Assembly: GCF_002197845.1 (NCBI RefSeq)
Contig: NZ_NIDE01000001.1
Location: 372,001 to 436,000, forward strand
DNA: 64,000 nt
DNA from: Fimbriiglobus ruber
GTDB taxonomy: Bacteria > Planctomycetota > Planctomycetia > Gemmatales > Gemmataceae
Reading direction: 5' to 3'
The notes below the pieces were generated by a model. The model was given only the letters and a program-made list of their open reading frames with translations, did not search any database and was not told the origin of the DNA. Shown here piece by piece: positions 1-64,000 of this stretch (positions are counted from its first letter, which is position 1; the number at the start of each line of letters is the position of its first letter). The translations under genes and the position numbers were made by a program.

Positions 1-396
1 TCAGAACAGGCCCAGATAGCCAGATTGACCAACGCCGCGGAGGAACAAACAACGGCCTACGGACTGCTTTTCGCCTTCAAATGGGACGCGACCTCGGCCA
101 ACAAAAAGTACAAAAACAAAATCGTGACGGTCTCGGGCGGGGAAGTCGACCACATCGACCGGACCGCCTCGGGGAAAGGGCACGTCGCGCTTTATGTCGG
201 CCCCGAACCCACGGATCTCATTCATTGCTATTTCGAGCGGGGCGACCTCGACCTCGAACCCGGCCAATTTGTTTTTTTGTCGGGCCGGTGCCGCGGACTG
301 ATGGCCGGGACGGTCGTTCTGGACAGTTGCGAAATTGGTTTGGTCGCGGACACGCCCGAGGAGTTGTGCCAAAAATCGATCGCGACACGAAAATAA
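1..396 (+). CDS. OB-fold (tRNA_anti-like) protein, 5'-truncated by window edge
   Basis: The frame is open from the first base, so the gene probably starts outside the window; a TTG at 25 is the only in-window alternative. Residues after LLFAFKWDATSANKKYKNK follow the pattern of the tRNA_anti-like OB-fold family: a lysine-rich start, a strand with KIVTVSG, a central HCYF and a late strand with FLSGRCRGLM then VVLDSCEIG. Family members are small, often secreted or lipoprotein-like, and of unknown function. A hairpin follows the stop. Its role in the prophage is unknown; it could be a lysogenic cargo gene. Confidence 0.6.
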   Translation, partial: SEQAQIARLTNAAEEQTTAYGLLFAFKWDATSANKKYKNKIVTVSGGEVDHIDRTASGKGHVALYVGPEPTDLIHCYFERGDLDLEPGQFVFLSGRCRGLMAGTVVLDSCEIGLVADTPEELCQKSIATRK

Positions 397-400
397 AAAA

Positions 401-429
401 ACAGGCCCGAGGGGTTTCCTCGGGCCTGT
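401..429. terminator. Hairpin terminator, probably for leftward transcription
   Basis: A perfect 12-bp stem (401-412 with 418-429, ACAGGCCCGAGG) has a 5-nt loop. The A-run at 391-400 becomes a T-run on the minus strand, while the plus side has only two Ts. It therefore fits best as a terminator for minus-strand transcripts, though it also follows the plus-strand OB-fold gene. Confidence 0.6.
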
Positions 430-958
430 TCCGTTGCCGATGCCGCACTTTGCCATACCATGCCGTCGCCGCACTTTGCCCTACCGAACCCCGCCGACGC
501 CGTTCGTCGCCAAAAATTACACTGCCAACGCCGTTACGTGACATTTTTTTTCACAACCTCGCCTTTGCCTGACGCCTTTTGAAAAAACTACGCCTTTGCG
601 ATCAGTTCGTGACTATTCCATCGCCTGAACTTGCCAAACCGTACCGATGCTGTCACTGCTCTCTCAACTGTGCCTTTGCAACAAAAAAACGCAACTGCGC
701 CGCTGCAAATCTTAACTACTCCGGACTCTCGCCAAACGATCAGAACTTTGCCGTTACGGAAGATCACAATCTACGCCGTTGCATAAAAACACCCTTCGGC
801 AATATGCCGCTGCAAAAATAAACCCCACTTTTGATTTCAATGCCGTTGCGAAAATTCACTTTCGTGACAATGCCATCGCATTACCCCACAATGCCATCGC
901 GGAACCTCAAATTACTATGCCCTTGCCGTCTAAACGTTTCTTTACTTTGCTGGTACGT
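430..958. repeat. Noncoding region dense in degenerate short repeats
   Basis: No convincing gene is present in these 529 bases. The consensus YGCCNYYGC matches exactly at 461, 560, 591, 671, 774, 805, 841, 871 and 892, with many near matches such as CGCCGTTAC at 529 and TGCCGTTAC at 749. Several spacings are 21, 30, 31 or 31 nt. An 18-nt direct repeat with one mismatch (GCCGCACTTTGCC then A/C then TACC) starts at 442 and 468. The spacings are not multiples of three, so this is not a decayed coding repeat. It might be a protein-binding iteron region, such as an origin or partition site; that is inference. Confidence 0.5.
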
Positions 959-1549
959 TTAAATTTCGACAAATTCGACCACTTCAAAAGCCCCATACCC
1001 GCCCGTTCTCCATTGTCCGAGGCCGATGAATTTGCCGTAAGACAAAACCTCGCGGACGCACGCCTCCGTCACTCCCAACACGTCGAGGACTTCCAACTCG
1101 AATTCGATTACCGTCCCGGCTTTCAGAACGTCTGACCGCGTCAACGCGACCCGTGGGCCTAGCGGCGTCTCGGCCCGCAACGGGCGTTCAAGAACCTCGG
1201 TCGGGTCCGGAAGCCTGATCCTACGTGGCCAGACGAACACCGACCTCTTGAACTTGTCTTTTAATTGTTTCATCGCGCCGAATTGTTTAAGAGTCCTTGC
1301 ACTTTCACAAAGAAAACCCTTCACGGCGTAGTTGTAAATAAAGTGACCTTCGTCATCGCGCATGAAACCGGTCCACCCACGGGCCTCGACTTCGTCTAGA
1401 TCCTCGACGGTGGCGGCCTCTTCATCAACTAGGCCCATATCAACGGCCTTACTCGCCACGAAATCGCGATAAATATTTTGGTTCTTGGGGGTGGTCCCCA
1501 AGAGGTCTTCGACCAACTTCAACCTGACTTTGTATTTCGTACTTTCCAA
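959..1549 (-). CDS. Conserved phage protein with RAMP-like C-terminus
   Basis: This 196-residue protein has a probable TTG start at 1549 with AAAGG just upstream. It begins with a strand (KYKVRLKLVEDLLGTTP) and ends with a glycine-rich segment, GLGQWRTGGYGAFEV. An early LLGT element plus a late GxGxxxxGGYG loop resembles Cas5/Cas6/Cas7-type RAMP proteins, but no cas gene or CRISPR array is nearby. The whole-protein pattern (GTTPKNQNIYRDFVASK, then ERPLRAETPLGPRVALTRSD) fits a family of hypothetical proteins in tailed phages of other phyla, as far as I recall. RNA binding is conceivable but unproven. It is transcribed toward the repeat region. Confidence 0.6.
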   Translation of the reverse strand: MESTKYKVRLKLVEDLLGTTPKNQNIYRDFVASKAVDMGLVDEEAATVEDLDEVEARGWTGFMRDDEGHFIYNYAVKGFLCESARTLKQFGAMKQLKDKFKRSVFVWPRRIRLPDPTEVLERPLRAETPLGPRVALTRSDVLKAGTVIEFELEVLDVLGVTEACVREVLSYGKFIGLGQWRTGGYGAFEVVEFVEI

Positions 1550-1638
1550 TAGTGCCTTTCATGGGGAGCGACTTGCCCCCCTATTGTGTGTATCAGAGTA
1601 ACAAAATTTCATTTTCGGCGCAACAGAGATTTTGAGGT

Positions 1639-1908
1639 CTAAAACTGGTGGATTTTTTTGTGGCAGATTTCACAAACCAAGGACAAGACGCCGAGGTGAT
1701 CCATCTCCCGACCGACGACAGACGAGCCATCTGGCAGGCGATAAGTACGGTGATGGACGTGACCGGACAGATTGAAAACAGAACAGAGATCGACGCCGCA
1801 CTCTTGGCAAATTCCTTGGTCCCTTTTCCAAATCCTCGACCTGCATTCCTGCCAGTACGGAGACGTTAAAAATTGACGATATAATCGCTGTCGTAAAGTT
1901 AGTGCCAC
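1639..1908 (-). CDS. HNH endonuclease
   Basis: This 89-residue protein starts at a GTG (1908). It shows the small HNH layout: CQECGV (first zinc knuckle), HVHH (catalytic HH), a middle EMDHLGVLSLV segment and a C-terminal CEICHKKIH. The two CxxC pairs would bind a structural zinc and HVHH with the final H would form the beta-beta-alpha metal site. Phage HNH proteins of this size often help cos cleavage during packaging and then sit beside the terminase; here the gene is 6 kb from terL and opposite in strand, so a homing or early nuclease role is equally possible. It is divergent from the HTH gene across a shared control region. Confidence 0.85.
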   Translation of the reverse strand: MALTLRQRLYRQFLTSPYWQECRSRIWKRDQGICQECGVDLCSVFNLSGHVHHRTYRLPDGSSVVGREMDHLGVLSLVCEICHKKIHQF

Positions 1909-1920
1909 ACACTATCTAGG

Positions 1921-1944
1921 TTGCAACTTTTGAAATAGTTGCAA
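1921..1944. promoter_or_regulatory. Palindromic operator candidate
   Basis: TTGCAACT at 1921-1928 and AGTTGCAA at 1937-1944 form a perfect 8-bp inverted repeat with an 8-nt spacer. The right half overlaps the -35 box of the promoter at 1939-1967, so a bound protein would block that promoter. The site lies between the divergent HNH and HTH genes. Confidence 0.55.
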
Positions 1945-1967
1945 GGAATCTCACGGTTTGTTATAAT
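1939..1967 (+). promoter_or_regulatory. Sigma-70-like promoter for the early rightward genes
   Basis: TTGCAA (1939-1944) and a perfect TATAAT (1962-1967) are separated by exactly 17 bases. The first downstream gene starts at 1995. This is the clearest consensus promoter seen in the prophage. Confidence 0.7.
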
Positions 1968-1994
1968 CATCACTACTCTAGGACGGAGACACCT

Positions 1995-2201
1995 ATGATA
2001 ACGGTTTACAAGAACAATTCGGCCCGCAAATATTTCACCCTATCTGATGTGGCGGACGCCATCGGCACCAAGACCAACGTCGTCTGGTACAGGGTTTATC
2101 GCGCCAAATCCATGCCCACACCGGGCAAAATCCCGGGCCGACAACGGGCCTACTTCAACGAAGAAACCTTCGCCCAAATCGTTGCCGAGGCCGGGAAGTG
2201 A
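1995..2201 (+). CDS. Small HTH DNA-binding protein
   Basis: This 68-residue protein contains YFTLSDVADAIGTKTNVVWYRVYRAKSMPTP, followed by GRQRAYFNEETFAQIV. That is the layout of short MerR/excisionase-like winged helix proteins: helix-turn-helix, then a wing with a basic turn, then a helix. It is the first gene after the promoter/operator, so it may bind the palindrome at 1921-1944 as an autoregulator, or act as an excisionase. Its stop overlaps the GTG of the next gene (GTGA), which suggests translational coupling. Confidence 0.65.
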   Translation: MITVYKNNSARKYFTLSDVADAIGTKTNVVWYRVYRAKSMPTPGKIPGRQRAYFNEETFAQIVAEAGK

Positions 2202-2449
2202 CGTTGGACGAGGTTCGGGCCGAGCTGAAGGACACCTACGTCCTAGTCGAGTCCGACGACCGGGACACAATGTTGTTTCTGACCGGGCCGTTCGTCCCGA
2301 CCCGGCTGCAAAAGAGGCGTCTTCCGACCCGGGAAATCGTTGTGCGGACCGAGTTTTTGACGCCTGATTACGTCAGGAAAATTGTCGGTGTGTTCGTGAT
2401 CCTACATGGACCAAAAGTAGTTTTTAGACCAAGGAATGAAGCGAAATGA
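2198..2449 (+). CDS. Small hypothetical phage protein
   Basis: This 83-residue protein starts at a GTG inside the upstream stop (GTGA at 2198-2201) and ends inside the next start (ATGA at 2446-2449). It is mixed alpha/beta with no recognised motif; the middle contains a basic segment (TRLQKRRLPTRE). It belongs to the early transcript that begins at the 1939-1967 promoter. Function unknown. Confidence 0.65.
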   Translation: MTLDEVRAELKDTYVLVESDDRDTMLFLTGPFVPTRLQKRRLPTREIVVRTEFLTPDYVRKIVGVFVILHGPKVVFRPRNEAK

Positions 2450-2973
2450 TTTACGACAAATTTAGGAATCAGTGGTACAGGGAAGAGTTTTGGAAATTGC
2501 GGGTTCAACTGTACTTTCTCCCAGAAAGGTCACAACTCTACGTCCAAGTTCTGGCCACTCACGAACCCGACGAGACCGGCGACGCCTTTCACTGGGTCGT
2601 ACACGACCCGGACGACCTCGACCATCTTTTCGCCATCACTCTTAAAGAACGTCAGTTCCGTCACAATCCGCCCGACTGGTGCGAATACGATTTCCAAATG
2701 ACCGACTTTGACACGGTCGAGGACCGGGCAACTTTGGTCCCGATGAAGTGGGACAGGGTGCCCGGCGACCTCTCACGCCGTCAGCTTGTCTTGGGACGAC
2801 GCAGACTGCCGCCGGAACACTACATGACTTACGACGAAGAGACCGACATCGTCACCGTTTCCTCGGTCAACTTTGATGTCGAAATGCTGATTTCAGTCGA
2901 GGACTATACGCAATGGGACGGAGCTTTTCCGCCCGCCCCGGCAAAATCGAACTGGAAACGGGACGGATTTTAA
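2446..2973 (+). CDS. Hypothetical phage early protein
   Basis: This 175-residue protein is coupled to the previous gene by an ATGA overlap. It is rich in aromatic and acidic residues (for example HWVVHDPDDLDHLFAITL and CEYDFQMTDFDTVED) and appears soluble, without signal peptide or membrane segment. I recognise no domain. It is followed by a strong hairpin (3005-3035), so it is probably the last gene of this early unit. Confidence 0.65.
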   Translation: MIYDKFRNQWYREEFWKLRVQLYFLPERSQLYVQVLATHEPDETGDAFHWVVHDPDDLDHLFAITLKERQFRHNPPDWCEYDFQMTDFDTVEDRATLVPMKWDRVPGDLSRRQLVLGRRRLPPEHYMTYDEETDIVTVSSVNFDVEMLISVEDYTQWDGAFPPAPAKSNWKRDGF

Positions 2974-3004
2974 GATGTCGCGATGACTTGCTAGATAAAG
3001 AAAA

Positions 3005-3035
3005 ATGACCGGACCTCAATGTGAGGTCCGGTCAT
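3005..3035. terminator. Strong hairpin, possibly bidirectional terminator
   Basis: A 14-bp perfect stem (3005-3018 with 3022-3035) closes on a 3-nt loop. The plus-strand T-run is weak, while the A-rich stretch upstream gives a T-run on the minus strand. It separates the 1995-2973 early genes from the polymerase-like gene. Confidence 0.6.
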
Positions 3036-3090
3036 TCAGGTAACACGAGTCATCAAGGGCACTAATCTTGAAGGACTTTAAACACAAGAA

Positions 3091-3131
3091 GGATAACCAC
3101 CAGTAAGGATCAGCAAACTGAACGGATAACC
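3091..3131. repeat. Short direct repeat before the polymerase-like gene
   Basis: GGATAACC occurs at 3091-3098 and 3124-3131, immediately before the start at 3133. A related AAGGAT lies between them. It may be a regulatory site or chance. Confidence 0.3.
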
Positions 3132-3132
3132 T

Positions 3133-4857
3133 ATGAATATTGTAGTAACGAACAGAACAAATCTCAACGCCAAATTCTTCACACTCGCGGACTGCGACCT
3201 CAAAAATTTGTGGTCTAAATCGACGTGGTTTAAAAATGGCCGGGTTCTCAAATCTGACGCCGTCCCGTCCGGGCTTGTCTCCAGAAAGCACGAAACTCAC
3301 ATCGGCCTCGGCGTATGTCCGGTAATTCGAGAGTTGGAAAATGGCCGATACCTAGTCTCGACCAGCTTCTATGAGGTCTATTCTGAGGACCAAACGGAAC
3401 CAGCACAATCGAAAGCAGCAAAGAAAACAGAAGGAAGAAAGAAGGAAGAATCTTTTCCCTCTTTCCTTCCCCCTCCCTCACTTGTAGCGCCCAGTGCAAC
3501 GAATCTCGACGCAAACGTATTGCCAGCTAATACCTTTACGTCAAAAACAAACCTCGAAACAACCCCCCTCAAAATACCCCCCGTTAATAACGAAGTTTGG
3601 GCCTACGTTCCGACCTCTTTGACGGAAGACGACAGACTACTTTTGGGCGACGATTTGGAGTTGGCGTATTGCGTGATGCACTTGATCCACTTCTTTCGCG
3701 TCAGGACCAATAAGGGGAAACACGATTGGGTCGAACTCTCCCGGGACTATTGCGTCGAGCGGTTCGGTGGACGGCACGGGGCGAACTGGTATCGCGTCCG
3801 CGACAAAATGATTAAGGCTGGGATTCTTGAGGAGCCAAAGAAAGACAACGCCCGCAAAGACGACTATGGCCTCGGCCTAGTCCTGACCGATCCCCGCGGC
3901 GTTCCCGGACACCTCTGCTACGGTTATCGACTGAGGGAAGACCTGCGGGCCGCCACGACTAAACGAACAATCCTGACGGACCCACTCGCCATCAAAATCA
4001 GTCAAGGCAACAAAGCGACCGGGTACACCAGCAGACGCCTAAAAGCCTACCTGCAACGAACCGAGGCCGAGACCGCCCCTTTGCCCTTCCTGACCGAGAT
4101 CGCCCGCCACGACGACGACGAGACAGGCACAATCGAGGACAAAGTCGAGAGCTACGCAACGTCGATCCGCTGGATTCAAGAAAAGTCTTGGACTTTCGAG
4201 CCCGACAGTTTTTCGGGCAGAATTCACACCAACCTGACAAACCTCAAGCGCGAACTACGGCCTTACCTGCGGGTCGACGATGAACCCCTTTGCCAAGTCG
4301 ATGTCCCGTGCAGTCAATTGGGGTTCATCGGGCTCGCGGCCCAATCCGCAGGACGACAGCACCACAAGACCTACCTCGACCAAGACTTCTTTAAAATCTG
4401 GGAACAAGACATCTACGCCTACCTCGCGGCCAAATTGAAACTGACACGGAATGAAGTCAAAACCCACCTGACGCAACGGGCACTTTTTTCGAGCAATAAA
4501 TCCCCGTACCAGAAGCACCCGGTTAAGAAACTTTTCGATAAAGAATTCCCCCTTTTGGCCGATTACATGAAGGCGGTCAAAAATTACAAACCTAAGCCGA
4601 CGGACGACCCGGAGACGAAAGAAAAGCCCTATCGCGTTTTGGCCCAGAAAGCCCAAGTCTCCGAACGCAAATTCATTATCGACACGGTCTGTACACGCAT
4701 CATTCGCGAACGCCCCGACGTGTGGATTAACACCATTCACGACTCTATATTGATGTTGCGCAGGGACGCAGAATTCGTTAAGATGATAATGGAAACTGAA
4801 TTCGCGAAACTCGACCTAAACCCAAAACTCAAGGTTGAATACTATGGCGAAGAGTAA
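3133..4857 (+). CDS. Polymerase-like protein with T7 RNAP/family-A palm motifs
   Basis: This 574-residue protein has three parts. Residues 1-90 are an unassigned N-terminal domain. After a charged Ser/Pro linker, residues about 155-290 include a winged-helix-like stretch (HDWVELSRDYCVERFGG then WYRVRDKMIKAGIL). Residues about 355-574 carry polymerase-like motifs: G362-R-I-H-T-N-L-T followed by LKRELRPYL; motif A-like D390 in QVDVPCSQLGF; motif B-like R439xxxK443 followed by a helix ending ALFSS; and motif C-like H536-D537-S-I. HDS is the form used by T7-type RNA polymerases, HDE by family-A DNA polymerases. No other polymerase or helicase was seen in the prophage, so it is a candidate replication protein, perhaps initiator and polymerase or primase in one. 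The family is unassigned and activity untested. Confidence 0.55.
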   Translation: MNIVVTNRTNLNAKFFTLADCDLKNLWSKSTWFKNGRVLKSDAVPSGLVSRKHETHIGLGVCPVIRELENGRYLVSTSFYEVYSEDQTEPAQSKAAKKTEGRKKEESFPSFLPPPSLVAPSATNLDANVLPANTFTSKTNLETTPLKIPPVNNEVWAYVPTSLTEDDRLLLGDDLELAYCVMHLIHFFRVRTNKGKHDWVELSRDYCVERFGGRHGANWYRVRDKMIKAGILEEPKKDNARKDDYGLGLVLTDPRGVPGHLCYGYRLREDLRAATTKRTILTDPLAIKISQGNKATGYTSRRLKAYLQRTEAETAPLPFLTEIARHDDDETGTIEDKVESYATSIRWIQEKSWTFEPDSFSGRIHTNLTNLKRELRPYLRVDDEPLCQVDVPCSQLGFIGLAAQSAGRQHHKTYLDQDFFKIWEQDIYAYLAAKLKLTRNEVKTHLTQRALFSSNKSPYQKHPVKKLFDKEFPLLADYMKAVKNYKPKPTDDPETKEKPYRVLAQKAQVSERKFIIDTVCTRIIRERPDVWINTIHDSILMLRRDAEFVKMIMETEFAKLDLNPKLKVEYYGEE

Positions 4858-5074
4858 GAACATCTCGGCCAAACGAACGGGAACGACAGGTAAGATCACT
4901 GGCCGAACCCGTTCGTTGGCCGAGGCCAAAGCCCAAGATCCGATGTTTTACATCAACAAGACTGGTTTCGAGAAGTACCGGGAAGAATTGCTGGAAAACG
5001 GCTTCGACCCGAGTAACCCCGCCGATATGTCTATGTGCGAGTGGCTTGTTCACAGCTGGAACAAGAACGATTAG
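4844..5074 (+). CDS. Small basic phage protein
   Basis: The ATG at 4844 lies inside the 3' end of the polymerase-like gene and gives 76 residues. A TTG nine bases upstream is less likely. The first 30 residues are strongly basic (MAKSKNISAKRTGTTGK) and the C-terminal part is acidic and aromatic. The overlap suggests coupled expression with the polymerase-like protein, perhaps as a DNA-binding partner; that is inference. Confidence 0.6.
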   Translation: MAKSKNISAKRTGTTGKITGRTRSLAEAKAQDPMFYINKTGFEKYREELLENGFDPSNPADMSMCEWLVHSWNKND

Positions 5075-5185
5075 AAATCGAGACGACCCACTCTTCTACG
5101 CCGTGCTGAACCACGGCACAATTTACTTAAATCCTAACTGGCGTGAATGATTCATGCCGCACAAAGGATCAGTCATAAGCGAAGG

Positions 5186-5219
5186 CCCAAGGCGAAACGT
5201 AAGTAGCCTTGGGTTTCTT
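5186..5219. terminator. Terminator between convergent genes
   Basis: CCCAAGGC (5186-5193) pairs with GCCTTGGG (5206-5213), followed by TTTCTT on the plus strand. It ends the 3133-5074 unit and faces the minus-strand gene whose stop is at 5223. Confidence 0.65.
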
Positions 5220-5222
5220 CGT

Positions 5223-5696
5223 TTACGCCTCGACCTCTACGGCCTCGACCTGAAATGACAACGGCGTGACCGACGCCTCGGCCAAAGCGGGAACGTCGAT
5301 CGTTTCCCCGGACAAGATGCGTGCGGCCTCGGTCAACGTGGCAGCCTGTTCGGGCGACAAATTCAGATTCAGCGACGTTGAAGTCGACTCTTGCGAAACC
5401 TGAACGTGTTCGGTCGGTTTGCCGAGTTGCCTGTCCGTGTAGTAGACGATTGCCTTTAACTTCACGTCCCACTCCGGACAGGTCTTAATGATCTTCATCA
5501 ACTCCGCTTTGACCTCCAGCATGTCATCAACCGAAGTCGCGTCGTACCACAGTTCCCGCAGAGTGTTCAGTTTCTTAAGAATGGTCGGTCCCGACTTGAC
5601 GCCTACAGACAACTTATTGCCCTTGGCAAAGTGCCCGTTCTTTTCCCGCCCCGGCTCGTACTTCGCAGGAAACTGTCTGTCTTCGTGATTCGCCAT
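5223..5696 (-). CDS. Candidate terminase small subunit (DUF5681-like)
   Basis: This 157-residue protein begins MANHEDRQF and has a GNKLS/GxKSGP segment near the N-terminus. Its central part, VKLKAIVYYTDRQLGKPTEHV, is the pattern seen in DUF5681-like and small-terminase-like phage proteins (a helix followed by DRxLGKP). The C-terminus is low complexity (FQVEAVEVEA). A small terminase would recognise phage DNA and load the large subunit. Against this, the gene is on the opposite strand and 2.4 kb from the large terminase, and no HTH is obvious. The assignment is tentative. Confidence 0.45.
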   Translation of the reverse strand: MANHEDRQFPAKYEPGREKNGHFAKGNKLSVGVKSGPTILKKLNTLRELWYDATSVDDMLEVKAELMKIIKTCPEWDVKLKAIVYYTDRQLGKPTEHVQVSQESTSTSLNLNLSPEQAATLTEAARILSGETIDVPALAEASVTPLSFQVEAVEVEA

Positions 5697-6244
5697 ATGC
5701 CCCTTTATAAATTAACAGCGGCCTCCCTGCCGCCCGATTTATATAGGCCCAATTACAACAGTCCATCAGGACTATTAAGCAGTCCTCTGCCACGGCCCAA
5801 CCTCCCGAAAACTTTCCACGGAAATCCCATCCCAACAAAACTCAATCACCACTCTCACCGATCATTACCACGCCCGCACAAGTGACGTAGGATTAAATAA
5901 ACCGGAACGCCAATACGATTGTGGCTTCTTTTATGATCGGCCCGCAGGAACGATCCTAGACGTTTTCACGACGTGTTTTTGCGTCCGATAATAGAGGTTA
6001 CGCACCCTTGACCAACCGCTAAAAGATTTCGCAGGAAACTCACCAGCCCCTCACCGACATCAACCAAGTTGCGCAAGCCGATGTAATAACACACACCGGG
6101 AAGAGTGAGCGATGGACGTGAGCGGATCGAAGAACGGGCGAGCAAGCTAGAGGGGGGGTGCCCAAGGCAATGACCCCACCTGTATGCGGCCCGGCCAAGC
6201 CCTCCGACCATTGCGACCAAAATTTAAAACTTTGCCTCGTTCAA
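5697..6244. other. Intergenic region, 548 bp, no gene seen
   Basis: Short frames here lack convincing starts or amino-acid patterns. The left part is C- and A-rich on the plus strand. No strong hairpin, repeat or consensus promoter was found. It separates the minus-strand genes at 5223 and 6245. Confidence 0.5.
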
Positions 6245-6442
6245 TTAAAGACATCCGAACAACGCTGCGATTGCGATGCCCGAGGCAATTATGCTGCAAA
6301 GCAGCGACACGGCGAAACAAAGGTAAAGGGCGACCATATGAAACGTCTTTCCCGCGTTGCCGGCATGTTCCGCGAGGTGAACAGTCAGTGTCGTATTCGT
6401 CCAAAAGGCCATTGCTAAAATGCAGTAGGTTAGGGCGTTCAT
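6245..6442 (-). CDS. Small two-helix membrane protein, holin candidate
   Basis: This 65-residue protein has two hydrophobic segments: residues 3-20 (ALTYCILAMAFW) and 36-64 (VALYLCFAVSLLCSIIASGIAIAALF). They are joined by a short polar loop with HLAEHAGNAGKTFH. Size and topology fit phage holins or other small membrane effectors, but no endolysin was found nearby. An alternative is a superinfection-exclusion protein. The region upstream of the start (6443-6500) is AT-rich and could hold its promoter. Confidence 0.45.
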   Translation of the reverse strand: MNALTYCILAMAFWTNTTLTVHLAEHAGNAGKTFHMVALYLCFAVSLLCSIIASGIAIAALFGCL

Positions 6443-6509
6443 GCCCTAGACGAGTAGCCGACTCAAAATAATAACGATAATAATCAGCAATCGGGCACTA
6501 CTTTAAGTC

Positions 6510-6797
6510 ATGACAGCAACACACAACCACACCGAGAAAATCCAATACGGCAAATCAGCGGTCGTGACGTTCACCGACGAAACGGGCACGGTGACGCATG
6601 AGGTCGACACGTTCGGGACCGTGAGTCACACGGTACTAGACGGTATCAGCGATTACCGATTCGAGCTGAAGAGTACCGGCGCCCCCCGGCCCGTCACTCC
6701 GAGGCGAAGTCTCAGCGACCCCGCGTTCGTAATTTGCAGCGAGTCCGCTTTCGCGAGTTGCAGCGATCCCGCTTTCGTGAGCCGTTCTGATAAATAA
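6510..6797 (+). CDS. Hypothetical protein with octapeptide tandem repeat
   Basis: This 95-residue protein has a beta-rich, Thr-rich N-terminal part (VVTFTDETGTVTHEVDTFGT). Its C-terminus is built from three 8-residue units, SDPAFVIC, SESAFASC and SDPAFVSR, encoded by 24-bp tandem units starting at 6714, 6738 and 6762. It lies 3 bp upstream of the glycosyltransferase gene and is probably cotranscribed with it. Function unknown. Confidence 0.55.
   Translation: MTATHNHTEKIQYGKSAVVTFTDETGTVTHEVDTFGTVSHTVLDGISDYRFELKSTGAPRPVTPRRSLSDPAFVICSESAFASCSDPAFVSRSDK
6714..6785 (+). repeat. Three 24-bp tandem repeats within a gene
   Basis: Units start at 6714, 6738 and 6762, each beginning AGCGA. They are diverged at the DNA level but in frame, and end just before the stop of the gene at 6510-6797. 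Confidence 0.7.
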
Positions 6798-6800
6798 ACC

Positions 6801-7469
6801 ATGATCTTCAATCAAATTAACCAGAACGGGGGCGACGTGATTAATTCCGTCCGCCCGGACATCAGGACGCCCACTTTCGAGCTTCACGTCCTGACTTGTC
6901 CGGGCCGAGAGGCCGTTCTTGAAGAAACCCTAGCCAGCATCGCCCGGAGCGACTGGCACGCCGTCCCAACCGTCCACCGGGACGCCCACAACCTGCCCGA
7001 CCGCCGCGCCAGCATGACAAAAGCGGCTCGCGACCTGTTGACGACCGCGGCCCGGGGCGACAGCGATTACGTCTTGTTCTTCGAGGACGATGTCATCGTG
7101 AATAGGTTCCTACGCCACAACTTGACCAAATGGAACCCGATCCGATGGGATTTCTTGCTCCTCGGCTCTCTTTACCAAGGCGGCGGGGAAGACAGGCCCG
7201 ATTGCGGGTTCACGCTCTACCCGGCTGAACTCCTCGGCGGAAGTCAGGCGATAATCATCGCCCGGAGGTTCCTCCCGACCGTTTTGGAGCTTTGGAACAC
7301 TCACGGCGACGTAATGCAGGATTTGCGAATGTACCGAACCCTTGAGGGGATTTTCCCGCAGGTAATGGTTCATGAGCCGCACTTGGTTCAGCATCGCCCC
7401 GTCGCGTCGACATGGGACGGTAGGCCGCACCAGTCGACCAGCTTTAACGAGGATTGGAGAGCAGAATGA
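6801..7469 (+). CDS. Phage glycosyltransferase, GT-A fold
   Basis: This 222-residue protein starts its domain with FELHVLTCPGREAVLEETLASI, the nucleotide-sugar-binding strand and helix of GT2/GT25-like enzymes. VLFFEDDVIV supplies the DxD-like metal motif, and the region around GGSQAIIIARRFL is typical acceptor-side sequence. It would transfer a sugar from a nucleotide donor, in the host cytoplasm. Substrates cannot be read from sequence: virion proteins, DNA or cell-surface glycans are all possible. The stop overlaps the next gene (ATGA). Two further glycosyltransferase genes occur at 26.8-29.4 kb of the same prophage. Confidence 0.75.
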   Translation: MIFNQINQNGGDVINSVRPDIRTPTFELHVLTCPGREAVLEETLASIARSDWHAVPTVHRDAHNLPDRRASMTKAARDLLTTAARGDSDYVLFFEDDVIVNRFLRHNLTKWNPIRWDFLLLGSLYQGGGEDRPDCGFTLYPAELLGGSQAIIIARRFLPTVLELWNTHGDVMQDLRMYRTLEGIFPQVMVHEPHLVQHRPVASTWDGRPHQSTSFNEDWRAE

Positions 7470-7648
7470 CCGAGGTCGAGGTCGAGGCGTGGGTCCGGGA
7501 GATAATCAGGACCGTTTCGCCTCACGGGACGTTCCGAGACGAGTACGGCTTCATCTGGGGGAAATTCCTTCTCCCTGACGGTGAACGGGTTTTGGCGCGA
7601 CTCGACCGGACCAAAACCCGTTCACGTTGGCGGGCCGAGGGGTTCTAG
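7466..7648 (+). CDS. Small hypothetical phage protein
   Basis: The ATG at 7466 overlaps the glycosyltransferase stop (ATGA), giving 60 residues beginning MTEVEVEAWV. It is acidic at the start and basic at the end (RTKTRSRWRAEGF). The VEVEA string also appears in the small proteins at 5223 and 29374. The gene is convergent with the next one, overlapping it by 4 bp. Function unknown. Confidence 0.55.
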   Translation: MTEVEVEAWVREIIRTVSPHGTFRDEYGFIWGKFLLPDGERVLARLDRTKTRSRWRAEGF

Positions 7649-7875
7649 TTCTTCCCGCCGCACCCGCATCCACCGGGCCGCCGAGGTCCGACGCGACCCG
7701 TCCTAGCCGGGGCGACGGGTTTCGGGTCGAGGACCGAGGGATTCCGGCGCCAAGCCTCCCGGTAGCGGAGTTGGGTTTCCAAAGGCAGATTGATCGGGCT
7801 TCCATCTTCATTTTGCCCGGTCCAAATGGCCAACAGGCGGCCCGTCAGGTCGCGGTTTAGTTCTTCAACAAACAT
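7645..7875 (-). CDS. Stand-alone LTGR module with Cys/Gly tail
   Basis: This 76-residue protein begins MFVEELNRDLTGRLLAIW and ends with GGCGCGGKN. Its first 45 residues match the N-terminus of the GT9-like protein at 26767 (MYIEEIKKELTGRMLDIW, then LPxExxxxYRxxWR). The same short module therefore exists alone and fused to a glycosyltransferase in one prophage. The tail with two cysteines might bind metal or anchor the protein. Function unknown; the relationship is read directly from the two sequences. Confidence 0.6.
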   Translation of the reverse strand: MFVEELNRDLTGRLLAIWTGQNEDGSPINLPLETQLRYREAWRRNPSVLDPKPVAPARTGRVGPRRPGGCGCGGKN

Positions 7876-7889
7876 GCTCTATCTAGATC

Positions 7890-8111
7890 ATGGAAAATAA
7901 AGAAACGCGGACGACGATATTCCAGTCATCTCATTGGGATTGGGTTTCTAGAGGTTGTCCGCGATGCGGCGGGAAGTCCGGCTACGGTTCAGGTAGTTCG
8001 TGGGGCGGGTCCGGTGGCGCGCCATGCGGGTACGAAAACACCTGCAACGACTGCGGCGTGACGGTCGTGTGTGACCGGGATGAAAATGAGGTCTTTAAGA
8101 TTTCGTTCTAG
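7890..8111 (+). CDS. Small zinc-ribbon-like protein
   Basis: This 73-residue protein has CPRCGG at residues 23-28 and CNDCGV later, separated by a Gly/Ser-rich stretch. Two CxxC knuckles are the signature of zinc ribbons, which bind nucleic acid or proteins. It lies directly upstream of the large terminase and may be cotranscribed with it. Function unknown. Confidence 0.6.
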   Translation: MENKETRTTIFQSSHWDWVSRGCPRCGGKSGYGSGSSWGGSGGAPCGYENTCNDCGVTVVCDRDENEVFKISF

Positions 8112-8129
8112 AAATCACCTATCTATGGC

Positions 8130-9662
8130 GTGAACCCGACCCTACACGCAATTAACGCCCAGTTGAGCGCCGCCAAATTCAGGCATTTCGTAGAGCTTTT
8201 CTGGCCGTGCGTTTGCCAAGATAAATTCCGTTCCGGCTACATCGTCGACGCAATTTGCGAACACTTGCAGGCGGTCAAGGACTGCCAGATAAAACGCCTC
8301 GCAATTGCCTGCCCCATCAAACACGGCAAGTCGATTCTGACCGAGGTTTTGTTTCCCGCTTGGTCGTGGATTCATGACGCAAGTTTAAGAATGTTGACCG
8401 TGAGTCACGGCGAACGGTTGGCGATGCGGGACGCCGCGGCGACCCGCGACCTCATCAATCACCCGCTCTATCAGCAGTATTTCGGCGGACTCTACACCCT
8501 CACGGCGGACCAGAACGCCAAGGGTTTTTACACCACTAATAAAATGGGGAGCCGTTTGGCGTTGGGCGTTCAGTCGAATGTTAGCGGACAGAACGCGGAC
8601 ATGATTTTGGCCGACGATATTCTCGACTACGACAAAGCCAAAAGCGAAGTCGAGCGCCAAAACGTCAAGGATTTTTGGACGGGCACCCTTACCCAACGTC
8701 TCGCGATCGGCAACAACAAGGACAGAATCTTACTGATCGGCCACCGGGTTCACGAAGACGACGTTTTCAATCTCGTTTACGACACGTTCGGCAACTCAGG
8801 GGAGTGGACTTACCTAGTCCTCCCGGCAGAAGGGAACCCGACCGTCACGAACAGCTACCACAACGCCATCGGTTGGAAGGACAAACGGGAAGAAGGGGAA
8901 CTGCTCAACGAAGAACGATTCCCGCGGGAAGTCCTCGACAACAAGAAAAAAGAGATGAGGCACAAATACCAGTGCCTTTTCAACCAAGACCCCGCGCCGT
9001 CCGGGGGCGACCTGTTCAAGCCGCAGTGGTTCCGCCACTACACCGAGGACGCGACCCACTACAACCTCGGCGGAAAACTGGTCGAGAAAAGTAAGGCGTG
9101 GCGGTTCGCGACGGTCGACACCGCGGTCACGGTGGCGGCGCATAGTGACTACACCGTTTGCCAAGTTTGGTCCGTGATCGGGCAGGACATGGTTTTGGTA
9201 CACCAGTTAAGAAAGCGACTCGACGGGAACCGGCTGATTCCCGCGTTGAACGAGGTCTACCAGTCCTACCAACCTCAGTTCCTTGTGATTGAGTCCGAGT
9301 TTGTCGGGAAGTTTGTCCAAGACCAGTTGAAGGCGTTGAACGTCCCGGTGAAGTCTTTTAGGACCAGTGGGCAGGGTGGGAAGGAAACGAGAGCGGTTGC
9401 CGCCGAAATCCGAGTCGAGGCGGGCCGCGTTTGGTTCCCGTCCAATCAGCCTTGGGTGTCTGAACTTGAGCGGGAGCTTCTTAGCTTCCCCCACGGGAAA
9501 CACGACGACCAAGTCGACGCCTTGGCAATGGCAGCAATTCAGGCGGACAAATACCTCGGCAAGTTGGAACCGGAGTTAACCCCGGAAGAACTGAGGGAGA
9601 AATCCCAGAGGGAAGCGGACCGGATGTTTAAGGAAATGCTATTCAGTGGATTGCCTTTTTGA
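8130..9662 (+). CDS. terL: Terminase large subunit
   Basis: This 510-residue packaging motor starts at a GTG (8130). The ATPase domain has a Walker A-like CPIKHGKS (K67) and Walker B MILADDI (D162, D163). The C-terminal RNase H-like nuclease has D330 in ATVDTAV, D340 in SDYTV and D459/D460/D463 in KHDDQVD, which would bind two metals and cut concatemeric DNA. The protein translocates DNA through the portal into the prohead. The length is normal for this family. The portal gene follows after 15 bp. Confidence 0.93.
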   Translation: MNPTLHAINAQLSAAKFRHFVELFWPCVCQDKFRSGYIVDAICEHLQAVKDCQIKRLAIACPIKHGKSILTEVLFPAWSWIHDASLRMLTVSHGERLAMRDAAATRDLINHPLYQQYFGGLYTLTADQNAKGFYTTNKMGSRLALGVQSNVSGQNADMILADDILDYDKAKSEVERQNVKDFWTGTLTQRLAIGNNKDRILLIGHRVHEDDVFNLVYDTFGNSGEWTYLVLPAEGNPTVTNSYHNAIGWKDKREEGELLNEERFPREVLDNKKKEMRHKYQCLFNQDPAPSGGDLFKPQWFRHYTEDATHYNLGGKLVEKSKAWRFATVDTAVTVAAHSDYTVCQVWSVIGQDMVLVHQLRKRLDGNRLIPALNEVYQSYQPQFLVIESEFVGKFVQDQLKALNVPVKSFRTSGQGGKETRAVAAEIRVEAGRVWFPSNQPWVSELERELLSFPHGKHDDQVDALAMAAIQADKYLGKLEPELTPEELREKSQREADRMFKEMLFSGLPF

Positions 9663-9677
9663 TGCGTACATATCTCG

Positions 9678-11753
9678 ATGAAAGTCGTTGAAAAAATTAA
9701 GTCGTTCATAAAGAACTTTGGCAACATCTGGACGCCGCTTAGCCGACCTGTCAGCAATTACGGGGGAGGCATGGGCGGGGCCGACGTGTACGGCGTGCTT
9801 CCAGAACCGACACCGTTCGACCTTCTCGGCGCGTACGAGGACGTAGTTTATTCTTGCGTCAACCTTATAAGCGATCATCTCTCCGGGGTCCGACCGAAAC
9901 TTTGCGTGAAACAAAATTACGGCGACCAGCGAAGCAAGAACCAGACTCGACGCATCAATAAACACTTCCGTAGTTACCTCGAAAGGGAATTCCCGTCTTA
10001 CGGAACCCGCAAATCGATCGACGTAAGCGAAGTCGTTGACCATGCGTTGCTCGACCTGATTGACAGGCCGAACCCGCACATGAGCTTTTCCCATTTGCTG
10101 GGGATGACTGCGGTTTACCTCGAAACGGTCGGGTCCGCGTTCTGGTACAAGTCGGCTTACCTCGACAGTAAGGGGAACGCCCTCCGGGACGTGAACGGGA
10201 ACAAACTGGTTGCGGAGTTGTGGTTGATCCCGCCGCAGACGATCGACATCATTGCGGACGACGACGGGCACCTAATTGGGTACACCCAAAAAATCGGCAG
10301 CGAAACCGAGGACATCGACAAAGAAGACCTGATCCACTTCAAGCACTTCAACCCGGCGGACCCCTATACGGGTTTCGGTATCAGTCCCCTCCGGGCCGTT
10401 TGGCAACGAGTGATGTTGCTCCGAGAAGAACAAGCAAGTTGGGGCGCCATTCTCCAAAACGCCGCGGTCCCATCGGCCCTAGTGACACCACCGGGACCGG
10501 ACGGCTTGTTCACAAAAGAGCAGGCCGAACGCATCGATAAGCAAGTTAATGCCCGGTTCCGCCTCGGCAAACAGGGAGGTATTTGGGTTGTACAAGACAG
10601 CATGGACTACAAACCCATTTCGACGCCACCGAAAGACCTTAGTGCGATTACAATGTATGAACAAATAAAAGAGTGCATCGCGAACGCCTACGCAATTCCG
10701 CTCCCGTTGCTGCGGATGGACGAGACGACCGGGGAGGCGTCGAACACGGCGGAACGGGCGTTCCAAAAGAATTGTTTGCGGCCTCGGGTCCGCCTGATCT
10801 TTGAAACGATGACCCGCGACCTTTGCCCGGACAGTCGGTTGTTTTTCAGTTGTGACGATGTCCTCGAACCGGACCGGGCTTTTGAATTGCAACGGTCCTC
10901 GGCGCTCTTCCAATCGAACGCCATCACCGTCAACGAGTACCGGGAGGACCAAGGACTCGACCCGGTCGTGGGCGGGGACAAGTTCCTTTATCAGATTCTC
11001 GGGACCAACGCGGCCAGCTCCGGGACAATGGGCACGTTGCCAGATATGCGCGGCGGGAAGACCGTAAAAAAAAAGTCAGTGAACCCGCCCGACCCGCAAC
11101 CACTGGCCGAGGCGTTGCAGGGGATTTTCCGCCAACTACGGGACGCCTACCTGACCGGCAGGAAAGCCGTTGCCCCGGAGTGGGCGGACCTGATGGGGGA
11201 CGCCTTGAGCCCGATCCTGCGGGCCTATTATCAAGAGGGGTCCAACGAGATCCGGGCCGAGCTGGGAGTCCTCCCTCCCCTCCCGGTGAACAGTCTTAAC
11301 CAAGCCGTTAATCAAGCCATTTTCCACCTCGCGGACAGCACACTCGCGACGACTGAACTTGAGGTCGAGGCCGCACGGGAAGCGACCAGAGAAGCCATCC
11401 GACAGGGGTTGAACGCGAACGAGGCGAACATCGACCTCGCGGCCAGAATCCAAGCCATCTTCACGGACTTGGAAGAACGGCGTTGCTTTCTAATTGCCGA
11501 CACCGAGGCGACGAGGGCCAAATCTGCGGGAGAACTTCTGACGATTCAAGAGGCCGGGGTGGACTGTAAAAAGGTTTGGTTGCCCGACGCGCTGGCGTGC
11601 GACGTTTGTCGAGGGTTGGACGGGGCGACCCGTGAATTGAGTGAACCCTTCGCCGTGATCGGGTCCGGGCCTTATTCGGTAATCGATCACCCGCCGTTGC
11701 ACCCGAATTGCCGTTGCAGTCTGCAATATCAGTTTCCCGAGGACGCCGACTAA
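9678..11753 (+). CDS. Portal protein fused to MuF-like head morphogenesis domain
   Basis: This 691-residue protein is longer than a usual portal (about 400-500). Residues 1-470 follow the HK97/SPP1 portal pattern: PTPFDLLGAYEDVVYSCVNL near the start, DLIHFKHFNPADPYTGFGISPL in the stem region, and AERAFQKNCLRPR late. Residues about 575-691 resemble Mu gpF: a helical segment, IADTEATRAKSAGEL, then C641xxC644 in CDVCRGLDG, and HPPLHPNCRCS with C678 and C680. The four cysteines may bind zinc. Portals form the dodecameric DNA gate; MuF proteins are minor head proteins. No frameshift or stop lies between the parts. Confidence 0.85.
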   Translation: MKVVEKIKSFIKNFGNIWTPLSRPVSNYGGGMGGADVYGVLPEPTPFDLLGAYEDVVYSCVNLISDHLSGVRPKLCVKQNYGDQRSKNQTRRINKHFRSYLEREFPSYGTRKSIDVSEVVDHALLDLIDRPNPHMSFSHLLGMTAVYLETVGSAFWYKSAYLDSKGNALRDVNGNKLVAELWLIPPQTIDIIADDDGHLIGYTQKIGSETEDIDKEDLIHFKHFNPADPYTGFGISPLRAVWQRVMLLREEQASWGAILQNAAVPSALVTPPGPDGLFTKEQAERIDKQVNARFRLGKQGGIWVVQDSMDYKPISTPPKDLSAITMYEQIKECIANAYAIPLPLLRMDETTGEASNTAERAFQKNCLRPRVRLIFETMTRDLCPDSRLFFSCDDVLEPDRAFELQRSSALFQSNAITVNEYREDQGLDPVVGGDKFLYQILGTNAASSGTMGTLPDMRGGKTVKKKSVNPPDPQPLAEALQGIFRQLRDAYLTGRKAVAPEWADLMGDALSPILRAYYQEGSNEIRAELGVLPPLPVNSLNQAVNQAIFHLADSTLATTELEVEAAREATREAIRQGLNANEANIDLAARIQAIFTDLEERRCFLIADTEATRAKSAGELLTIQEAGVDCKKVWLPDALACDVCRGLDGATRELSEPFAVIGSGPYSVIDHPPLHPNCRCSLQYQFPEDAD

Positions 11754-11761
11754 ATAACGTC

Positions 11762-11929
11762 ATGCAATATGAAACAAAAGTGGCCGAGGCCAAAGACGAT
11801 ACCGACATCAGCGATCTTAAAGTTGTGACCGAGGTGAAGGTCGAGGACGGCGTAATCGTCTACACCTACAGCTCTCTGAAAGTGAACGAGGACGGATCGA
11901 TTTCCGTCGTGACCGAGGACGCGAAATAA
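11762..11929 (+). CDS. Small acidic phage protein
   Basis: The ATG at 11762 gives 55 residues, MQYETKVAEAKDDTDIS through SISVVTEDAK. The protein is strongly acidic, with alternating beta-prone stretches. Its stop overlaps an ATG (TAATG at 11927-11931). It sits between portal and protease genes, where small head proteins are common. Function unknown. Confidence 0.55.
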   Translation: MQYETKVAEAKDDTDISDLKVVTEVKVEDGVIVYTYSSLKVNEDGSISVVTEDAK

Positions 11930-11977
11930 TGCCCCGGAAAAAAGCGGCTAAACCCAAACCGAAACAGACGGAGCTTC

Positions 11978-12742
11978 ATGAAATTCAAGACGGTGGAAAA
12001 CTCACTCGGCCTGAGATCGACGGAGGCGGTTGCCACGAAATTGGACAGCTACCTCCCGACGTTGCCGACCGAGTTGAAAAGGGTAGTCCGGAAATCAGCG
12101 ATCGACGCGAACCCACAGATTGCGGGACCGGAGCGAACTGCAACTGGCTATGTTTCTACGTCGGCGGTCGATAGAGATTCGGAAATAGTCGTTCCCGAAG
12201 GTATTGACAGGGAAGACTTTGGGCGAAATGGAATTGTCCTTTGGGGACACGACCAGTTGCGCCCGTGCGGCCTTTGCAAATGGACGCGACCGGACGCGAG
12301 CGGCCTCTTTGCCAAGACGTTTTTCCCGCCGAGGCCGAACGAGTATCAGGGCGAGTGGCTACCAGATTTCGTTTTCGGACTTGTGGCCGCTTCTGTTTTA
12401 AAAGGATTTTCGATCGGATTTTTACCCGTCGAGATCCGCGACCCGACCCCGGAAGAAGTCACCAAGTTTCCCGACCTTCAGCGCGTTATAACCAAGTCGT
12501 TGCTGCTCGAATATTCCGTCGTTGCCGTGCCTGCAAATCCGCTCGCCTTGGTTGATGTCGTCGGCAAAGGTCAATCCCTCGGCGGTTGGAATTGGGAGAC
12601 GGTCAGGAAGGCGAAACCGGCCCCGGTCGTTAAGACGCCCGCCCCGAAACCCGAACCAGTCGCGCCCGCCGTTTGGGAATTCGACATCGATTTGATTGCG
12701 TCCGAGGCGGTTAAAAATCTGCTCCGGAGGCATCAGGCATGA
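11978..12742 (+). CDS. Prohead protease (HK97/U35 type)
   Basis: This 254-residue serine protease cleaves capsid and scaffold regions during head maturation. The catalytic pair is visible as H91 in LWGHD and S145 in LKGFSIGF, followed by the usual LLEYSVVAVPANPLA motif. A Pro/Lys-rich tail (residues about 205-235) may be a scaffold-like extension. A lysine-rich frame starting at 11929 (MPRKKAAKPKPKQTEL) overlaps the gene's start in another frame, so the true N-terminus is slightly uncertain. The next gene overlaps by ATGA. Confidence 0.9.
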   Translation: MKFKTVENSLGLRSTEAVATKLDSYLPTLPTELKRVVRKSAIDANPQIAGPERTATGYVSTSAVDRDSEIVVPEGIDREDFGRNGIVLWGHDQLRPCGLCKWTRPDASGLFAKTFFPPRPNEYQGEWLPDFVFGLVAASVLKGFSIGFLPVEIRDPTPEEVTKFPDLQRVITKSLLLEYSVVAVPANPLALVDVVGKGQSLGGWNWETVRKAKPAPVVKTPAPKPEPVAPAVWEFDIDLIASEAVKNLLRRHQA

Positions 12743-13125
12743 GTTGCGGCAACCAGAACTTAATCAGCGAACAGGAACAACTACCGGGCGAACTCCCGAT
12801 CACGATCTATCAGGCCGCGACCTTTAATTTGACCCTGACTTACCTCGATGGCAACGGGAACCCCGTCGACCTCACCGACTACACCGGGGACATGATTATC
12901 GCCAACGGCTCGACAACGGTTTTGGAACTGTCGACCAGTAACGGCAGGATGATCCTCGGCGGGACCGCGGGAACGGTTCAACTTTTGGTCGACGCCTCCG
13001 ACACGGCGGCGCTCACGCCCGCAAGCAATCTCCAATACGACCTGTTGCTAACCAGTCAGGGCGGGACCGTGATCCCACTCGTTGCGGGAGCGGCGTACAT
13101 CAGGGCGAGTGTAACAGGAGCGTAA
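12739..13125 (+). CDS. Phage structural protein, beta-rich (BppU-N-like)
   Basis: This 128-residue protein contains FNLTLTYLDGNGNPVDLTDYTGDMII, a pattern common at the N-terminus of phage baseplate and fibre proteins, and a late LQYDLLLTSQGG strand. It is coupled to the protease gene (ATGA) and to the next gene (TAATG at 13123-13127). It may attach the fibre proteins that follow to the virion; that is inference from position. Confidence 0.6.
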   Translation: MSCGNQNLISEQEQLPGELPITIYQAATFNLTLTYLDGNGNPVDLTDYTGDMIIANGSTTVLELSTSNGRMILGGTAGTVQLLVDASDTAALTPASNLQYDLLLTSQGGTVIPLVAGAAYIRASVTGA

Positions 13126-13598
13126 TGACAGAAGTCGTCGTTAATGGGTCTGTAAAAGTCATCGAGGTTAGCCCCGAGGCCGTAACGGTCATTAACGGGA
13201 CTGCCCCGGTACAGGTCATTACGCTCGGGATTCCCGGACCGCCGGGGGAACAGGGACCAATCGGACCGGCGGGCGGGGGCAACTCGACAACGGTTGAATG
13301 GCAGTGGAACGTCAGTTCCCCGTTCTTCCTGATGACGATTCCCGAGGGAACTTGGGTCGAGGAAATTCAGGTCTACGTGAACACGGCGGTTAACGGCGTT
13401 GCCCCGACGATGAGCGTCGGTGACGCCCTCGACCCGGCCCGGCTCGTTCCCGCGATTAACATCGACCCGACGAACGTAGGCGTTTACGTGACGAACCCCG
13501 CGTACTTCTACGCGGTCGAAACGAACATCAGCCTAAGTATTGTCCCCGGGACTGGGGCGACCCAAGGCGACGGACTTGTAGTTATTTTAATTTCATAA
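13125..13598 (+). CDS. Fibre protein with collagen-like segment
   Basis: This 157-residue protein has a collagen-like segment (GIPGPPGEQGPIGPAG, residues about 44-59) between a short beta N-terminus and a 95-residue C-terminal domain. Collagen-like Gly-X-Y runs form trimeric stalks in phage fibres. The C-terminal domain (VEEIQVYVNTAVNGVAPTMSVG) resembles the C-terminal domain of the next protein (IEQVVVYVDTAFTGGTSPNLTVG), so the two share a module, perhaps for trimerisation or binding. Confidence 0.7.
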   Translation: MTEVVVNGSVKVIEVSPEAVTVINGTAPVQVITLGIPGPPGEQGPIGPAGGGNSTTVEWQWNVSSPFFLMTIPEGTWVEEIQVYVNTAVNGVAPTMSVGDALDPARLVPAINIDPTNVGVYVTNPAYFYAVETNISLSIVPGTGATQGDGLVVILIS

Positions 13599-13605
13599 GA
13601 GGAAA

Positions 13606-14265
13606 ATGGCCTTACCACAATGGATTAGCAACCTGTCCGGGACGATGTTGTCGTATTTCAGACTCGGACTCACCGGACCCCGTTTAAAGAACGACGGGTC
13701 CGGCAACTTGACAGTTAGGAACGCGGGCGACTCCGCAGACGTGACAGCACGGGCCGCGGGCCTGTTGCTGTCCAACTCGGGCGGGAACACGAACACGGTT
13801 CAGACGGCCTCCGGGCAGGCGTCAAACCTGACGATCAACCTGCCCACAGTCGTCGGCAGTAGTGGCCAAGCGGTTATCACCGACGGCGCCGGGAACTGGT
13901 CGTACACGACAATCAGCACGGCCTCGACGTTGACCGTCGAAACAACCTCAGTCGCGTACAACACGTCGAGCCCAATCACGCAATTCACGTTGCCCGTGAA
14001 CGCCGTCATTGAACAGGTCGTGGTCTACGTCGACACGGCGTTCACCGGCGGGACGAGTCCCAACCTGACCGTCGGGGTTAGCGGGACGACTGCGAAATAT
14101 ATGGGGTCCGGGGACTCCGACCTCACCACGATCGGCTCTTACGTGATCCGGCCCGGCCTGACGGCGGACGGCAGCACCGAGGCGTTGATTATCACCTACT
14201 CAGCGGGGAGCAGCACGGCGGGCGCCGCCCGGGTCGAGGTTCAATATTCGGTGCCGACGCACTAA
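13606..14265 (+). CDS. Fibre-like structural protein
   Basis: This 219-residue protein begins ALPQWISNLSGTMLSYF then GLTG, matching the start of the next protein (TPAWIKATGTTINKW then GLTG). The middle is Ser/Thr/Asn/Gly-rich with QASNLTINLPTVVGSSGQAV, typical of phage fibre shafts. The C-terminal 100 residues share a module with the collagen-like protein upstream. It starts behind a good ribosome site (AGAGG). Together these proteins look like combinations of a few exchanged modules. Confidence 0.65.
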   Translation: MALPQWISNLSGTMLSYFRLGLTGPRLKNDGSGNLTVRNAGDSADVTARAAGLLLSNSGGNTNTVQTASGQASNLTINLPTVVGSSGQAVITDGAGNWSYTTISTASTLTVETTSVAYNTSSPITQFTLPVNAVIEQVVVYVDTAFTGGTSPNLTVGVSGTTAKYMGSGDSDLTTIGSYVIRPGLTADGSTEALIITYSAGSSTAGAARVEVQYSVPTH

Positions 14266-14273
14266 TTAATTCC

Positions 14274-16298
14274 ATGACAACACCAGCATGGATAAAGGCA
14301 ACCGGAACGACAATCAACAAGTGGTTAATAGGACTCACCGGGAAGGCCGCGACGCTCGACGCGAGCGGCCTGTCGAGCGCCCAGACTTACGTCCTGCCCG
14401 CAACGGGCGGGACGTTCACACTCGACAACTTGGCGAACACGTTCACCACCTCGCCCCAGACGATCGACATCGCCAGCGCCTCGGCCAAAGGTCTTGTCGT
14501 CCAAGCGGCAAACGGCCAGACCGCCAATCTGACCGAGTGGCAAAACTACATCGGGACGGCGGTTGCCTCGGTGGACGCGAGCGGAAACGTTTTCGGGACC
14601 GGCTGGACGAACGAGCCCGACGTAATAGGCGGGCGACTGTCCGCGTCGAACGAACCCTATCCGAACGGCGACCAGATTGGCGTCTCGACGTTGTATTTCG
14701 TTCAGTACAAGGGCAACCAAGAGAGTCTGATTTACAGCGGCACGACGGCGAAAACCCTGTCCGCTTCGTCGTCAATTACGCTCAGTCTGACCGGCCTGAC
14801 CTCGGGCAAACTGTACGACGTTTTCGTCTACGACAACTCCGGGACCAAAACCCTTTACCTCGGCCCCGCGTGGACGAACAGCAGCACGCGTGCCACCGGG
14901 ATTTCAACGTTCGACGGTATCCCCTACCTGACCGGCGACTCGACCAAACGATACGTAGGGACGTTCCAAGCGACGGGAACGACGACCACCGAGGACAGTC
15001 TCGCGAACCGATACGTTTACGACCACAATTGCCCGGACTACAAGGCGACGACGAACGCAAACCGCGTCACGTTCAATGGCCTCGTTGACGCCGGTACGAG
15101 TCCTTTCGCCCAATACGCCGCGAGTGGGACGTACACCGGCGGGAACCTCTTTAACAACTCGAACACGTTCAGCGGAACGAACACGTTCAGCAACACGAAC
15201 AGCTTCACGGCAACGGCGACGTTTAGCCCCGCATCGACCACCACACAAGGAATAATCGTCAAGGGAGTGGCGAGTCAGACGGGCGACTTGCAGGAGTGGA
15301 AAAACTCGTCAAACGCAGTCCTTGCGTCGGTGAGTGCGGCAGGCGTGTTTACTGGCGTGTTCTCGGATATGCCTCTCTGGACTACTTCGGTAACGTATGC
15401 GGTCGGCGCCCAAGTCCGGGGATCGGATGGTAACTGGTATCGGTGCCAGACGAGCCAGAGCGGAAACGACCCGACGGCTGACGCCGGGGGAAATTGGTTA
15501 CCGTCGTACATCTTCAACGGGTTCACGCTCAACGTCGGGAGCGGACAAAGGTTCACGACGTTACAGGCGGCTCTCTCGTTTCTAGCCGCAGCGTTTGCCG
15601 TTGCGAACTCGACGTGTACCGTACAAATCGCAAACGGTACATATACTGAGAATGTCGGGATATACGGGCCACTAGGCGGTAACGTCACAATACAGGGCAA
15701 CGTTCTCAACACGTCGTCTGTTCAAATTCAGGTTGCGACCAGTACGGAAGGGCTTCACATCGCTCGTGACGGTCTGAGTGTCACTCTCCAATATTTGACG
15801 ATCACAAAGGTCACCGGATCGAGTCTTAACGACGGCGTTGTGATGGATACGTTTTCCGACTTGACGATAAGCAATTGTGCGGTCTCGAATCTGGCCGTAG
15901 GTGTTTACATCACTGCGGGTAGATGCGAAATGGTTAACGCCATCTCTATATCCGGCTGTAGTAATGGCGTTGTCGTGCAGGAAGGCGCACACGTTCTAAT
16001 CAACAGTAGTAGTGCCACGATCAGCAGCAACGGTATTGGAGTGAATGCCACGATCATTAACGGTTCCATCGGGATCATCAGCGCGGGCATCACGTCGAAC
16101 ACGACTTACGGCGTTGCCGCGGGGATCGGCGGGAAAGTGTCGTGTAATTCGGTCACGTTCACGAGCAACGCAACGGCTTGCTATGCGGTGTCGGGCGGGG
16201 ACGTTTCCCTATCCGGTTGCACGTTCACGACGAACACGACGAACTACTCACCAGCACTCAATACTTTCGGCAACAATGGCGGACTTGTTAGAGGATAA
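14274..16298 (+). CDS. Tail-spike-like beta-helix protein
   Basis: This 674-residue protein has an N-terminal attachment-like segment shared with the previous gene. Residues about 365-410 (WTTSVTYAVGAQVRGSDGNWYRCQTS) match the small aromatic carbohydrate-binding repeat of chitinase/CBM5-12 type. The C-terminal half is a right-handed parallel beta-helix: repeated short strands with Asn/Ser/Gly turns (LTISNCAVSNLAVGVYI, VSLSGCTFTTNTTN). Such proteins bind or cut host surface polysaccharide. No catalytic residues can be named. Its placement inside the head gene cluster is unusual. Confidence 0.75.
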   Translation: MTTPAWIKATGTTINKWLIGLTGKAATLDASGLSSAQTYVLPATGGTFTLDNLANTFTTSPQTIDIASASAKGLVVQAANGQTANLTEWQNYIGTAVASVDASGNVFGTGWTNEPDVIGGRLSASNEPYPNGDQIGVSTLYFVQYKGNQESLIYSGTTAKTLSASSSITLSLTGLTSGKLYDVFVYDNSGTKTLYLGPAWTNSSTRATGISTFDGIPYLTGDSTKRYVGTFQATGTTTTEDSLANRYVYDHNCPDYKATTNANRVTFNGLVDAGTSPFAQYAASGTYTGGNLFNNSNTFSGTNTFSNTNSFTATATFSPASTTTQGIIVKGVASQTGDLQEWKNSSNAVLASVSAAGVFTGVFSDMPLWTTSVTYAVGAQVRGSDGNWYRCQTSQSGNDPTADAGGNWLPSYIFNGFTLNVGSGQRFTTLQAALSFLAAAFAVANSTCTVQIANGTYTENVGIYGPLGGNVTIQGNVLNTSSVQIQVATSTEGLHIARDGLSVTLQYLTITKVTGSSLNDGVVMDTFSDLTISNCAVSNLAVGVYITAGRCEMVNAISISGCSNGVVVQEGAHVLINSSSATISSNGIGVNATIINGSIGIISAGITSNTTYGVAAGIGGKVSCNSVTFTSNATACYAVSGGDVSLSGCTFTTNTTNYSPALNTFGNNGGLVRG

Positions 16299-16301
16299 AA
16301 T

Positions 16302-16526
16302 ATGAGAACAGACTACATGATTGCTTTAATGATGGACGACGAACCACAACCAGACCCCGCGGGCAGTGGCCACAATCCGCGAGATTTTAGGCGCCGTCAT
16401 GAACTTTTACCCGCTGCCGTTCTAGATACCACAAGAACAGTTAATCAGTTAGCCCGAAGAACTAACCGATCCGCTAGGCGTGTTGCTGGGGGCGAGACGG
16501 GGGGAGGGTGGGGACGTGAGGACTGA
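16302..16526 (+). CDS. Small hypothetical phage protein
   Basis: This 74-residue protein lies 3 bp after the spike gene. It has a short hydrophobic start (MRTDYMIALMMDDEP) and a basic C-terminus rich in Arg (ARRTNRSARRVAGGETGG). It lies directly before the capsid gene. It could be a small chaperone or decoration protein, but nothing in the sequence shows this. Confidence 0.45.
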   Translation: MRTDYMIALMMDDEPQPDPAGSGHNPRDFRRRHELLPAAVLDTTRTVNQLARRTNRSARRVAGGETGGGWGRED

Positions 16527-16553
16527 ATACACGTTTTCAGGAAATTAATTTTA

Positions 16554-18008
16554 ATGGCAGTTTTAGCTTTGGTAATGGACCGAGATTTCGGTCAGAACAG
16601 CGCCGGGGACGTGGTCCACTGCGACGAAGAACTCGCCCAGCACCTCGCGGATAGCGGGATGGCGCACCTCGCGGACGAAAGCGAAGTGAACGGCGGGGAC
16701 GACAAAGAGGAAGATCAGCCCGAGGACAACATGGAACCGGAGGCCGGGAAGGACGACAAGCCCGCCCCTAAGCCGGTCGAAGAGTCCTTCCGGGCCGCCC
16801 AAGACATCCTCATCAAAGGGGTGGAAAAGGCCGTAACCAACCTGACCAACACGGTCAAGCGGCCCGCGGTCAAGGCGACCAAGGCCCACCGGACCGGGGC
16901 CGAGAACGTCCACGTTGCGGGCAGCGATCACGCCCGGACTGGCGGTTTCAAGAGCATGGGCGATTTCGCCAGTTCCGCTTTCGCCCGATCCAAGGGCGAC
17001 TGGAACGCCGCTAAGAAATTCAGCAAGTGGCAAGACGTTATTTCGACCAAGGCGACGGGTATGTCGATTGCCGGGTCTCACGTCGGTAGTGACTTAGTCC
17101 CACAGGAATGGGCAGAGGAATTGTTCCGCTTGGCGTTTAAAGATGTGCCCGACCTGTTGAGCATGTGTCAACGGTATAAGATGCACAACCAAATCGAAAA
17201 CATTCCGACGTTTGTGCAATCTTCTGCTACAAGTGGCATTACCGCCGCGGTCACGGCTGAAACCACGACCGCCTCGGCGGGCACCATTGCGGCCTCGGTC
17301 CAACCGACCGCAACGGTACAACTGTCGCTTACTAAAGAAGGCGTACTGGTTAACTTGTCTGACGAAATTATGCGGTTCAACTCGTACAACCTCGAAAGCC
17401 ACATCAAACAGGTTGTGCCGGAACGTCTGTGCTACTACATTAACGACGCTATAGTGAACGGCAACTCGGGCAGCAACGTTAACCTGATTGGCAACGCCGC
17501 GACGGTTTTCATCGGACGGGCAGCGGCCAACGCGATCAACATCCTTGACGTGTACAATATGCGGGCGGCGCTCTTTAACAGCTACCGTACTGGTGCCTGT
17601 TGGTTGGTGAATCCGTCCACCACCCCGAATCTCTACACGATGGGGTTCCCGAACTCTTCGGCCTCGACCCAAATTCCGGTGTTCTTGCCGGGAACCGGGT
17701 GGGGCGGCGCGGGTCCGGCACCGTTAGGTCAGTTGGCCGGGTTCCCAATTTACGAATTGGAAAACGTCCCGGGCCTCGGCTCGACGGGCGACCTGTTGCT
17801 CGTTCACATGCCCTCTATTGCAGCAGGTTACTCAGAACTGATTGCAGATTACACCAAGGCGCTTTACTTCAACATCGCGCAGGATTCTTTCCGGTTCCTG
17901 TTCTACTTCTCGACGGTGAACCCGCTGACGGTTCCTTACACCCGGAAAAATGGCTCTTATGCGTCCAACATTGTCGCGCTGAACTCCGGTTCGCTCGGCT
18001 CGATCTAA
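16554..18008 (+). CDS. Major capsid protein, HK97 fold
   Basis: This 484-residue protein has an N-terminal part of about 150 residues that is acidic then helical (DDKEEDQPEDNMEPEAGKDD, then RAAQDILIKGVEKAV), as expected of a delta domain removed by the prohead protease. The remainder follows the HK97 pattern: GSDLVPQEWAEELFRLA, VQLSLTKEGVLVNLSDEIM, CWLVNPSTTPNLYTM, LAGFPIYELENVP and a late ADYTKALYFNIAQDSFRF. It builds the icosahedral shell. A terminator follows immediately. Confidence 0.92.
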   Translation: MAVLALVMDRDFGQNSAGDVVHCDEELAQHLADSGMAHLADESEVNGGDDKEEDQPEDNMEPEAGKDDKPAPKPVEESFRAAQDILIKGVEKAVTNLTNTVKRPAVKATKAHRTGAENVHVAGSDHARTGGFKSMGDFASSAFARSKGDWNAAKKFSKWQDVISTKATGMSIAGSHVGSDLVPQEWAEELFRLAFKDVPDLLSMCQRYKMHNQIENIPTFVQSSATSGITAAVTAETTTASAGTIAASVQPTATVQLSLTKEGVLVNLSDEIMRFNSYNLESHIKQVVPERLCYYINDAIVNGNSGSNVNLIGNAATVFIGRAAANAINILDVYNMRAALFNSYRTGACWLVNPSTTPNLYTMGFPNSSASTQIPVFLPGTGWGGAGPAPLGQLAGFPIYELENVPGLGSTGDLLLVHMPSIAAGYSELIADYTKALYFNIAQDSFRFLFYFSTVNPLTVPYTRKNGSYASNIVALNSGSLGSI

Positions 18009-18026
18009 GGTTCAAAAGCAAAAGAA

Positions 18027-18057
18027 AACACTCGGTCTTTAGAACCGAGTGTTTTTT
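18027..18057. terminator. Bidirectional terminator after the capsid gene
   Basis: AACACTCGGT (18027-18036) pairs with ACCGAGTGTT (18044-18053) around a 7-nt loop, followed by a T-run. An A-run precedes the stem, so it can also end the minus-strand nucleotidyltransferase gene whose stop is at 18061. Confidence 0.85.
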
Positions 18058-18060
18058 GCA

Positions 18061-18495
18061 TCAAGTTATTTCGGTATATCGGCTAGGATGGTTTGAATTC
18101 CCCTCATAAAATAAATCGATTTCGGGATCACCTATCTTTCTTACGTTAACAGCATTTTCATTTTTTATGCCACATCCGTAGTTACTAATTACTTCCTCTT
18201 CTGGTTTGTACCCTTTGTATCTTCCACATGCCCATTTATGGAGTTGCATCCCAAGATGTTCCGCGAGTTCACTTACAAATGAACGCCATTGTTTAGGCGT
18301 GCATACTGCGAGCAAGTCCCAATCAGAATCTTGCCTTGGTGCTTTTCCATTGAATCTTGAACCATAACCGTAAAAAGTCAGTCCAGATTGTTCAAAGAAT
18401 TCAATCATTCTTAACGGCACAACACCAGTTACTGAAGCTTTAGCCATTTCTGACTTAACTTCCGCCCACTTAATCGTTCTAATTTTTCTTGTCAT
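18061..18495 (-). CDS. Minimal nucleotidyltransferase moron
   Basis: The ATG at 18495 follows GAGG by six bases; an ATG 42 bases upstream is a weaker choice. The 144-residue protein has the nucleotidyltransferase signature YGYGSRFNGKAPRQDSDWDLL with D58 and D60, and a third acid D127 in EIDLF. Enzymes of this fold move an NMP group onto protein, RNA or small molecules. It is reversed relative to all surrounding structural genes, looks AT-richer than them, and lies between two terminators, so it is a typical moron expressed in the lysogen. MNT-type antitoxin, antibiotic-modifying or defence roles are possible; no HEPN partner is adjacent. Confidence 0.75.
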   Translation of the reverse strand: MTRKIRTIKWAEVKSEMAKASVTGVVPLRMIEFFEQSGLTFYGYGSRFNGKAPRQDSDWDLLAVCTPKQWRSFVSELAEHLGMQLHKWACGRYKGYKPEEEVISNYGCGIKNENAVNVRKIGDPEIDLFYEGNSNHPSRYTEIT

Positions 18496-18620
18496 AGTAG
18501 CCTCAGTTAAGTAGCAAATATTGGCAAAGCGTTGCATTTCAACTCGTTGCGGAAATTTTGCTCTTCAGCGTTTTACAGCGCTTTCTTTGAGGATCAAGAG
18601 ATCAGGCCCGTTTTACATCG

Positions 18621-18648
18621 CCCGTCCGGTTCCCCGGACGGGTTTTTT
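18621..18648 (+). terminator. Rho-independent terminator
   Basis: CCCGTCCGG (18621-18629) pairs with CCGGACGGG (18634-18642) around a 4-nt loop, followed by six Ts. With the hairpin at 18027-18057 it brackets the nucleotidyltransferase gene. Transcription of the tail genes must restart or be antiterminated past this point. Confidence 0.85.
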
Positions 18649-18675
18649 ATTTGGTCCCGACCCACTAAATACGGC

Positions 18676-19569
18676 ATGGCGGATCTGATTAGTTTAGACG
18701 TGGCTCTCCAGCAAATTCCGACAGCACCGGCGAGCGACTACCCGGTAATCGCCTCGATGATTTCGGCGTGTTCGACTGTTGTTGGGAACTACTGCAATCG
18801 AATTTTTCAGAAGGCGACGTACTCGGAAGTTTTCGACGGGACCGGGACCGCGTATTTGTTAGTGAGCAACCCGCCCCTGACTCAAGTTCTGTCTGTAAGA
18901 ACCGGCCTGTTGCCCGCAATTTATATCCAGTGCAACGACCCGGCCTCTCAAACCCAAGTCGCCTCGGTGACGGTCGGCGAGACGGGAATCACCCTGTTCA
19001 AACTTTACAACAACGTTGCCGTAACAAACGAGACGTTTACCTACGCGGACTACCCCACTTTCGGGAGCCTTCTCGCCCCGATTAACGCCTTGGGAAATGG
19101 GTGGCAGGCGAGCCCCTGCACGCAATTTAACTTGTGGCAAACAAGCGACTTATGGCTTAGCAACACCGGCCAAACACAATATCCCGCCGAGGGGTATGGG
19201 CCGGGGACTTACTCGGCCAAAAACATCAGCCTCGGCCTGCAAGTTTACTGGTGGCAGTTGCCGTATTTCCGGGTCAACCAGAGTGCGGGCGAGATCATTT
19301 GCCCTGCGGGATTTGTTCCGGGGTTCCAAAACTACCGAGTTGATTACACCGGGGGGTTCGACCCGATCCCGAGCGATATTCAGTATGCCGTAAGTTGTTT
19401 TGTTCAGCTATGTTACGCCACAAGACAAGCGAACCCGCTGATGACCAGCGAAACGCTCGATAAGTACAGCTACACGAAGAACGCCGAGGTCTCTTTGGCG
19501 AACCTCGGCCTCGCGGCGAAGATGATTTTGAACAGTTATCGCCTCATCACCATTCCGGGGAGGCCGTAA
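18676..19569 (+). CDS. Head-tail connector protein
   Basis: The start at 18676 (MADLISLDVALQQI) is preferred over an upstream ATG because the extra 48 codons run across the terminator. The 297-residue protein begins with a helix pair (ASDYPVIASMISACSTVVGNYCNRIF) followed by FDGTG and NPPLTQVLSV, as in gp6-like connectors. The C-terminal part (FQNYRVDYTGGFDPIPSDIQYAVSCFVQLCY) continues that pattern. A long insertion in the middle makes it larger than the usual 100-200 residues. It would sit between portal and tail. Confidence 0.7.
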   Translation: MADLISLDVALQQIPTAPASDYPVIASMISACSTVVGNYCNRIFQKATYSEVFDGTGTAYLLVSNPPLTQVLSVRTGLLPAIYIQCNDPASQTQVASVTVGETGITLFKLYNNVAVTNETFTYADYPTFGSLLAPINALGNGWQASPCTQFNLWQTSDLWLSNTGQTQYPAEGYGPGTYSAKNISLGLQVYWWQLPYFRVNQSAGEIICPAGFVPGFQNYRVDYTGGFDPIPSDIQYAVSCFVQLCYATRQANPLMTSETLDKYSYTKNAEVSLANLGLAAKMILNSYRLITIPGRP

Positions 19570-19925
19570 TGATCCCCCAACCGCATTTAGCCGACGTTTG
19601 GCGCCCCGTCGAGGTCCAAGGAACTGACCAGCAAATCGGGTACTACACCCGCATTTACAAGTCCGTCCCGTGCTTCATTCAGCCCTACGCCTCGACGGAA
19701 CAGAGCTACTATCAGCAACGCGGCGACGAGAACACGGCCCAGATTTACACCTGCCGAACGGACCTCTGTTTTAAAAGAAACGATGTGTTTGATTGGGGCG
19801 GAGACGAGTACCACCTGACCGGGGTTCAGACGGGCCTGAACTTGGCGATTTACCAAGAGTTGACAGCGGTCTATTACCCGGACCCCGCGAAAAAAAGGAT
19901 CGACAGGACGGAATACCCAACGTGA
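19569..19925 (+). CDS. Head closure / head-tail joining protein
   Basis: This 118-residue protein is coupled to the connector gene by TAATG. It has the beta-barrel-like pattern of head-closure proteins: VPCFIQPYASTEQSYYQQRG in the middle, then DVFDWGGDEYHLTGV and a final VYYPDP strand. Position between connector and gp10-like genes supports the assignment. The stop overlaps the next start (GTGA). Confidence 0.65.
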   Translation: MIPQPHLADVWRPVEVQGTDQQIGYYTRIYKSVPCFIQPYASTEQSYYQQRGDENTAQIYTCRTDLCFKRNDVFDWGGDEYHLTGVQTGLNLAIYQELTAVYYPDPAKKRIDRTEYPT

Positions 19926-20080
19926 AAGACGCCACAAAACGAGACCTCGACCGTCTACTTTATTTGGCCGAACACGGCAGCCACTACACACGCGCCCTTG
20001 TGCTGGTGTTCTTTATGACGACGTATTTCGAGAAGGGGTTCGCCCCGAAGGATAATAATGACCGACGTGATTTTGATTGA
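19922..20080 (+). CDS. Small phage protein
   Basis: A GTG at 19922 overlapping the upstream stop (GTGA) gives 52 residues, MKDATKRDLDRLLYLAE then a hydrophobic RALVLVFFMTTYF. It overlaps the next gene by 23 bp. A single amphipathic or membrane-like helix is the only visible feature. Function unknown. Confidence 0.5.
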   Translation: MKDATKRDLDRLLYLAEHGSHYTRALVLVFFMTTYFEKGFAPKDNNDRRDFD

Positions 20081-20255
20081 CCAGTGGAACTTGTTTCACA
20101 GCTCCTATCGGCGTGCCCTAGCTGGCATGAAATCGTTGCACCCGGAACACGCCGAGGAGTACGGACACCTACAGGAATTGTTTAAAGAAACCGCCGAACG
20201 ATGCGGCTTCCCCTACAGGGAAATACCTCTTGAGAACGGTGAGAAACTAGCTTGA
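20058..20255 (+). CDS. Small phage protein
   Basis: This 65-residue protein (MTDVILIDQWNLFHSSYRRA, then AEEYGHLQELFKETAER) is mostly helical. Its stop overlaps the TTG start of the next gene (TTGA). It lies within the connector cluster. Function unknown. Confidence 0.5.
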   Translation: MTDVILIDQWNLFHSSYRRALAGMKSLHPEHAEEYGHLQELFKETAERCGFPYREIPLENGEKLA

Positions 20256-20644
20256 GTATCGTGTGGAATATCGGCGGCTTCTCCCAACAAGTTCAAGGGG
20301 AGTTGTCCCGGAACATGACCAAGGCCGGGGTCTACTTCACCAGTAAACTCCGCGGCTACGTCAACACGGCTCAACCGTACACGCGGTCAAAGAACGGCCA
20401 ACGGTACTACGGCGAAAATCCGTCGAGTCCCGGGAACCTCCCCCACAAGCTAAGCGGGCAACTGCTCAAGAGCATGACGTGGAACCTCGACAAAGGTCGA
20501 ATGGTTTTGGCGGTCGGGAGCAACCTTAAAGGGCACCCGAGTTTCCTTGAAACAGGAACCCGCAGGATGGAACCCCGACCGTGGCTTACGCTTGGTTGGA
20601 ACAAAGAAAGTGGCAAGGTCGGCAGGATAATTATCGGAGGCTAA
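20252..20644 (+). CDS. HK97 gp10-like tail completion protein
   Basis: This 130-residue protein starts at a TTG within the upstream stop. It contains the gp10-like ending GHPSFLETGTRRMEPRPWLTLGW and an internal GNLPHKLSGQLLKSM. Such proteins join tail to head. A GGAGG site for the next gene lies within its last codons, and TAATG couples the two genes. Confidence 0.75.
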   Translation: MSIVWNIGGFSQQVQGELSRNMTKAGVYFTSKLRGYVNTAQPYTRSKNGQRYYGENPSSPGNLPHKLSGQLLKSMTWNLDKGRMVLAVGSNLKGHPSFLETGTRRMEPRPWLTLGWNKESGKVGRIIIGG

Positions 20645-21030
20645 TGGGTCAACTAACGACATTACAGAACATCTTGATTTCGATTCGCGCTCAGTCGGCA
20701 CTTCCCCCCGAAAACATCAACTTCGGGTTCACGGACAAAGTCACCCTGCCTTTTGCGAGCATCGAGAATTATTCCCACGAGTGGGACCGGGACACCCAAA
20801 ACGGCGTTCGCGTCAGCAAATTCTCGGTCTTGGTGATGGGTAAGACGTGCGACCAAGCGGAACAGACCGCACTCGCCTTAAACAACATCCTCGACAAGAA
20901 CACCACGTTGACGCCGCAAACCATGATGTGCTTGCAAGAGACTTGGGAAACGGGCCTGACCGACCCAAACAACCTGTACCAAACTGGTGTCAGATTAACT
21001 TTCACCCTGTTTGAAGATCCAAATAAATAA
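20644..21030 (+). CDS. Tail terminator / completion protein
   Basis: The ATG at 20644 is coupled by TAATG and preceded by GGAGG, giving 128 residues. The fold pattern (helix, then LPFASIENYSHEWD, VSKFSVLVMGKTCDQAEQTA, and a final TGVRLTFTLFE strand) fits tail-terminator proteins of the gpU / DUF3168 type, which cap the tail tube at the head side. Gene order supports it. Confidence 0.65.
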   Translation: MGQLTTLQNILISIRAQSALPPENINFGFTDKVTLPFASIENYSHEWDRDTQNGVRVSKFSVLVMGKTCDQAEQTALALNNILDKNTTLTPQTMMCLQETWETGLTDPNNLYQTGVRLTFTLFEDPNK

Positions 21031-21042
21031 CAACGGAGGCTA

Positions 21043-21495
21043 ATGGCAACGTCTGCAAATGCGACAATCGAAGTAACGACCTCGGCTCAATATTCATCGA
21101 CAAACCCGCTAGGTTTTGCCTACACGGGCACGTCGCGTTTAAACCAAATCGCGCAATTCCCCTCTAGTTCCGTCAACAAAGTCTGGTCCGCCCAGTACAT
21201 CGGGTCGAGTCCTGTCACGGTCGACGTGACCAGCCTCACCGACGCCTACGGGAACGCGCTCGTCTATACGACGGTGGCCGCACTTATCGTCCAAATCGTC
21301 TCGGCCTCGGGCAATCTCGTTGTCGGTGGCGGCTCAAACCCGCTTCTCGGGTCCGATCAGTACACGATTAAAGGCACGGCGAACAGCAGCATGTTGCCGA
21401 TTAGCTGGCCGTTCACAGTGAGCGGGACCGCCAAAGTCATCACGTTGACGCCGTCCACTTCGTTGACCTTCAACATCATCGTGATTGGTTCTTAA
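21043..21495 (+). CDS. Tail structural protein
   Basis: This 150-residue protein starts 4 bp after GGAGG. It is beta-rich and Ser/Thr/Val-rich (VTVDVTSLTDAYGNALVY, ASGNLVVGGGSNPLLG), with no signal peptide. Position between tail terminator and tail-tube candidate suggests a tail or head-tail structural role. It could itself be a tube protein. No family recognised. Confidence 0.5.
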   Translation: MATSANATIEVTTSAQYSSTNPLGFAYTGTSRLNQIAQFPSSSVNKVWSAQYIGSSPVTVDVTSLTDAYGNALVYTTVAALIVQIVSASGNLVVGGGSNPLLGSDQYTIKGTANSSMLPISWPFTVSGTAKVITLTPSTSLTFNIIVIGS

Positions 21496-21543
21496 TTTAA
21501 GTCGGTCAGCCCCTAAATATGGCAACCATATTGTGGGGTGTTA

Positions 21544-21921
21544 ATGTCTAAGTTAATCGGGATGTCGGGTAGTATTACAGTTTCTTCCGCAACCTATCCG
21601 GTAAGTGAATGGTCGGCTTCTGTGTCTAACGACGGTCAGGATGTGACTGACACAGGTTCGTCAGGCTGGGTGGCCCGGATTGCAGGCGTCAACTCCGCGG
21701 AGCTGACTTTCAAGGCGTTCTGGGGGTCCGCGACCGCCGAACTGACGACCGCGTTCGCTATCGGTACGGTCGTGGCCGCGACGTTGACCATCGGCAACAG
21801 TTCCGAAACGTTCATTGGGAACTTCCTAATCACGTCGGTCGAAGTCACCAACAATTGTAAAACGCCCGTCGAGTTTTCCTGTACCGGGGAATCCACCGGG
21901 GCAATCACCATGCCAGCTTAA
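21544..21921 (+). CDS. Major tail (tube) protein candidate
   Basis: The ATG at 21544 gives 125 residues, MSKLIGMSGSITVSSATYPV onward. A GTG six bases upstream is possible. The pattern GVNSAELTFKAFWGS, then FIGNFLITSVEVTNNCKTPVEFSCTGESTG is typical of siphovirus tail-tube proteins, where a late loop carries VxxxVEFSxTxxxxG. It precedes the tail chaperone and tape-measure genes, as expected. Confidence 0.7.
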   Translation: MSKLIGMSGSITVSSATYPVSEWSASVSNDGQDVTDTGSSGWVARIAGVNSAELTFKAFWGSATAELTTAFAIGTVVAATLTIGNSSETFIGNFLITSVEVTNNCKTPVEFSCTGESTGAITMPA

Positions 21922-21932
21922 TGAAAGGTTAA

Positions 21933-22412
21933 ATGCGAAAAACAACGATAAAGATCGACGGACTCAACTACACGTTGACGGGCCTCGACGCCCGGCGAAC
22001 CCAAGAATTCTTGGACTTCGCCAAGGCCAAAATGCCCGACCCGGTCGAGCAACTGGTCGAGGCGTCCAACAAGTTGCCCGAGTCGGTCAGAGACAAATTC
22101 CTCGAATCGCATCTAAACGACGCATTCGAGGCGAGCAAAAAGCGGGGCACCCTGACGGACCCCGGCTTGGCGGACTTCCAAAAGACGACCGAGGGAGTTG
22201 TCAAAATCTTCAGCCTGTTGTTGAAGCCGGCTCACCCCAACCTGACGGAAGACGACGTTCAGGAACTGGTGATGAGCGTTGACGACGTTCAGGGACAACT
22301 TGAGAAAGCGGCGGCGGAACTGGTTCGGGAATCCCACAACGCTCCGGTGAGTGAGGAGGCCGCAGAGCGGAGTTACTTTCGCAAGCCTCGGAATGGCGTT
22401 AAAGCCAAGTAA
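21933..22412 (+). CDS. Tail assembly chaperone, first (gpG-like)
   Basis: This 159-residue, largely helical protein starts with a short beta pair (TTIKIDGLNYTLTGLDARR) and continues with charged helices. Position between tail tube and tape measure, plus a second overlapping frame (22393-22677), fits the gpG/gpGT pair. The second gene is in the +1 frame relative to this one, so the classical -1 slip would not join them. Confidence 0.65.
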   Translation: MRKTTIKIDGLNYTLTGLDARRTQEFLDFAKAKMPDPVEQLVEASNKLPESVRDKFLESHLNDAFEASKKRGTLTDPGLADFQKTTEGVVKIFSLLLKPAHPNLTEDDVQELVMSVDDVQGQLEKAAAELVRESHNAPVSEEAAERSYFRKPRNGVKAK

Positions 22413-22677
22413 AGACGACGAGCCGTTCGTGATCCGCGAACTGGTCAGGATCGTAAGCCACAAGCTAGAAATCCCGGCCTCGGAGTGTTGGTTGATGTCG
22501 GTGGCGGACCTGTTGTTAACGGCAATTCCGCCCGCCGCTAACAACAAAAAGACGTTCACGAACAACGCGGAATTGCGGGCGTGGGCGAGAGAGCACGACG
22601 AACGTATTGCGATGCGGCGGCGCCTCACCGTCGAGCAGCGAATCGAGTTAGAGAGGTTCATCAATCAAGTGACGTAG
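22393..22677 (+). CDS. Tail assembly chaperone, second (gpT-like) candidate
   Basis: The ATG at 22393 lies inside the end of the previous gene and gives 94 residues, MALKPSKDDEPFVIREL onward. The frame is open upstream to 22351, so a frameshift fusion (+1 or -2) is also possible. It is helical and basic at the C-terminus (MRRRLTVEQRIELERF). Position directly before the tape measure supports the role. GGAGG for the next gene overlaps its stop. Confidence 0.6.
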   Translation: MALKPSKDDEPFVIRELVRIVSHKLEIPASECWLMSVADLLLTAIPPAANNKKTFTNNAELRAWAREHDERIAMRRRLTVEQRIELERFINQVT

Positions 22678-22684
22678 GAGGCAA

Positions 22685-24610
22685 ATGGCCGGAGTCAGCG
22701 GAACAATTGCGAACGGGTTCATCAAGATCGCTTTGTCCGGCCTCGACACGGCTAAGAAGCAACTCGCCCAAGTCCAAGAGACCGCGGCCAAAGTCGGCGG
22801 CGCCCTGCAATCAGTCGGGGCCGCGTCCGCCAAAGGGTTCGCGGTCGGGACCGCGTCAATCACCGGCTTCCTCAAGGCCGCGGACCCGGTCCGGTTCTCC
22901 ATCTTTCAGGCTAAGTTAGAAATCCTAACGATGTACATCGGGCGGATGTTTATCCCCATTTTGGAAGACGCAATTAAAGTCGTCGACCGCATCACCGACT
23001 TTTTCAAATCCCTCAGCAAAGAACAGGAAGAGAGCGTTCTGAAGTGGACCAAAATTGCGTTGTCCGTCTTGGCAGTCGGGACGGCAATCGGCGCCCTTGT
23101 TGCCGTCGGTCAGAAGCTTCTCGGGTTCGTTAAGGCGTTGCAAATTGCCCTGACGATCCTCGAAACGTCAACGGGCGTGGGCATCGTTCTGGTACTCGCG
23201 GGGATCGCTGTTGCGGTCCTCGAATTGACCGGGGGAATGGACGCGCTCAAAGAGACGGTCGGGAACCTAATCAAGAGTTTCGGCGGGTTCGGTGATGGTC
23301 TGTCCCCCATCTCCGGGGCGCTGCAAAAACTCGGTGAGACGTTCAGCAAAATCTTCGCGAGGATCGGGGCAGTTGCGGCCCCGATCCTTAACAAAGTCGT
23401 CGCCCAAATCAGTAAGCTGGTGTCCTCGGCGGTCCCGTTAATCGAGCGGATCGGGAAGGTTTTTGAAGATGTCGTGTCTGAGATCGGCCCGATTGTCGAA
23501 AGTGCTGTCGCAACCGTCGGCCCCGTAATTGACGAGCTGGGGACGATCTTCACCAAGTTGGTAGGCGACCTGACGCCGATCATTACCGACATCGGGAAAC
23601 AGTGGGGCAAATTAGCGGCGGACATGCTCCCGGTCGTGGTCAGCCTCGGCAAACAGTTCTTGGAAGCGGGGCAGCAAATCGCGACGGCGTTCGTTCAGAT
23701 TCTTCCCGGACTGGCTCAACTGGCCGCAATGTTCTTGAAGATTTTCGCGGTCTATCAGCAAACTCTCGCGGTCGTGTTTGTGAACCTCGCGGCGTTGTTC
23801 ATCAAGGTTTGGGCGACGTACCAGACGACTTTGATGAAGCTTTTCGCGGTCCTGATGCGGGCCGTTGAACAGGTCTTGCCGTCCTTGATGCAAATCATTT
23901 CGGTCGTGGCGGACGTGTTCGCCAACGAGCTTATGCCAGTCATCCAAGAGGTGATTGGAGTGGTCGGCGAGTTGATGGAAACCTTTGGCGAGATCGCGGG
24001 GGAACTGATGAAATTCGGGGCCGAGGTCTTGGGGAGCCTGATTGTCAGCCTCGGCAAGTTGTTCGTCTCGTTAATTAAGACCTTCGGCCCGACCATGATT
24101 ACGATCATTAAAGGCACGTTGGAAGTCATCAAATTGATTGTCGATCAAATTAAGACGACGGTGAAATTGGTCAAGTTCCTCTCGGACACCCTCAAGAAAT
24201 TGAACCCGTTGGGCGGGAAGTCTTCCGAGGAACCGGAGAAGGACGAGACTGGCGGGGGCGGGGACTTTGATGAAACCGGCGGGGGTGGGGACTTCGGGGA
24301 GGAACCTGAGAAGGGGAGCTGGTTAACCCGCCACATCCATCACCACAAGGAAAAGGGCGAGAAGGACGAGAAAGAGAAAAAGGACAAGCCGAACCACAAC
24401 ATGACGCCGCTTCCCCAACTGCGGAAACCAGAGATTTTCGCTTTGGAAGCGGGCTTTACGCGCGCCCAACAGGGTGCCGTGATCGACCCCAAGCGGGAGG
24501 TCGAGAACCAGCGGTTTGAAATGATGCAAAAGATTGCCGAGGACCAGTACAAGGTTCAGCAAAAGATTGCCCAGAACACCGAAAAAGACGGCGGCGCGTG
24601 GGAAACGTAA
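22685..24610 (+). CDS. Tail tape measure protein
   Basis: This 641-residue protein begins MAGVSGTIANGFIKIALSGL after GGAGG. It has Ala-rich amphipathic helices (KKQLAQVQETAAKVGGALQ), a hydrophobic segment at residues about 119-185 (ALSVLAVGTAIGALVAVGQ), long helical repeats, and a charged C-terminal tail with GGGGDFDE repeats and HHHKEK. Tape measure proteins set tail length: 641 residues suggests a short siphovirus tail. Domain pattern and position both support the call. Confidence 0.88.
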   Translation: MAGVSGTIANGFIKIALSGLDTAKKQLAQVQETAAKVGGALQSVGAASAKGFAVGTASITGFLKAADPVRFSIFQAKLEILTMYIGRMFIPILEDAIKVVDRITDFFKSLSKEQEESVLKWTKIALSVLAVGTAIGALVAVGQKLLGFVKALQIALTILETSTGVGIVLVLAGIAVAVLELTGGMDALKETVGNLIKSFGGFGDGLSPISGALQKLGETFSKIFARIGAVAAPILNKVVAQISKLVSSAVPLIERIGKVFEDVVSEIGPIVESAVATVGPVIDELGTIFTKLVGDLTPIITDIGKQWGKLAADMLPVVVSLGKQFLEAGQQIATAFVQILPGLAQLAAMFLKIFAVYQQTLAVVFVNLAALFIKVWATYQTTLMKLFAVLMRAVEQVLPSLMQIISVVADVFANELMPVIQEVIGVVGELMETFGEIAGELMKFGAEVLGSLIVSLGKLFVSLIKTFGPTMITIIKGTLEVIKLIVDQIKTTVKLVKFLSDTLKKLNPLGGKSSEEPEKDETGGGGDFDETGGGGDFGEEPEKGSWLTRHIHHHKEKGEKDEKEKKDKPNHNMTPLPQLRKPEIFALEAGFTRAQQGAVIDPKREVENQRFEMMQKIAEDQYKVQQKIAQNTEKDGGAWET

Positions 24611-24619
24611 CGGAGGAAC

Positions 24620-25627
24620 ATGGCTCTTTATGAGTACAATTATGCGGTGACGGATACCCCATCTGACCAACCGTGGAACCCCAATGAGTACAAGTTACTT
24701 AATGACGGCAACGGGAAAGGCACGTTCAATAAGGACGGGTCGCAAGCCAACGTGATGTACTTGGTCGAGTATCAATACCTCGACCAATTTCTTGAAGTGG
24801 TCTTAGGCAAGACCGTTGTAGGAAGTGGCGGCCTTTTGCGGCGGTCCGCGTCCGCCCCGGACTTCGATAGTGAGAACGGCAGTCTGCCAGAACAACACCC
24901 GTTGTTTGATAACTTCTACGCCGTTAGTGCTGATGTGGAGCCTCGCGGCGCCCCGTTCAACAATGTCGACAACACGGCGCCACTTTGGCCAAAATGCGTT
25001 GTAAACGTGGTTTTTCGTCCCCCACTCTTTAACGTCATTCCCGACGACGAATACGACGACGACACGGAAATCAACCGATTCACGATCAAGACGACGGACG
25101 GGTCGAGCGACCTGATAAGCATTCCGGGAGTCTTTAAATTCTGTGCCAGCACGGGCGACTTTAAGCAACCATTGGACATCAGCCCTGCCAAGACGGTACA
25201 GAACGGGCACGTTTCATATACGTGGCTACAAGTCCCCGTAGCAATCAGAGGTGACGGATACCCGGACCTCGGGAAAGTGCCGAACTTCGACACGATTCAA
25301 GGTCTTTTGGGGAGCCTGAATCAATTCACGTTGGACGAGTACGCACCGGGGACTTTACTGTTTGCAACATGGTCGAGCAAATTGACTTTGCCACAGACGG
25401 CAACGTCTAACAGCTATTACTGGGATATAACTTATAACTTCAGCGTTCGTGATTATGGTGAAAGTCCCTACGCGGGAAGTAGTGGAATTCCTGCGGGCGA
25501 ACATATTGGCTGGAATTATGCGTGGTCGGGGTACACGGGGAGTTGGGATCTGTACAGCACCACGGGCGACCCCTCGGGCGGGACGATGTATAACTATGCG
25601 GATTTCGGGCCGTTGTTCCAAGTGTAA
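24620..25627 (+). CDS. Putative distal tail protein
   Basis: This 335-residue protein starts behind GGAGG. It is beta-rich with many aromatics (TSNSYYWDITYNFSVRDYG, GWNYAWSGYTGSWDLY), an acidic loop (DDEYDDDTEI) and no signal peptide. Position immediately after the tape measure is that of distal tail or baseplate hub proteins. I recognise no named domain. Confidence 0.55.
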   Translation: MALYEYNYAVTDTPSDQPWNPNEYKLLNDGNGKGTFNKDGSQANVMYLVEYQYLDQFLEVVLGKTVVGSGGLLRRSASAPDFDSENGSLPEQHPLFDNFYAVSADVEPRGAPFNNVDNTAPLWPKCVVNVVFRPPLFNVIPDDEYDDDTEINRFTIKTTDGSSDLISIPGVFKFCASTGDFKQPLDISPAKTVQNGHVSYTWLQVPVAIRGDGYPDLGKVPNFDTIQGLLGSLNQFTLDEYAPGTLLFATWSSKLTLPQTATSNSYYWDITYNFSVRDYGESPYAGSSGIPAGEHIGWNYAWSGYTGSWDLYSTTGDPSGGTMYNYADFGPLFQV

Positions 25628-25636
25628 TAGGAGAAG

Positions 25637-26353
25637 ATGCTACAGAAGATTTCTGTCAACAAGCCGGTTAACGCCCGCGACCTGAACAACATAATTGACG
25701 CCGTTAACACGGCGAACAATCTCGTTGTCGCGCCGCCGTTGGAACTGACTCGGGCCGGGGGACAGACACGACTGACCGTTTCGTCGGGCGGGTTCGTGGC
25801 CGCGGTCATCGAGCGGCACCCGGGAAACGACTGTGATTCTTCTAGTTCGTCGTCGGGGAAGCACGCCAAATATTTTTACAAACTGCAAGAGGTGACGGTC
25901 ACGCCTCTCGGGTTGTGGGAATTCACCGAGAACGGCAGGATTGTCTACGCGACGGAAACCAACGACAACAAAATTGCCCTCAACACTATTGTTAAAGTCG
26001 AGCAATACGACATCAACCCGGGGCAGGAATTGCCCTACGATTTGGGGATTTACCCCGGAGATTGGCGGTTTGAACACTGTTGCTTTCTCCCGCCCGACGA
26101 CTGTAGTTCGTCGTCATCGTCTAGTTCGTCGTCGTCCGAGTCCTCGGAGTCGTCCGAGAGCAGCGAATCGAGTGAGTCCTCGGAGTCGTCTAGTTCGTCG
26201 GGTTCGTCCGAGTCCTCGGGTTCATCGTCCTGTACCTGTTGCTGTTGCGAACTGACGGACCTAGACGTTCTGACCGATGTAGACGTGTCGTGCGTCGGCG
26301 GCTCAATCGTCGTTACCAAGACCTTCACCACCATAAGGACTTGTTTGGCCTGA
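25637..26353 (+). CDS. Serine-tract structural protein with Cys cluster
   Basis: This 238-residue protein starts after GGAG. The N-terminal part (MLQKISVNKPVNARDLNNII) looks like a virion attachment region. A short serine tract follows D-C-D at residues 68-73. The long tract at 157-198 is nearly all Ser and Glu, flanked by C156 and by a cysteine cluster starting at C199 (CTCCCCELTDLD). The tract uses all six serine codons, so it was not made by recent repeat slippage. Two glycosyltransferase genes lie just downstream, so the serines may be O-glycosylated; that is inference. Confidence 0.65.
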   Translation: MLQKISVNKPVNARDLNNIIDAVNTANNLVVAPPLELTRAGGQTRLTVSSGGFVAAVIERHPGNDCDSSSSSSGKHAKYFYKLQEVTVTPLGLWEFTENGRIVYATETNDNKIALNTIVKVEQYDINPGQELPYDLGIYPGDWRFEHCCFLPPDDCSSSSSSSSSSSESSESSESSESSESSESSSSSGSSESSGSSSCTCCCCELTDLDVLTDVDVSCVGGSIVVTKTFTTIRTCLA

Positions 26354-26754
26354 TGGGAACTTATACCACTACAACGAATATCGGCCCGTGTGAATGCTGC
26401 TCGTCCTCTTCATCGAGTAGCAAGCCCTCTATCTGTCCGTTCACGTCCATCACTGTCCCGACTCTGTATATCTCTTACTCTTGTACGGGTAGTTGCGGTT
26501 GTATGGGAGGGGATGCGTTAACGCCATTCTCGGGTTATAGTTGGATATACGTGCCTCTATCCGGACCGTGTGGTTGCCCTAACTATCTCGTTGAATTAAT
26601 TTGCGACGACGGCAACTGGGTTTACACGTGGAACTGCAACAGTGAGTTTGAGCAAGGGAACTGCACAATCGTTTCAATTTCCCCTTTCATGCTGACGTTC
26701 ACCATATCACAACCTAACTGCGGCGGGACGTGTACGGCAACGGTCACGAATTAA
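26353..26754 (+). CDS. Cysteine-rich protein with serine tract
   Basis: The ATG at 26353 overlaps the previous stop (TGATG) and gives 133 residues. It has GPCECCSSSSSSS at the N-terminus and further pairs such as CTGSCGCMGG, GPCGCPNY and CGGTCTATV, more than a dozen cysteines in all. The Cys-flanked serine run repeats the theme of the previous protein. It may be a disulfide- or metal-stabilised tip or adhesin protein. No known family recognised. Confidence 0.65.
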   Translation: MGTYTTTTNIGPCECCSSSSSSSKPSICPFTSITVPTLYISYSCTGSCGCMGGDALTPFSGYSWIYVPLSGPCGCPNYLVELICDDGNWVYTWNCNSEFEQGNCTIVSISPFMLTFTISQPNCGGTCTATVTN

Positions 26755-26766
26755 CTATCATATTTC

Positions 26767-27903
26767 ATGTATATTGAAGAAATTAAAAAAGAACTCACCG
26801 GGCGAATGCTCGACATATGGCAGGGGAAAACCGACCTCCCGCCCGAGAAAGCCGAGGAGTACCGAAACCTTTGGCGTCAACAGGTCCGCTACGGCCTCGA
26901 ACCTAGTTTGGTCGAGCCAAAGAAAGGCGTAGTCCCGGCGAAAGAGGTGATGAAACAGGGTGTTCCCCTCAGCAAACAAAAACCGCCGTACAAACTGCTT
27001 ATAAAGAACGGGAATAGCCCCGGAGACGTTCTGGTTTTAAGTGCCGCAATCGAGTCGCTTCACGTCCAATTTCCCGACAAATATTTAACCAGCGTCGGCA
27101 CTCCCTGTATGGAAATCTGGCGTCATAATCCTCGAATCACGCCCGGCCTCGGCGCCCACAACGCCGAGGTTATTCAAGCCGAGTACCCCTTAATTAACTG
27201 GTCGGACTCGTCCCCGCTGCACTTCATGGCGGCCTTCGTGAGCGACCTCGGCAAGAAAATAAACGAACCGCTTCGGCTTCAGGTCAACCGTCCTTTCCTT
27301 TACCTGTCCGACGACGAGAAGAAAATCCCGGATGTGCCTCGGCCCTACATGCTGGTGAACTCCGGGACGAAAACGGATTACACTTGTAAAGGCGCCGGTC
27401 GAAAGATCTATCAGGAAATTGTCGATCACTTCGCCGGGAAGATTAATTTCGTGCAGATTGGGGAGGCCCATCACTTGCACGGGCCGTTAGAACGAGTGGT
27501 AAACCGCATCGGCCAAACAACGGCCCGGCAGCTTTTCCAACTTGCGTTTCACAGTGTTGGTGGCGTCGGCCCGATCACTTTCCTTCAACACATCTACGCG
27601 GCCTTCCAAAAGCCTTACGTGGCGTACCTCGGCGGTCGGGAACCCCTTCACTGGGAACATTATCCAACCCAAACGACCCTCACGACCCTCGGGCAACTTC
27701 CCTGTTGTCGGACTAGCAGTTGTTGGAAAAGTCGTGTCGTTCCTCTCGGCGACGGGGACCAGAAGGACAAGTCGTTGTGCCTGCTCCCGGTCCTCTCGGG
27801 CGACGAAATGATTCCGTCGTGTATGGATTTGCTGGGGTCAAAAGCCGCAATCGAGGCAATCGAGAGGATGATATCGACCGGGGTTATTTGCTTAGGAACC
27901 TAA
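26767..27903 (+). CDS. GT9-like glycosyltransferase with N-terminal LTGR module
   Basis: This 378-residue protein has an N-terminal 45-residue module (MYIEEIKKELTGRMLDIW, then YRNLWRQ) shared with the small protein at 7645. From residue about 77 it follows the GT9 (ADP-heptose:LPS heptosyltransferase-like) pattern: LLIKNGNSPGDVLVLSAAIESL, a middle YMLVNSGTKTDYTCKGAG, and HSVGGVGPITFLQHIYAAF where the donor-side loop lies. A C-terminal part has CCRTSSCW. GT9 enzymes transfer heptose or similar sugars. It follows two serine-tract genes. Acceptor unknown. Confidence 0.7.
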   Translation: MYIEEIKKELTGRMLDIWQGKTDLPPEKAEEYRNLWRQQVRYGLEPSLVEPKKGVVPAKEVMKQGVPLSKQKPPYKLLIKNGNSPGDVLVLSAAIESLHVQFPDKYLTSVGTPCMEIWRHNPRITPGLGAHNAEVIQAEYPLINWSDSSPLHFMAAFVSDLGKKINEPLRLQVNRPFLYLSDDEKKIPDVPRPYMLVNSGTKTDYTCKGAGRKIYQEIVDHFAGKINFVQIGEAHHLHGPLERVVNRIGQTTARQLFQLAFHSVGGVGPITFLQHIYAAFQKPYVAYLGGREPLHWEHYPTQTTLTTLGQLPCCRTSSCWKSRVVPLGDGDQKDKSLCLLPVLSGDEMIPSCMDLLGSKAAIEAIERMISTGVICLGT

Positions 27904-27911
27904 ATAAAGAC

Positions 27912-29384
27912 ATGAGCGATGAAAAAAAAATCAGCATTAAGTTCGCGCATGGGTTCGGCGACTGCTCCCTTTTTGCGTGTGCGATCCCTTCTTGGATATC
28001 CCGCGGCTGGACGGTCGAGGTCGAGGCAAGTTCTGACAAAGCTTGCCTGTTTAAAGCGGCGGGCGCGACCATCGTTGCCAAGGCCAAAGAACATCACCCG
28101 TACCTGCATCCCGGCGACACGCCGCACGACCAAGACGACAGTTGGGCGGGGAATAAATTGGGCTGGAATCTTGGTACTGGCCCTATGCCAGTCGTCGGGA
28201 CGAAGCCCGAACTCTGGGAAGAAACGGTCGGGCGAAAATTGCGAGTCGAGGCACCTTCAGACCCGGCAGAACTCGACAAATTGATTGAACCCCTCGGCAA
28301 ATTTATTGCCGTCCACACGCGGGGGAACACGGGTCAGGGGGACAAAAACTTTAGGGCCGACGACGAGTTGAAGCTTTACCAAGCCCTTCTTAAAGAAACG
28401 GACTGCACGTTGCTTTTGCTGGATTGGGACCACCGAGTTAGCAAGGCCCGTCATTCCCGAATTCGGCACATGGGCGACCACTTCAAAAAATTGTCGATCC
28501 CTGATCTGGCCTACGTTTTGGACCGGGCCGCGCTGCTAATTGGCGTCGACAGTGGGCCGTTGCATTTTTCGCGGTTCACGAACGTCCCGACCCTCGGGGT
28601 TTGGTTTAATTTCCAGCCCGCCCGTTTCGCTTTGCCGAGGGCCGAGACTTTACACGTCGCTCCGTCCAATCATGGGGGATGGACGCATCGACGCCGTCAT
28701 AGCTGGAATATTGTTGACGGGGACACCCGCGACGGCGTGACCGTTGCCAAGTTTGCGGCCCGACTGGTGGCCGGGGAAAAGCCCACCGACATCGTAATTG
28801 AGCAGCTTTTCGACAAGGCGAACACGACCAGCGGGAACCAGTTTCGCGACCGCGACAGGACGTTTCGTGCGGCGTTCAGCGAAATAAAAAACATCCCGGC
28901 CCCGGTTGTGGTCGAGACGGGTTGTATCAGGGCGCAAGAGGATTGGTCCGCCGGGTACGTCAGTTACTTGTGCGGCCTCTGGTTAAAGAACCACGGGGGC
29001 GGGAATTTGACCTCGGTGGACATCACGCCGCAACACGTTCAGTTTGCAAAAAGCAAAGTGACCAGCTTCCCGGTCGAGGTCGTTTGTCAGGGGTCCGTCG
29101 AGTGGCTTGAGGCATACACCGGCCCGCCGATCGACTTGCTTTATTTGGACTCCCTCGACACGGACCAACCCGGTTACGCGGACCACTGTTTGGCCGAGGC
29201 GAAGGCCGCGGAACCGCACCTCGCGGACAACGCCGTGATTTTGATAGACGACACGTTCAGCACGGGGACCGCCGAGGGGTATTTCGGGAAGGGCGAAAAG
29301 GCCGTTCCGTACTTGGTCGGTCGAGGGTGGAAAATTATTTGCGAAGGCTACCAAGTCGTTCTGAAGAGGGACAATGCCGCTTGA
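27912..29384 (+). CDS. GT9-like glycosyltransferase fused to SAM methyltransferase
   Basis: The ATG at 27912 gives 490 residues. Residues 1-300 are GT9-like: ISIKFAHGFGDCSLFACAIP, FIAVHTRGNTGQGDKNF, and LIGVDSGPLHFSRFTNVPTLGVW, the last being the typical GT9 donor-binding motif. Residues about 310-490 form a class I methyltransferase: VVVETGCIR (SAM loop), LTSVDITPQHVQFA, DLLYLDSLDTD and NAVILIDDTF. The enzyme could add and then methylate a sugar. It follows the GT9 gene by 8 bp and overlaps the next gene by 11 bp. Confidence 0.75.
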   Translation: MSDEKKISIKFAHGFGDCSLFACAIPSWISRGWTVEVEASSDKACLFKAAGATIVAKAKEHHPYLHPGDTPHDQDDSWAGNKLGWNLGTGPMPVVGTKPELWEETVGRKLRVEAPSDPAELDKLIEPLGKFIAVHTRGNTGQGDKNFRADDELKLYQALLKETDCTLLLLDWDHRVSKARHSRIRHMGDHFKKLSIPDLAYVLDRAALLIGVDSGPLHFSRFTNVPTLGVWFNFQPARFALPRAETLHVAPSNHGGWTHRRRHSWNIVDGDTRDGVTVAKFAARLVAGEKPTDIVIEQLFDKANTTSGNQFRDRDRTFRAAFSEIKNIPAPVVVETGCIRAQEDWSAGYVSYLCGLWLKNHGGGNLTSVDITPQHVQFAKSKVTSFPVEVVCQGSVEWLEAYTGPPIDLLYLDSLDTDQPGYADHCLAEAKAAEPHLADNAVILIDDTFSTGTAEGYFGKGEKAVPYLVGRGWKIICEGYQVVLKRDNAA

Positions 29385-29559
29385 ACTCGTCAACATGGAA
29401 AACTTTGGGCAACGTGTCGACCCATTTCATACTGAAGTGGTCGAGGTCGAGGCGGTCCCGGTGACGGTCGTGGTCACGGTCAACGCCGTCCCGGTCGAGG
29501 TCGAGGTCGAGGTCGAGGCGCCGCCCACCCCGAAACGGTACTTCATGAACTGCAAATAA
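29374..29559 (+). CDS. Small Val/Glu-repeat protein
   Basis: This 61-residue protein starts inside the end of the fusion gene. It is dominated by alternating Val-Glu stretches (EVVEVEAVPVTVVVTVNAVP, then VEVEVEVEAPPTPK), encoded by runs of GAGGTC. The alternation would form one long beta strand or fibre-like sheet. Similar VEVEA strings end the protein at 5223 and begin the one at 7466. Function unknown. Confidence 0.45.
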   Translation: MPLELVNMENFGQRVDPFHTEVVEVEAVPVTVVVTVNAVPVEVEVEVEAPPTPKRYFMNCK

Positions 29560-29564
29560 AAAAA

Positions 29565-29604
29565 GCGGCCCGCCCAATACCAACGAGGTAAGGGGCGGGG
29601 CCGC
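29565..29604. terminator. GC-rich bidirectional terminator
   Basis: GCGGCCCGCCC (29565-29575) pairs imperfectly with GGGGCGGGGCCGC (29592-29604). An A-run precedes it, giving a T-run on the minus strand. It lies between the convergent genes ending at 29559 and 29635. Confidence 0.65.
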
Positions 29605-29634
29605 GGCATCCTCGGACAGAAGCCCGAGTAATAG

Positions 29635-30618
29635 TTATTCCGCCGCGGCGGGTTTTTTCGCCTCACTCAGTCGTTTCCGGGCGATCCCGCAATACGTGGC
29701 GGAACGGTCAATTCCGACATAGTCCCGCCCTTCCAGCTGGCAGGCGAGCGGGATAGTACCGATCCCGGCGAACGGATCGACAACCAGTTTTCCTTTGAGC
29801 GTATACCGGCGGACCACTTCTCGGCAGTCGTTCAGCGCCTTGGGGCAGGGGTGGACGGAATGAAATTCGCCCGACTCGCCCCGATACCACGCCGAGGCGT
29901 TCATCCAGTCGTTCCACCCACCGAACCCGATAAATGATTTTCTCCCCGGCCTGACCCACCGGACAATCGGTTCCCACTGCCTGACGCCGCGGATGGTAAA
30001 GCAGGACGCGATTATTTGGGCCTTGGGAATCCAAGTCTGAAGAAAAGCCAAATGGTGGTACGCTTGCCACATCACGATCGACCCGCCCGGCTGAACTACC
30101 CGCGCCATCTCGTTCCAGAACGGCTCAAGCCACTTCCAATAATCCTTGGGGTTGTCCGGGTCGGTCCAGTTGTCAAAAGTCGTGCCCAACCCATACGGCG
30201 GGTCGGTGACGAAGAACGGGACCGAGTTGTCCGCCTGTTGCCCCAACCACTTAAGACTGTCCCCGCAAATTATGGCCGGGTCGAGGGGCGAGTCCGCGGC
30301 CTCGGCGGACAGCTCCGCGGCCCGTTCCGCCCGTTCGATCCGTCGGCCCGCTCTGATCCGCTTCAGAACGCCGTCGATGCTCAAATGACCAGAACTCTGG
30401 TCATTCTCGATATCGGCCTTGGCGATTTGGGTGTAGGCGGACGCCGTCTGTCGACTGATCCCGAGGCGGCTCACCCACGGGAGATACTTCCCGTGTCCGA
30501 GTTGGGCGCGGGCCTCGCTCAACAGGTTGCCGATCCGTCGAGCGGTCTCGACGGTCGGGCGGACGTTCAAATTGTTGTGCAACTGGAGAATTTCGATTTC
30601 GAGAGATGTCAGGTTCAT
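29635..30618 (-). CDS. DNA methyltransferase with DUF3102-like N-terminal domain
   Basis: The ATG at 30618 is preferred over a TTG 12 bases upstream, giving 327 residues. Residues 1-75 have the DUF3102-like pattern LLSEARAQLGHGKYLPWVSRLGISRQTASAYTQIAK, an HTH-containing domain found in phage and plasmid proteins. Residues 110-327 are an amino-methyltransferase: catalytic TDPPYGLGTT, then VVDPFAGIGTIPLACQ for SAM, in the beta-type order with DPPY first. It would make N4-methylcytosine or N6-methyladenine and may protect phage DNA. No restriction partner is adjacent. Confidence 0.85.
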   Translation of the reverse strand: MNLTSLEIEILQLHNNLNVRPTVETARRIGNLLSEARAQLGHGKYLPWVSRLGISRQTASAYTQIAKADIENDQSSGHLSIDGVLKRIRAGRRIERAERAAELSAEAADSPLDPAIICGDSLKWLGQQADNSVPFFVTDPPYGLGTTFDNWTDPDNPKDYWKWLEPFWNEMARVVQPGGSIVMWQAYHHLAFLQTWIPKAQIIASCFTIRGVRQWEPIVRWVRPGRKSFIGFGGWNDWMNASAWYRGESGEFHSVHPCPKALNDCREVVRRYTLKGKLVVDPFAGIGTIPLACQLEGRDYVGIDRSATYCGIARKRLSEAKKPAAAE

Positions 30619-30636
30619 GGGCGGACCCAAGGAAAA

Positions 30637-30662
30637 GCCCCGGTAGATTCTTCTACCGGGGC
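30637..30662 (-). terminator. Terminator for the 30698-30976 gene
   Basis: GCCCCGGTAGA (30637-30647) pairs perfectly with TCTACCGGGGC (30652-30662) around a 4-nt loop. On the minus strand it is followed by TTTT. Confidence 0.75.
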
Positions 30663-30697
30663 CGAAGTTGTTGTATTTGCCGACCGAAAAGGGACGG

Positions 30698-30976
30698 CTA
30701 CGCTTTCAGAATCTCGATGTACTGATTTTCGTTCAGAAATTTTAAGACATCTTCCTTCTTGGTAGAACCGTCCTTTTTGCCAATCTGAACGCGCCGCAAA
30801 GGAAGGCCCGCCGATTCTTCCGGAATAGGAATAACCTTCGAGGCGTCAAAACCAGCCTGTTCAGATTCCTTGACGAGCCATGTAGCTTGCTCTGAACCAT
30901 GTACCTTAACCAAGACGACCTTCCCGGACTCTTCGACTCCGTGAACTTTTACGTCGCCAATTATTACGTTGGACAT
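30698..30976 (-). CDS. Small phage protein with repeated VKVHG
   Basis: The ATG at 30976 follows GGGGAAAAG and gives 92 residues, MSNVIIGDVKVHGVEESGKV onward. The motif VKVHG occurs twice near the start. The C-terminal half (STKKEDVLKFLNENQYIEIL) is helical and charged. It is the last prophage gene before the tRNA, has its own terminator, and would be transcribed in the lysogen. Function unknown. Confidence 0.6.
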   Translation of the reverse strand: MSNVIIGDVKVHGVEESGKVVLVKVHGSEQATWLVKESEQAGFDASKVIPIPEESAGLPLRRVQIGKKDGSTKKEDVLKFLNENQYIEILKA

Positions 30977-31276
30977 CTTTTCCCCGAAAAAGGTGCCGGT
31001 CCATTTTGCGTATTTCCAAGACGTAAGGAGCATTTCCCTCCGTCCCGCAATTTGTCCGACACCTGATAATACACTCGGTCCCCCGACTGAAGTCCGCAAA
31101 ATGCGCGAGGCGATTCCCGGCTCGGTGTCGAGCCCGGGTTTCTGGTTCCTCTTGGTTCCTCAATGGTTCCACAATTCGGTGACACCGGCTGACAATTAGT
31201 GGCACCTAATGACATTTCGCCAGTCGGAAGAGTGTGGCAAGGTCCGCCATAAACGCTTGATTTGTAAGGGTAAACG
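30977..31276. other. Prophage-end noncoding region
   Basis: About 300 bases with no convincing gene. It must contain the promoter of the 30976 gene. A short run of related words (TGGTTCCTCTTGGTTCCTCAATGGTTCC, read as three GGTTCC copies near 31143-31170) is the only repeat noticed. Confidence 0.4.
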
Positions 31277-31302
31277 AAAAAACCCGCAGTTTCCTGCGGG
31301 TT
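31277..31302 (-). terminator. Terminator of the tRNA gene
   Basis: AACCCGCAG (31281-31289) pairs with CTGCGGGTT (31294-31302). On the minus strand the stem is followed by a T-run. It lies 9 bases beyond the tRNA 3' end. Confidence 0.8.
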
Positions 31303-31310
31303 CTTCGTAA

Positions 31311-31383
31311 TACCGAGGGCCGGACTTGAACCGGCGACCCATCGCTTATGAAGCGATTGCTCTAACCGCTGAGCTACCCCGGC
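31311..31383 (-). tRNA. tRNA with CAT anticodon (Met, or Ile2)
   Basis: The 73-nt gene folds into a full cloverleaf on the minus strand: acceptor GCCGGGG with CCTCGGT (two G-U pairs), D arm AGCTCAGCGGTTAGAGC, anticodon stem ATCGC/GCGAT with loop TTCATAA, and T arm GCCGG-TTCAAGT-CCGGC. The 3' CCA is not encoded. The anticodon stem lacks the three G-C pairs of initiator tRNA, so it is elongator Met or a lysidine-type Ile tRNA; sequence alone does not decide. Its 3' end abuts the prophage. Confidence 0.9.
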
Positions 31384-31482
31384 GTTGCACTCTTAAATTA
31401 TACGAAACGGGCTCTCTGGCAAGACTCACTCCGAGGCTCCGAGGTTCGCTCGGGTGGCCGGAAAATGACCCGGTTCAGCCGC

Positions 31483-32748
31483 TCAATCCGGCAGGCGGTT
31501 CGGAGCCTGGAAGTTCTCTGGTGGCTCGGACTTGGGGACGACCACGATGCCCTGTTCGGTGATCGTAAAACCCCGCTTCAGGTCGAATTCGCGGTCGTGA
31601 CCGATGACGGTGTAGGGGGGGAGTTTGACGTCCTTGTCGATGATCGCCCGGCGGACGTGACAGTACCGGCCCACGTCCACACCCTCGAACAAAATCGAAT
31701 CCTCGACCACCGCGTAACTGTTCACACGGACGTGCGGGGACAGGACGCTGTTCCGGACGTGGCCGCCCGAGATAATGCAGCCCGGAGAAACGATGCTGTC
31801 CAGCGCCTCGCCGCGCCGGACGCGACCCGGCTGGCCCTCGGCGGCGTGGACGAATTTCGGCGGCGGCGACTGCGGTTGGAGCGTCCGAATCGGATGCTCG
31901 CGGTCGTACAGGTTGAGCGCCGGCTCCATCCCCACCAGGTCGAGGTTCGCCTGGTACAAAGCGTCCAGCGTGCCGACGTCTCGCCAGTACGGGATCGGCT
32001 TGTTGTCGTCGTCGCGAAATCGGTACGCGAAGACCCGGTGCCCGGTCGCGATCATGCCGGGGATGATGTCTTTGCCGAAGTCGTGCCCGCTGTCCGGTCG
32101 GGCGGCGTCCTCGCACAAGAGTTCAAACAAGGCCCGGGCGTTGAACACGTAAATGCCCATCGACCCCAGCGCGTGTCCGGGTACGTCCGGCATCGCGGCC
32201 GCGGTCGGCGGCTTTTCGAGAAACCCGACCACCCGGCTATCGGTGTCGGTTTCCATGATCCCGAAGTGCCGCGACTCGGACACGGGAACGGGGATACAGC
32301 CAATAGTCATGTCCGCCCGGGCCGCTATGTGGGCGTCGAGCATCTTGGCGTAATCCATCCGGTAAATGTGGTCGCCCGCCAGGACGAGCAAATATTCGGG
32401 GTCGTCCTTTTCGATGCTGTAAATGTTCTGGTACAGCGCGTCGGCCGTCCCTTTGTACCAGTGTTCGTCGATCCGCTGCTGGGGCGGGAGGACTTCGATC
32501 CATTCGTCCAGTTCGGGGCTCAGGAAGTTCCATCCGAGGCGGATGTGCCGGTCGAGGCTGCGGGACTTGAACTGCGTGACGACGAACACCTTTCGCAAAC
32601 CGCTGTTGATGCAGTTCGACAGGGTGAAATCGATGATCCGGTAGAGCCCGCCGAACGGCACGGCGGGCTTGGCTCGGTCCCGGGTCAGCGGTTCCAACCG
32701 GGTGCCCTTGCCCCCGGCCAAGATCAACGTCAGGACGTTCCGAGGCAT
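31483..32748 (-). CDS. glgC: Glucose-1-phosphate adenylyltransferase
   Basis: The start MPRNVLTLILAGGKGTRL at 32748 gives 421 residues, the normal length. Visible motifs are the N-terminal nucleotide loop AGGKGTRLEPLT with RAKPAVPFGG, WYKGTADALYQN, LAGDHIYRMDY, and a C-terminal left-handed beta-helix region (ISGGHVRNSVLSPHVRVN). The enzyme makes ADP-glucose from ATP and glucose 1-phosphate for glycogen synthesis. A glycosyltransferase gene lies upstream on the same strand. Confidence 0.95.
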   Translation of the reverse strand: MPRNVLTLILAGGKGTRLEPLTRDRAKPAVPFGGLYRIIDFTLSNCINSGLRKVFVVTQFKSRSLDRHIRLGWNFLSPELDEWIEVLPPQQRIDEHWYKGTADALYQNIYSIEKDDPEYLLVLAGDHIYRMDYAKMLDAHIAARADMTIGCIPVPVSESRHFGIMETDTDSRVVGFLEKPPTAAAMPDVPGHALGSMGIYVFNARALFELLCEDAARPDSGHDFGKDIIPGMIATGHRVFAYRFRDDDNKPIPYWRDVGTLDALYQANLDLVGMEPALNLYDREHPIRTLQPQSPPPKFVHAAEGQPGRVRRGEALDSIVSPGCIISGGHVRNSVLSPHVRVNSYAVVEDSILFEGVDVGRYCHVRRAIIDKDVKLPPYTVIGHDREFDLKRGFTITEQGIVVVPKSEPPENFQAPNRLPD

Positions 32749-32900
32749 TCCGCACTCCACAGAACCGCGCCGGCATTTGGTGCGCGGGAAAGTTCGCTCG
32801 AGAACATGATTCCGACTTCAAGTGACCGGCGGACCGGAGTCGGTCTAACGAGTTCAGCTCTATGCACTTCGTGGTCCAAAATCGCGGGGCGGGAATGAAT

Positions 32901-34004
32901 TTAGGTCGCCAGTACGCCATCGTAAAGGGCCGCGTGCCGCGCGGCTAGCGTGCCGACCGAGAATCGGTCGGCCACCCGCGCGCGGCCCGCGGCTCCGAAC
33001 GCGCGAGCCGCTTCGGGGTGTTCGAGCCACTCGTTCGTGAACGCCGCCAGTTGAACACGATCGGTCGCGGCGACGAGTTTCCCGGTGACGCCGTCCTCGA
33101 CGACTTCGGCCAAATCGGGCGTCCTCACCGCCAGGACTGGCTTGCCGGCGGCCATCGCTTCCAGGGCCACGTTCGTGCCGCCGTGGGTGTGCGTCACCCA
33201 GACAATTTCGGCTTGCGTCAACAGTGCCGGCACATCCGGTCGGGTGCCCGCGAACCGCACCCGGTAGTCGTCGAACCCGAGAGCCTTGCCGAACCGGGTC
33301 AATCGTTCCCGCTCCGGGCCGTCGCCGACCAGTACAAGGTAAAGATTCGGGGCGGCATATTTCACCACGTCGAATGCCCAAACGGCGGTCTTCAAACCGG
33401 CGGCCGCGTCGAACCGGCCGGCAGCGAGGATGAGGCGGCCGTCCGGCGGGATGTCGAGTGAGCGACGGAACGCGGCCCCGTCGGTCTCGTAGGGTGTAGC
33501 AACCGCCGGCGGGATCAGGACCACGCGGACCGGATCGATCCCGAACCCGGCGTACCGTGCGGCTTCGGTCACCGACGCCGCGACGATGCGGTCGGCGGCA
33601 CGGGCGGCGTGAGACGTCAGCCATCCGGAGCATCCGCCCGGAGACCGGTCGACCGCGGAAACGACCAGTTTTGCACCCGCGCCGGCTCCGCGCCACGGCA
33701 AAAGGAGCCAACGGGCCAACAGGGTGGCGACCGGACCCAGCGCGTGTATCACGTCGGGTCGAAACGCGGCAACGGCGGTGCGGAGTGTTCTGAGGCCGTT
33801 CCAATCGGCTGGGTGACGGAGCGGAAAGGTGTCGACCCGTATGTCGGCCTTTCGCAACCCTTCCGCGAACGACTCGCCGGCCCCTTTCACGGCCCCCACC
33901 GCACACTCATAGCGGTCGCGCGGCAGCGCGGGGGCGAGGAGCGACACCAGTTTGGCCGGGCCGGTCGGTCCGAGGTCGGAGGCGAGGTAGAAAATTCGGG
34001 GCAT
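32901..34004 (-). CDS. Glycosyltransferase, GT4 family
   Basis: This 367-residue GT-B enzyme begins MPRIFYLASDLGPTGPAKL, a typical GT4 acceptor-side start. The C-terminal donor domain has LILAAGRFDAAAGLKTAVWAF, LVLVGDGPERERL and THTHGGTNVALEAMAAGKPVLAV, containing the glutamates of the EX7E-like motif. It would transfer a sugar from a nucleotide donor to a glycan or lipid. It is on the same strand as glgC and hpt with short gaps, but the substrate cannot be inferred. Confidence 0.85.
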   Translation of the reverse strand: MPRIFYLASDLGPTGPAKLVSLLAPALPRDRYECAVGAVKGAGESFAEGLRKADIRVDTFPLRHPADWNGLRTLRTAVAAFRPDVIHALGPVATLLARWLLLPWRGAGAGAKLVVSAVDRSPGGCSGWLTSHAARAADRIVAASVTEAARYAGFGIDPVRVVLIPPAVATPYETDGAAFRRSLDIPPDGRLILAAGRFDAAAGLKTAVWAFDVVKYAAPNLYLVLVGDGPERERLTRFGKALGFDDYRVRFAGTRPDVPALLTQAEIVWVTHTHGGTNVALEAMAAGKPVLAVRTPDLAEVVEDGVTGKLVAATDRVQLAAFTNEWLEHPEAARAFGAAGRARVADRFSVGTLAARHAALYDGVLAT

Positions 34005-34054
34005 GAAATCCGGGACTGAGTGCTTGGGAGGGCGGTCCGGTCGGCCGCGGCCAG

Positions 34055-34564
34055 TTATTCCGCCAGGATGCCGATGTACGGCAGGTGGCGGTACTCATCG
34101 TTATAGTCGAGACCGTACCCGACCACGAACGCATCCGGAATCGTGAAGCCGCAAAAGTCCGGCTCGAACGGGATGCGCTGGCGGCCGGTCTTGCGCAGGA
34201 AGACGCAAACGCGGACGGACGCCGCCCCGCGGTCGCGCAGGTGTTCGACGAGTCGGGTGACAGTCTGGCCGGTGTCGAGAATGTCGTCGAGCAAGAGCAG
34301 GTGCCGGCCGCGGATGTCGGGCAGGAGGTCGTCCTTGATCGTCAACTCGCCCGGAGAAGTGGCCGTCCCGCGGTAGCTCGAAGCCGCGATCAGCCCGATT
34401 TGTAAGGGGAGATCGATCTGGCGAATCAGGTCCGCCAGGAACACCAGGCTGCCGGTCAACACGCCGACGACGGTGAACGGCTTGCCGACGTACGCATCGC
34501 GAACCTCGGCCGCCAGCGCGTGGACCCGATCGCGGATCTGGTCGGCGGTGAGCAGAACGTTCAT
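34055..34564 (-). CDS. hpt: Hypoxanthine phosphoribosyltransferase
   Basis: This 169-residue protein shows the PRPP-binding motif LLLDDILDTGQT (residues 90-101) with D93 and D94, plus VVGVLTGSLVFLADL and the C-terminal FVVGYGLDYNDEYRHLPYIG, all typical of Hpt. It salvages hypoxanthine and guanine to IMP and GMP with PRPP, in the cytosol. It lies 50 bp upstream of the GT4 gene on the same strand. Confidence 0.95.
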   Translation of the reverse strand: MNVLLTADQIRDRVHALAAEVRDAYVGKPFTVVGVLTGSLVFLADLIRQIDLPLQIGLIAASSYRGTATSPGELTIKDDLLPDIRGRHLLLLDDILDTGQTVTRLVEHLRDRGAASVRVCVFLRKTGRQRIPFEPDFCGFTIPDAFVVGYGLDYNDEYRHLPYIGILAE

Positions 34565-34755
34565 CGGCCACGGTTCCTCGAAACGACGGTTCGCTTATTG
34601 AACCCACAAGCTGCTCCGCCGGACAGGGGGCAGACCTGGGACGGCGGTAAATCTCGGGCGGCAGGACGCGAACTCTTTTCGGAGTGCCCTTGTCATCCTC
34701 GCAATGGAAATGGAAGGGATCACGACCGGAAACTGTAGCGGGAATAAGGTGCGAC

Positions 34756-35328
34756 ATGGCGAAGCGACTGGACCAGATCTTGGTGATCGACATCGAATCC
34801 ACGTGCTGGGACGGCAACCCACCGCCGGGCGAGACGAGCGACATAATCGAGATCGGCATTTGTCCGTTGGATGCGCGGACGCTCCGCCGGTTGGAGAAGC
34901 GCAGCATCATTGTTCGCCCAGAGCGATCGAGCGTCAGCCGCTTTTGCACGGAGTTGACGACTCTGACGCCGGACGTCGTCGCGGGCGGGATCGAGTTTCG
35001 CGATGCGTGCAAGCTTCTCCTGAAGGAATACCTGGCCGACCAGCGCGTCTGGGCAAGTTTCGGCGACTACGACCGCAAACAATTCGAGCGGCAGTGCCGC
35101 GAAACCGGCGCGAAATACCCGTTCGGCCCGTCGCACTTGAACGTCAAGACACTATTCGCGATCGCCCGCGGGCTGTCGCACGAGGTCGGGATGGCGCAGG
35201 CGGTCGAGATACTCGGGTTACCGCTCGAAGGCACCCACCACCGCGGCCACGACGACGCATGGAACATCGCGGCCGTGCTGGGCGGGGTGCTGAAGTCGAC
35301 GCGAAGTTCCACCGACAAGGATGAGTAA
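34756..35328 (+). CDS. DEDDh 3'-5' exonuclease, ERI1/KapD-like
   Basis: The ATG at 34756 gives 190 residues. ILVIDIESTCWDG contains the first two acids (D12, E14), WASFGDYDRKQFERQC lies around Exo II, and THHRGHDDAWNIA carries the catalytic H and last D. The family trims 3' ends of RNA or single-stranded DNA. It is divergent from hpt. Physiological substrate unknown. Confidence 0.85.
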   Translation: MAKRLDQILVIDIESTCWDGNPPPGETSDIIEIGICPLDARTLRRLEKRSIIVRPERSSVSRFCTELTTLTPDVVAGGIEFRDACKLLLKEYLADQRVWASFGDYDRKQFERQCRETGAKYPFGPSHLNVKTLFAIARGLSHEVGMAQAVEILGLPLEGTHHRGHDDAWNIAAVLGGVLKSTRSSTDKDE

Positions 35329-35799
35329 CCACCTTGGCCGCGCTAAAGCCAGAATCGCCCGCGATCTTCGGTTATGCACATGGAATTCGGAGAAAGATTT
35401 AGCGTGATCTTCAAAGAGATGAAATTTGACAGACTGACTTTTGTCGGCCTGTGTTGGTCGGGATCGGGGCGATCCTACCTGTGATGTCGACCACCTAAAA
35501 CTATCGTCCGCGAATGCCGTGATGGTGGCAAATGCGATAGGGTTGAGGAACCTGGACTTCGCGGGTTGCGACGACCTCGAGTTCCGGCAGCCGCTGTCCG
35601 CACAACGAACGATGATCACATCAAGACGCCATTTTGCAGTGACGCGAGTTGGCGATCGCATTTTGAACTACGCAAGAACTCGGAAAATTCTTGATCTGCG
35701 ACAGAATAAAAATTACGGTTTACAGAATTTACTGCTGCGGTGACCGAATATAAGATAGATAGCGTTTGGAACCTTGGATGATCAAAAGAGAGACTTGGT
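35329..35799. other. Intergenic region, 471 bp
   Basis: No gene with a credible start or amino-acid pattern was found; a 100-codon frame at 35441-35743 lacks family features. The right part is AT-rich and probably holds the promoter of the gene at 35800. Confidence 0.4.
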
Positions 35800-36225
35800 A
35801 TGCGCCGAAATCGTGGGCGGTCCGTGGGGGCAGCCGGTATTATGTTTGCCCTGGTGAGTGGAGCTTTTTGCCTGCCGAAGCCGAAGTCTGGCGAAGAACT
35901 TCACCCGCCGTCGGTGTTGGAGCAGCGGAATGCGATCCGCAAGCGCACGGTTGAAGATGTCGCGAAGGGGGTGAGTACTCTCGCGGAAGGCGTCCAGATA
36001 CTACAGATGCTCAACGCGGAACCCCCGTCCGTGCCAGGCACTGTTTACGACCAATATGCTGGTATGACTTTAGAGGAGCGGATGGCGCGGAATATTATCG
36101 AGGCGATTCTAATGACTACTCCAGAGGGCGAACACCTCCGTATAACTGAAAGGCTCGAAGCTGAAATATTCTCATGGCGGTACTCCGAATATCGAACAGA
36201 CTTTCAAGACTCTGTTCGACCTTAG
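35800..36225 (+). CDS. Hypothetical exported protein
   Basis: This 141-residue protein begins with a basic stretch and a short hydrophobic segment (MRRNRGRSVGAAGIMFALVSGAFCLPKP), probably a signal peptide or anchor. The rest is helical and acidic (VEDVAKGVSTLAEGVQILQMLN, then GMTLEERMARNIIEAILM). No domain recognised. Confidence 0.5.
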   Translation: MRRNRGRSVGAAGIMFALVSGAFCLPKPKSGEELHPPSVLEQRNAIRKRTVEDVAKGVSTLAEGVQILQMLNAEPPSVPGTVYDQYAGMTLEERMARNIIEAILMTTPEGEHLRITERLEAEIFSWRYSEYRTDFQDSVRP

Positions 36226-36417
36226 TACACGGCTGTGACTTTCGACAGAATGTCGACGAGGAAATCTCACAAGAGATGTACAATCCTCGCAGGGAATGAA
36301 CGGTCGGTTCGCGCAAACGAATGGCCCCTCGGCGGTCGTTGGCTGCTGGCGTTTGCAGTCGGCAGTAGCATGACCGCGAATGAATGAACGGACGGCCAGG
36401 TAACCGAGGAAATCGTT

Positions 36418-37218
36418 ATGTCCGCTCGTTTCGTTGGAGTGGTACTTGTCGTGAGCGGGCTGATCGTCAGTCATGCCCGGGCCGACGATCCGCCCAAGCT
36501 GAAAAAGATGACCTGGAAAGTCGGAGACGTTACCCGCGAAGCACTTGTTTACGCCCCGACATCGCCAGAAAAGAAACGACCTCTGATATTCGCGTTTCAC
36601 GGGCACGGCGGTAGAGCCGAATATGCCGCCCGCAAGTTTGCGTTTCACCAGCATTGGCCGGAAGCGGTCTGCGTCTATCCCCAAGGGTTACCGACTGCGG
36701 TTCCCGTCCTCGATCCCGCGGGGAAAATGCCCGGTTGGCAGAAGTTCGTCGGCGATCAGAAGGACCGCGATCTCGAGTTCTTCGACGCCATGCTCAAGAC
36801 GATGACCGCCGACTACATGATCGAGGAAAAGCGCGTCTATTCGGCCGGACACTCGAACGGCGGCTTCTTCACCTACGTTTTGTGTGCGGCGTGGGGCGAC
36901 ACGTTCGCGGCCGTGGCGCCCGTCGCGGCCGCGGTGTCAGTGAGGGACTTTAAAAACCAGAAGCCGTTACCAGTCTTACACGTCGCCGGCGAGAAGGACC
37001 GGATCGTCAACTTTGCAGGCCAGGAACGAACGATCGAACAGGTGCGCAAGCTGAACGGCTGCGACGCCCAGGGAAAGCCGGCCGGGAAGTTGTGTACCGA
37101 GTACAGTTCGCGCACAGGGCCGCCCGTGGTGACTTACATTCATCCGGGCGGCCACGAGATCCCGGACGGCGCACCCGAGCGGATCGTGCAGTTTTTCAAG
37201 GAACAGGTGCGAAAGTAA
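36418..37218 (+). CDS. Secreted esterase, PHB-depolymerase/LpqC-like
   Basis: This 266-residue alpha/beta hydrolase has a signal peptide (residues 1-22, VVLVVSGLIVSHARA). The catalytic triad is visible: S146 in YSAGHSNGG, D194 in GEKDRIVNF and H246 in PGGHEIPDG. PLIFAFHGHGG supplies the oxyanion hole. Family members hydrolyse polyester, feruloyl or acetyl-xylan esters; the exact substrate is not visible. It would act outside the cytoplasm. Confidence 0.85.
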   Translation: MSARFVGVVLVVSGLIVSHARADDPPKLKKMTWKVGDVTREALVYAPTSPEKKRPLIFAFHGHGGRAEYAARKFAFHQHWPEAVCVYPQGLPTAVPVLDPAGKMPGWQKFVGDQKDRDLEFFDAMLKTMTADYMIEEKRVYSAGHSNGGFFTYVLCAAWGDTFAAVAPVAAAVSVRDFKNQKPLPVLHVAGEKDRIVNFAGQERTIEQVRKLNGCDAQGKPAGKLCTEYSSRTGPPVVTYIHPGGHEIPDGAPERIVQFFKEQVRK

Positions 37219-37387
37219 ATCTCCGTGCGGGTGGCGGCTCTTTTTGCCGGGGTGACAGACGTGTGAAATTCCCCCGACCTTTGGTGATTCATACTGGCGG
37301 GGTCGCGCCGACTCAGATAGATTCTGGCAGAATCCTTTTTTTGACGCGAACGTCGTCCGATCGGTGACACTCACCGGGAGCCCTCGT

Positions 37388-38074
37388 ATGCATCTCTCAC
37401 GGCGGCTACCTCTCGTACTCCTATACGGTGTCTGGATCGGCATGATCCTCGCTTGCGGCGGCATCAAGAAAAAGCCCGAGCCCGTGCAACAGGAAAAAGA
37501 CAGCAAGCCCACCACCGATGCACCCGTTGCCGCCAAGCCCGCCCCGACGCCCGAGGCGGTTTGGTCCGCACCCGACAAATGGGTCCAGCAGGGCGACGTC
37601 AGCGTTCACATCGAGTGGTCGTATATCGGCAAAGTGCAGTTGGAAGAGATCGTTCCGATGGACGGCGCGGGGTCGAAGGACGAGCATTTCGCGGTCAAGT
37701 TGAGTCTGACCAACATCAACCCGACGAAGAAGGTGGAATACCACTCGTGGGGCGGCGCCGAAATCCCCACGGACGGTGACTTCGCGGCTCTAAAAGAGAG
37801 CGTGGCCATGCACAAAAACGCTGCCACACTGAAAGACAACTTCGGCAATAACTACAAGCGGGTCAATTTCGGCCTCGTCACCAAGCCCGTCGGGGCGGTC
37901 TCGGGCAACGAGTCGATTTACCCGAACAAAACGATTACGGACGTCTTGGTGTTCGAGAAGCCGCTCGACACGGTGACGAATCTGGATTTGGAATTGCCCG
38001 CGAAACACTACGGCAACGAAGGCGTGGTTCGCTTTCGCATCCCGATCACCACGCTCTCACGGGCGGCACAGTAG
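37388..38074 (+). CDS. Predicted lipoprotein of unknown function
   Basis: The start MHLSRRLPLVLLYGVWIG at 37388 places a lipobox (MILAC, C23) correctly; an upstream start is less likely. The 228-residue protein has a Lys/Pro/Ala-rich linker after the lipidated Cys and a C-terminal beta domain (FAVKLSLTNINPTKKVEYHSWGG, then ITDVLVFEKPLDTVTNLDLELP) that resembles the domains of telomeric-repeat-like or DUF4352-type extracellular proteins. Followed by a strong terminator. Confidence 0.65.
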   Translation: MHLSRRLPLVLLYGVWIGMILACGGIKKKPEPVQQEKDSKPTTDAPVAAKPAPTPEAVWSAPDKWVQQGDVSVHIEWSYIGKVQLEEIVPMDGAGSKDEHFAVKLSLTNINPTKKVEYHSWGGAEIPTDGDFAALKESVAMHKNAATLKDNFGNNYKRVNFGLVTKPVGAVSGNESIYPNKTITDVLVFEKPLDTVTNLDLELPAKHYGNEGVVRFRIPITTLSRAAQ

Positions 38075-38093
38075 TTAACCCAGCACGACAAGA

Positions 38094-38119
38094 GAGCCCG
38101 GGACGATCGTCCCGGGCTC
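38094..38119. terminator. Palindromic terminator between convergent genes
   Basis: GAGCCCGGGAC and GTCCCGGGCTC form an 11-bp stem around a 4-nt loop. It lies between the lipoprotein gene ending at 38074 and the convergent thioredoxin-like gene ending at 38124. Confidence 0.75.
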
Positions 38120-38123
38120 GTGT

Positions 38124-38825
38124 TTACGGTCGCACGGGTCCGCCGTCGGCCGCGAGTTCCTTGCCGATGGTGGCCAGGTTTTCGTCGATTTGACCCAGCA
38201 CACGCTGCCACTTGTCGGGGTCGCCGGTGATTTTCCCGGCAAGCGTTCGGGCTTCCCGCGCTTCCGTGCTGTTCGGAAACCGTGCCTGCAATTCGTCGCC
38301 CTTGGTTAAGCAGGCTAAATAGTTTTGGCTCTCGTAGTCCCGGCGGAATCGGGCCAGCATCTCACGCGATTCGGACGCGGACATGGCGACCGGGTCAGGC
38401 TTGGCCTGGGCCGCCGGCACGCGACTCAACAGAGCCATGAGTTGCCGAACGTCCATGTAGCCGGAATGCTGGTCGACGACTTTACCGTCGGGTGTGGCGA
38501 CGACCAGCGTCGGGAAGCTTTTGATCCCCATCGCCCGGCTGATCTCACCGTCCTGTTCCACATCGACTTTAACCGGGATAAAACGTTCGTTGAGTGCGGC
38601 CACGACCGTGGGGGCGCGGAACGTGGTGGCGTCGAGTTTGCGGCACCAGACGCAGCCCTCGAACCCGAAATCGAGCAGGAGAGGGCGGCCGGTTTGCACC
38701 GCTTCTTTTCGTGCGGCGGTGAGATCGGTCCGCCAATTGACTTCTTGCGCACGGGCTTCCCCCGTCGCGAACAACCCGGCAGCGACAGTCAAAACAGAAA
38801 CGACGACGAACCCGGCACGCGACAT
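38124..38825 (-). CDS. Secreted thioredoxin-like protein
   Basis: This 233-residue protein has a signal peptide (residues 1-26, ending ARA). The thioredoxin domain has LLLDFGFEGCVWC with redox C58 and C61, VKVDVEQDGEISRAMGIKSFPTLVV with the cis-proline, and DGKVVDQHSGYMD. A C-terminal helical extension of about 80 residues follows. CVWCR is like DsbD-gamma or SoxW-type domains, so a periplasmic thiol reductase role is likely. Partner unknown. Confidence 0.8.
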   Translation of the reverse strand: MSRAGFVVVSVLTVAAGLFATGEARAQEVNWRTDLTAARKEAVQTGRPLLLDFGFEGCVWCRKLDATTFRAPTVVAALNERFIPVKVDVEQDGEISRAMGIKSFPTLVVATPDGKVVDQHSGYMDVRQLMALLSRVPAAQAKPDPVAMSASESREMLARFRRDYESQNYLACLTKGDELQARFPNSTEAREARTLAGKITGDPDKWQRVLGQIDENLATIGKELAADGGPVRP

Positions 38826-38944
38826 ACTCGACCCTCCCGGCTCGTCCGACTGTGGCCGGACAACGCAACGGTAAGGTCATAACCCGGGCGGCGGACGCCG
38901 GTCAATCGGGTTTTGTGGGGCAGGGGACTTTGGGACGAGCAAAC

Positions 38945-38993
38945 GAACGCGGGGCGCGGCGGAGACTTTACAGAATCCGCCGCGCCCCGCGTT
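38945..38993. terminator. Strong hairpin downstream of gnd
   Basis: GAACGCGGGGCGCGGCGGA (38945-38963) pairs with its complement at 38975-38993, a 19-bp perfect stem. It lies just past the gnd stop on the minus strand. No T-run follows. Confidence 0.65.
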
Positions 38994-39007
38994 CCATTCA
39001 GACGGAA

Positions 39008-40468
39008 TTACACGTTGTACGTGCTGCTGGAGGTGGTGCCGCCGCGGCCGGTCCAGTTGGTGTGGAAGAACTGGCCGCGGGGCTTATCGGTCCGCTCGTA
39101 GGTGTGGGCGCCGAAGTAGTCCCGCTGGGCCTGGAGCAGGTTGGCCGGCAGGCGGGCCGTGCGGTAGCCGTCGAAGTAGGCCAGGGCGGACGACATCGCC
39201 GGCAGCGGGATGCCGTTCATGGCCCCGGCCGCGATCACCCGCCGCCACCCGGCGGCCGCCTTCTGCACCTGTTCGGCGAAGTACGGGTCGACGAGCAAGT
39301 TCGGCAGTTGCGGGTTGCGGTCGAACGCTTCCTTGATCTTGCCGAGGAAGGCGCTCCGGATGATGCACCCGCCCCGCCACATGAGGGCGATGCCGCCGTT
39401 GTTCAGCGTCCACTTGTTCGCCTTCGCCTGGGCGTTCATCAGGTCGTAGCCCTGGGCGTAACTGATGATTTTGCTCGCGTACAGCGCCTGCTCGACGTCC
39501 GCGATCAGTGCGGCCTTGTCGCCGGAGAACGACGGCGTCGGCCCGGACAGGACTTTGCTGGCGGCGACACGCTGGTCCTTCTGGGCGGACAGGCACCGGC
39601 TGAAGACCGCCTCGCCGATCAGCGTCAGCGGGATGCCGGTCTCGGTGGCCGAGTCGACCGTCCACTTGCCCGTCCCCTTCTGGCCGGCCGTGTCGAGGAT
39701 CAGGTCGACCATCGGCTGCTTGGTCTCGGGGTCGACGAAGCCGAGGATGTCGCGGGTGATCTCGACCAGGTAGCTGTCCAGGACGCCCTTGTTCCACTTG
39801 GCGAAGACGTCGTGCAGTTCGGGTGCTTTGAGGCCGAGCAGGGCGCTCAGTAGGTGGTAAGCCTCGCAGATGAGCTGGATGTCGCCGTACTCGATGCCGT
39901 TGTGGACCATCTTGACGAAGTGCCCGGCCCCTTCCGGCCCGACCCAGTCGCAGCACGGGACGCCGCCGTCGACCTTGGCGGCGATGGCCTGGAAGATCGG
40001 CTTGACGTGCGGCCACGCGGCCTCGTCCCCGCCCGGCATGATCGACGGGCCTTTCAGGGCGCCTTCTTCACCGCCGGAAACGCCGGTGCCGATGTAGAGC
40101 AGGCCGTGCTTCTTGGCCTCGGCCATGCGGCGGTTCGTGTCCGGGAAGTGGGTGTTGCCGCCGTCGATGAGGATGTCGCCGGGTTCGAGGTGGGGGGCAA
40201 TCTGGGCGATCGTGTCGTCGACGGCCTGCCCGGCCTTGACGAGCATCATCACCTTCCGCGGCCGCTTGAGGGCGGCGACGAGTTCCTGCGGGGAGTGCGC
40301 CCCGACGAATTTCTTGCCCTTCCCGCGGCCGTTCACGAACTCGTCGACCTTGCTCGTCGTCCGGTTGTAGACGGCCACGGTGTACCCGTGGCTTTCCATG
40401 TTCAACACGAGGTTTTCGCCCATCACGGCCAGCCCGATAAGGCCGATGTCGGCGGTCGCGTTCGCCAT
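39008..40468 (-). CDS. gnd: 6-phosphogluconate dehydrogenase
   Basis: The start MANATADIGLIGLAVMGEN at 40468 gives 486 residues. The Rossmann motif GLAVMGEN binds NADP, GVSGGEEGALKGPSIMPGG lies in the active site, and GHFVKMVHNGIEYGD carries the catalytic Lys. IMPGGDEAAWPHVKPIF follows the family. It oxidises and decarboxylates 6-phosphogluconate to ribulose 5-phosphate in the pentose phosphate pathway. A Gly/Thr/Ser tail (RGGTTSSSTYNV) ends it as in many bacterial Gnd. Confidence 0.97.
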   Translation of the reverse strand: MANATADIGLIGLAVMGENLVLNMESHGYTVAVYNRTTSKVDEFVNGRGKGKKFVGAHSPQELVAALKRPRKVMMLVKAGQAVDDTIAQIAPHLEPGDILIDGGNTHFPDTNRRMAEAKKHGLLYIGTGVSGGEEGALKGPSIMPGGDEAAWPHVKPIFQAIAAKVDGGVPCCDWVGPEGAGHFVKMVHNGIEYGDIQLICEAYHLLSALLGLKAPELHDVFAKWNKGVLDSYLVEITRDILGFVDPETKQPMVDLILDTAGQKGTGKWTVDSATETGIPLTLIGEAVFSRCLSAQKDQRVAASKVLSGPTPSFSGDKAALIADVEQALYASKIISYAQGYDLMNAQAKANKWTLNNGGIALMWRGGCIIRSAFLGKIKEAFDRNPQLPNLLVDPYFAEQVQKAAAGWRRVIAAGAMNGIPLPAMSSALAYFDGYRTARLPANLLQAQRDYFGAHTYERTDKPRGQFFHTNWTGRGGTTSSSTYNV

Positions 40469-40661
40469 TTCGCAAGTCCTGTCGTTCGAGAGGAGATGGA
40501 CCGAAAGAGTATTGTAGGAACGCAAAGAGATGTGGACGGCGTGAAGAAGTGTTCGAGGGCGAATCGCGAGTCGGGGCACCAGCGTCTTCGCTCGACCCGG
40601 GAAACGAACAACCCCCGCGCGGCTTAACGCACGGGGGTCGGACCTCATCGGGTCTCGAGAG

Positions 40662-41690
40662 TTATTTGCTCGTCTGCGTGGTTTTCCCCTCGCGGAGAGT
40701 CTTCAAAATCGGCTTGATGACGTCGCACGGGATGGTCCAACTCTCGACCCGACCGGCGCGGGCGATGTTAATGCCGAGGACGTTGCCGTCGAGATCGACG
40801 AGCGGGCCGCCGCAGTTGATCGGCTTAAGTACCGTGTCGTGCTGGATGACGAACGGAAACCCAGTCCGGCGACCGGACAGCTGACTACCCATCGAGTTCT
40901 GGAAGGACGATCGATCGATTTCGCCCTTCGAGCCGAGTTTGACGGTGAGGGTGATTTCCGATTCGCCGCGGTGAACTTTGACTTTGACCGAGTCATCGGG
41001 ACGATATTTTTCGAGTTGTTCGATGAGGCTTTGCCGGTCCGTGATAGTCTTCCCGGCTACTTCCAGAATGACGTCCTTGACCTTCATTCCGGCGCGAGCG
41101 GCAGCCGCTTCCCGCATCACCTCGGTGACGAGAACCCCCTCGGAGTCTTCCGTATCTTTCAAGCCGATACCGAGATAGCCTTTATTCGCGTTTTCGATCA
41201 CGGCTTGCTCGCCGTACAGCTTGCGGGCTTTGACGCTCACGACGCCGACCGCGACGGGGTCGGACGTGTACCCGGTCGCGGCCACCCAATCACCGACCTG
41301 GGCTTTGACGTTAGAAAACTTGACCGGGACCAGACCTTCCGCGTCGATCTTGATCAGGGCCAGATCGGATTCCTTGTCATACCCGATTCGTTTGGCGTCG
41401 TACGCGCTGCCGTCCCGGAGGACGCACGAGACGTCGCCGCGTAACTCGCTCCCTTTGGTCAGAATCAGACCGTCGGCCGAAACGACCGTTCCGAACACGG
41501 CGTCTTTACCGTCGCACTGGATGCGAACGGTCGACTCGCTGGCGGCGGAAACGGCCTCGATAAACAGGCGCGGGAGTTTTTTCTTTCCTTCCCGTGCAAG
41601 ATCTCGGGCGGACTCGGCGGCCGGGGTCGCCCCGGCGAACGCGATCATCACGACTACGGCCGAAGTCAGCGTGCGGGCGGTGAATGCCAT
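40662..41690 (-). CDS. Degenerate HtrA-like protein with internal PDZ domain
   Basis: This 342-residue protein has a signal peptide. The trypsin-like part has FGTVVSADGLILTKGSEL, where S81 occupies the usual His position, and KESDLALIKID with D109. A clear PDZ domain (residues 171-250, GYLGIGLKD then VKVKVHRGE) follows. Only afterwards comes the nucleophile segment IQHDTVLKPINCGGPLVDLDG, with C293 in place of Ser. The PDZ domain therefore lies inside the protease fold. The neighbouring gene upstream is a normal HtrA. It is probably a catalytically dead or altered periplasmic chaperone. Confidence 0.7.
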   Translation of the reverse strand: MAFTARTLTSAVVVMIAFAGATPAAESARDLAREGKKKLPRLFIEAVSAASESTVRIQCDGKDAVFGTVVSADGLILTKGSELRGDVSCVLRDGSAYDAKRIGYDKESDLALIKIDAEGLVPVKFSNVKAQVGDWVAATGYTSDPVAVGVVSVKARKLYGEQAVIENANKGYLGIGLKDTEDSEGVLVTEVMREAAAARAGMKVKDVILEVAGKTITDRQSLIEQLEKYRPDDSVKVKVHRGESEITLTVKLGSKGEIDRSSFQNSMGSQLSGRRTGFPFVIQHDTVLKPINCGGPLVDLDGNVLGINIARAGRVESWTIPCDVIKPILKTLREGKTTQTSK

Positions 41691-41780
41691 GATCGAGACT
41701 CCGAATGCGGATCGCTCGTTGAAACGGACGGGGCGGAAGAATGAGAGGTAGTGTAAACGAATCGAATATAGGTCAAGAAA

Positions 41781-42836
41781 TTACTGCTTGGATTTCGGCC
41801 TCGGGCCGCCTCGGGAGCCGAGTGTCACTTTCAGCGAGAGTTTCTTTTCGCCGCGTTCGACATCGACAACAATCTCGTCCCGCGGCGCGAAAGCTGTCAA
41901 AATGACGCGGATTTCATCGCGGGTCGACACTTTTTCCTTATTGATCTTGAGGACCGTATCGCCGATCTTGATCCCGGCTTTGTCGGCCGGGCCGCCTTCG
42001 TCGACACTCTTCACAGTGATCGTGTCCTCTCCTTCTTCCAGAGTCCAACCAAAGGTGACACGATTCGGGCTCGACTTGCCGACGACTTCCCCTTTCGACA
42101 GTTTTTCCCATTCGTTCTTGAACGCCTCGGCCGGCACGTGCATGTTATTTTCCAGGAACAGCCCGATCCGGCTGTGGATGCCAATGACTTTACCGTTCAG
42201 GTCGTAGAGCGGTCCACCCGAGTCTCCCCCCACGAGCGTGCAATCGGTTCGAAGGGCTGTTTCTTCGGAGTTGTGGGCTTCGAATCGCCCGAGGCGGAGC
42301 GGCGGCGGCCGGTCGCGTTTGGGGCCGCCCGGGTGGCCCAAGGCGATGACCCACTGGCCAACTTTTAGCCCCTTGGAGTCCCCCAGGATGGCGAACGGCC
42401 AGCGCCCTTCCGCCGCGCCGGGCCACTTTGCGTCTTTCGGCGGTTTGTCCGTAATTCGCACCATGCCGCTGTCAATCTTTTCGTTGACCCCGAGCGACTT
42501 GCCGTTGACGAACGTGCCGTCGGGGAGGACGACCTTCAGCGACGTCCCCGGTTTTCCGATGACGTGCGCGGCCGTCAGGATCAGCCCATCCTCGTTGACG
42601 ATCACGCCACTGCCGGCCGACATGCCGACGATCAAGCCGACCGTGGCCGGCATGACTTTTTCTGTAACTTGTTTGACTTTGGCTTCGAGAGCCTTTAATT
42701 CGTCCCGCGACTCGGGAGAGGTCGTGCGGGCGGGATCCCATTCGGTGGCAGCATTGGCTCGGGCGGTTGAGAGAGGGAAGGCAATGCAAACGAAAGCCGC
42801 GGCTAAAATCGGCCGCAAGTACCTTGTGGCGGTCAT
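41781..42836 (-). CDS. HtrA/DegP-like periplasmic serine protease
   Basis: This 351-residue protein has a signal peptide (ending ARANA). The triad is H91 in ILTAAHV, D122 in KIDSGMVRI and S206 in GGDSGGPL. One PDZ domain follows at residues about 265-345 (TITVKSVDEGGPADKAGIKIGDTVLKI). Such proteases remove misfolded envelope proteins. It is upstream of the degenerate homologue on the same strand with a 90-bp gap, so the two may be cotranscribed. Confidence 0.9.
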   Translation of the reverse strand: MTATRYLRPILAAAFVCIAFPLSTARANAATEWDPARTTSPESRDELKALEAKVKQVTEKVMPATVGLIVGMSAGSGVIVNEDGLILTAAHVIGKPGTSLKVVLPDGTFVNGKSLGVNEKIDSGMVRITDKPPKDAKWPGAAEGRWPFAILGDSKGLKVGQWVIALGHPGGPKRDRPPPLRLGRFEAHNSEETALRTDCTLVGGDSGGPLYDLNGKVIGIHSRIGLFLENNMHVPAEAFKNEWEKLSKGEVVGKSSPNRVTFGWTLEEGEDTITVKSVDEGGPADKAGIKIGDTVLKINKEKVSTRDEIRVILTAFAPRDEIVVDVERGEKKLSLKVTLGSRGGPRPKSKQ

Positions 42837-43240
42837 AGTTGTCCGACTCCCGGCTGGGTCATATCGGCTCCTACTTAACTTCTACACCATTTTAGACCAG
42901 AAACTTTCGCCGTTCGATACGGTCGGCGCGAAAAAAGTCGAAACTCGTCGCCAGCCGCACCGGACGAGAAGGAGCAACTGGGGCGGGCGCTCGAAATCGG
43001 ATGATCTCGCGGAGCCGGGGCAAGGGAAGTGAAAGACTGCGAAAAAGCCCGAAAATGATTCAAGGAAAAGCGTCAGTTTGCCAGACCGGTTCGGGGATCA
43101 AATCAATGGTTCCTGCTTCGTGAGCCGGAACGTGAAAGGCGAAATGTGCCGCGGGGGGCGTCGGGACATGTGGTGTCCCGACGCCCCCGCGGCAACCCGA
43201 CCGGGCGAATGACAACTTTCCGCCGCGGCGAATCGGCTTA
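42837..43240. other. Intergenic region, 404 bp
   Basis: It contains the terminator at 43148-43192 and presumably the promoter of the HtrA gene near 42840-42900, which is AT-rich. No gene seen. Confidence 0.5.
43148..43192 (-). terminator. Strong GC hairpin after the isomerase-like gene
   Basis: A stem of about 20 bp (GCCGCGGGGGCGTCGGGACA-like arm against its complement, one unpaired G) spans 43148-43192 with a 5-nt loop. It lies 49 bp past the stop of the gene at 43241 on the minus strand. Confidence 0.65.
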
Positions 43241-44002
43241 TTAAACCAGGGATTCGAGCAGGTATTTCAGCTTCCGCACTTCGGGTTCGATCGGGAACGG
43301 GTTGTCGGGCACGTCGCGGATGTCGACGGTAAACGCGCGGTCGTAGCGGAAGCGATCCAGCTGCGTGACGATCCGCCCGTATTCGATTTCACCCTGCCCG
43401 ACGCGGACCTGGAAGTGCTCGGGCGCCTTCCCACTGTCCCGCAGGCGGACGTGTCGGACGAGCGGGAATAGCGAGTCGTAATTCGCCGGGGCGTGCGGGC
43501 CGCAGACGTAGTTGCTCGGGTCGAGGGTGATGCCCAGCCCCGCCACCTTCCGACAGAGTTCGACGGCCCCGGCGGGGTCCGCCGTCAGCGTGTCCGCCCG
43601 CGTCTCGATCGTGAGGATGACCCCCTCGCCCTCGGCGATCTTCGACCACTCCTGCAGTCGAGTGATTTCGGCCGACAAGTCGCTCCCGGCCGGGGCCGTG
43701 GCGACTGTCAATACCGGAACCGCGAGGACTCGAGCCAGCCGCGCGACGGCGCGGAGTTGCCCCCGGGTTTCGACCGCGCCGGTGTCTCCGAACTCGAGGT
43801 GGAAGGCGGCGAAGGCTACGTTCGCGGCCTTCAACTTCTGGGCGATCTTGCCCGAGTCCGCGGCCACTTCCGATGGCCGGATGTGCGGCCCGGGTTCGTG
43901 GATCGCGAGGTCGGCCTTCGCGAACTTCATTTCCCGGATCACCCGCAGGGCTTCTTCGGTCGGATATTTGCTGAAGCAAAGCGTGGAACAGGCGACGAAC
44001 AA
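43241..44002 (-). CDS. Sugar-phosphate isomerase/epimerase-like TIM barrel
   Basis: A TTG at 44002 preceded by GAGGGG fits best and gives 253 residues, starting LFVACSTLCFSKYPTEEALR. The longer frame upstream reads as noise. Later segments (AAFHLEFGDTG, VILTIETRADT, GITLDPSNYVCG) follow the AP-endonuclease/xylose-isomerase superfamily with metal-binding Glu, His and Asp. Family members interconvert sugars or inositols. Substrate unknown. Confidence 0.75.
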   Translation of the reverse strand: MFVACSTLCFSKYPTEEALRVIREMKFAKADLAIHEPGPHIRPSEVAADSGKIAQKLKAANVAFAAFHLEFGDTGAVETRGQLRAVARLARVLAVPVLTVATAPAGSDLSAEITRLQEWSKIAEGEGVILTIETRADTLTADPAGAVELCRKVAGLGITLDPSNYVCGPHAPANYDSLFPLVRHVRLRDSGKAPEHFQVRVGQGEIEYGRIVTQLDRFRYDRAFTVDIRDVPDNPFPIEPEVRKLKYLLESLV

Positions 44003-44254
44003 GGCAGTCCCCTCCCGATCGGCGCGCCGGGGCGGCGCGCCTCCCCCAAACCGTTCCCGACCGCGGCCGACTTGCGGCCCACGCGATGGCCCGGAACGAC
44101 TCCCCCGAGTCCCAGGCGTATACCGATGAGAACGGACCGGACGCAAGCGTTTACCCCGGAAAATACCGAGAAATACGCTTGAAGTTGGCCTCCCGTTTTG
44201 CCGACGCGGCGGGTAAAACCGTTTCCCGTGGTGCGATCCGGTAGGGGGTGAAAA

Positions 44255-44593
44255 ATGGGCGAACAGCGCGGCCGTGAATGGGAACGGACTCTGGACGAGG
44301 TGGAGCGGGCGATCGGAGTCTGTTTGGCGTCCCTGGACGGTTACGAACAGAAGTTTGCGGAAGTGTTGGCCACCACACCTACGCCCGTCGGCGAACCGTC
44401 ACTCCCGGCTCCGATTCTCGCGGCCGGCTCGGACGACGGGTTCGCCACCCGTCTCGCGTCCGCGGGACAGTATTCCGAGGATGTTGAGAAGGTATTGGCC
44501 GAGCAGGAAACGGTGTGGGGCGAGTGGCGGAACGCACTCCTGGCGTGGCAACAGACGCTTGACATCCAGACGGCGGTGCAATTGGGGAGGTGA
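44255..44593 (+). CDS. Hypothetical helical protein
   Basis: This 112-residue protein (MGEQRGREWERTLDEVERAI onward) has helices at both ends and an Ala/Pro/Thr-rich linker (TTPTPVGEPSLPAP). The ending VWGEWRNALLAWQQTLDIQ suggests a coiled-coil partner role. It lies beside a repeat cluster. No family recognised. Confidence 0.5.
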   Translation: MGEQRGREWERTLDEVERAIGVCLASLDGYEQKFAEVLATTPTPVGEPSLPAPILAAGSDDGFATRLASAGQYSEDVEKVLAEQETVWGEWRNALLAWQQTLDIQTAVQLGR

Positions 44594-44719
44594 AGGTGGC
44601 TGGTGGTGTGGTTACGGGTGAAGGTAGCGAGTGGCCGGCGCCCCGGGTTCGCCCATCCTGTCTGTTACCAACATCTCGAAAGAAGCCGGAATCTCTTTCA
44701 GCCGGCTGAAACTCCGGCA

Positions 44720-44985
44720 TCGGTTTTTACCAAACGAACCCATTCCCGTCGGGACTCATGCCCCGATCGTGGTTCCGGCGTGGTTCCGGGACCGGTTTTT
44801 ACCAAACGAACCCAATTCGCATCATCTGATCGTGATTTGAGGCTGGTCGCCTGCGATCCCCCAACACCGATTTTTACCAAACGAACCCAATTTCGTCCGG
44901 GTTCAACCCTCGATCCCGGTTTCCCCGCAGTCCCGGGCATCGGCTTTTACCAAACGAACCCAATTTCGTCCGTCCGAGTGTCGGG
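44720..44985. repeat. Tandem cluster of four 72-75-bp repeat units
   Basis: The core ACCAAACGAACCCA starts at 44729, 44801, 44876 and 44949, each preceded by TTTT and mostly followed by ATTCG or ATTTCGTCC. Cores are conserved while the sequence between them diverges. Frames through the cluster read as FTKRTQF or FYQTNPI, a string I recall in many spurious planctomycete protein predictions. It is noncoding. Confidence 0.8.
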
Positions 44986-45080
44986 TACCCTACCCAAGCA
45001 ATGTCCCACCCACCTCGCGAACACACGTACAGGATAACCGTCGGGGCACGGTTCACACCGGGAATCCCGGAACGACCTGC

Positions 45081-45208
45081 GAGTTGTTGGTCAGAGATCG
45101 GCGTTCGCGGACCGGCTGAAGCCGGGACTCCGACCCCAGAGCCGCTGGTTCGGCGTTGGAGTCCCCGGCTTCAGCCGGTCTTCCTTGGCTATCTACTACC
45201 AACAACTC
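45081..45208. repeat. Inverted-repeat element
   Basis: Outer arms GAGTTGTTGGT (45081-45091) and ACCAACAACTC (45198-45208) are exact complements. Inner arms at about 45110-45132 and 45158-45180 (ACCGGCTGAAGCCGGGACTC against its near complement) add a second inverted repeat. The whole is a nested palindrome with no gene, resembling a small nonautonomous or REP-like element. Confidence 0.65.
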
Positions 45209-45367
45209 CGCAACATACTGATGGTGCGGGAGCAGTACTCCGGGGGTTCTGATTCCTCGCCGTTGGGACCATTGTCGCGTCCCGTGAGATGTCGCGAATA
45301 TTGCGTGTCTCACAGGGACGACCGGGCTCCAGCCGTGCGATTCTGCGACACTTCTTCCCGACACGAA

Positions 45368-46306
45368 TCACGAACTCTTTTGCCACCGCTGCCAGGCCAG
45401 CCCGGGACGATCGACGCGGAATTGCACGACGCGCAGGTGTTCGACTTCGGTGACGTAGGCCGTTCGCCCGTCCGGGCCGCCGAAGCAGATGTTGCTCGGT
45501 TTCTTCCCGAGTACGTCGATTTCCTTGAGTACTTTGCCGTCGGGCGTCAACTTCACTACGGTGCCTTTGCCGTGCCGGGTGATGTAGAGGTTGCCGTCGA
45601 CGTCGCACCGCATCCCGTCGAAGCCGTGATCCTCGAACTTCTTCACGAGTCGTTTTTCGCCGAGCCCGTCGCCGGTGACGGGAAACGCCCAGACGTTCTT
45701 CTGGACGGACTCGTTCGCGTACAACGTTTTCCCGTCCGGGCTGAGATCGATGCCGTTCGTTGTGCCCATGTCCGTAGCAACTTTCTTGAACTTCCTGTCT
45801 TTCCCGACCCGCCAGAGTTGGCCCGTCCCGTTCTTCCAACTCGGGTCGCTGGCGTAAATCGTGCCGTCCTGGGCGATGGCCAGGTCGTTCGGCTGATTCA
45901 TCGACGGCTCGTGGGCGTACACGGTGATTGCCTTCGTCTTGGGGTCGATCTGCAGGACGTTGTGTTCCACGTAATCGGCCACGTACATCGTTCCGGCCCT
46001 GTCGAACACGATCCCGTTGCCGACGCTTTTGCCCGGGAGACTCACCCAGACTTCGGGCTTACCGCCCGGGGCGATCTTCGCGATGTCCCCCTCTTTGGCG
46101 AGGTTGACCACGTACAAGTTTCCGGCCGCGTCGCACCCCGGTCCTTCGATCCCGGGCGTGAAACCGCCCTTCTCCGTCAAGGGTGTCGCGACGAACAGCG
46201 CACCGGCGTCGTCCGCCCGAATAGTGGATTGAGACGACGCGGCAATGCCGGCTACGCCAACCGCGGCGGCTCCGAGGAATTGTCTGCGGGTCGAGACGGG
46301 ATTCAT
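45368..46306 (-). CDS. SMP-30/gluconolactonase-like beta-propeller, Tat-exported
   Basis: This 312-residue protein starts MNPVSTRRQFLGAAAVGVAG, a Tat signal (RRxFLG). The rest has NHL/SMP-30-type blades: GCDAAGNLYVVNLAKEGDI, GIVFDRAGTMYVADY, GIDLSPDGKTLYANE and GMRCDVDGNLYITRHG. The last ones carry the metal-site-like Asn/Asp. Such proteins are lactonases or binding proteins. Substrate unknown. Confidence 0.8.
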   Translation of the reverse strand: MNPVSTRRQFLGAAAVGVAGIAASSQSTIRADDAGALFVATPLTEKGGFTPGIEGPGCDAAGNLYVVNLAKEGDIAKIAPGGKPEVWVSLPGKSVGNGIVFDRAGTMYVADYVEHNVLQIDPKTKAITVYAHEPSMNQPNDLAIAQDGTIYASDPSWKNGTGQLWRVGKDRKFKKVATDMGTTNGIDLSPDGKTLYANESVQKNVWAFPVTGDGLGEKRLVKKFEDHGFDGMRCDVDGNLYITRHGKGTVVKLTPDGKVLKEIDVLGKKPSNICFGGPDGRTAYVTEVEHLRVVQFRVDRPGLAWQRWQKSS

Positions 46307-46407
46307 GGCGGATACCTGGGGTGTGGACCGGGGGGGAGGGACCGCCGACTGTACCCAGTATCCGGGGCGACATCAATGATCCCGAGCGGTCACAGAACGG
46401 GAGCGTC

Positions 46408-46563
46408 GCGCTCGGCGCGGGTCTCCGGCCCCACCGTTCGGCCGACCGCAGGTCTCCCCGCCTGACCCACGCCGCGCGAGATACCGACCGGATGGGCGAG
46501 CGCTGCAGGACGGGAGACCTGCGGTCGGGCCGAACGGCGGGGTCGGAGACCCGCGCCGAGCGC
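46408..46563. repeat. Long inverted repeat, about 52-bp arms
   Basis: The left arm (46408-46459, starting GCGCTCGGCGCGGGTCTCC) is nearly the exact reverse complement of the right arm (46511-46563), with one inserted G and two mismatches. The loop is about 51 bp. It fills the gap between two minus-strand genes. It may act as a terminator or be a miniature inverted-repeat element. Confidence 0.8.
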
Positions 46564-46604
46564 CTGTGCGGGGGGCGATTGCGACAAGATGTTTACTGGC
46601 CGCC

Positions 46605-47396
46605 TCATGAGGCAGCGTCTTTCCCGAGTGCGCCGCGGATGGTCCCGAAGCACCGCCGCAACGCTTGCTGGTAGATCCACAGGTCGGCGAGGTAAACGAG
46701 CATCCGGAAACCGTTGGCCGGGCCGGCGGCGAGTTCCGCCACGTCGAGCCCGGCGAGCGTCGCCGCCTTCCCGTGCTTGTGACAGGCGTCGACCACCCGT
46801 TTGACCGCGTCCGTGAATTTCGGGTGGTCGAACTGTCCCGGGATGCCGAGCGACGTCGTCAGGTCGAACTGGCCGATCCAGAGGGCGTCGACGCCCGCGA
46901 CCGCCGCGATCGCGTCGACGTCCGCCAACCCCTCGATCGTCTCGATCTGGGCTACGACGAGCAGGTTTTCGTTCGCCCGCCGCGTTTTCTCTCCCTGGTC
47001 TCCGGCCTTGTAGTCGTCGTGGGACATGGCGAACGCACAGCCCCGCTTGCCCAGCGGCGGGTACAGAGCGCATTCGATCGCGTACCGGATTTGCTCTTCC
47101 GAGTTGACGAGCGGGATCAGCAGTCCCATTGCCCCGACGTCCATCGCGTGGGCGATGTGGTGGTAGTCCGTGACCGGGGGGCGGACGATCGGGACCAGGT
47201 CGACGCTGCGGGACGTGGCGATCAGCATCTTGATCGTTTCGAGCGACCAGCCCGTGTGTTCCATGTCGAACACGGCGAACTCGGCTCCGGCCTCCGCGGA
47301 GAGGCGGCCGATCCCGGTCGTGGCGAACTCCATGCACATGACACCCATCGACACACCGCCGGCACTCAGACGCTTTTTGACGGGGTTGTCTCTCAT
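46605..47396 (-). CDS. HpcH/HpaI family aldolase
   Basis: The start MRDNPVKKRL at 47396 gives 263 residues. FAVFDMEHTGWSLE, DLVPIVRPPVTDYHHIAHAMD, VAQIETIEGLADVDAIAAVAGVDALWIGQFDLTTSLG are the family hallmarks, with Glu and Asp as metal ligands and an Arg in VRPP. Members cleave 4-hydroxy-2-oxo acids to pyruvate plus an aldehyde, using a divalent metal. The natural substrate is not visible. Confidence 0.9.
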   Translation of the reverse strand: MRDNPVKKRLSAGGVSMGVMCMEFATTGIGRLSAEAGAEFAVFDMEHTGWSLETIKMLIATSRSVDLVPIVRPPVTDYHHIAHAMDVGAMGLLIPLVNSEEQIRYAIECALYPPLGKRGCAFAMSHDDYKAGDQGEKTRRANENLLVVAQIETIEGLADVDAIAAVAGVDALWIGQFDLTTSLGIPGQFDHPKFTDAVKRVVDACHKHGKAATLAGLDVAELAAGPANGFRMLVYLADLWIYQQALRRCFGTIRGALGKDAAS

Positions 47397-47466
47397 CGTT
47401 TCTTTCTCCGAGAACGGCACGCAATGAAGATAGGGCGGCGTTTCGCCGCGGTTCCGGCCCGAAGGG

Positions 47467-49737
47467 TCATTTTTTCGGGGCGTATCGACTGCGGTCGAGA
47501 AGGGCCGTTGTCAGTGTGCGGTCGAGTGCGGTCGCGCGGTCGAAGTCGGCCCGGGCTTGGGGCTGGCGCCCGAGTTCGGTTTGCGCCAGCCCGCGGTTGA
47601 AGTAGCACCACGCGGACTGTGGCGCGATGGCGACGCAAGCCGAGAACGCCGACAGGGCACCCGTCGGGTCGCCGAGTCTCAGGCAGCACACGCCCTGGTA
47701 GTAGTTCGCCCACAGCGACCGGGGGTCGAGGGCGATCGCGCTGTCGAGGTCCGCCGCCGCACCCTTCGCGTCACCCGCCCCCAATTTCGCCCGCCCGACC
47801 GCCAGGTGTTCCCACGCGGTTCGCGGTCGGGCGGCCTGGGCGAGCCGGTCGGCCTCGGCGGCCATGTCCATCAACCCGAGCGCGCGGGCGTGGTTCGCCC
47901 GTTCGAGGTACAAGACGCCGCTAGCTCCCAACAGGGACTCGGCCTGGGCCAGCGTCTCAAGGGCGCGGCGGCGGTCGTCAGTCTTGGAGTCCGGGGCCGC
48001 GAGACTGGCGTCGAGGTAAGCGGTCATGATGCCGAGGTCGAGCAGGTCGGCCCGCCACTGTTGTTCGAGGTCCGCGGACGCCTGACCTTCGAGGTTCCGG
48101 ACGACCGATTCCCGTTCGGCCCACACCGCCCGGCAGAGTTCCGCAACCTTTCGCGCCTCGTCCGGGGCCAGAACTTCGGCCGCGTACATCGGGCGGACCC
48201 GCTCGCAAAGGGCGTGCAATTCGGTCACGGCCAGCCCGCGCTCGGTCGCCCGCTTGCCGGCTTTGACGCGGGCAGTCAGGTCGTACTGGAACGGGACGCC
48301 TTGGGCCAGCGCTTCCGTGCCCCGGAACGCTTCCGCCGCCTCGGCCAAGCGGCCCTGCCGGAGAAAGCTCTCGCCTTCCTCGAGCGCGGTCCGGGCGCGC
48401 CCCACCTGCCGCTGGGCGTGGAGCGTCACCCCGGACCCGATCGCCGCGGTCGCGGCCACGGCGAGTACGAGCGAAAGGGCGTACGGGCGCCGGCGCCGCC
48501 ACTTGCGCCATCGCTCGTGAAAACTGCGGTTTCGCACCCCGCGGAGCGGGAGGTCGGCCATGTGCCTTCGCAGGTCCGCGGCCAACTCGGCGGCCGTCGG
48601 GTAGCGCCGGGCCGCGTCGGTTTCCGTGCAGTGGGCGAGAACGTCGGCGAGCCCGACGGAGACGATTTCCCCGTCGTCGGCCGGGCCCTGGTACCGGAGC
48701 GCCTCAGTGAGCAACACCCCGAGGGCGTACACGTCGGCCCGCGCGTCGACCGCGCCCGGGACGGGGTCGCCCGTGCGGACCGCGTCGAGTGCGGCGAGCT
48801 GTTCGCCCGGCATGTACCCCGGCGTGCCGCCGATCCAGGTCGGGGCCGATTCGCCGGCCCGGAGCGGGGGCCGCGCGAGGTGGAAATCGAGGAGCATCGG
48901 CACGCCGTCGGCCGCGAGCAGGACGTTCGACGGTTTCAGGTCGAGGTGCAGCAGTCCGCGGTCGTGGGCGTATTGGAGGGCGTCGGCCAGACACGCCCCG
49001 ATCCAACAGACGGCCTCGACGAACGACGCCCGCCCGAGGAGCGCGCACGCCGGGCCGGGTTGCGGGACCGGGATGCCCGCCGGGGCCGGGGCCGCGGCCA
49101 GTGCGGCGAGGAGGAGCGCGCCGGACCGCCCGAGGGGCTCGCGTTTGGCGGTCGCGGTCAGCAATTCGGCGAGGGTCGCCCCGCCGAAGTACGGCATACA
49201 GAGCGCGCGGAGGCCGGCCGCCGGGAATTCGTGGGCGGAGTAAAGAGGGACGATGTGCGTGTGCTGGAGGCGGGCCAGCGAGAGGTGTTCGTTGCCCGCG
49301 TCGGGACCGAGTTTGAGGACGACGGGGCGGTCCGCGAGGCCGGATTGGGTGGCGAGGAAAACGCGCCCGTGGACGCCGCGGCCGAGTTCCGCGACGAGGC
49401 GAAACTCGCCGAGCATGTCACCCGGGACCGGGAACCGCGGGGCGGCCGGCGGTCCCAAAACGCGCTGACAATCCAGCAGTGCCGTGACCTGGGCCGCCCA
49501 CGCGGGGAAACGGGCGACCAGTTCCTCCGCGGCAACGTCTTCCCCGCCTTCCGTTCGGAGGGCGAGTTCTTCGGCGATGAGTTCGAGTGCGGCGTCGGGG
49601 CGGTGCCAGAGGTCGGGGTGGCGGTCGAGAAAATCTTCGGTCCGCAGCCGCCCGCCCGCCCGCCAGCGGGTCATCATTTCATCGGCCAACCGATCGACAA
49701 ACGACGACGGGGGGGCCGGCGACCCGGAAAGATTCAC
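47467..49737 (-). CDS. Ser/Thr protein kinase with TM segment and TPR domain
   Basis: A GTG at 49737 overlaps the sigma-factor stop (GTGA) and gives 756 residues. The kinase has LGRGVHGRVF (P-loop near 118-127), K142, HLDLKPSNVLL with D266 and N271, and LLDFHLARP where DFG is DFH (H286). GTPGYMPGEQ and ADVYALGVLLTE follow. A membrane helix lies at residues 418-440, and the C-terminal 300 residues are TPR-like (YYQGVCCLRLGDPTGALSAF, CYFNRGLAQTELGRQPQARADF). The His in DFG and Leu in HRD may weaken but need not abolish activity. It would signal at the membrane. Confidence 0.85.
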   Translation of the reverse strand: MNLSGSPAPPSSFVDRLADEMMTRWRAGGRLRTEDFLDRHPDLWHRPDAALELIAEELALRTEGGEDVAAEELVARFPAWAAQVTALLDCQRVLGPPAAPRFPVPGDMLGEFRLVAELGRGVHGRVFLATQSGLADRPVVLKLGPDAGNEHLSLARLQHTHIVPLYSAHEFPAAGLRALCMPYFGGATLAELLTATAKREPLGRSGALLLAALAAAPAPAGIPVPQPGPACALLGRASFVEAVCWIGACLADALQYAHDRGLLHLDLKPSNVLLAADGVPMLLDFHLARPPLRAGESAPTWIGGTPGYMPGEQLAALDAVRTGDPVPGAVDARADVYALGVLLTEALRYQGPADDGEIVSVGLADVLAHCTETDAARRYPTAAELAADLRRHMADLPLRGVRNRSFHERWRKWRRRRPYALSLVLAVAATAAIGSGVTLHAQRQVGRARTALEEGESFLRQGRLAEAAEAFRGTEALAQGVPFQYDLTARVKAGKRATERGLAVTELHALCERVRPMYAAEVLAPDEARKVAELCRAVWAERESVVRNLEGQASADLEQQWRADLLDLGIMTAYLDASLAAPDSKTDDRRRALETLAQAESLLGASGVLYLERANHARALGLMDMAAEADRLAQAARPRTAWEHLAVGRAKLGAGDAKGAAADLDSAIALDPRSLWANYYQGVCCLRLGDPTGALSAFSACVAIAPQSAWCYFNRGLAQTELGRQPQARADFDRATALDRTLTTALLDRSRYAPKK

Positions 49738-50336
49738 GCTTCCGTCCCGGTGTCGGGCCGGGTGGGGCGGGAGAGTGGTTCGCCTTTCAGGGCCAGTTCC
49801 CGGGAGAGCTGACGGAGGATTCGGCGAACACTCCCCTCGTGCAGGCCCGTCCGCGAGGCGATTTCCGTGAGCGTGAGCCCCTCCCGGCGGAGCCGAAGAA
49901 TGTCGTGGTGGGCGGCGGGGCAGAGGTCCAACATCTTGTTCCACAACTCGTCGGCTTGAACGACTTCGCTCGGCCGCGGGTCGGAGGCCGCAGCCGACGC
50001 CTCTAATTCCTCACCCGCGGGCCGTTCGTGTTCGGCGGCCCGCGCGAGGTGGCGCACGCGGCCAATCAACCGCCGACGGGCGATGGTCGCGAGCAGCGCG
50101 CGGAGCTGGTCGCGGTCTTCGAACCGCCAGCCGGCCCGGCCGAGGTGTTCCACGACCTGAACCCAGACCGATTGGACTACGTCGGCCGAATCGAATTTGG
50201 ACCGCAGGCGGTCCGAGAGTTGGTGGCGGACGACCGCGCGGAGGTAGGGGGCGTAGGTGGCAAAAAGGTCACTCGCGGCGTCGATATCGCCGCGACCGAG
50301 CTGTTCCAGGAGTTCGTCAGGAGGGCCGCCCGTCAT
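49734..50336 (-). CDS. ECF-type RNA polymerase sigma factor
   Basis: This 200-residue protein has sigma region 2 (VVRHQLSDRLRSKFDSADVVQSVW, the planctomycete ECF form) and region 4 (LRLRREGLTLTEIASRTGLHEGSVRRILRQL with the HTH). The upstream surface-protein gene overlaps its start by 20 bp, and the kinase starts in its stop codon. The three genes form one unit, so a kinase-linked ECF pathway, with no obvious classical anti-sigma, is likely. Confidence 0.9.
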   Translation of the reverse strand: MTGGPPDELLEQLGRGDIDAASDLFATYAPYLRAVVRHQLSDRLRSKFDSADVVQSVWVQVVEHLGRAGWRFEDRDQLRALLATIARRRLIGRVRHLARAAEHERPAGEELEASAAASDPRPSEVVQADELWNKMLDLCPAAHHDILRLRREGLTLTEIASRTGLHEGSVRRILRQLSRELALKGEPLSRPTRPDTGTEA

Positions 50337-51483
50337 TGGCTAATCCCCAGCGGGCAAGTACGGAATCGGCTTCGGGGACCGTTGCGGCGGCGCGGGCGCG
50401 AGACCGATCGGTCCGAACCGCGTGTGCGACCCCACTCGTCAGCAAAACCGCGGCCACGGCCCAGACGTAAGACTCCACCTGCTCGTCCCCGCCGGGCACA
50501 TCTTTACCGAGGTCGGCGAGCCGGTTCAAGAATTCTTTCGCACCGGCGCCCACGGCCGACAAATCCACGGGAACCGTCCCGGCGAACGGAACGGGGATCT
50601 CGAACGTCCCGAAAAACGTGCCGGACGGACCCGAATCGCCGGCCGCCGGGGCGCTCCCCAACGGGTCGACACTTTGCGGAACCGGCACGGATTCGATCAA
50701 ATCCGCGGGTGCCGGGGCCGGCGCGGCGACTTCCTCTGCCTCCATTTGTACGAACACGGGGGTCATGGTGGCAGACCGCGGGGCCGGCGTGTCGTCGGCC
50801 CCGGTTTCCACCCGTCCCAGTCGCGTCGCCACGAACGACGAAGTCACGGCATTTTGGCTGCTCGTCCCGGTCAGAGGCGCCGCGACCGCGTCGCGCGGAG
50901 GCGCCACCCGGGTCCACGGCGAAGAGACGTCCGGCTCCGCCCGGTACACGGGGAAAAACGGCGACGGCGGCAACATGTCGCTACGGCTTTGGTCGATCGG
51001 ACTGCCTGGGTCGCCCGGGTCGACTGGACCGCCGACGAACACGTCCGAGTGGTCGTCGACCCGGACTCGCCAGTCGGGTAACAACGATCCGAGCGCGTCG
51101 GTCGGCTTCAGTTCGTTGCCCGATATCATTGCCGCGGGACTCGCGGTCAACCCGCGGTCCGCCGACCCTTGCGAGCCCGCAGGGGGATTCGACCCGTAAA
51201 ATCCCGTCTGAGGAGACGGCGTCGGTGTATGGAGGTTGGTCGCGTTCGCGGACGAAAGAGTGCCCGCAGGCAGCGTTTGAGCGACCACGAAGGCGTCCGG
51301 CGCGAATTTGGCATCTGTCGCGGGGAGCGAGTACAGCACGACTGCTTGAGTCGCAACGAAGTCGCTCGATCGTTGTGACGGTAATGAAGGTGAAATCAAA
51401 GCCGACGTGGGCGCGGAAGGGAGCGCGCGGTCTTCGAGAGATTCGATTCCGAGCGAGCGAGGTCGGAAGCGGAAGGTATTCAT
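50317..51483 (-). CDS. Planctomycete surface protein with C-terminal membrane helix
   Basis: The ATG at 51483 gives 388 residues. The start MNTFRFRPRSLGIESLEDRALPS is the planctomycete N-terminal motif found on exported proteins. The middle is Pro/Ser/Ala-rich and low complexity. A membrane helix near the end (VWAVAAVLLTSGVAHAV) is followed by a short basic tail. It overlaps the sigma gene and may sense or anchor for the sigma/kinase pair, an inference from gene order. Confidence 0.7.
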   Translation of the reverse strand: MNTFRFRPRSLGIESLEDRALPSAPTSALISPSLPSQRSSDFVATQAVVLYSLPATDAKFAPDAFVVAQTLPAGTLSSANATNLHTPTPSPQTGFYGSNPPAGSQGSADRGLTASPAAMISGNELKPTDALGSLLPDWRVRVDDHSDVFVGGPVDPGDPGSPIDQSRSDMLPPSPFFPVYRAEPDVSSPWTRVAPPRDAVAAPLTGTSSQNAVTSSFVATRLGRVETGADDTPAPRSATMTPVFVQMEAEEVAAPAPAPADLIESVPVPQSVDPLGSAPAAGDSGPSGTFFGTFEIPVPFAGTVPVDLSAVGAGAKEFLNRLADLGKDVPGGDEQVESYVWAVAAVLLTSGVAHAVRTDRSRARAAATVPEADSVLARWGLANDGRPS

Positions 51484-51918
51484 GCGTTTTCTCAACTCAA
51501 CTCAGTTCGGTCGACTGTGTCGACAGTTCTGAATTCACCGAGCTCCTGTTGTTACGCTCGGTTGACCAGACAGCCCATTCTAACTTCACTTACCGACAGT
51601 TTAAATTACACCCGAACGGAATCAAACCCGCAATCTCGACTCCCATTTCCAGGTCGGTCGACATCAAACGGCAGCCTTTCGGGCGGAATTCGATTCTAAA
51701 ACAGAACTTAGGGCAATAACCGACGTCTGAAATCATACACCGGATGGCTCAAATCGCGATTGAACAAATTTCACCAAATCCAAATTTATGCCGCAAAATA
51801 CGCAATAGTATTCAAACCAGCGGGGGCTTACCAGCCCTCATTCATGCATTTTTACCTTACCCGACAAAGTGATTACACACTGGCTTCCCGAAAAATTACA
51901 CCCTAATCCAAAAATATT
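51484..51918. other. AT-rich intergenic region, 435 bp
   Basis: This is the upstream region of the surface protein / sigma / kinase operon, so the promoter should be here. It is clearly AT-richer than its surroundings. No consensus box or repeat could be named with confidence. Confidence 0.45.
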
Positions 51919-52725
51919 CTAGCGAAGGTGTTCGGCCGCCCCCACTTCAATTCGCTCTCGTTCCGCCGGCGTGACGGCCGGGTCGGGGAGTCCGGCTCGT
52001 GCGACGCGATACGCCGCGCGGGCGGCCGACGCTTGTCCGAGTCGGTCGAGCGTTTCGGCTACGTAGAGGTTTACGCGGGGGTCGTGCGGCTGCTCATCCT
52101 TTGCCGCACGGAGCGCCGTTAATGCTTTCGCAAGGGTCTGTTCGCCGGCGACCCCGTCTCGTCGTGCCGGGTCGCTGTCCCAGCGTTTCACCAATAAAAG
52201 GAGGCCGATGCCGCGGTGGAGTTGTTCGTCGAACGCGTGGTCGGTTGTCTCCGCGATTTCCATGAGCCGCGTGTGACAATGGATCAGGTGTTGATTGGCC
52301 GGCCCGCTGACCAGCTGGGCGTCAACCACGAAACGTTCGTATTCGACCCTGGCTTCATCCAGCTGGTGTAGCCGGAAGTGGAGTTCGGCCAGGTGCGCGC
52401 GGATCATGATGGCGTCCGGGTGTGCCCGGACGTGTGTTTGCAGGTGGGGCAAAGCGCCGAGTTCGTCACCGCGGTCGAGGCAGTCCGCCGCACGGGACAA
52501 GCCGTCTTCCGCCGGTGTGACTGCTGTCGTTTCCGCCGATCCCGCGGCCGACGAGGGCCGTGAGACGGTGGCGGCAGCGGGCTCCGGCGGCACCACCGCG
52601 GCGATGGCTTCCTGGGCGCGGCCTTCTTCGGTGAGCCGGCGGTCATCGGGCCAGGAAAAGGGAGAAAGACACCCACTGGGAGCGATGAGCGCGAACGCGA
52701 AAACCGACACCATGCCGCGCCGCAT
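51919..52725 (-). CDS. TPR lipoprotein
   Basis: The start at 52725 (MRRGMVSVFAFALIAPSGC) gives 268 residues with lipobox cysteine C19; longer starts run through non-protein-like sequence. TPR-like helices follow: ADCLDRGDELGALPHLQTHVRAHPDAIMIRAHLAELHFRLHQLDEARVEYERFV and a C-terminal NLYVAETLDRLGQASAARAAYRVA. It probably scaffolds envelope complexes. Function otherwise unknown. Confidence 0.75.
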   Translation of the reverse strand: MRRGMVSVFAFALIAPSGCLSPFSWPDDRRLTEEGRAQEAIAAVVPPEPAAATVSRPSSAAGSAETTAVTPAEDGLSRAADCLDRGDELGALPHLQTHVRAHPDAIMIRAHLAELHFRLHQLDEARVEYERFVVDAQLVSGPANQHLIHCHTRLMEIAETTDHAFDEQLHRGIGLLLLVKRWDSDPARRDGVAGEQTLAKALTALRAAKDEQPHDPRVNLYVAETLDRLGQASAARAAYRVARAGLPDPAVTPAERERIEVGAAEHLR

Positions 52726-52976
52726 CGGAACACTCCCGCGAATGGTGATCCCGTAATTCAGAGAGTTCGCGGAATTTATCGAAGATCGCAGTTGCGAGGC
52801 TTCAGGGTAACTGGGCAGAAAAGCGAAGTCGGGTGGGAAGCTGGGTAGCGGAATCGAGTTGTTCGGGTCGTGCGGGGCCGAGTGCCGGGAAATCTTGAAA
52901 GTACGCCGTCGAGACACGACCCTGTTATCAGCTGCGGGGCGTGTCTGCGTTGGTCGGTTTTCGTATCGTGCCCTTT

Positions 52977-53909
52977 ATGAGTAATGCGGGGATTCGGCCG
53001 TACGCCTGGATGATGTGCGGGTGCTTGTGGTTCAGTGTGATGGCAATCCTGTCGCACTCGCTCGCCGGGGAGTGCGACTGGCAGCTCGTGGCGGCGGCGC
53101 GGAGCGGGTTGGCCACGTTGTTCGCCTTGACCATGGCTCTGGCGACGGGGGCGAAACTCGTCTTCCGGCGGCCGGGCATCCTCTGGGTGCGGAGCCTCGC
53201 CGGCAGCTGCAGCATGGTGGCCACGTTCTACGCGCTCACGCGGCCCGGGTTTCCGGTCTCGGACGTGTTGACCCTCACGAACACGTTTCCGATTTGGGTC
53301 GCGATCCTGTCGTGGCCGGTGACGGGCGAGCGGCCCTCGTTCGGGGTGTGGGTCGCCGTCGGGTGCGCGGTCGCGGGGGTCGCGCTGACGCAGCGGCCGC
53401 ACCTCAACGGGTTCCCGCCCGCGGCGTGGGCGGCGCTCGGCGGGTCGCTGTTCACGGCCGTCGCCATGCTGGGCCTCGACCGCCTCCGCGGCGTTTCGTC
53501 TCTCGGCATCGTCGTCCACTTCTCGGCTGTCTCGATGGCGTTCTGCGGCGGCGCTTTTCTTCTGAGCGGGAACATGGCCGACCTGAGCTGGGCGTCCAAC
53601 CCGACGGTGCCGTGGAAACTCCTCGGGGTCGGCGCGACCGCCACGGTCGGGCAGGTGTTCCTGACCCTCGCGTTTCGCAGCGGGTCGGCCACGCGGGTGG
53701 CCGTGGTCGGTCTGTCGCAAGTCGTGATGGTGTTGTTGCTCGAAGTCGCTTTACCGGAGACGGCGGGTGGGAAGCGGCTCGACTGGGTCACCCTCGCGGG
53801 TACGGTTCTGATACTCGGGCCGACCGCGTGGGTGATGACGCGGGCCGCACGGGCTCCCGTGGCCGGCACAGCCGATAAGGATGTGGCGATCGAGCAGGTG
53901 GTCGGGTAA
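52977..53909 (+). CDS. EamA/DMT-family transporter
   Basis: The ATG at 52977 gives 310 residues with about ten hydrophobic helices (for example GIRPYAWMMCGCLWFSVMAI, VLTLTNTFPIWVAILSW, WVAVGCAVAGVALTQRP). The two halves resemble each other as in EamA permeases. These carry small metabolites across the inner membrane, often as exporters. Substrate unknown. It is divergent from the TPR lipoprotein. Confidence 0.85.
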   Translation: MSNAGIRPYAWMMCGCLWFSVMAILSHSLAGECDWQLVAAARSGLATLFALTMALATGAKLVFRRPGILWVRSLAGSCSMVATFYALTRPGFPVSDVLTLTNTFPIWVAILSWPVTGERPSFGVWVAVGCAVAGVALTQRPHLNGFPPAAWAALGGSLFTAVAMLGLDRLRGVSSLGIVVHFSAVSMAFCGGAFLLSGNMADLSWASNPTVPWKLLGVGATATVGQVFLTLAFRSGSATRVAVVGLSQVVMVLLLEVALPETAGGKRLDWVTLAGTVLILGPTAWVMTRAARAPVAGTADKDVAIEQVVG

Positions 53910-53965
53910 GGTGGCGGGGCGGGCGAAATCGTTGTTAGTCAGTTCCCACGTCGACGAGTCTCGCG

Positions 53966-54868
53966 ATGACTGTTCCTGCCGGCCCCATCGACGCCCCGCT
54001 ACTCTCGACCGAATTCTTGCGCCGACTGGAAGCTCTGGAACTCGTGTCCAAGAAGATGCTCGCCGGGCGGATGAAGGGGGACCGATTGAGCCGGCGGAAG
54101 GGCCGCGGGTCCGAGTTCGCCGACTTCCGCCCGTATACCGTGGGCGACGACCTGCGATTCCTCGACTGGAGCCTGTACGGGCGGCTGGAGAAGCTGTTTC
54201 TCCGCTTGTTTCTGGAAGAGGAAGACCTCACCGTCTACCTCCTCGTGGACAACAGTAAGTCGATGGACTACGGAACCCCGACCAAGCTCCGGTACGCCCG
54301 CCAGGTGGCCGCCGCCCTCGGGTTCGTGGGCCTCGCGAACATGGACCGAGTGGTGGTTGCGTCGGTGGGGTCCGCCGCGCCCGTTTTCTCGCCGATCTTC
54401 CGCGGTCGGCCGAGTATGTGGCGGATGGTGAAGTTCCTGGAAAACATTCCCGCCGGGGAAGTGGGCGACTTCGGCCGCTCATTGCGGACGGTCAGCCGGC
54501 GGGCGACGGGGCAGGGGGTTGCGGTCGTTCTCAGCGACTTCATGGACAAGGGCGGGTACGAGGACGGGCTGCGTTACCTGTCCGCACGCAACCTCGATGT
54601 TTACGCGATCCACGTTCTCGCGCAAGAAGAAATCGACCCGCCTTACACCGGCGACTTGAAGTTGACTGATGTGGAAGACGGGGATGAGGCGGAAGTGACG
54701 ATCAGCGCACCACTATTGGAACGATACCGGAACACCCTCGCCGCGTTCCGGGCTTCGGTAAATGGGTTCTGCACCCGTCGCGGGATGGCATACCTATTTA
54801 CCAGCAACCAGGTCCCGTTCGAGAAATTGGTGCTGGGCTACCTGCGGTCGCGCGGGCTGTTGAGATAG
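53966..54868 (+). CDS. DUF58 domain protein (vWA-like)
   Basis: This 300-residue protein has the DUF58 pattern GRGSEFADFRPYTVGDDLRFLDW, then a MIDAS-like DNSKSM with D95, S97 and S99. IHVLAQEEIDPPYTGDLKLTDVEDG follows. DUF58 proteins usually act beside a MoxR ATPase in envelope or stress complexes; a ChlI/MoxR-like ATPase gene lies 3 kb away but is not adjacent. No membrane helix seen. Confidence 0.85.
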   Translation: MTVPAGPIDAPLLSTEFLRRLEALELVSKKMLAGRMKGDRLSRRKGRGSEFADFRPYTVGDDLRFLDWSLYGRLEKLFLRLFLEEEDLTVYLLVDNSKSMDYGTPTKLRYARQVAAALGFVGLANMDRVVVASVGSAAPVFSPIFRGRPSMWRMVKFLENIPAGEVGDFGRSLRTVSRRATGQGVAVVLSDFMDKGGYEDGLRYLSARNLDVYAIHVLAQEEIDPPYTGDLKLTDVEDGDEAEVTISAPLLERYRNTLAAFRASVNGFCTRRGMAYLFTSNQVPFEKLVLGYLRSRGLLR

Positions 54869-54913
54869 CCCGCACGTCCGCGTGTAAAAATATTGGCCGA
54901 ATCTTGGCTTCGC

Positions 54914-55543
54914 TTACGCCCGCGTTCCGAAGTACGCGGCCACGACGAACAATTCGATCGCCTGCCAGTATTGCATGAAATCGCCCGGCTTGTCCCGGGA
55001 TGTCACCAACATCACGAACATGCCGATCTCCAGCACGAGTAGCAGCAGGCCGACGACCGAAAACCACGCGCGGAGGCTCTGAAAGACCGTGGTAGTTCGC
55101 CCCAGGATGAACCGCATGAACAAGCCGGACGCGAAACCGCTGGCCATCGACGCCAGGAAAGGCCCCCACCACTTGGCGAATTCGCTTTGATCGGGCGTGA
55201 GCCGGTTCCGCAAGCGCTCCGGGTCTTGAACCGCCACGAAGCCGACCACAGCGATACTGCCGCCCACGAACAAGACGCGGAGCAACCAGGGAGTAAAAGA
55301 GGATTGTTCGCCGTCGATGGAGGCACTGGGGGACGACGCGAATGCCATCAGCACAAGTGACAGGAGAAAGAAGTGCGCGAGCGGCGCCTTCACGTCCGCT
55401 TCGGGCCAGAGCAAGACCATCCAGAAGAACAAGCAGATCACCAGGGACATGAGCCCCCGGACGCTGCCGAGGGGCAACCCGAACGGGTGGCGCGGGTTAT
55501 TGACGCTGTCGAGATCGTCGTTCTGCGTGGCGACGGCATTCAT
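54914..55543 (-). CDS. Hypothetical multi-span membrane protein
   Basis: This 209-residue protein has about five hydrophobic segments (for example SVRGLMSLVICLFFWMVLLW, HFFLLSLVLMAFAS, LLRVLFVGGSIAVVGFVAV, AWFSVVGLLLLVLEIGMFVMLV). Loops are short and polar. No family recognised; it is convergent with the DUF58 gene. Confidence 0.6.
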   Translation of the reverse strand: MNAVATQNDDLDSVNNPRHPFGLPLGSVRGLMSLVICLFFWMVLLWPEADVKAPLAHFFLLSLVLMAFASSPSASIDGEQSSFTPWLLRVLFVGGSIAVVGFVAVQDPERLRNRLTPDQSEFAKWWGPFLASMASGFASGLFMRFILGRTTTVFQSLRAWFSVVGLLLLVLEIGMFVMLVTSRDKPGDFMQYWQAIELFVVAAYFGTRA

Positions 55544-55852
55544 CGGTGGCCTCCGGGGCGTGAGGAGTCGCGGGTCATCAGGTTATTCGTTCGCGGCACC
55601 CGGCTCATTTGGCGGGGAACCCGTTCAGACCACGTTTCCAGAAGGGCGACGCGTGAGATTTTCGGTTTCTGGAGCAACGAATCAGCTCGGGGCGGAAGAG
55701 TCTGGCGCGCAGCTCGCCGAATTGCCGCAAGCCGTTGCCGAAGCGGGCTACACATTCTCTTAACCCGCCCTTGACGATTTTCGGGGTCTACTTACCATAG
55801 CAGTCTTACGAAATTGCCCGCTGTCTATTTTCGAGCAGGAAGAGTTATCGCC
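55544..55852. other. Region upstream of rplM, 309 bp
   Basis: It should contain the ribosomal-protein promoter and leader. No gene or named motif was found. A stretch at about 55770-55810 is AT-richer than the flanks. Confidence 0.4.
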
Positions 55853-56290
55853 ATGTCGACGTTCATGGCTAATGCCCAGACTGTTAAGCCCAAGTGGTAC
55901 GTGATCGACGCCACCGACCTCGTGGTCGGCCGGTTAGCCGTGACCGTGTCCAACATTCTGCGCGGTAAGCACAAGCCCGAATACACCCCGCACGCGGATA
56001 CCGGTGACTTTGTCATCATTATCAACGTGGAAAAGGTGAAGTTTACCGGCCGGAAGTGGGAGCAGAAGAGCTACCAGACCTTCTCGCACTACGCCGGCGG
56101 CCAGAAGATCATCCCGGCCAAAGAAATGCGCGACCGGAAGCCGGAAGAAATCATTCGGCTCGCGGTCAAGCGGATGATGACCAAGGGGCCGATGGCGTAC
56201 AAGCAGATCAAGAAACTGAAGCTGTACAAAGGGTCGAGTCACGACCACCAGGCCCAACAACCGGTCGAATTCAAAATGCCCAAGGCGTAA
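55853..56290 (+). CDS. rplM: 50S ribosomal protein L13
   Basis: The ATG at 55853 gives 145 residues. PKWYVIDATDLVVGRLAVTVSNILRGKHKPEYTPH and the typical TFSHYAGGQKIIPAKEMRDRKPEEIIRLAVKRMM are family hallmarks, ending with a charged tail. L13 binds 23S rRNA early in 50S assembly. rpsI follows after 21 bp, the standard L13-S9 pair. Confidence 0.97.
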   Translation: MSTFMANAQTVKPKWYVIDATDLVVGRLAVTVSNILRGKHKPEYTPHADTGDFVIIINVEKVKFTGRKWEQKSYQTFSHYAGGQKIIPAKEMRDRKPEEIIRLAVKRMMTKGPMAYKQIKKLKLYKGSSHDHQAQQPVEFKMPKA

Positions 56291-56311
56291 AGACGAGGGG
56301 ACGAACCGATC

Positions 56312-56848
56312 ATGGCCGAGAAGAAGACGTTTTACCTGGGCACCGGCCGGCGGAAAACCGCCGTGGCGCGGGTCCGGTTGTGCGAAGGCAAGGGTAAGAT
56401 CGAGATCAACGGTCGGACCCTCGATAACTACTTCACGGAAGAGAAAGACCGCGGCGCGGTTCTCGGTCCGCTGCAAGTGACCGAGCAGTTCAACCGCGTT
56501 GACGTGATCGTCAAGGTTCACGGCGGCGGCATCACCGGCCAGGCCGGGGCGATCTGCCAGGGCGTCGCCCGGGCGATCAAGACGATGTTCGCCCCGCCCG
56601 TCGAGCGGAAGTCGGTCACGATCGGCGGGATCACGATGGTCCGCGCCCGTCGCGTCGAGACGAAGACGGTCCCGGGTGCCGTGGTCCCGACGCCGAGCGT
56701 CGACGGGGCTGCCGGCGAAGAAGCCGGTGGCGGGATGCAGAAGAAGCTCCGCGACAGCGGCTACTTGACCCGCGACAGCCGCATGAAAGAGCGGAAGAAG
56801 TACGGCCTCCGCGGTGCCCGCCGCGGGACGCAATTCTCGAAGCGTTAA
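56312..56848 (+). CDS. rpsI: 30S ribosomal protein S9 with internal insertion
   Basis: This 178-residue protein has normal S9 ends: FYLGTGRRKTAVARVRL, VKVHGGGITGQAGAI and YGLRGARRGTQFSKR. It is longer than the usual ~130 residues because residues about 93-143 (PPVERKSVTIGGITMV, then TVPGAVVPTPSVDGAAGEEAGGG) interrupt the segment before LRDSGYLTRDSRMKERKKYG. S9 contacts 16S rRNA and tRNA through its C-terminal tail. A hairpin follows. Confidence 0.95.
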   Translation: MAEKKTFYLGTGRRKTAVARVRLCEGKGKIEINGRTLDNYFTEEKDRGAVLGPLQVTEQFNRVDVIVKVHGGGITGQAGAICQGVARAIKTMFAPPVERKSVTIGGITMVRARRVETKTVPGAVVPTPSVDGAAGEEAGGGMQKKLRDSGYLTRDSRMKERKKYGLRGARRGTQFSKR

Positions 56849-56874
56849 CGCTTTTGGTCGAATACAACTTGGGC

Positions 56875-56917
56875 AGCACAAGAGCCCGCGGGATCATCTC
56901 CCGCGGGCTCTTGTGCT
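56875..56917 (+). terminator. Strong hairpin after rpsI
   Basis: A 19-bp stem (56875-56893 AGCACAAGAGCCCGCGGGA with 56899-56917) closes on a 5-nt loop. No T-run follows, but position right after rpsI supports termination. Confidence 0.7.
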
Positions 56918-56965
56918 GGTATGCGTGCGATAAATTCTCGCCTTTATCGAAGACAACACGCGGCG

Positions 56966-57118
56966 TTCTTCAGTCCGAAGGACTGGTGGTTCTCAGCCCA
57001 GGGCAACGCCCTGGGCTGAACCATTGGGATGAGCTTATTGGGCTTGAGTTTATTGGGGTAGCAGCGTTCCCAGGGCGTTGCCCTGGGCTGAGAACCACCA
57101 GTCCTTCGGACTGAAGAA
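56966..57118. repeat. Inverted repeat with perfect 50-bp arms
   Basis: The arm at 56966-57015 is the exact reverse complement of 57069-57118. Each arm also contains two smaller palindromes, AGTCCGAAGGACT and CCCAGGGCAACGCCCTGGG. The 53-bp loop is unrelated. It resembles REP/BIME-type or miniature inverted-repeat elements and was likely made by recent duplication, since the arms are identical. Confidence 0.9.
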
Positions 57119-57201
57119 TAAACCGAAAAGCAGACGACATCTCGCGATCCCTAACACGCTCCTCCAAGGCAAGCAGCGAAGAATAACGAACCCACGATTA
57201 T

Positions 57202-57438
57202 CTACGCGATGACCTGCCGCTTCGCGACGCGCACCGCACAACTGGTCACCGCGTTGCCGAGCCATTCGTCCCAGGCGCCATGGTCGGCGATGTCGACCTC
57301 CTCAGCCTGGGCGGCCCGTTGCAAATCGGTCTGGAGGTCGTCGAGGAACGTGCCGTCCATCAGTTCGGGGTGTTGGGTCAGGTGCTTGTGGAGAACGCGG
57401 TAGATCAGCTTACGTTCGGCGAGCGGGTATTGGTTCAC
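57202..57438 (-). CDS. Small conserved hypothetical protein
   Basis: A GTG at 57438 preceded by GGAGG at proper spacing gives 78 residues, MNQYPLAERKLIYRVLHKHL onward. It is helical and acidic in the middle (DGTFLDDLQTDLQRAAQAEEVDIADHGAW) and ends basic (VRVAKRQVIA). No domain recognised. Confidence 0.6.
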   Translation of the reverse strand: MNQYPLAERKLIYRVLHKHLTQHPELMDGTFLDDLQTDLQRAAQAEEVDIADHGAWDEWLGNAVTSCAVRVAKRQVIA

Positions 57439-57611
57439 GGTGAGCCTCCGTTGGTGGTTGCAGAGCGAAACGGCCATTTATAATCTTCGGTTCTATTCTT
57501 AGTGTCGGTCGGACGGTTGGTGCGCGGGATTCGCGTCGCCTACAATATTTTATCCCGAGCCCGGGATCGCTACCCGCTCCGCAAAACGGCGACTGCACCG
57601 AGGAGATCGCT

Positions 57612-59033
57612 TTGACCGCTCCCGCCACCCGGCCGACGACGCTCAGAGATTTGCGCGAATCCGGTTGGAAACCCAAATCCGTCAAGAAAGAGCTGCAAGA
57701 CAACTTCCTGGCCGCCCTCAAGAGCGGCGAGGAACTCTTCCCTGGCATTGTCGGGTACGACGACACGGTGATTCCCGAGATCAACATCGCCGTGCTAGCC
57801 GGGCACGACATGCTGTTTCTCGGCGAAAAAGGGCAGGCGAAAAGTCGGCTCATGCGGTCGCTCGTGCGCTACCTTGATGAAGTGATCCCGTACCTCGCCA
57901 TTCCCGGGTGCCCGGTCCACGAAGACCCGTACCACCCGATCACCAGCGCCGGCAAACGACTCGTCGCCGGGACGCCGGAGGCCGAGATTCCGATCGCGTG
58001 GTGGCCGCGGGCGGAGCGGTACGTCGAGCGGCTCGCCCCGGGGACCAAGTTCGCGGACATCATCGGCGAAATCGACCCCGCCAAACTGGCGATCGGCACG
58101 AGCATGTCGGCCGAGGACGCCCTCCATTTCGGGCTGATCCCGCGGATGCACCGCGGGATCTTCGCCATGAACGAGATCCCCGAGCTGGACGAGTTGATCC
58201 AGGTCGGCCTGTTCAACATCCTCGAAGAACGGGACGTCCAGATCCGCGGCTACCCGATTCAGTTCGACCTGGACGTGTTGATCCTCTTCTCGGCGAACCC
58301 GAGTACGTACAACCGGTCCGGCAAGGTGATTCCACAACTCAAGGATCGGATCGGCTCGCTGATTCAAACGCATTACCCGACCGAGCGCGCCGTGGGCATT
58401 CAAATCACCGAGCAAGAGGCCGTAGACCTCGACGTGGCCGGCGAGTACCCGGTCACCGTTCCTTACTTCATGAAAGAGATCGTCGAGCAGATCAGTGTTT
58501 CGGCCCGGAAGTCGAAGTACGTCGACCACACCAGCGGGGTGAGCGCGCGGTTCAGCCTGGCAAACTACAGGACAATGGTCGCGTCCGCCCGGCACCGGGG
58601 AGTCGTTTTGAACGAGAAACCGGCCGTCCCGCGCGTCAGCGACCTGGGCCACCTGCCCACCTCGGCGCTGGGGAAACTCGAACTCGACCTGCTGGGCACG
58701 CATCAAATGTCCGAGAAGCAGGTCCTGGAAGCGATTGTCGCCGAGGCCGTCGGCGCGGTATTCGAGGAGTACGTGGACAAGCACGGGCTGGACGAGATCG
58801 CCGAGGTGTTCGGCAAGGGCGTGAAGATCGAGGTGGGCGACATGCTCCCGTCGTCCGACTACGCCCGGCGGCTGAAGCGGGTGCCCAAGGCGTGGGAGAA
58901 AGCGTTCGAGGTGAACGTCGGCGAGAACGACGCCGTCCGGGCTTCGTGCGTCGAGTTCGTCCTCGCGGGGCTCTACGCGACGGACCGCATCAGCCGGTCG
59001 GCGAAGCACGGGCGAATTGTGTACGAGACGTGA
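57612..59033 (+). CDS. MoxR/ChlI-like AAA+ ATPase
   Basis: A TTG at 57612 preceded by AGGAG gives 473 residues. The Walker A-like segment is G71-EKGQAKS-78, the Walker B-like region is [10 protein letters not shown] with E188 (N187 in place of Asp), and [11 protein letters not shown] is the sensor. [17 protein letters not shown] is typical of Mg-chelatase ChlI-like and sigma-54-interacting ATPases. It probably remodels a partner complex with ATP. The start of gene was chosen by the ribosome site. Confidence 0.85.
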
Positions 59034-59159
59034 AAAAGGAATGATGGCCCGGAGTACGTTTGCCGGGCCTCAGGATGGCGAGCGGGTCTGTCGTAGCACT
59101 CAACCCAAAGCATTTTGGGCAATCCCCTCGCGGTATAAGCACCGAGACGGGAACTGCAC

Positions 59160-59561
59160 TTATTTCGATGTGACGTTGAAAGATAAATTGGTGCTGCCGA
59201 CCGGGGGTAGGTCCGCGGTCAGTGTCGTCTGACCGGCATATCTCTCCGGCAGGATGTTCTGCTTAATCGGAGGGCCATTCGGGTCCGTCGAGAGCGGTTT
59301 CCCTTCTTTGTACACGCGGATTGCCACCTTGTTCTTACCCTCCTTGACCTCTCCGGAAAACGCCCCGTCTTTGACCGGCAGGGCGACCGGCGGAAACCCC
59401 GTCGTCTCGAACGAGATTTCCCCGTCGGGCATCGGTTTACCGTCGAGCGAGACGGTGCCTTTGGCGGGCACGGACGCGGGACCCTTATTGGTCTGCGTCG
59501 AACAGCCGACGATCCAGACGAACGAACAGACTAGAAATGCTAGCGAGAGGCTACGCGTCAT
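59160..59561 (-). CDS. Planctomycete lipoprotein, carboxypeptidase-regulatory-like
   Basis: The start at 59561 (MTRSLSLAFLVCSFVWIVGC) gives 133 residues with lipobox C20. The mature part starts a beta domain typical of planctomycete lipoproteins: GTVSLDGKPMPDGEISFETTGFPP, then a DGAFSGEVKEGKNKVAIRVY strand pair. Likely envelope-anchored. A DUF1559 gene lies upstream; a strong terminator separates the two. Confidence 0.75.
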   Translation of the reverse strand: MTRSLSLAFLVCSFVWIVGCSTQTNKGPASVPAKGTVSLDGKPMPDGEISFETTGFPPVALPVKDGAFSGEVKEGKNKVAIRVYKEGKPLSTDPNGPPIKQNILPERYAGQTTLTADLPPVGSTNLSFNVTSK

Positions 59562-59632
59562 CCTCGGCTCCAAAAGCAACAGGAATAGAAGTTGCAAGTG
59601 CAAACATGTTGACGTGGACGGGGGACTGCGTA

Positions 59633-59692
59633 TCCGTCAAGTTCGGACCGGCCCCGGCGAACGTCTCGCGGGGCCGGTCCGAACTTGACGGA
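59633..59692 (-). terminator. Strong terminator after the DUF1559 gene
   Basis: A 23-bp perfect stem (59633-59655 with 59670-59692) closes on a 14-nt loop. It lies just past the DUF1559 stop on the minus strand. Confidence 0.8.
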
Positions 59693-59723
59693 TTGTTGTG
59701 AAGGGGAACAATCGACAGAAACC

Positions 59724-60725
59724 TTACGGCAACGTCACAACCTCGCCGCCACTGCGGGTAGCCAGTTGTTGGAGCGTGAGCAAGGGAAGCGAGTTCGACA
59801 GAAAGCTCACCGACCCGTCGGCGAACAGCATATTCGCCCCGCCCGTATGGAGCGATGACAGCGGGATATTGGACCCAGTGTTGTCACAGGTGCCCGCGCT
59901 GCAGTTGTTCGACATTCCGATCTGGTTGATCGAATAGCGGATGGTGATGGTGTTGAACGCGCGGTTGTCGCCGCCCGAAAAATACGCCGGCGGCTGGGAC
60001 GCCGAACCGTTCGCGCCCATGGTCCAGCCGTGCGGTCCCTGGCTGGTGATGGCAGTGAAACCACCAGTGATGATGGCGTTGTTGGCATCGCGTAGCTGAT
60101 TGCTTTGCTCGCCGACCAAGAGGGTGTTACTGGTTCCGTCCGTGATGTCCGTCATCTTGACCGCACTGTTAGGAAACAAGATACCGCCGGCGCTGACGAT
60201 CCCTGCGCCGCCACTACAGATCGTGGAGTCGATCGCGCTGCCGGCGATGCCGTGGTACGTGGAGAACATCTCGAAGTAGCCGGCGTTGTTGGATGCGGTG
60301 TAGAAGTCCGGGAGGATCGAGGACGGGCAGCGGTAGGTTGGGATCGTAATGTTGTTGATATACTGGATGTTGTTGCCGTTGCTGTACCCGCTGGACGAGG
60401 CGAACGTCCACTTGGAGAAGATGTTGCCTTGCTCGATGTACGGTAGAATCCACACTTTCCAAGACGACCCCCAGGAGGCACTAACGACCCCGGGCGAGCT
60501 GAAGTCGGGCGCGCATCCGGCGGGCATTTTCCCGTAGGTGTCGTGGTAAGCGTGGAGCGCGAGCCCGAGCTGTTTCAAATTGTTGGAACACTTGGCCCTG
60601 GCGGCGGCTTCGCGGACTTTCTGGACGGCGGGCAACAAGAGCCCGATGAGGATGGCGATGATCGCGATCACTACCAGCAATTCGATCAGGGTAAACCCCG
60701 ATCGCCGGGACGAGGAATGGCGCAT
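59724..60725 (-). CDS. DUF1559 protein with prepilin-type N-terminus
   Basis: The start at 60725 (MRHSSSRRSGFTLIELLVV) gives 333 residues. Cleavage is expected between G10 and F11, with Glu at +5, followed by a long hydrophobic helix and the DUF1559 hallmark CSNNLKQLGLALHAYHD. The C-terminal half is a beta domain ending FADGSVSFLSNSLPLL. These pseudopilin-like proteins are extremely expanded in planctomycetes; their function is unclear. They need prepilin peptidase and a type II-like assembly system. Confidence 0.93.
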   Translation of the reverse strand: MRHSSSRRSGFTLIELLVVIAIIAILIGLLLPAVQKVREAAARAKCSNNLKQLGLALHAYHDTYGKMPAGCAPDFSSPGVVSASWGSSWKVWILPYIEQGNIFSKWTFASSSGYSNGNNIQYINNITIPTYRCPSSILPDFYTASNNAGYFEMFSTYHGIAGSAIDSTICSGGAGIVSAGGILFPNSAVKMTDITDGTSNTLLVGEQSNQLRDANNAIITGGFTAITSQGPHGWTMGANGSASQPPAYFSGGDNRAFNTITIRYSINQIGMSNNCSAGTCDNTGSNIPLSSLHTGGANMLFADGSVSFLSNSLPLLTLQQLATRSGGEVVTLP

Positions 60726-61290
60726 GGTTGGGCTCACATGGGATAAAAGCGGAAGCACCCACTCCAAATGTGGGTCACTCAAAGCCGTACGATTCCGGTC
60801 GCGGAGAGATCTCACCCGAGTTTGTTACGGAAGTAACCGATAAAATTAGAGTGAGAAACGTTTATATATGTAACACGTCGAAAAGACTCGGTCAATAATC
60901 AATTTCCATAAATATTCGCATGCTTCGATTCGGCTGGTTTGTCCCACTCCCTAATTTTCTGGCAACTCGTTCGGTGAACAAACGCGTAGATAAGAATTAC
61001 TCTGTGTTCTTCGGGTAGATAACCTTTGACACGGTCTGCTCATTGGGATCACTGCCTGATCGTATTCGGCCGCCACAGTCGATCCTCGCCGCGCGTCGTT
61101 CCGCTTACCAGGCATCTCGGTCCGGCTCACGCCCGACTGGCTTTTGTAGCGCCGGGGTGTCGTTTTACCCGGTGAGGGATTTCGACTTTATTCCGGCCTT
61201 CTCTCATCAGTCTGCCGGCTCGAACCTTGATTCCCCGCCCCGTGTCCGATCAAATAACAGCACTGACCCCGGTGGCCCCAGGAATCCGAC
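60726..61290. other. Intergenic region between divergent genes, 565 bp
   Basis: It separates the DUF1559 gene and the Hsp90-like gene. The left third is AT-rich and holds the promoter candidate at 60867-60895. No gene or heat-shock element was recognised. Confidence 0.45.
60867..60895 (-). promoter_or_regulatory. Sigma-70-like promoter candidate for DUF1559
   Basis: On the minus strand TTGACC (60895-60890) and TACATA (60872-60867) are separated by 17 bases. The gene starts at 60725, so the leader would be about 135 nt. The surrounding sequence is AT-rich. Confidence 0.45.
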
Positions 61291-63114
61291 GTGGAACACA
61301 AGTTTCAGATTAATCTCCGTGGCATCATCGACCTTCTTTCGCACCACTTGTACAGCGGCCCGGAGGTGTTCGTCCGCGAATTGTTGCAGAATGCGACCGA
61401 CGCCATCCGCGCGCGAACCAAGATCGATCCGGCCCACGCGGGCGATATTCATATCGAAATCCACCAGGCTCCGGGCAAGACGCCGAGCCTCGTCATTTCC
61501 GAGAACGGGATCGGGTTGACGCCGGACGAGGTCCACACGTTCCTTTCCACCATTGGCCTCAGCTCCAAGCGGGCTGCCGAGGGCGAGCGGCCGACCGATT
61601 TTATCGGCCAGTTCGGGATCGGCATCCTGTCCTGCTTCGTGGTCAGCGACTCGATCGTCGTTTATTCGAAGTCCGCGAAGGAAAAGACGCCGGCCGTCGA
61701 GTGGCGGGCGAAGCCGGACGGGACGTACACGATCCGGGAACTCGATCGCGACCTCGACCCGGGCACCCAGGTGTGGCTGACCGCCAAGGTCGGGTGCGAG
61801 GAACACTTCGCCCCGGACCGCGTCCGCGACCTCTGCCGGCACTACGGTGGACTGCTCCCGTACCCGATCCGAATCACCTCCGGCAAAGTGACGGTCGTGG
61901 CGAACGAGCACGGGGCGCCCTGGCGGCAGGAATACCGGTCCGAGCGCGAGCGGACACGCGCGCTCATGGACTTCGGCCGCGAAACCTTCGACGTACCCAA
62001 CTTCCTCGACGCCATCCCGCTCCGGGCGAAGTCCGGGGACGTGGACGGCGTCGCCTACGTGCTGCCGTACGCGGCGAGCCTCGCGGCCAAGCGGACGCAC
62101 CGCGTCTACCTGAAAAACATGCTCCTCTCGGAGACGGCCGAAAACCTGCTTCCGGACTGGACGTTCTTCGTCAAGGCCGTGGTGAACGCGAACGACCTGC
62201 GCCCGACCGCCGCCCGCGAATCCTTCTACGAGGACGACCGACTCGCCGCCGCCCGGGACGAACTCGGAGTCTGCCTGCGGCGCTACCTCGTCGAACTCGC
62301 GGAGAAAGATCCCCGCAAACTCGACCGACTCATTGCCCTGCACGGCCTCGCGATCAAGGCTCTCGCGACCCAGGACGAAGACTTTTACAAGATGGTGATC
62401 GACTGGCTGCCCTTCGAGACGTCCGAGGGCGAGATGACGTTCGGGGAGTACCGCAAGCAACACGACGTGGTCCGGTACGTGCCCACGGTCGACCAGTTCC
62501 GGCAGGTCGCCCGGGTCGCTCAGGCGCACGGCCTGGCGGTCGTCAACGCTGGGTACACCTACGACGCCGAACTCCTCGCCCGGGCCGAAGAACTGGTCGG
62601 CGTCCCGACCGAAAAACTCGACCCCTCGACCCTGACCCACACCTTCGACGAACTCAGTCTCCCGGAGCAGGAGCAGACGGCCGAATTCCTTCGCGCCGCG
62701 GAAACCGTCCTCAAGCCGTTCCGGTGCGAGCCGGAGGTGAAGAAGTATCGGCCGAAGGAACTGCCGGCGTTGTACACGACGACCGGCGAGGGCCGATTCT
62801 TCCGGTCGCTGGAGCAGTCGAAAGAGATTGCCAACCCGCTCTGGTCCGGCGTCCTCGACAACCTTTCCAAGAAAGAGCGGACGCCGTCGGCCTTTGCACA
62901 GCTCTGCTTCAACTTCGAAAACGCCCTGGTCCGCCGACTCACTACCGTTCGCGACCGCGCCGTTCTGCACCGCTCGATCCAGATGCTCTACCTGCAGTCC
63001 CTGCTCCTGGGCCACCACCCTCTGAGTGGCAAGGAAATGCAACTCCTGAACGACGGCCTGCTCGCGCTCATCGAATGGGGGATCGGGTTGCAGACCGGCG
63101 GCGAGAAGGAGTAA
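61291..63114 (+). CDS. Hsp90-family chaperone (HtpG-like)
   Basis: A GTG at 61291 gives 607 residues, close to HtpG length. The GHKL ATP site shows N34 in ELLQNATDAI, ISENGIGL with E71 where Asp is usual, and FIGQFGIGILSCF. The middle domain has DLRPTAARESFYED carrying the catalytic-loop Arg. The C-terminal dimer region ends LLNDGLLALIEWGIG. It would use ATP to remodel client proteins. The Asp-to-Glu change suggests a variant subfamily. Confidence 0.9.
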   Translation: MEHKFQINLRGIIDLLSHHLYSGPEVFVRELLQNATDAIRARTKIDPAHAGDIHIEIHQAPGKTPSLVISENGIGLTPDEVHTFLSTIGLSSKRAAEGERPTDFIGQFGIGILSCFVVSDSIVVYSKSAKEKTPAVEWRAKPDGTYTIRELDRDLDPGTQVWLTAKVGCEEHFAPDRVRDLCRHYGGLLPYPIRITSGKVTVVANEHGAPWRQEYRSERERTRALMDFGRETFDVPNFLDAIPLRAKSGDVDGVAYVLPYAASLAAKRTHRVYLKNMLLSETAENLLPDWTFFVKAVVNANDLRPTAARESFYEDDRLAAARDELGVCLRRYLVELAEKDPRKLDRLIALHGLAIKALATQDEDFYKMVIDWLPFETSEGEMTFGEYRKQHDVVRYVPTVDQFRQVARVAQAHGLAVVNAGYTYDAELLARAEELVGVPTEKLDPSTLTHTFDELSLPEQEQTAEFLRAAETVLKPFRCEPEVKKYRPKELPALYTTTGEGRFFRSLEQSKEIANPLWSGVLDNLSKKERTPSAFAQLCFNFENALVRRLTTVRDRAVLHRSIQMLYLQSLLLGHHPLSGKEMQLLNDGLLALIEWGIGLQTGGEKE

Positions 63115-63206
63115 GCGCGGCGGAGTCTGTTCGACCACCCCGGCAGCGGCCGGCGTGTGGTACTTCGAGTGACGGTCTGGTCCGAACCCCTGGCGTTGGG
63201 GCACCA

Positions 63207-64000
63207 ATGGATGACCTCGACCCCGATATTCAGCGCCTGCTGACCGAGGCCGCCGACCTGCCGGACGGGCCGGTGAAGGTGGAACTGATCACCGAGGCCA
63301 CGCGCGTGGCCGACGTGCGCGGGGACGTCCAGGCCGGGTTCCAGGTCCGCAAAGAGTTGATGGAAACGGCGCTCCGGTGCGGGCAGCCGGACGTTCTGAC
63401 CGTTGCGTTCTCGTGGTGCCTGGCGCAGTCGGACCGAGATCCGGTCGCGATCCCAGTGGAAAGCATTCTGTGGGAATACCGCTGGGTGGTGAACGACCTG
63501 ACCGTGTTTCCGCAAGTACCTCTGCGTCAAGTGATCGACGCGATCGCCGATATGTCGGGGCGTTACCGGGCGGCCGGGAGTTTGCTCCGGGCCATTTATC
63601 TGATGACCATGAACGTTGCCCTGCGGCTTCGCAACCCCGCGATGGCCGCCGAGGCGTATGCGAAGTGGAAGCAGGCACGCCGCGACGTGTGGAGCGACAG
63701 TGCCCGCACGGAACAAAGCTTTGTCGCCTCGTTCCTTGTCTTTACCAGGCAATATCAGGCGGCCGTCGACCATTGCCCGCAAGTGCTCGCCGGTCGGCCG
63801 GACGACTTGCACTTCTTCGGGACCGAGTCGAGCGAACTCCTGATGCCGCTGCTCGCCCTCGGGCGGGTCGCCGACGCGGTTCGCGTCCAGCGGTCCGGCT
63901 ATCGGTATGTTGCGCGAAAGCTGCGCTACCTCGATTCCGTCGGCTACCACGTCGAATTCCTCGCCCGGATGAACAACTTCGCGACGGCGGTCAAGGCGTT
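63207..64000 (+). CDS. Hypothetical helical-repeat protein, 3'-truncated by window edge
   Basis: The frame starting ATG at 63207 (MDDLDPDIQRLLTEAADLPD) is open to the end of the window, giving at least 264 residues. It is built of TPR-like helices (LITEATRVADVRGDVQAGFQ, GSLLRAIYLMTMNVALRLRN, AAEAYAKWKQARR). It follows the Hsp90-like gene by 92 bp on the same strand, so a TPR co-factor of that chaperone is conceivable but untested. Confidence 0.6.
   Translation, partial: MDDLDPDIQRLLTEAADLPDGPVKVELITEATRVADVRGDVQAGFQVRKELMETALRCGQPDVLTVAFSWCLAQSDRDPVAIPVESILWEYRWVVNDLTVFPQVPLRQVIDAIADMSGRYRAAGSLLRAIYLMTMNVALRLRNPAMAAEAYAKWKQARRDVWSDSARTEQSFVASFLVFTRQYQAAVDHCPQVLAGRPDDLHFFGTESSELLMPLLALGRVADAVRVQRSGYRYVARKLRYLDSVGYHVEFLARMNNFATAVKA

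What the first reader, a model, noticed from the sequence alone, without database searches (positions are those of the whole stretch)
25637..29384. Phage serine-tract proteins directly upstream of two glycosyltransferases
Two adjacent genes encode proteins with cysteine-flanked serine tracts (residues 68-73 and 157-198 of the first, 17-23 of the second). The next two genes encode a GT9-like enzyme and a GT9-methyltransferase fusion, all in one run with 0-13 bp gaps. A third glycosyltransferase lies at 6801. The long tract uses all six serine codons, so selection has kept serine rather than a DNA repeat. This is the layout of serine-rich-repeat adhesin glycosylation loci of Gram-positive bacteria, but here in a phage. 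I propose O-glycosylation, with sugar methylation, of a virion tip protein.
Basis: partly seen in the sequence, partly recalled or inferred. Interest (0 to 1): 0.72.

Follow-up and report, generated by a model that had tools for sequence, protein, structure and literature searches.

The report
Phage serine-tract proteins with dedicated glycosyltransferases
A planctomycete prophage carries a tail-region protein with a long run of serines next to two sugar-transferring enzymes, and the same enzyme family sits beside unrelated serine-run proteins in many other viruses and bacteria, which points to a widespread, apparently undescribed system that coats serine runs with sugar (probably heptose).

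Summary
Two adjacent late-operon genes encode serine tracts at the stated residues, and a GT9-like enzyme and a GT9-methyltransferase follow with gaps of 12 bp or less. Tract-bearing ORFs are rare: 0 in 1.16 Mb of random sequence from this genome and one other planctomycete. The claimed third glycosyltransferase (6801) matched no family profile.

The GT9-like enzyme belongs to a family with five conserved cysteines. Its genes lie beside serine-tract ORFs in 27 of 80 genome loci and 32 of 77 viral loci, against 0 of 58 random, 0 of 20 ordinary-GT9 and 0 of 29 viral control loci. The partner proteins appear unrelated (tail, tail sheath, RHS, PKD); the tract is what recurs. The two enzymes are naturally fused in 19 proteins. 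Three further viruses keep all or most of the same gene order. ADP-heptose synthase (HldE) genes lie beside the enzyme in 27 loci, and the host encodes them, so the likely donor is ADP-heptose.

The comparison with Gram-positive serine-rich-repeat adhesins is only loose. TibC/AAH serine heptosylation is the better mechanistic analogue, although this family is not a member. No chemistry has been shown.

The parts
22685..24610 (+). tail tape-measure protein (marks the tail operon)
   Evidence: PHROGs tail length tape measure, 2.7e-17
24620..25627 (+). conserved protein after the tape measure, probably a distal tail component
   Evidence: 47-49% identical in viruses L331 and L332 at the same place; no family match; role inferred from position
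25637..26353 (+). serine-tract protein 1 (238 aa): N-terminal domain, Ser arm, small C-terminal Cys-containing domain
   Evidence: homologues with a tract at the same position in L331, L332 and the C14 prophage
25838..25855 (+). short serine tract, residues 68-73
   Evidence: sequence
26105..26230 (+). long serine tract, residues 157-198, 33 Ser, all six codons; proposed glycan acceptor
   Evidence: sequence and codon counts
26353..26754 (+). Cys-rich protein (133 aa) with SSSSSSS at residues 17-23
   Evidence: sequence; homologue in the C14 prophage lacks the tract; Cys-rich genes in the same slot of L331 and L332
26401..26421 (+). serine run of protein 2
   Evidence: sequence
26767..27903 (+). 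GT9-like glycosyltransferase with conserved C-terminal cysteine cluster; proposed tract glycosyltransferase
   Evidence: GT9 fold: 3tov Z 19.4, WaaC Z 17.9, TibC Z 16.4; family of 163 proteins in the loci fetched
27703..27822 (+). cysteine cluster Cys313, 314, 319, 338, 352 of the GT9-like enzyme (possible metal site)
   Evidence: each conserved in 126 or more of 130 distinct relatives; low-confidence region of the model
27912..29384 (+). GT9-methyltransferase fusion (490 aa)
   Evidence: Pfam Glyco_transf_9 and Methyltransf_24; PHROG_24975 9.8e-87; O-methyltransferase fold matches

Best explanation
The block is a phage protein-glycosylation cassette. The GT9-like enzyme (26767-27903) transfers a sugar, most likely heptose from the host's ADP-heptose pool, onto serines of the tract in the co-encoded tail-region protein (and perhaps onto Ser protein 2). 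The GT9 domain of the second enzyme then extends or completes the glycan, and its methyltransferase domain O-methylates the sugar. The result would be a bristle-like glycosylated arm on the virion tail, useful for adsorption, protection from proteases, or masking. Shown here: sequences, GT9 fold, the tight and specific gene association across many genomes, enzyme fusions, HldE neighbours, and ADP-heptose synthase genes in the host. Inferred: the acceptor being the serines, the sugar, the order of steps, virion display and the biological benefit.
For: Ser-tract ORFs (15 or more Ser in 30 aa) lie in 27 of 80 genome loci of this enzyme family versus 0 in 1.16 Mb random sequence; other residue tracts are not enriched. 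0 lie in 385 kb around ordinary GT9 genes. They lie in 30 of 75 viral loci (32 of 77 with L257 and L262), versus 0 of 29 viral loci that have only related methyltransferase or GT domains; Fisher 3.5e-6. Of 29 tract ORFs, 13 are within 500 bp of the enzyme gene and 23 within 2 kb; tract positions are 24 within 5 kb versus 2 at 5-10 kb, p=2e-4, and 18 of 36 loci with long flanks have one. After clustering the enzyme at 60% identity, 21 of 39 clusters have a tract neighbour. Carriers look unrelated: phage tail-region proteins, a tail sheath, an RHS protein, a PKD protein. The two enzymes are fused in 19 proteins. Viruses L331 and L332 keep tape measure - distal protein - Ser1 - Cys-rich - GT9-like - GT9-MT at 34-49% identity; L255 is similar. 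HldE-type ADP-heptose synthase domains are beside the enzyme in 20 genome and 7 viral loci; the host has both HldE parts side by side. Fold is GT9, near WaaC and TibC. TibC heptosylates serine, not threonine (PMC4358343).
Against: No chemical evidence. About two thirds of GT9-like genome loci show no tract within the DNA held (many contigs are short), so some members may have other acceptors. In the sister prophage the GT9-like gene is not next to the tract gene. The association was measured from the enzyme outward; the reverse test was not possible. The donor is inferred from neighbours and fold only. Virion location is inferred from gene order.
Confidence: 0.7

Rival explanations
1. The glycosyltransferases modify the host cell surface (lipopolysaccharide or similar) to block superinfection, and the serine tracts are mere flexible linkers that happen to be nearby.
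For: GT9 enzymes normally build lipopolysaccharide core; temperate phages often carry surface-modifying glycosyltransferases (general knowledge).
Against: Ordinary GT9 loci have no tract neighbours. The tract association recurs with apparently unrelated carriers in viruses and in non-phage loci such as L056. The genes sit in the late tail operon, not with lysogenic genes.
Confidence: 0.12
2. The enzymes glycosylate another virion protein (capsid, tail tube or fibre) and the serine tracts play a separate structural role.
For: Phage virion glycosylation of capsid and tail proteins is known in mycobacteriophages (recalled, not tested here; putative glycosyltransferases and capsid glycosylation are mentioned in PMC11256854).
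Against: The only feature shared by the different neighbours of the GT9-like family is the tract; 13 of 29 tract genes are within 500 bp of the enzyme gene.
Confidence: 0.12
3. The tracts are glycosylated but with a sugar other than heptose, supplied by another nucleotide sugar (a variant of the best explanation, so its probability overlaps with it).
For: GT9 includes enzymes with other or unknown donors; the window phage carries no HldE gene that was noticed.
Against: HldE-type domains adjoin the enzyme in 27 loci and the host encodes HldE; fold is closest to heptosyltransferases and an uncharacterised GT9.
Confidence: 0.25
4. The serine runs are neutral low-complexity expansions.
For: Lengths and interspersed residues vary between homologues.
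Against: All six serine codons, including AGY, which cannot arise by slippage of TCN; the tract stays at the same position in four diverged homologues; absent from 1.16 Mb of random sequence.
Confidence: 0.03

Closest known systems
TibC/AAH bacterial autotransporter heptosyltransferases (BAHT)
   Same: GT9/GT-B fold; conserved C-terminal cysteine cluster; enzyme gene beside its acceptor gene; serine acceptors; ADP-heptose donor (acceptor and donor inferred here)
   Different: no detectable sequence match; N-terminal beta-barrel absent in most relatives; acceptors are poly-Ser tracts in phage tail or RHS-type proteins rather than autotransporter repeats; second GT9-MT enzyme
LPS heptosyltransferases WaaC/WaaF (GT9)
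   Same: fold, predicted catalytic Asp, weak Pfam/NCBIfam matches
   Different: extra Cys cluster; genomic partners are Ser-tract proteins; ordinary GT9 loci lack these
Serine-rich-repeat adhesin glycosylation loci of Gram-positive bacteria
   Same: Ser-rich acceptor encoded beside its glycosyltransferases
   Different: enzymes there are not GT9 (recalled); no evidence of kinship; phage and planctomycete-type hosts here
Glycosylated mycobacteriophage virions
   Same: phage-encoded glycosyltransferases thought to modify virion proteins
   Different: other enzyme families and acceptors; no Ser-tract association known to me (recalled from memory)

Membership tests
GT9 (CAZy/Pfam Glyco_transf_9) | GT9 profile match and GT-B fold | tested here: met
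   all 8 members match PF01075 (best 1.8e-7; the window member alone is below cut-off); VIA Z 16-19 to GT9 structures
GT9 (CAZy/Pfam Glyco_transf_9) | conserved G-D catalytic Asp in the N-lobe | tested here: met
   Gly86-Asp87 in all 121 relatives with letters there; equivalence to TibC Asp110 inferred
BAHT (TibC/AAH) | sequence homology to TibC/AAH | tested here: not met
   no TibC hit in PDB sequence search with the family profile; only LPS heptosyltransferase models, weak, in NCBIfam
BAHT (TibC/AAH) | N-terminal beta-barrel before the catalytic domain | tested here: not met
   many relatives (313-345 aa) start within a few residues of the catalytic domain; model N-terminus is helical
BAHT (TibC/AAH) | four-Cys iron finger (Cys339, 342, 358, 370 in TibC) | tested here: inconclusive
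   five conserved Cys with similar spacing; region modelled at pLDDT about 30; metal not testable
BAHT (TibC/AAH) | serine O-heptosylation | not testable with these tools
   needs mass spectrometry
Serine-rich-repeat adhesin system | core glycosyltransferases of the GtfA/GtfB type | tested here: not met
   the two enzymes match GT9 models only, apart from the methyltransferase domain
Serine-rich-repeat adhesin system | accessory secretion genes SecA2/SecY2 and cell-wall anchor | not tested
   no such genes noted among the proteins read; no search made
Phage virion protein glycosylation | glycan on a virion protein | not testable with these tools
   gene order only

The most novel reading that the evidence does not exclude
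A widespread, previously undescribed poly-serine O-glycosylation system, built on a distinct GT9 subfamily with a cysteine cluster and using ADP-heptose, is shared by tailed phages (on virion tail proteins) and by Planctomycetota, Verrucomicrobiota, Bacteroidota and others (on RHS, PKD and other large proteins).
Probability: 0.5. Interest if true: 0.8.

Novelty: new variant of a known kind. Interest (0 to 1): 0.68.

Why it matters
Low-complexity serine tracts are usually dismissed as linkers. Here a specific enzyme family predicts where they occur, in viruses and cells, which turns them into candidate glycan arms and makes the hypothesis directly testable in E. coli. If true, it reveals a common way for environmental phages to decorate virions, a use of ADP-heptose outside lipopolysaccharide and autotransporters, and a likely new protein-glycosylation tool with a simple acceptor (poly-Ser).

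Tried and rejected
Single-sequence scans of viral contigs and phage records found almost nothing; a conserved-stretch alignment was needed. A DNA pattern for 15 serine-like codons was far too loose to run the reverse test. Alignment A4 used a wrong frame and was discarded (redone). The third-glycosyltransferase claim at 6801 was not supported; its similarity to the 247-aa enzyme in L056 is marginal (E 0.009). Thr depletion in tracts (5.4% of non-Ser residues versus 15.7% expected) was considered as evidence of serine specificity, but Arg and Cys are depleted too, so it is weak. Cysteine flanking as a general signature: only a third of tracts. The Foldseek list for the GT9-MT model is filled by its methyltransferase domain, so its GT9 half rests on profile matches.
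Full report
WHAT IS THERE. The window lies in a 12.4-Mb genome assigned by the tool to the same phylum as contigs titled Planctomycetota. A prophage occupies its left part: terminase 8130, portal 9678, major capsid 16554, tape measure 22685. After the tape measure come a conserved 335-aa protein, Ser protein 1 (25637-26353), a Cys-rich protein with a 7-Ser run (26353-26754), a GT9-like enzyme (26767-27903) and a GT9-methyltransferase (27912-29384), with gaps of 12 bp or less. The supposed third glycosyltransferase at 6801 matches no profile.

RARITY. Among 1036 ORFs in 58 stretches (1.16 Mb) of this genome and of planctomycete G439, none has 15 or more Ser in 30 residues.

SISTER PROPHAGE AND OTHER VIRUSES. 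The only other match to Ser protein 1 in the whole genome is in a second, diverged prophage on contig C14. There the order tape measure - 300 aa - Ser-tract protein - Cys-rich protein - GT9-MT (39% identical) is kept; the Cys-rich protein has no serine run, and the GT9-like gene (51% identical) lies about 5 kb away among head-tail genes. Two IMG/VR viruses, L331 and L332, keep the full order including the GT9-like gene at the same place (34-49% identity gene by gene), and L255 has two adjacent Ser-tract proteins followed by GT9-like and GT/MT genes. Across four Ser protein 1 homologues the tract sits at the same place, between the N-terminal domain and a small C-terminal domain with a TVTK-type strand, while its length and spacer residues change.

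THE ENZYME FAMILY TRACKS SERINE TRACTS. A profile of eight GT9-like proteins (A10) was used to fetch 80 genome and 77 viral loci. In the genome loci 30 Ser-tract ORFs lie in 27 loci; other residue tracts are no commoner than in controls. Viral loci: 47 ORFs in 30 of 75 loci, 32 of 77 when two loci whose enzyme ORF was not picked are added. Controls: 0 of 58 random loci, 0 of 20 loci around ordinary GT9 genes, 0 of 29 viral loci with only related MT or GT domains; Fisher tests 4e-8, 8e-4, 3.5e-6. The tract genes cluster next to the enzyme: 13 of 29 within 500 bp, 23 of 29 within 2 kb, and tract positions fall off beyond 5 kb (24 versus 2, p=2e-4). Redundancy does not explain it: 21 of 39 enzyme clusters at 60% identity have a tract neighbour. 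The carriers look unrelated: phage tail-region proteins, a tail sheath with a tract insertion, a 2268-aa RHS protein, a PKD protein, a 657-aa protein with SSSSSP repeats in the non-phage locus L056. What they share is the tract, which is the main reason to take the tract as acceptor. Among 78 distinct tracts 77% of residues are Ser and 58 use at least five of the six codons.

TWO ENZYMES, ONE PATHWAY. GT9-like and GT9(-MT) domains are fused in 19 single proteins. In G439 both enzymes flank the Ser-tract gene in a locus where no phage genes were seen.

DONOR AND CHEMISTRY. The model of the GT9-like enzyme (pLDDT 67) matches GT9 structures: Veillonella GT9 Z 19.4, WaaC 17.9, TibC 16.4. Asp87, Lys208 and Cys313, 314, 319, 338, 352 are almost invariant in 130 distinct relatives (Cys319 lies in a motif used for the search). 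HldE-type ADP-heptose synthase domains adjoin the enzyme in 20 genome and 7 viral loci, and the host encodes both HldE parts side by side at C17:481675-483083. TibC, which O-heptosylates serine but not threonine, has a four-Cys iron finger and lies beside its acceptor gene (PMC4358343). The inference is O-heptosylation of tract serines, followed by extension and O-methylation by the second enzyme, whose methyltransferase half resembles O-methyltransferases such as Rv0187 and MeT1. None of this chemistry has been demonstrated.

WHAT IT IS NOT. It is not a member of the TibC/AAH family as tested: no sequence match, and most relatives lack an N-terminal barrel. It is not the Gram-positive SRR adhesin system: the enzymes are GT9. 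It may still work like either.

PRIOR KNOWLEDGE. Searches of the open-access library found no description of this association; subscription papers are not covered. Phage virion glycosylation as such is known.

LIMITS. The association was measured from the enzyme outward. Many loci are short contigs. Loci without a tract may have other acceptors. ORFs were picked by a simple longest-first rule, the same for cases and controls. Controls come from two planctomycete genomes plus GT9 and viral loci, not from every taxon sampled.

Noticed in passing
G439, G054 and G350 loci L057, L060, L061 (e.g. L061:9722-17247): In this genus the GT9-like gene sits in a recurring cassette with other glycosyltransferases, a SufU/IscU-like Fe-S scaffold protein and (in two of them) a radical SAM protein; a link to the enzyme's cysteine cluster is conceivable.
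   Followed up: partly
L144:7948-9315: A contractile tail sheath protein (PHROGs tail sheath 2.5e-14) carries a serine tract near residue 90 and lies near a GT9 gene: a structural tail protein with the tract.
   Followed up: partly
L270-L273, L275, L276, L310, L328: A group of viral contigs in which Ser-tract genes lie near the GT9-like gene, often on both sides; several share a conserved stretch STAIVPCSWNETGY after the tract; unknown proteins.
   Followed up: no
window 14274-16298 and L008:12096-13082: Part of this protein is very similar to a protein of the otherwise diverged C14 prophage (E 4e-132), suggesting recent module exchange between the two prophages.
   Followed up: no
window 29635-30630 (-): N6/N4 DNA methylase (PF01555 1.1e-25) on the opposite strand at the right end of the tail operon.
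   Followed up: no
   Followed up: partly
L186 (Lokiarchaeota MAG), L129 (Pseudomonas), L133 (Caballeronia): GT9-like family members occur far outside Planctomycetota, including an archaeal bin; horizontal spread or binning errors not examined.
   Followed up: no
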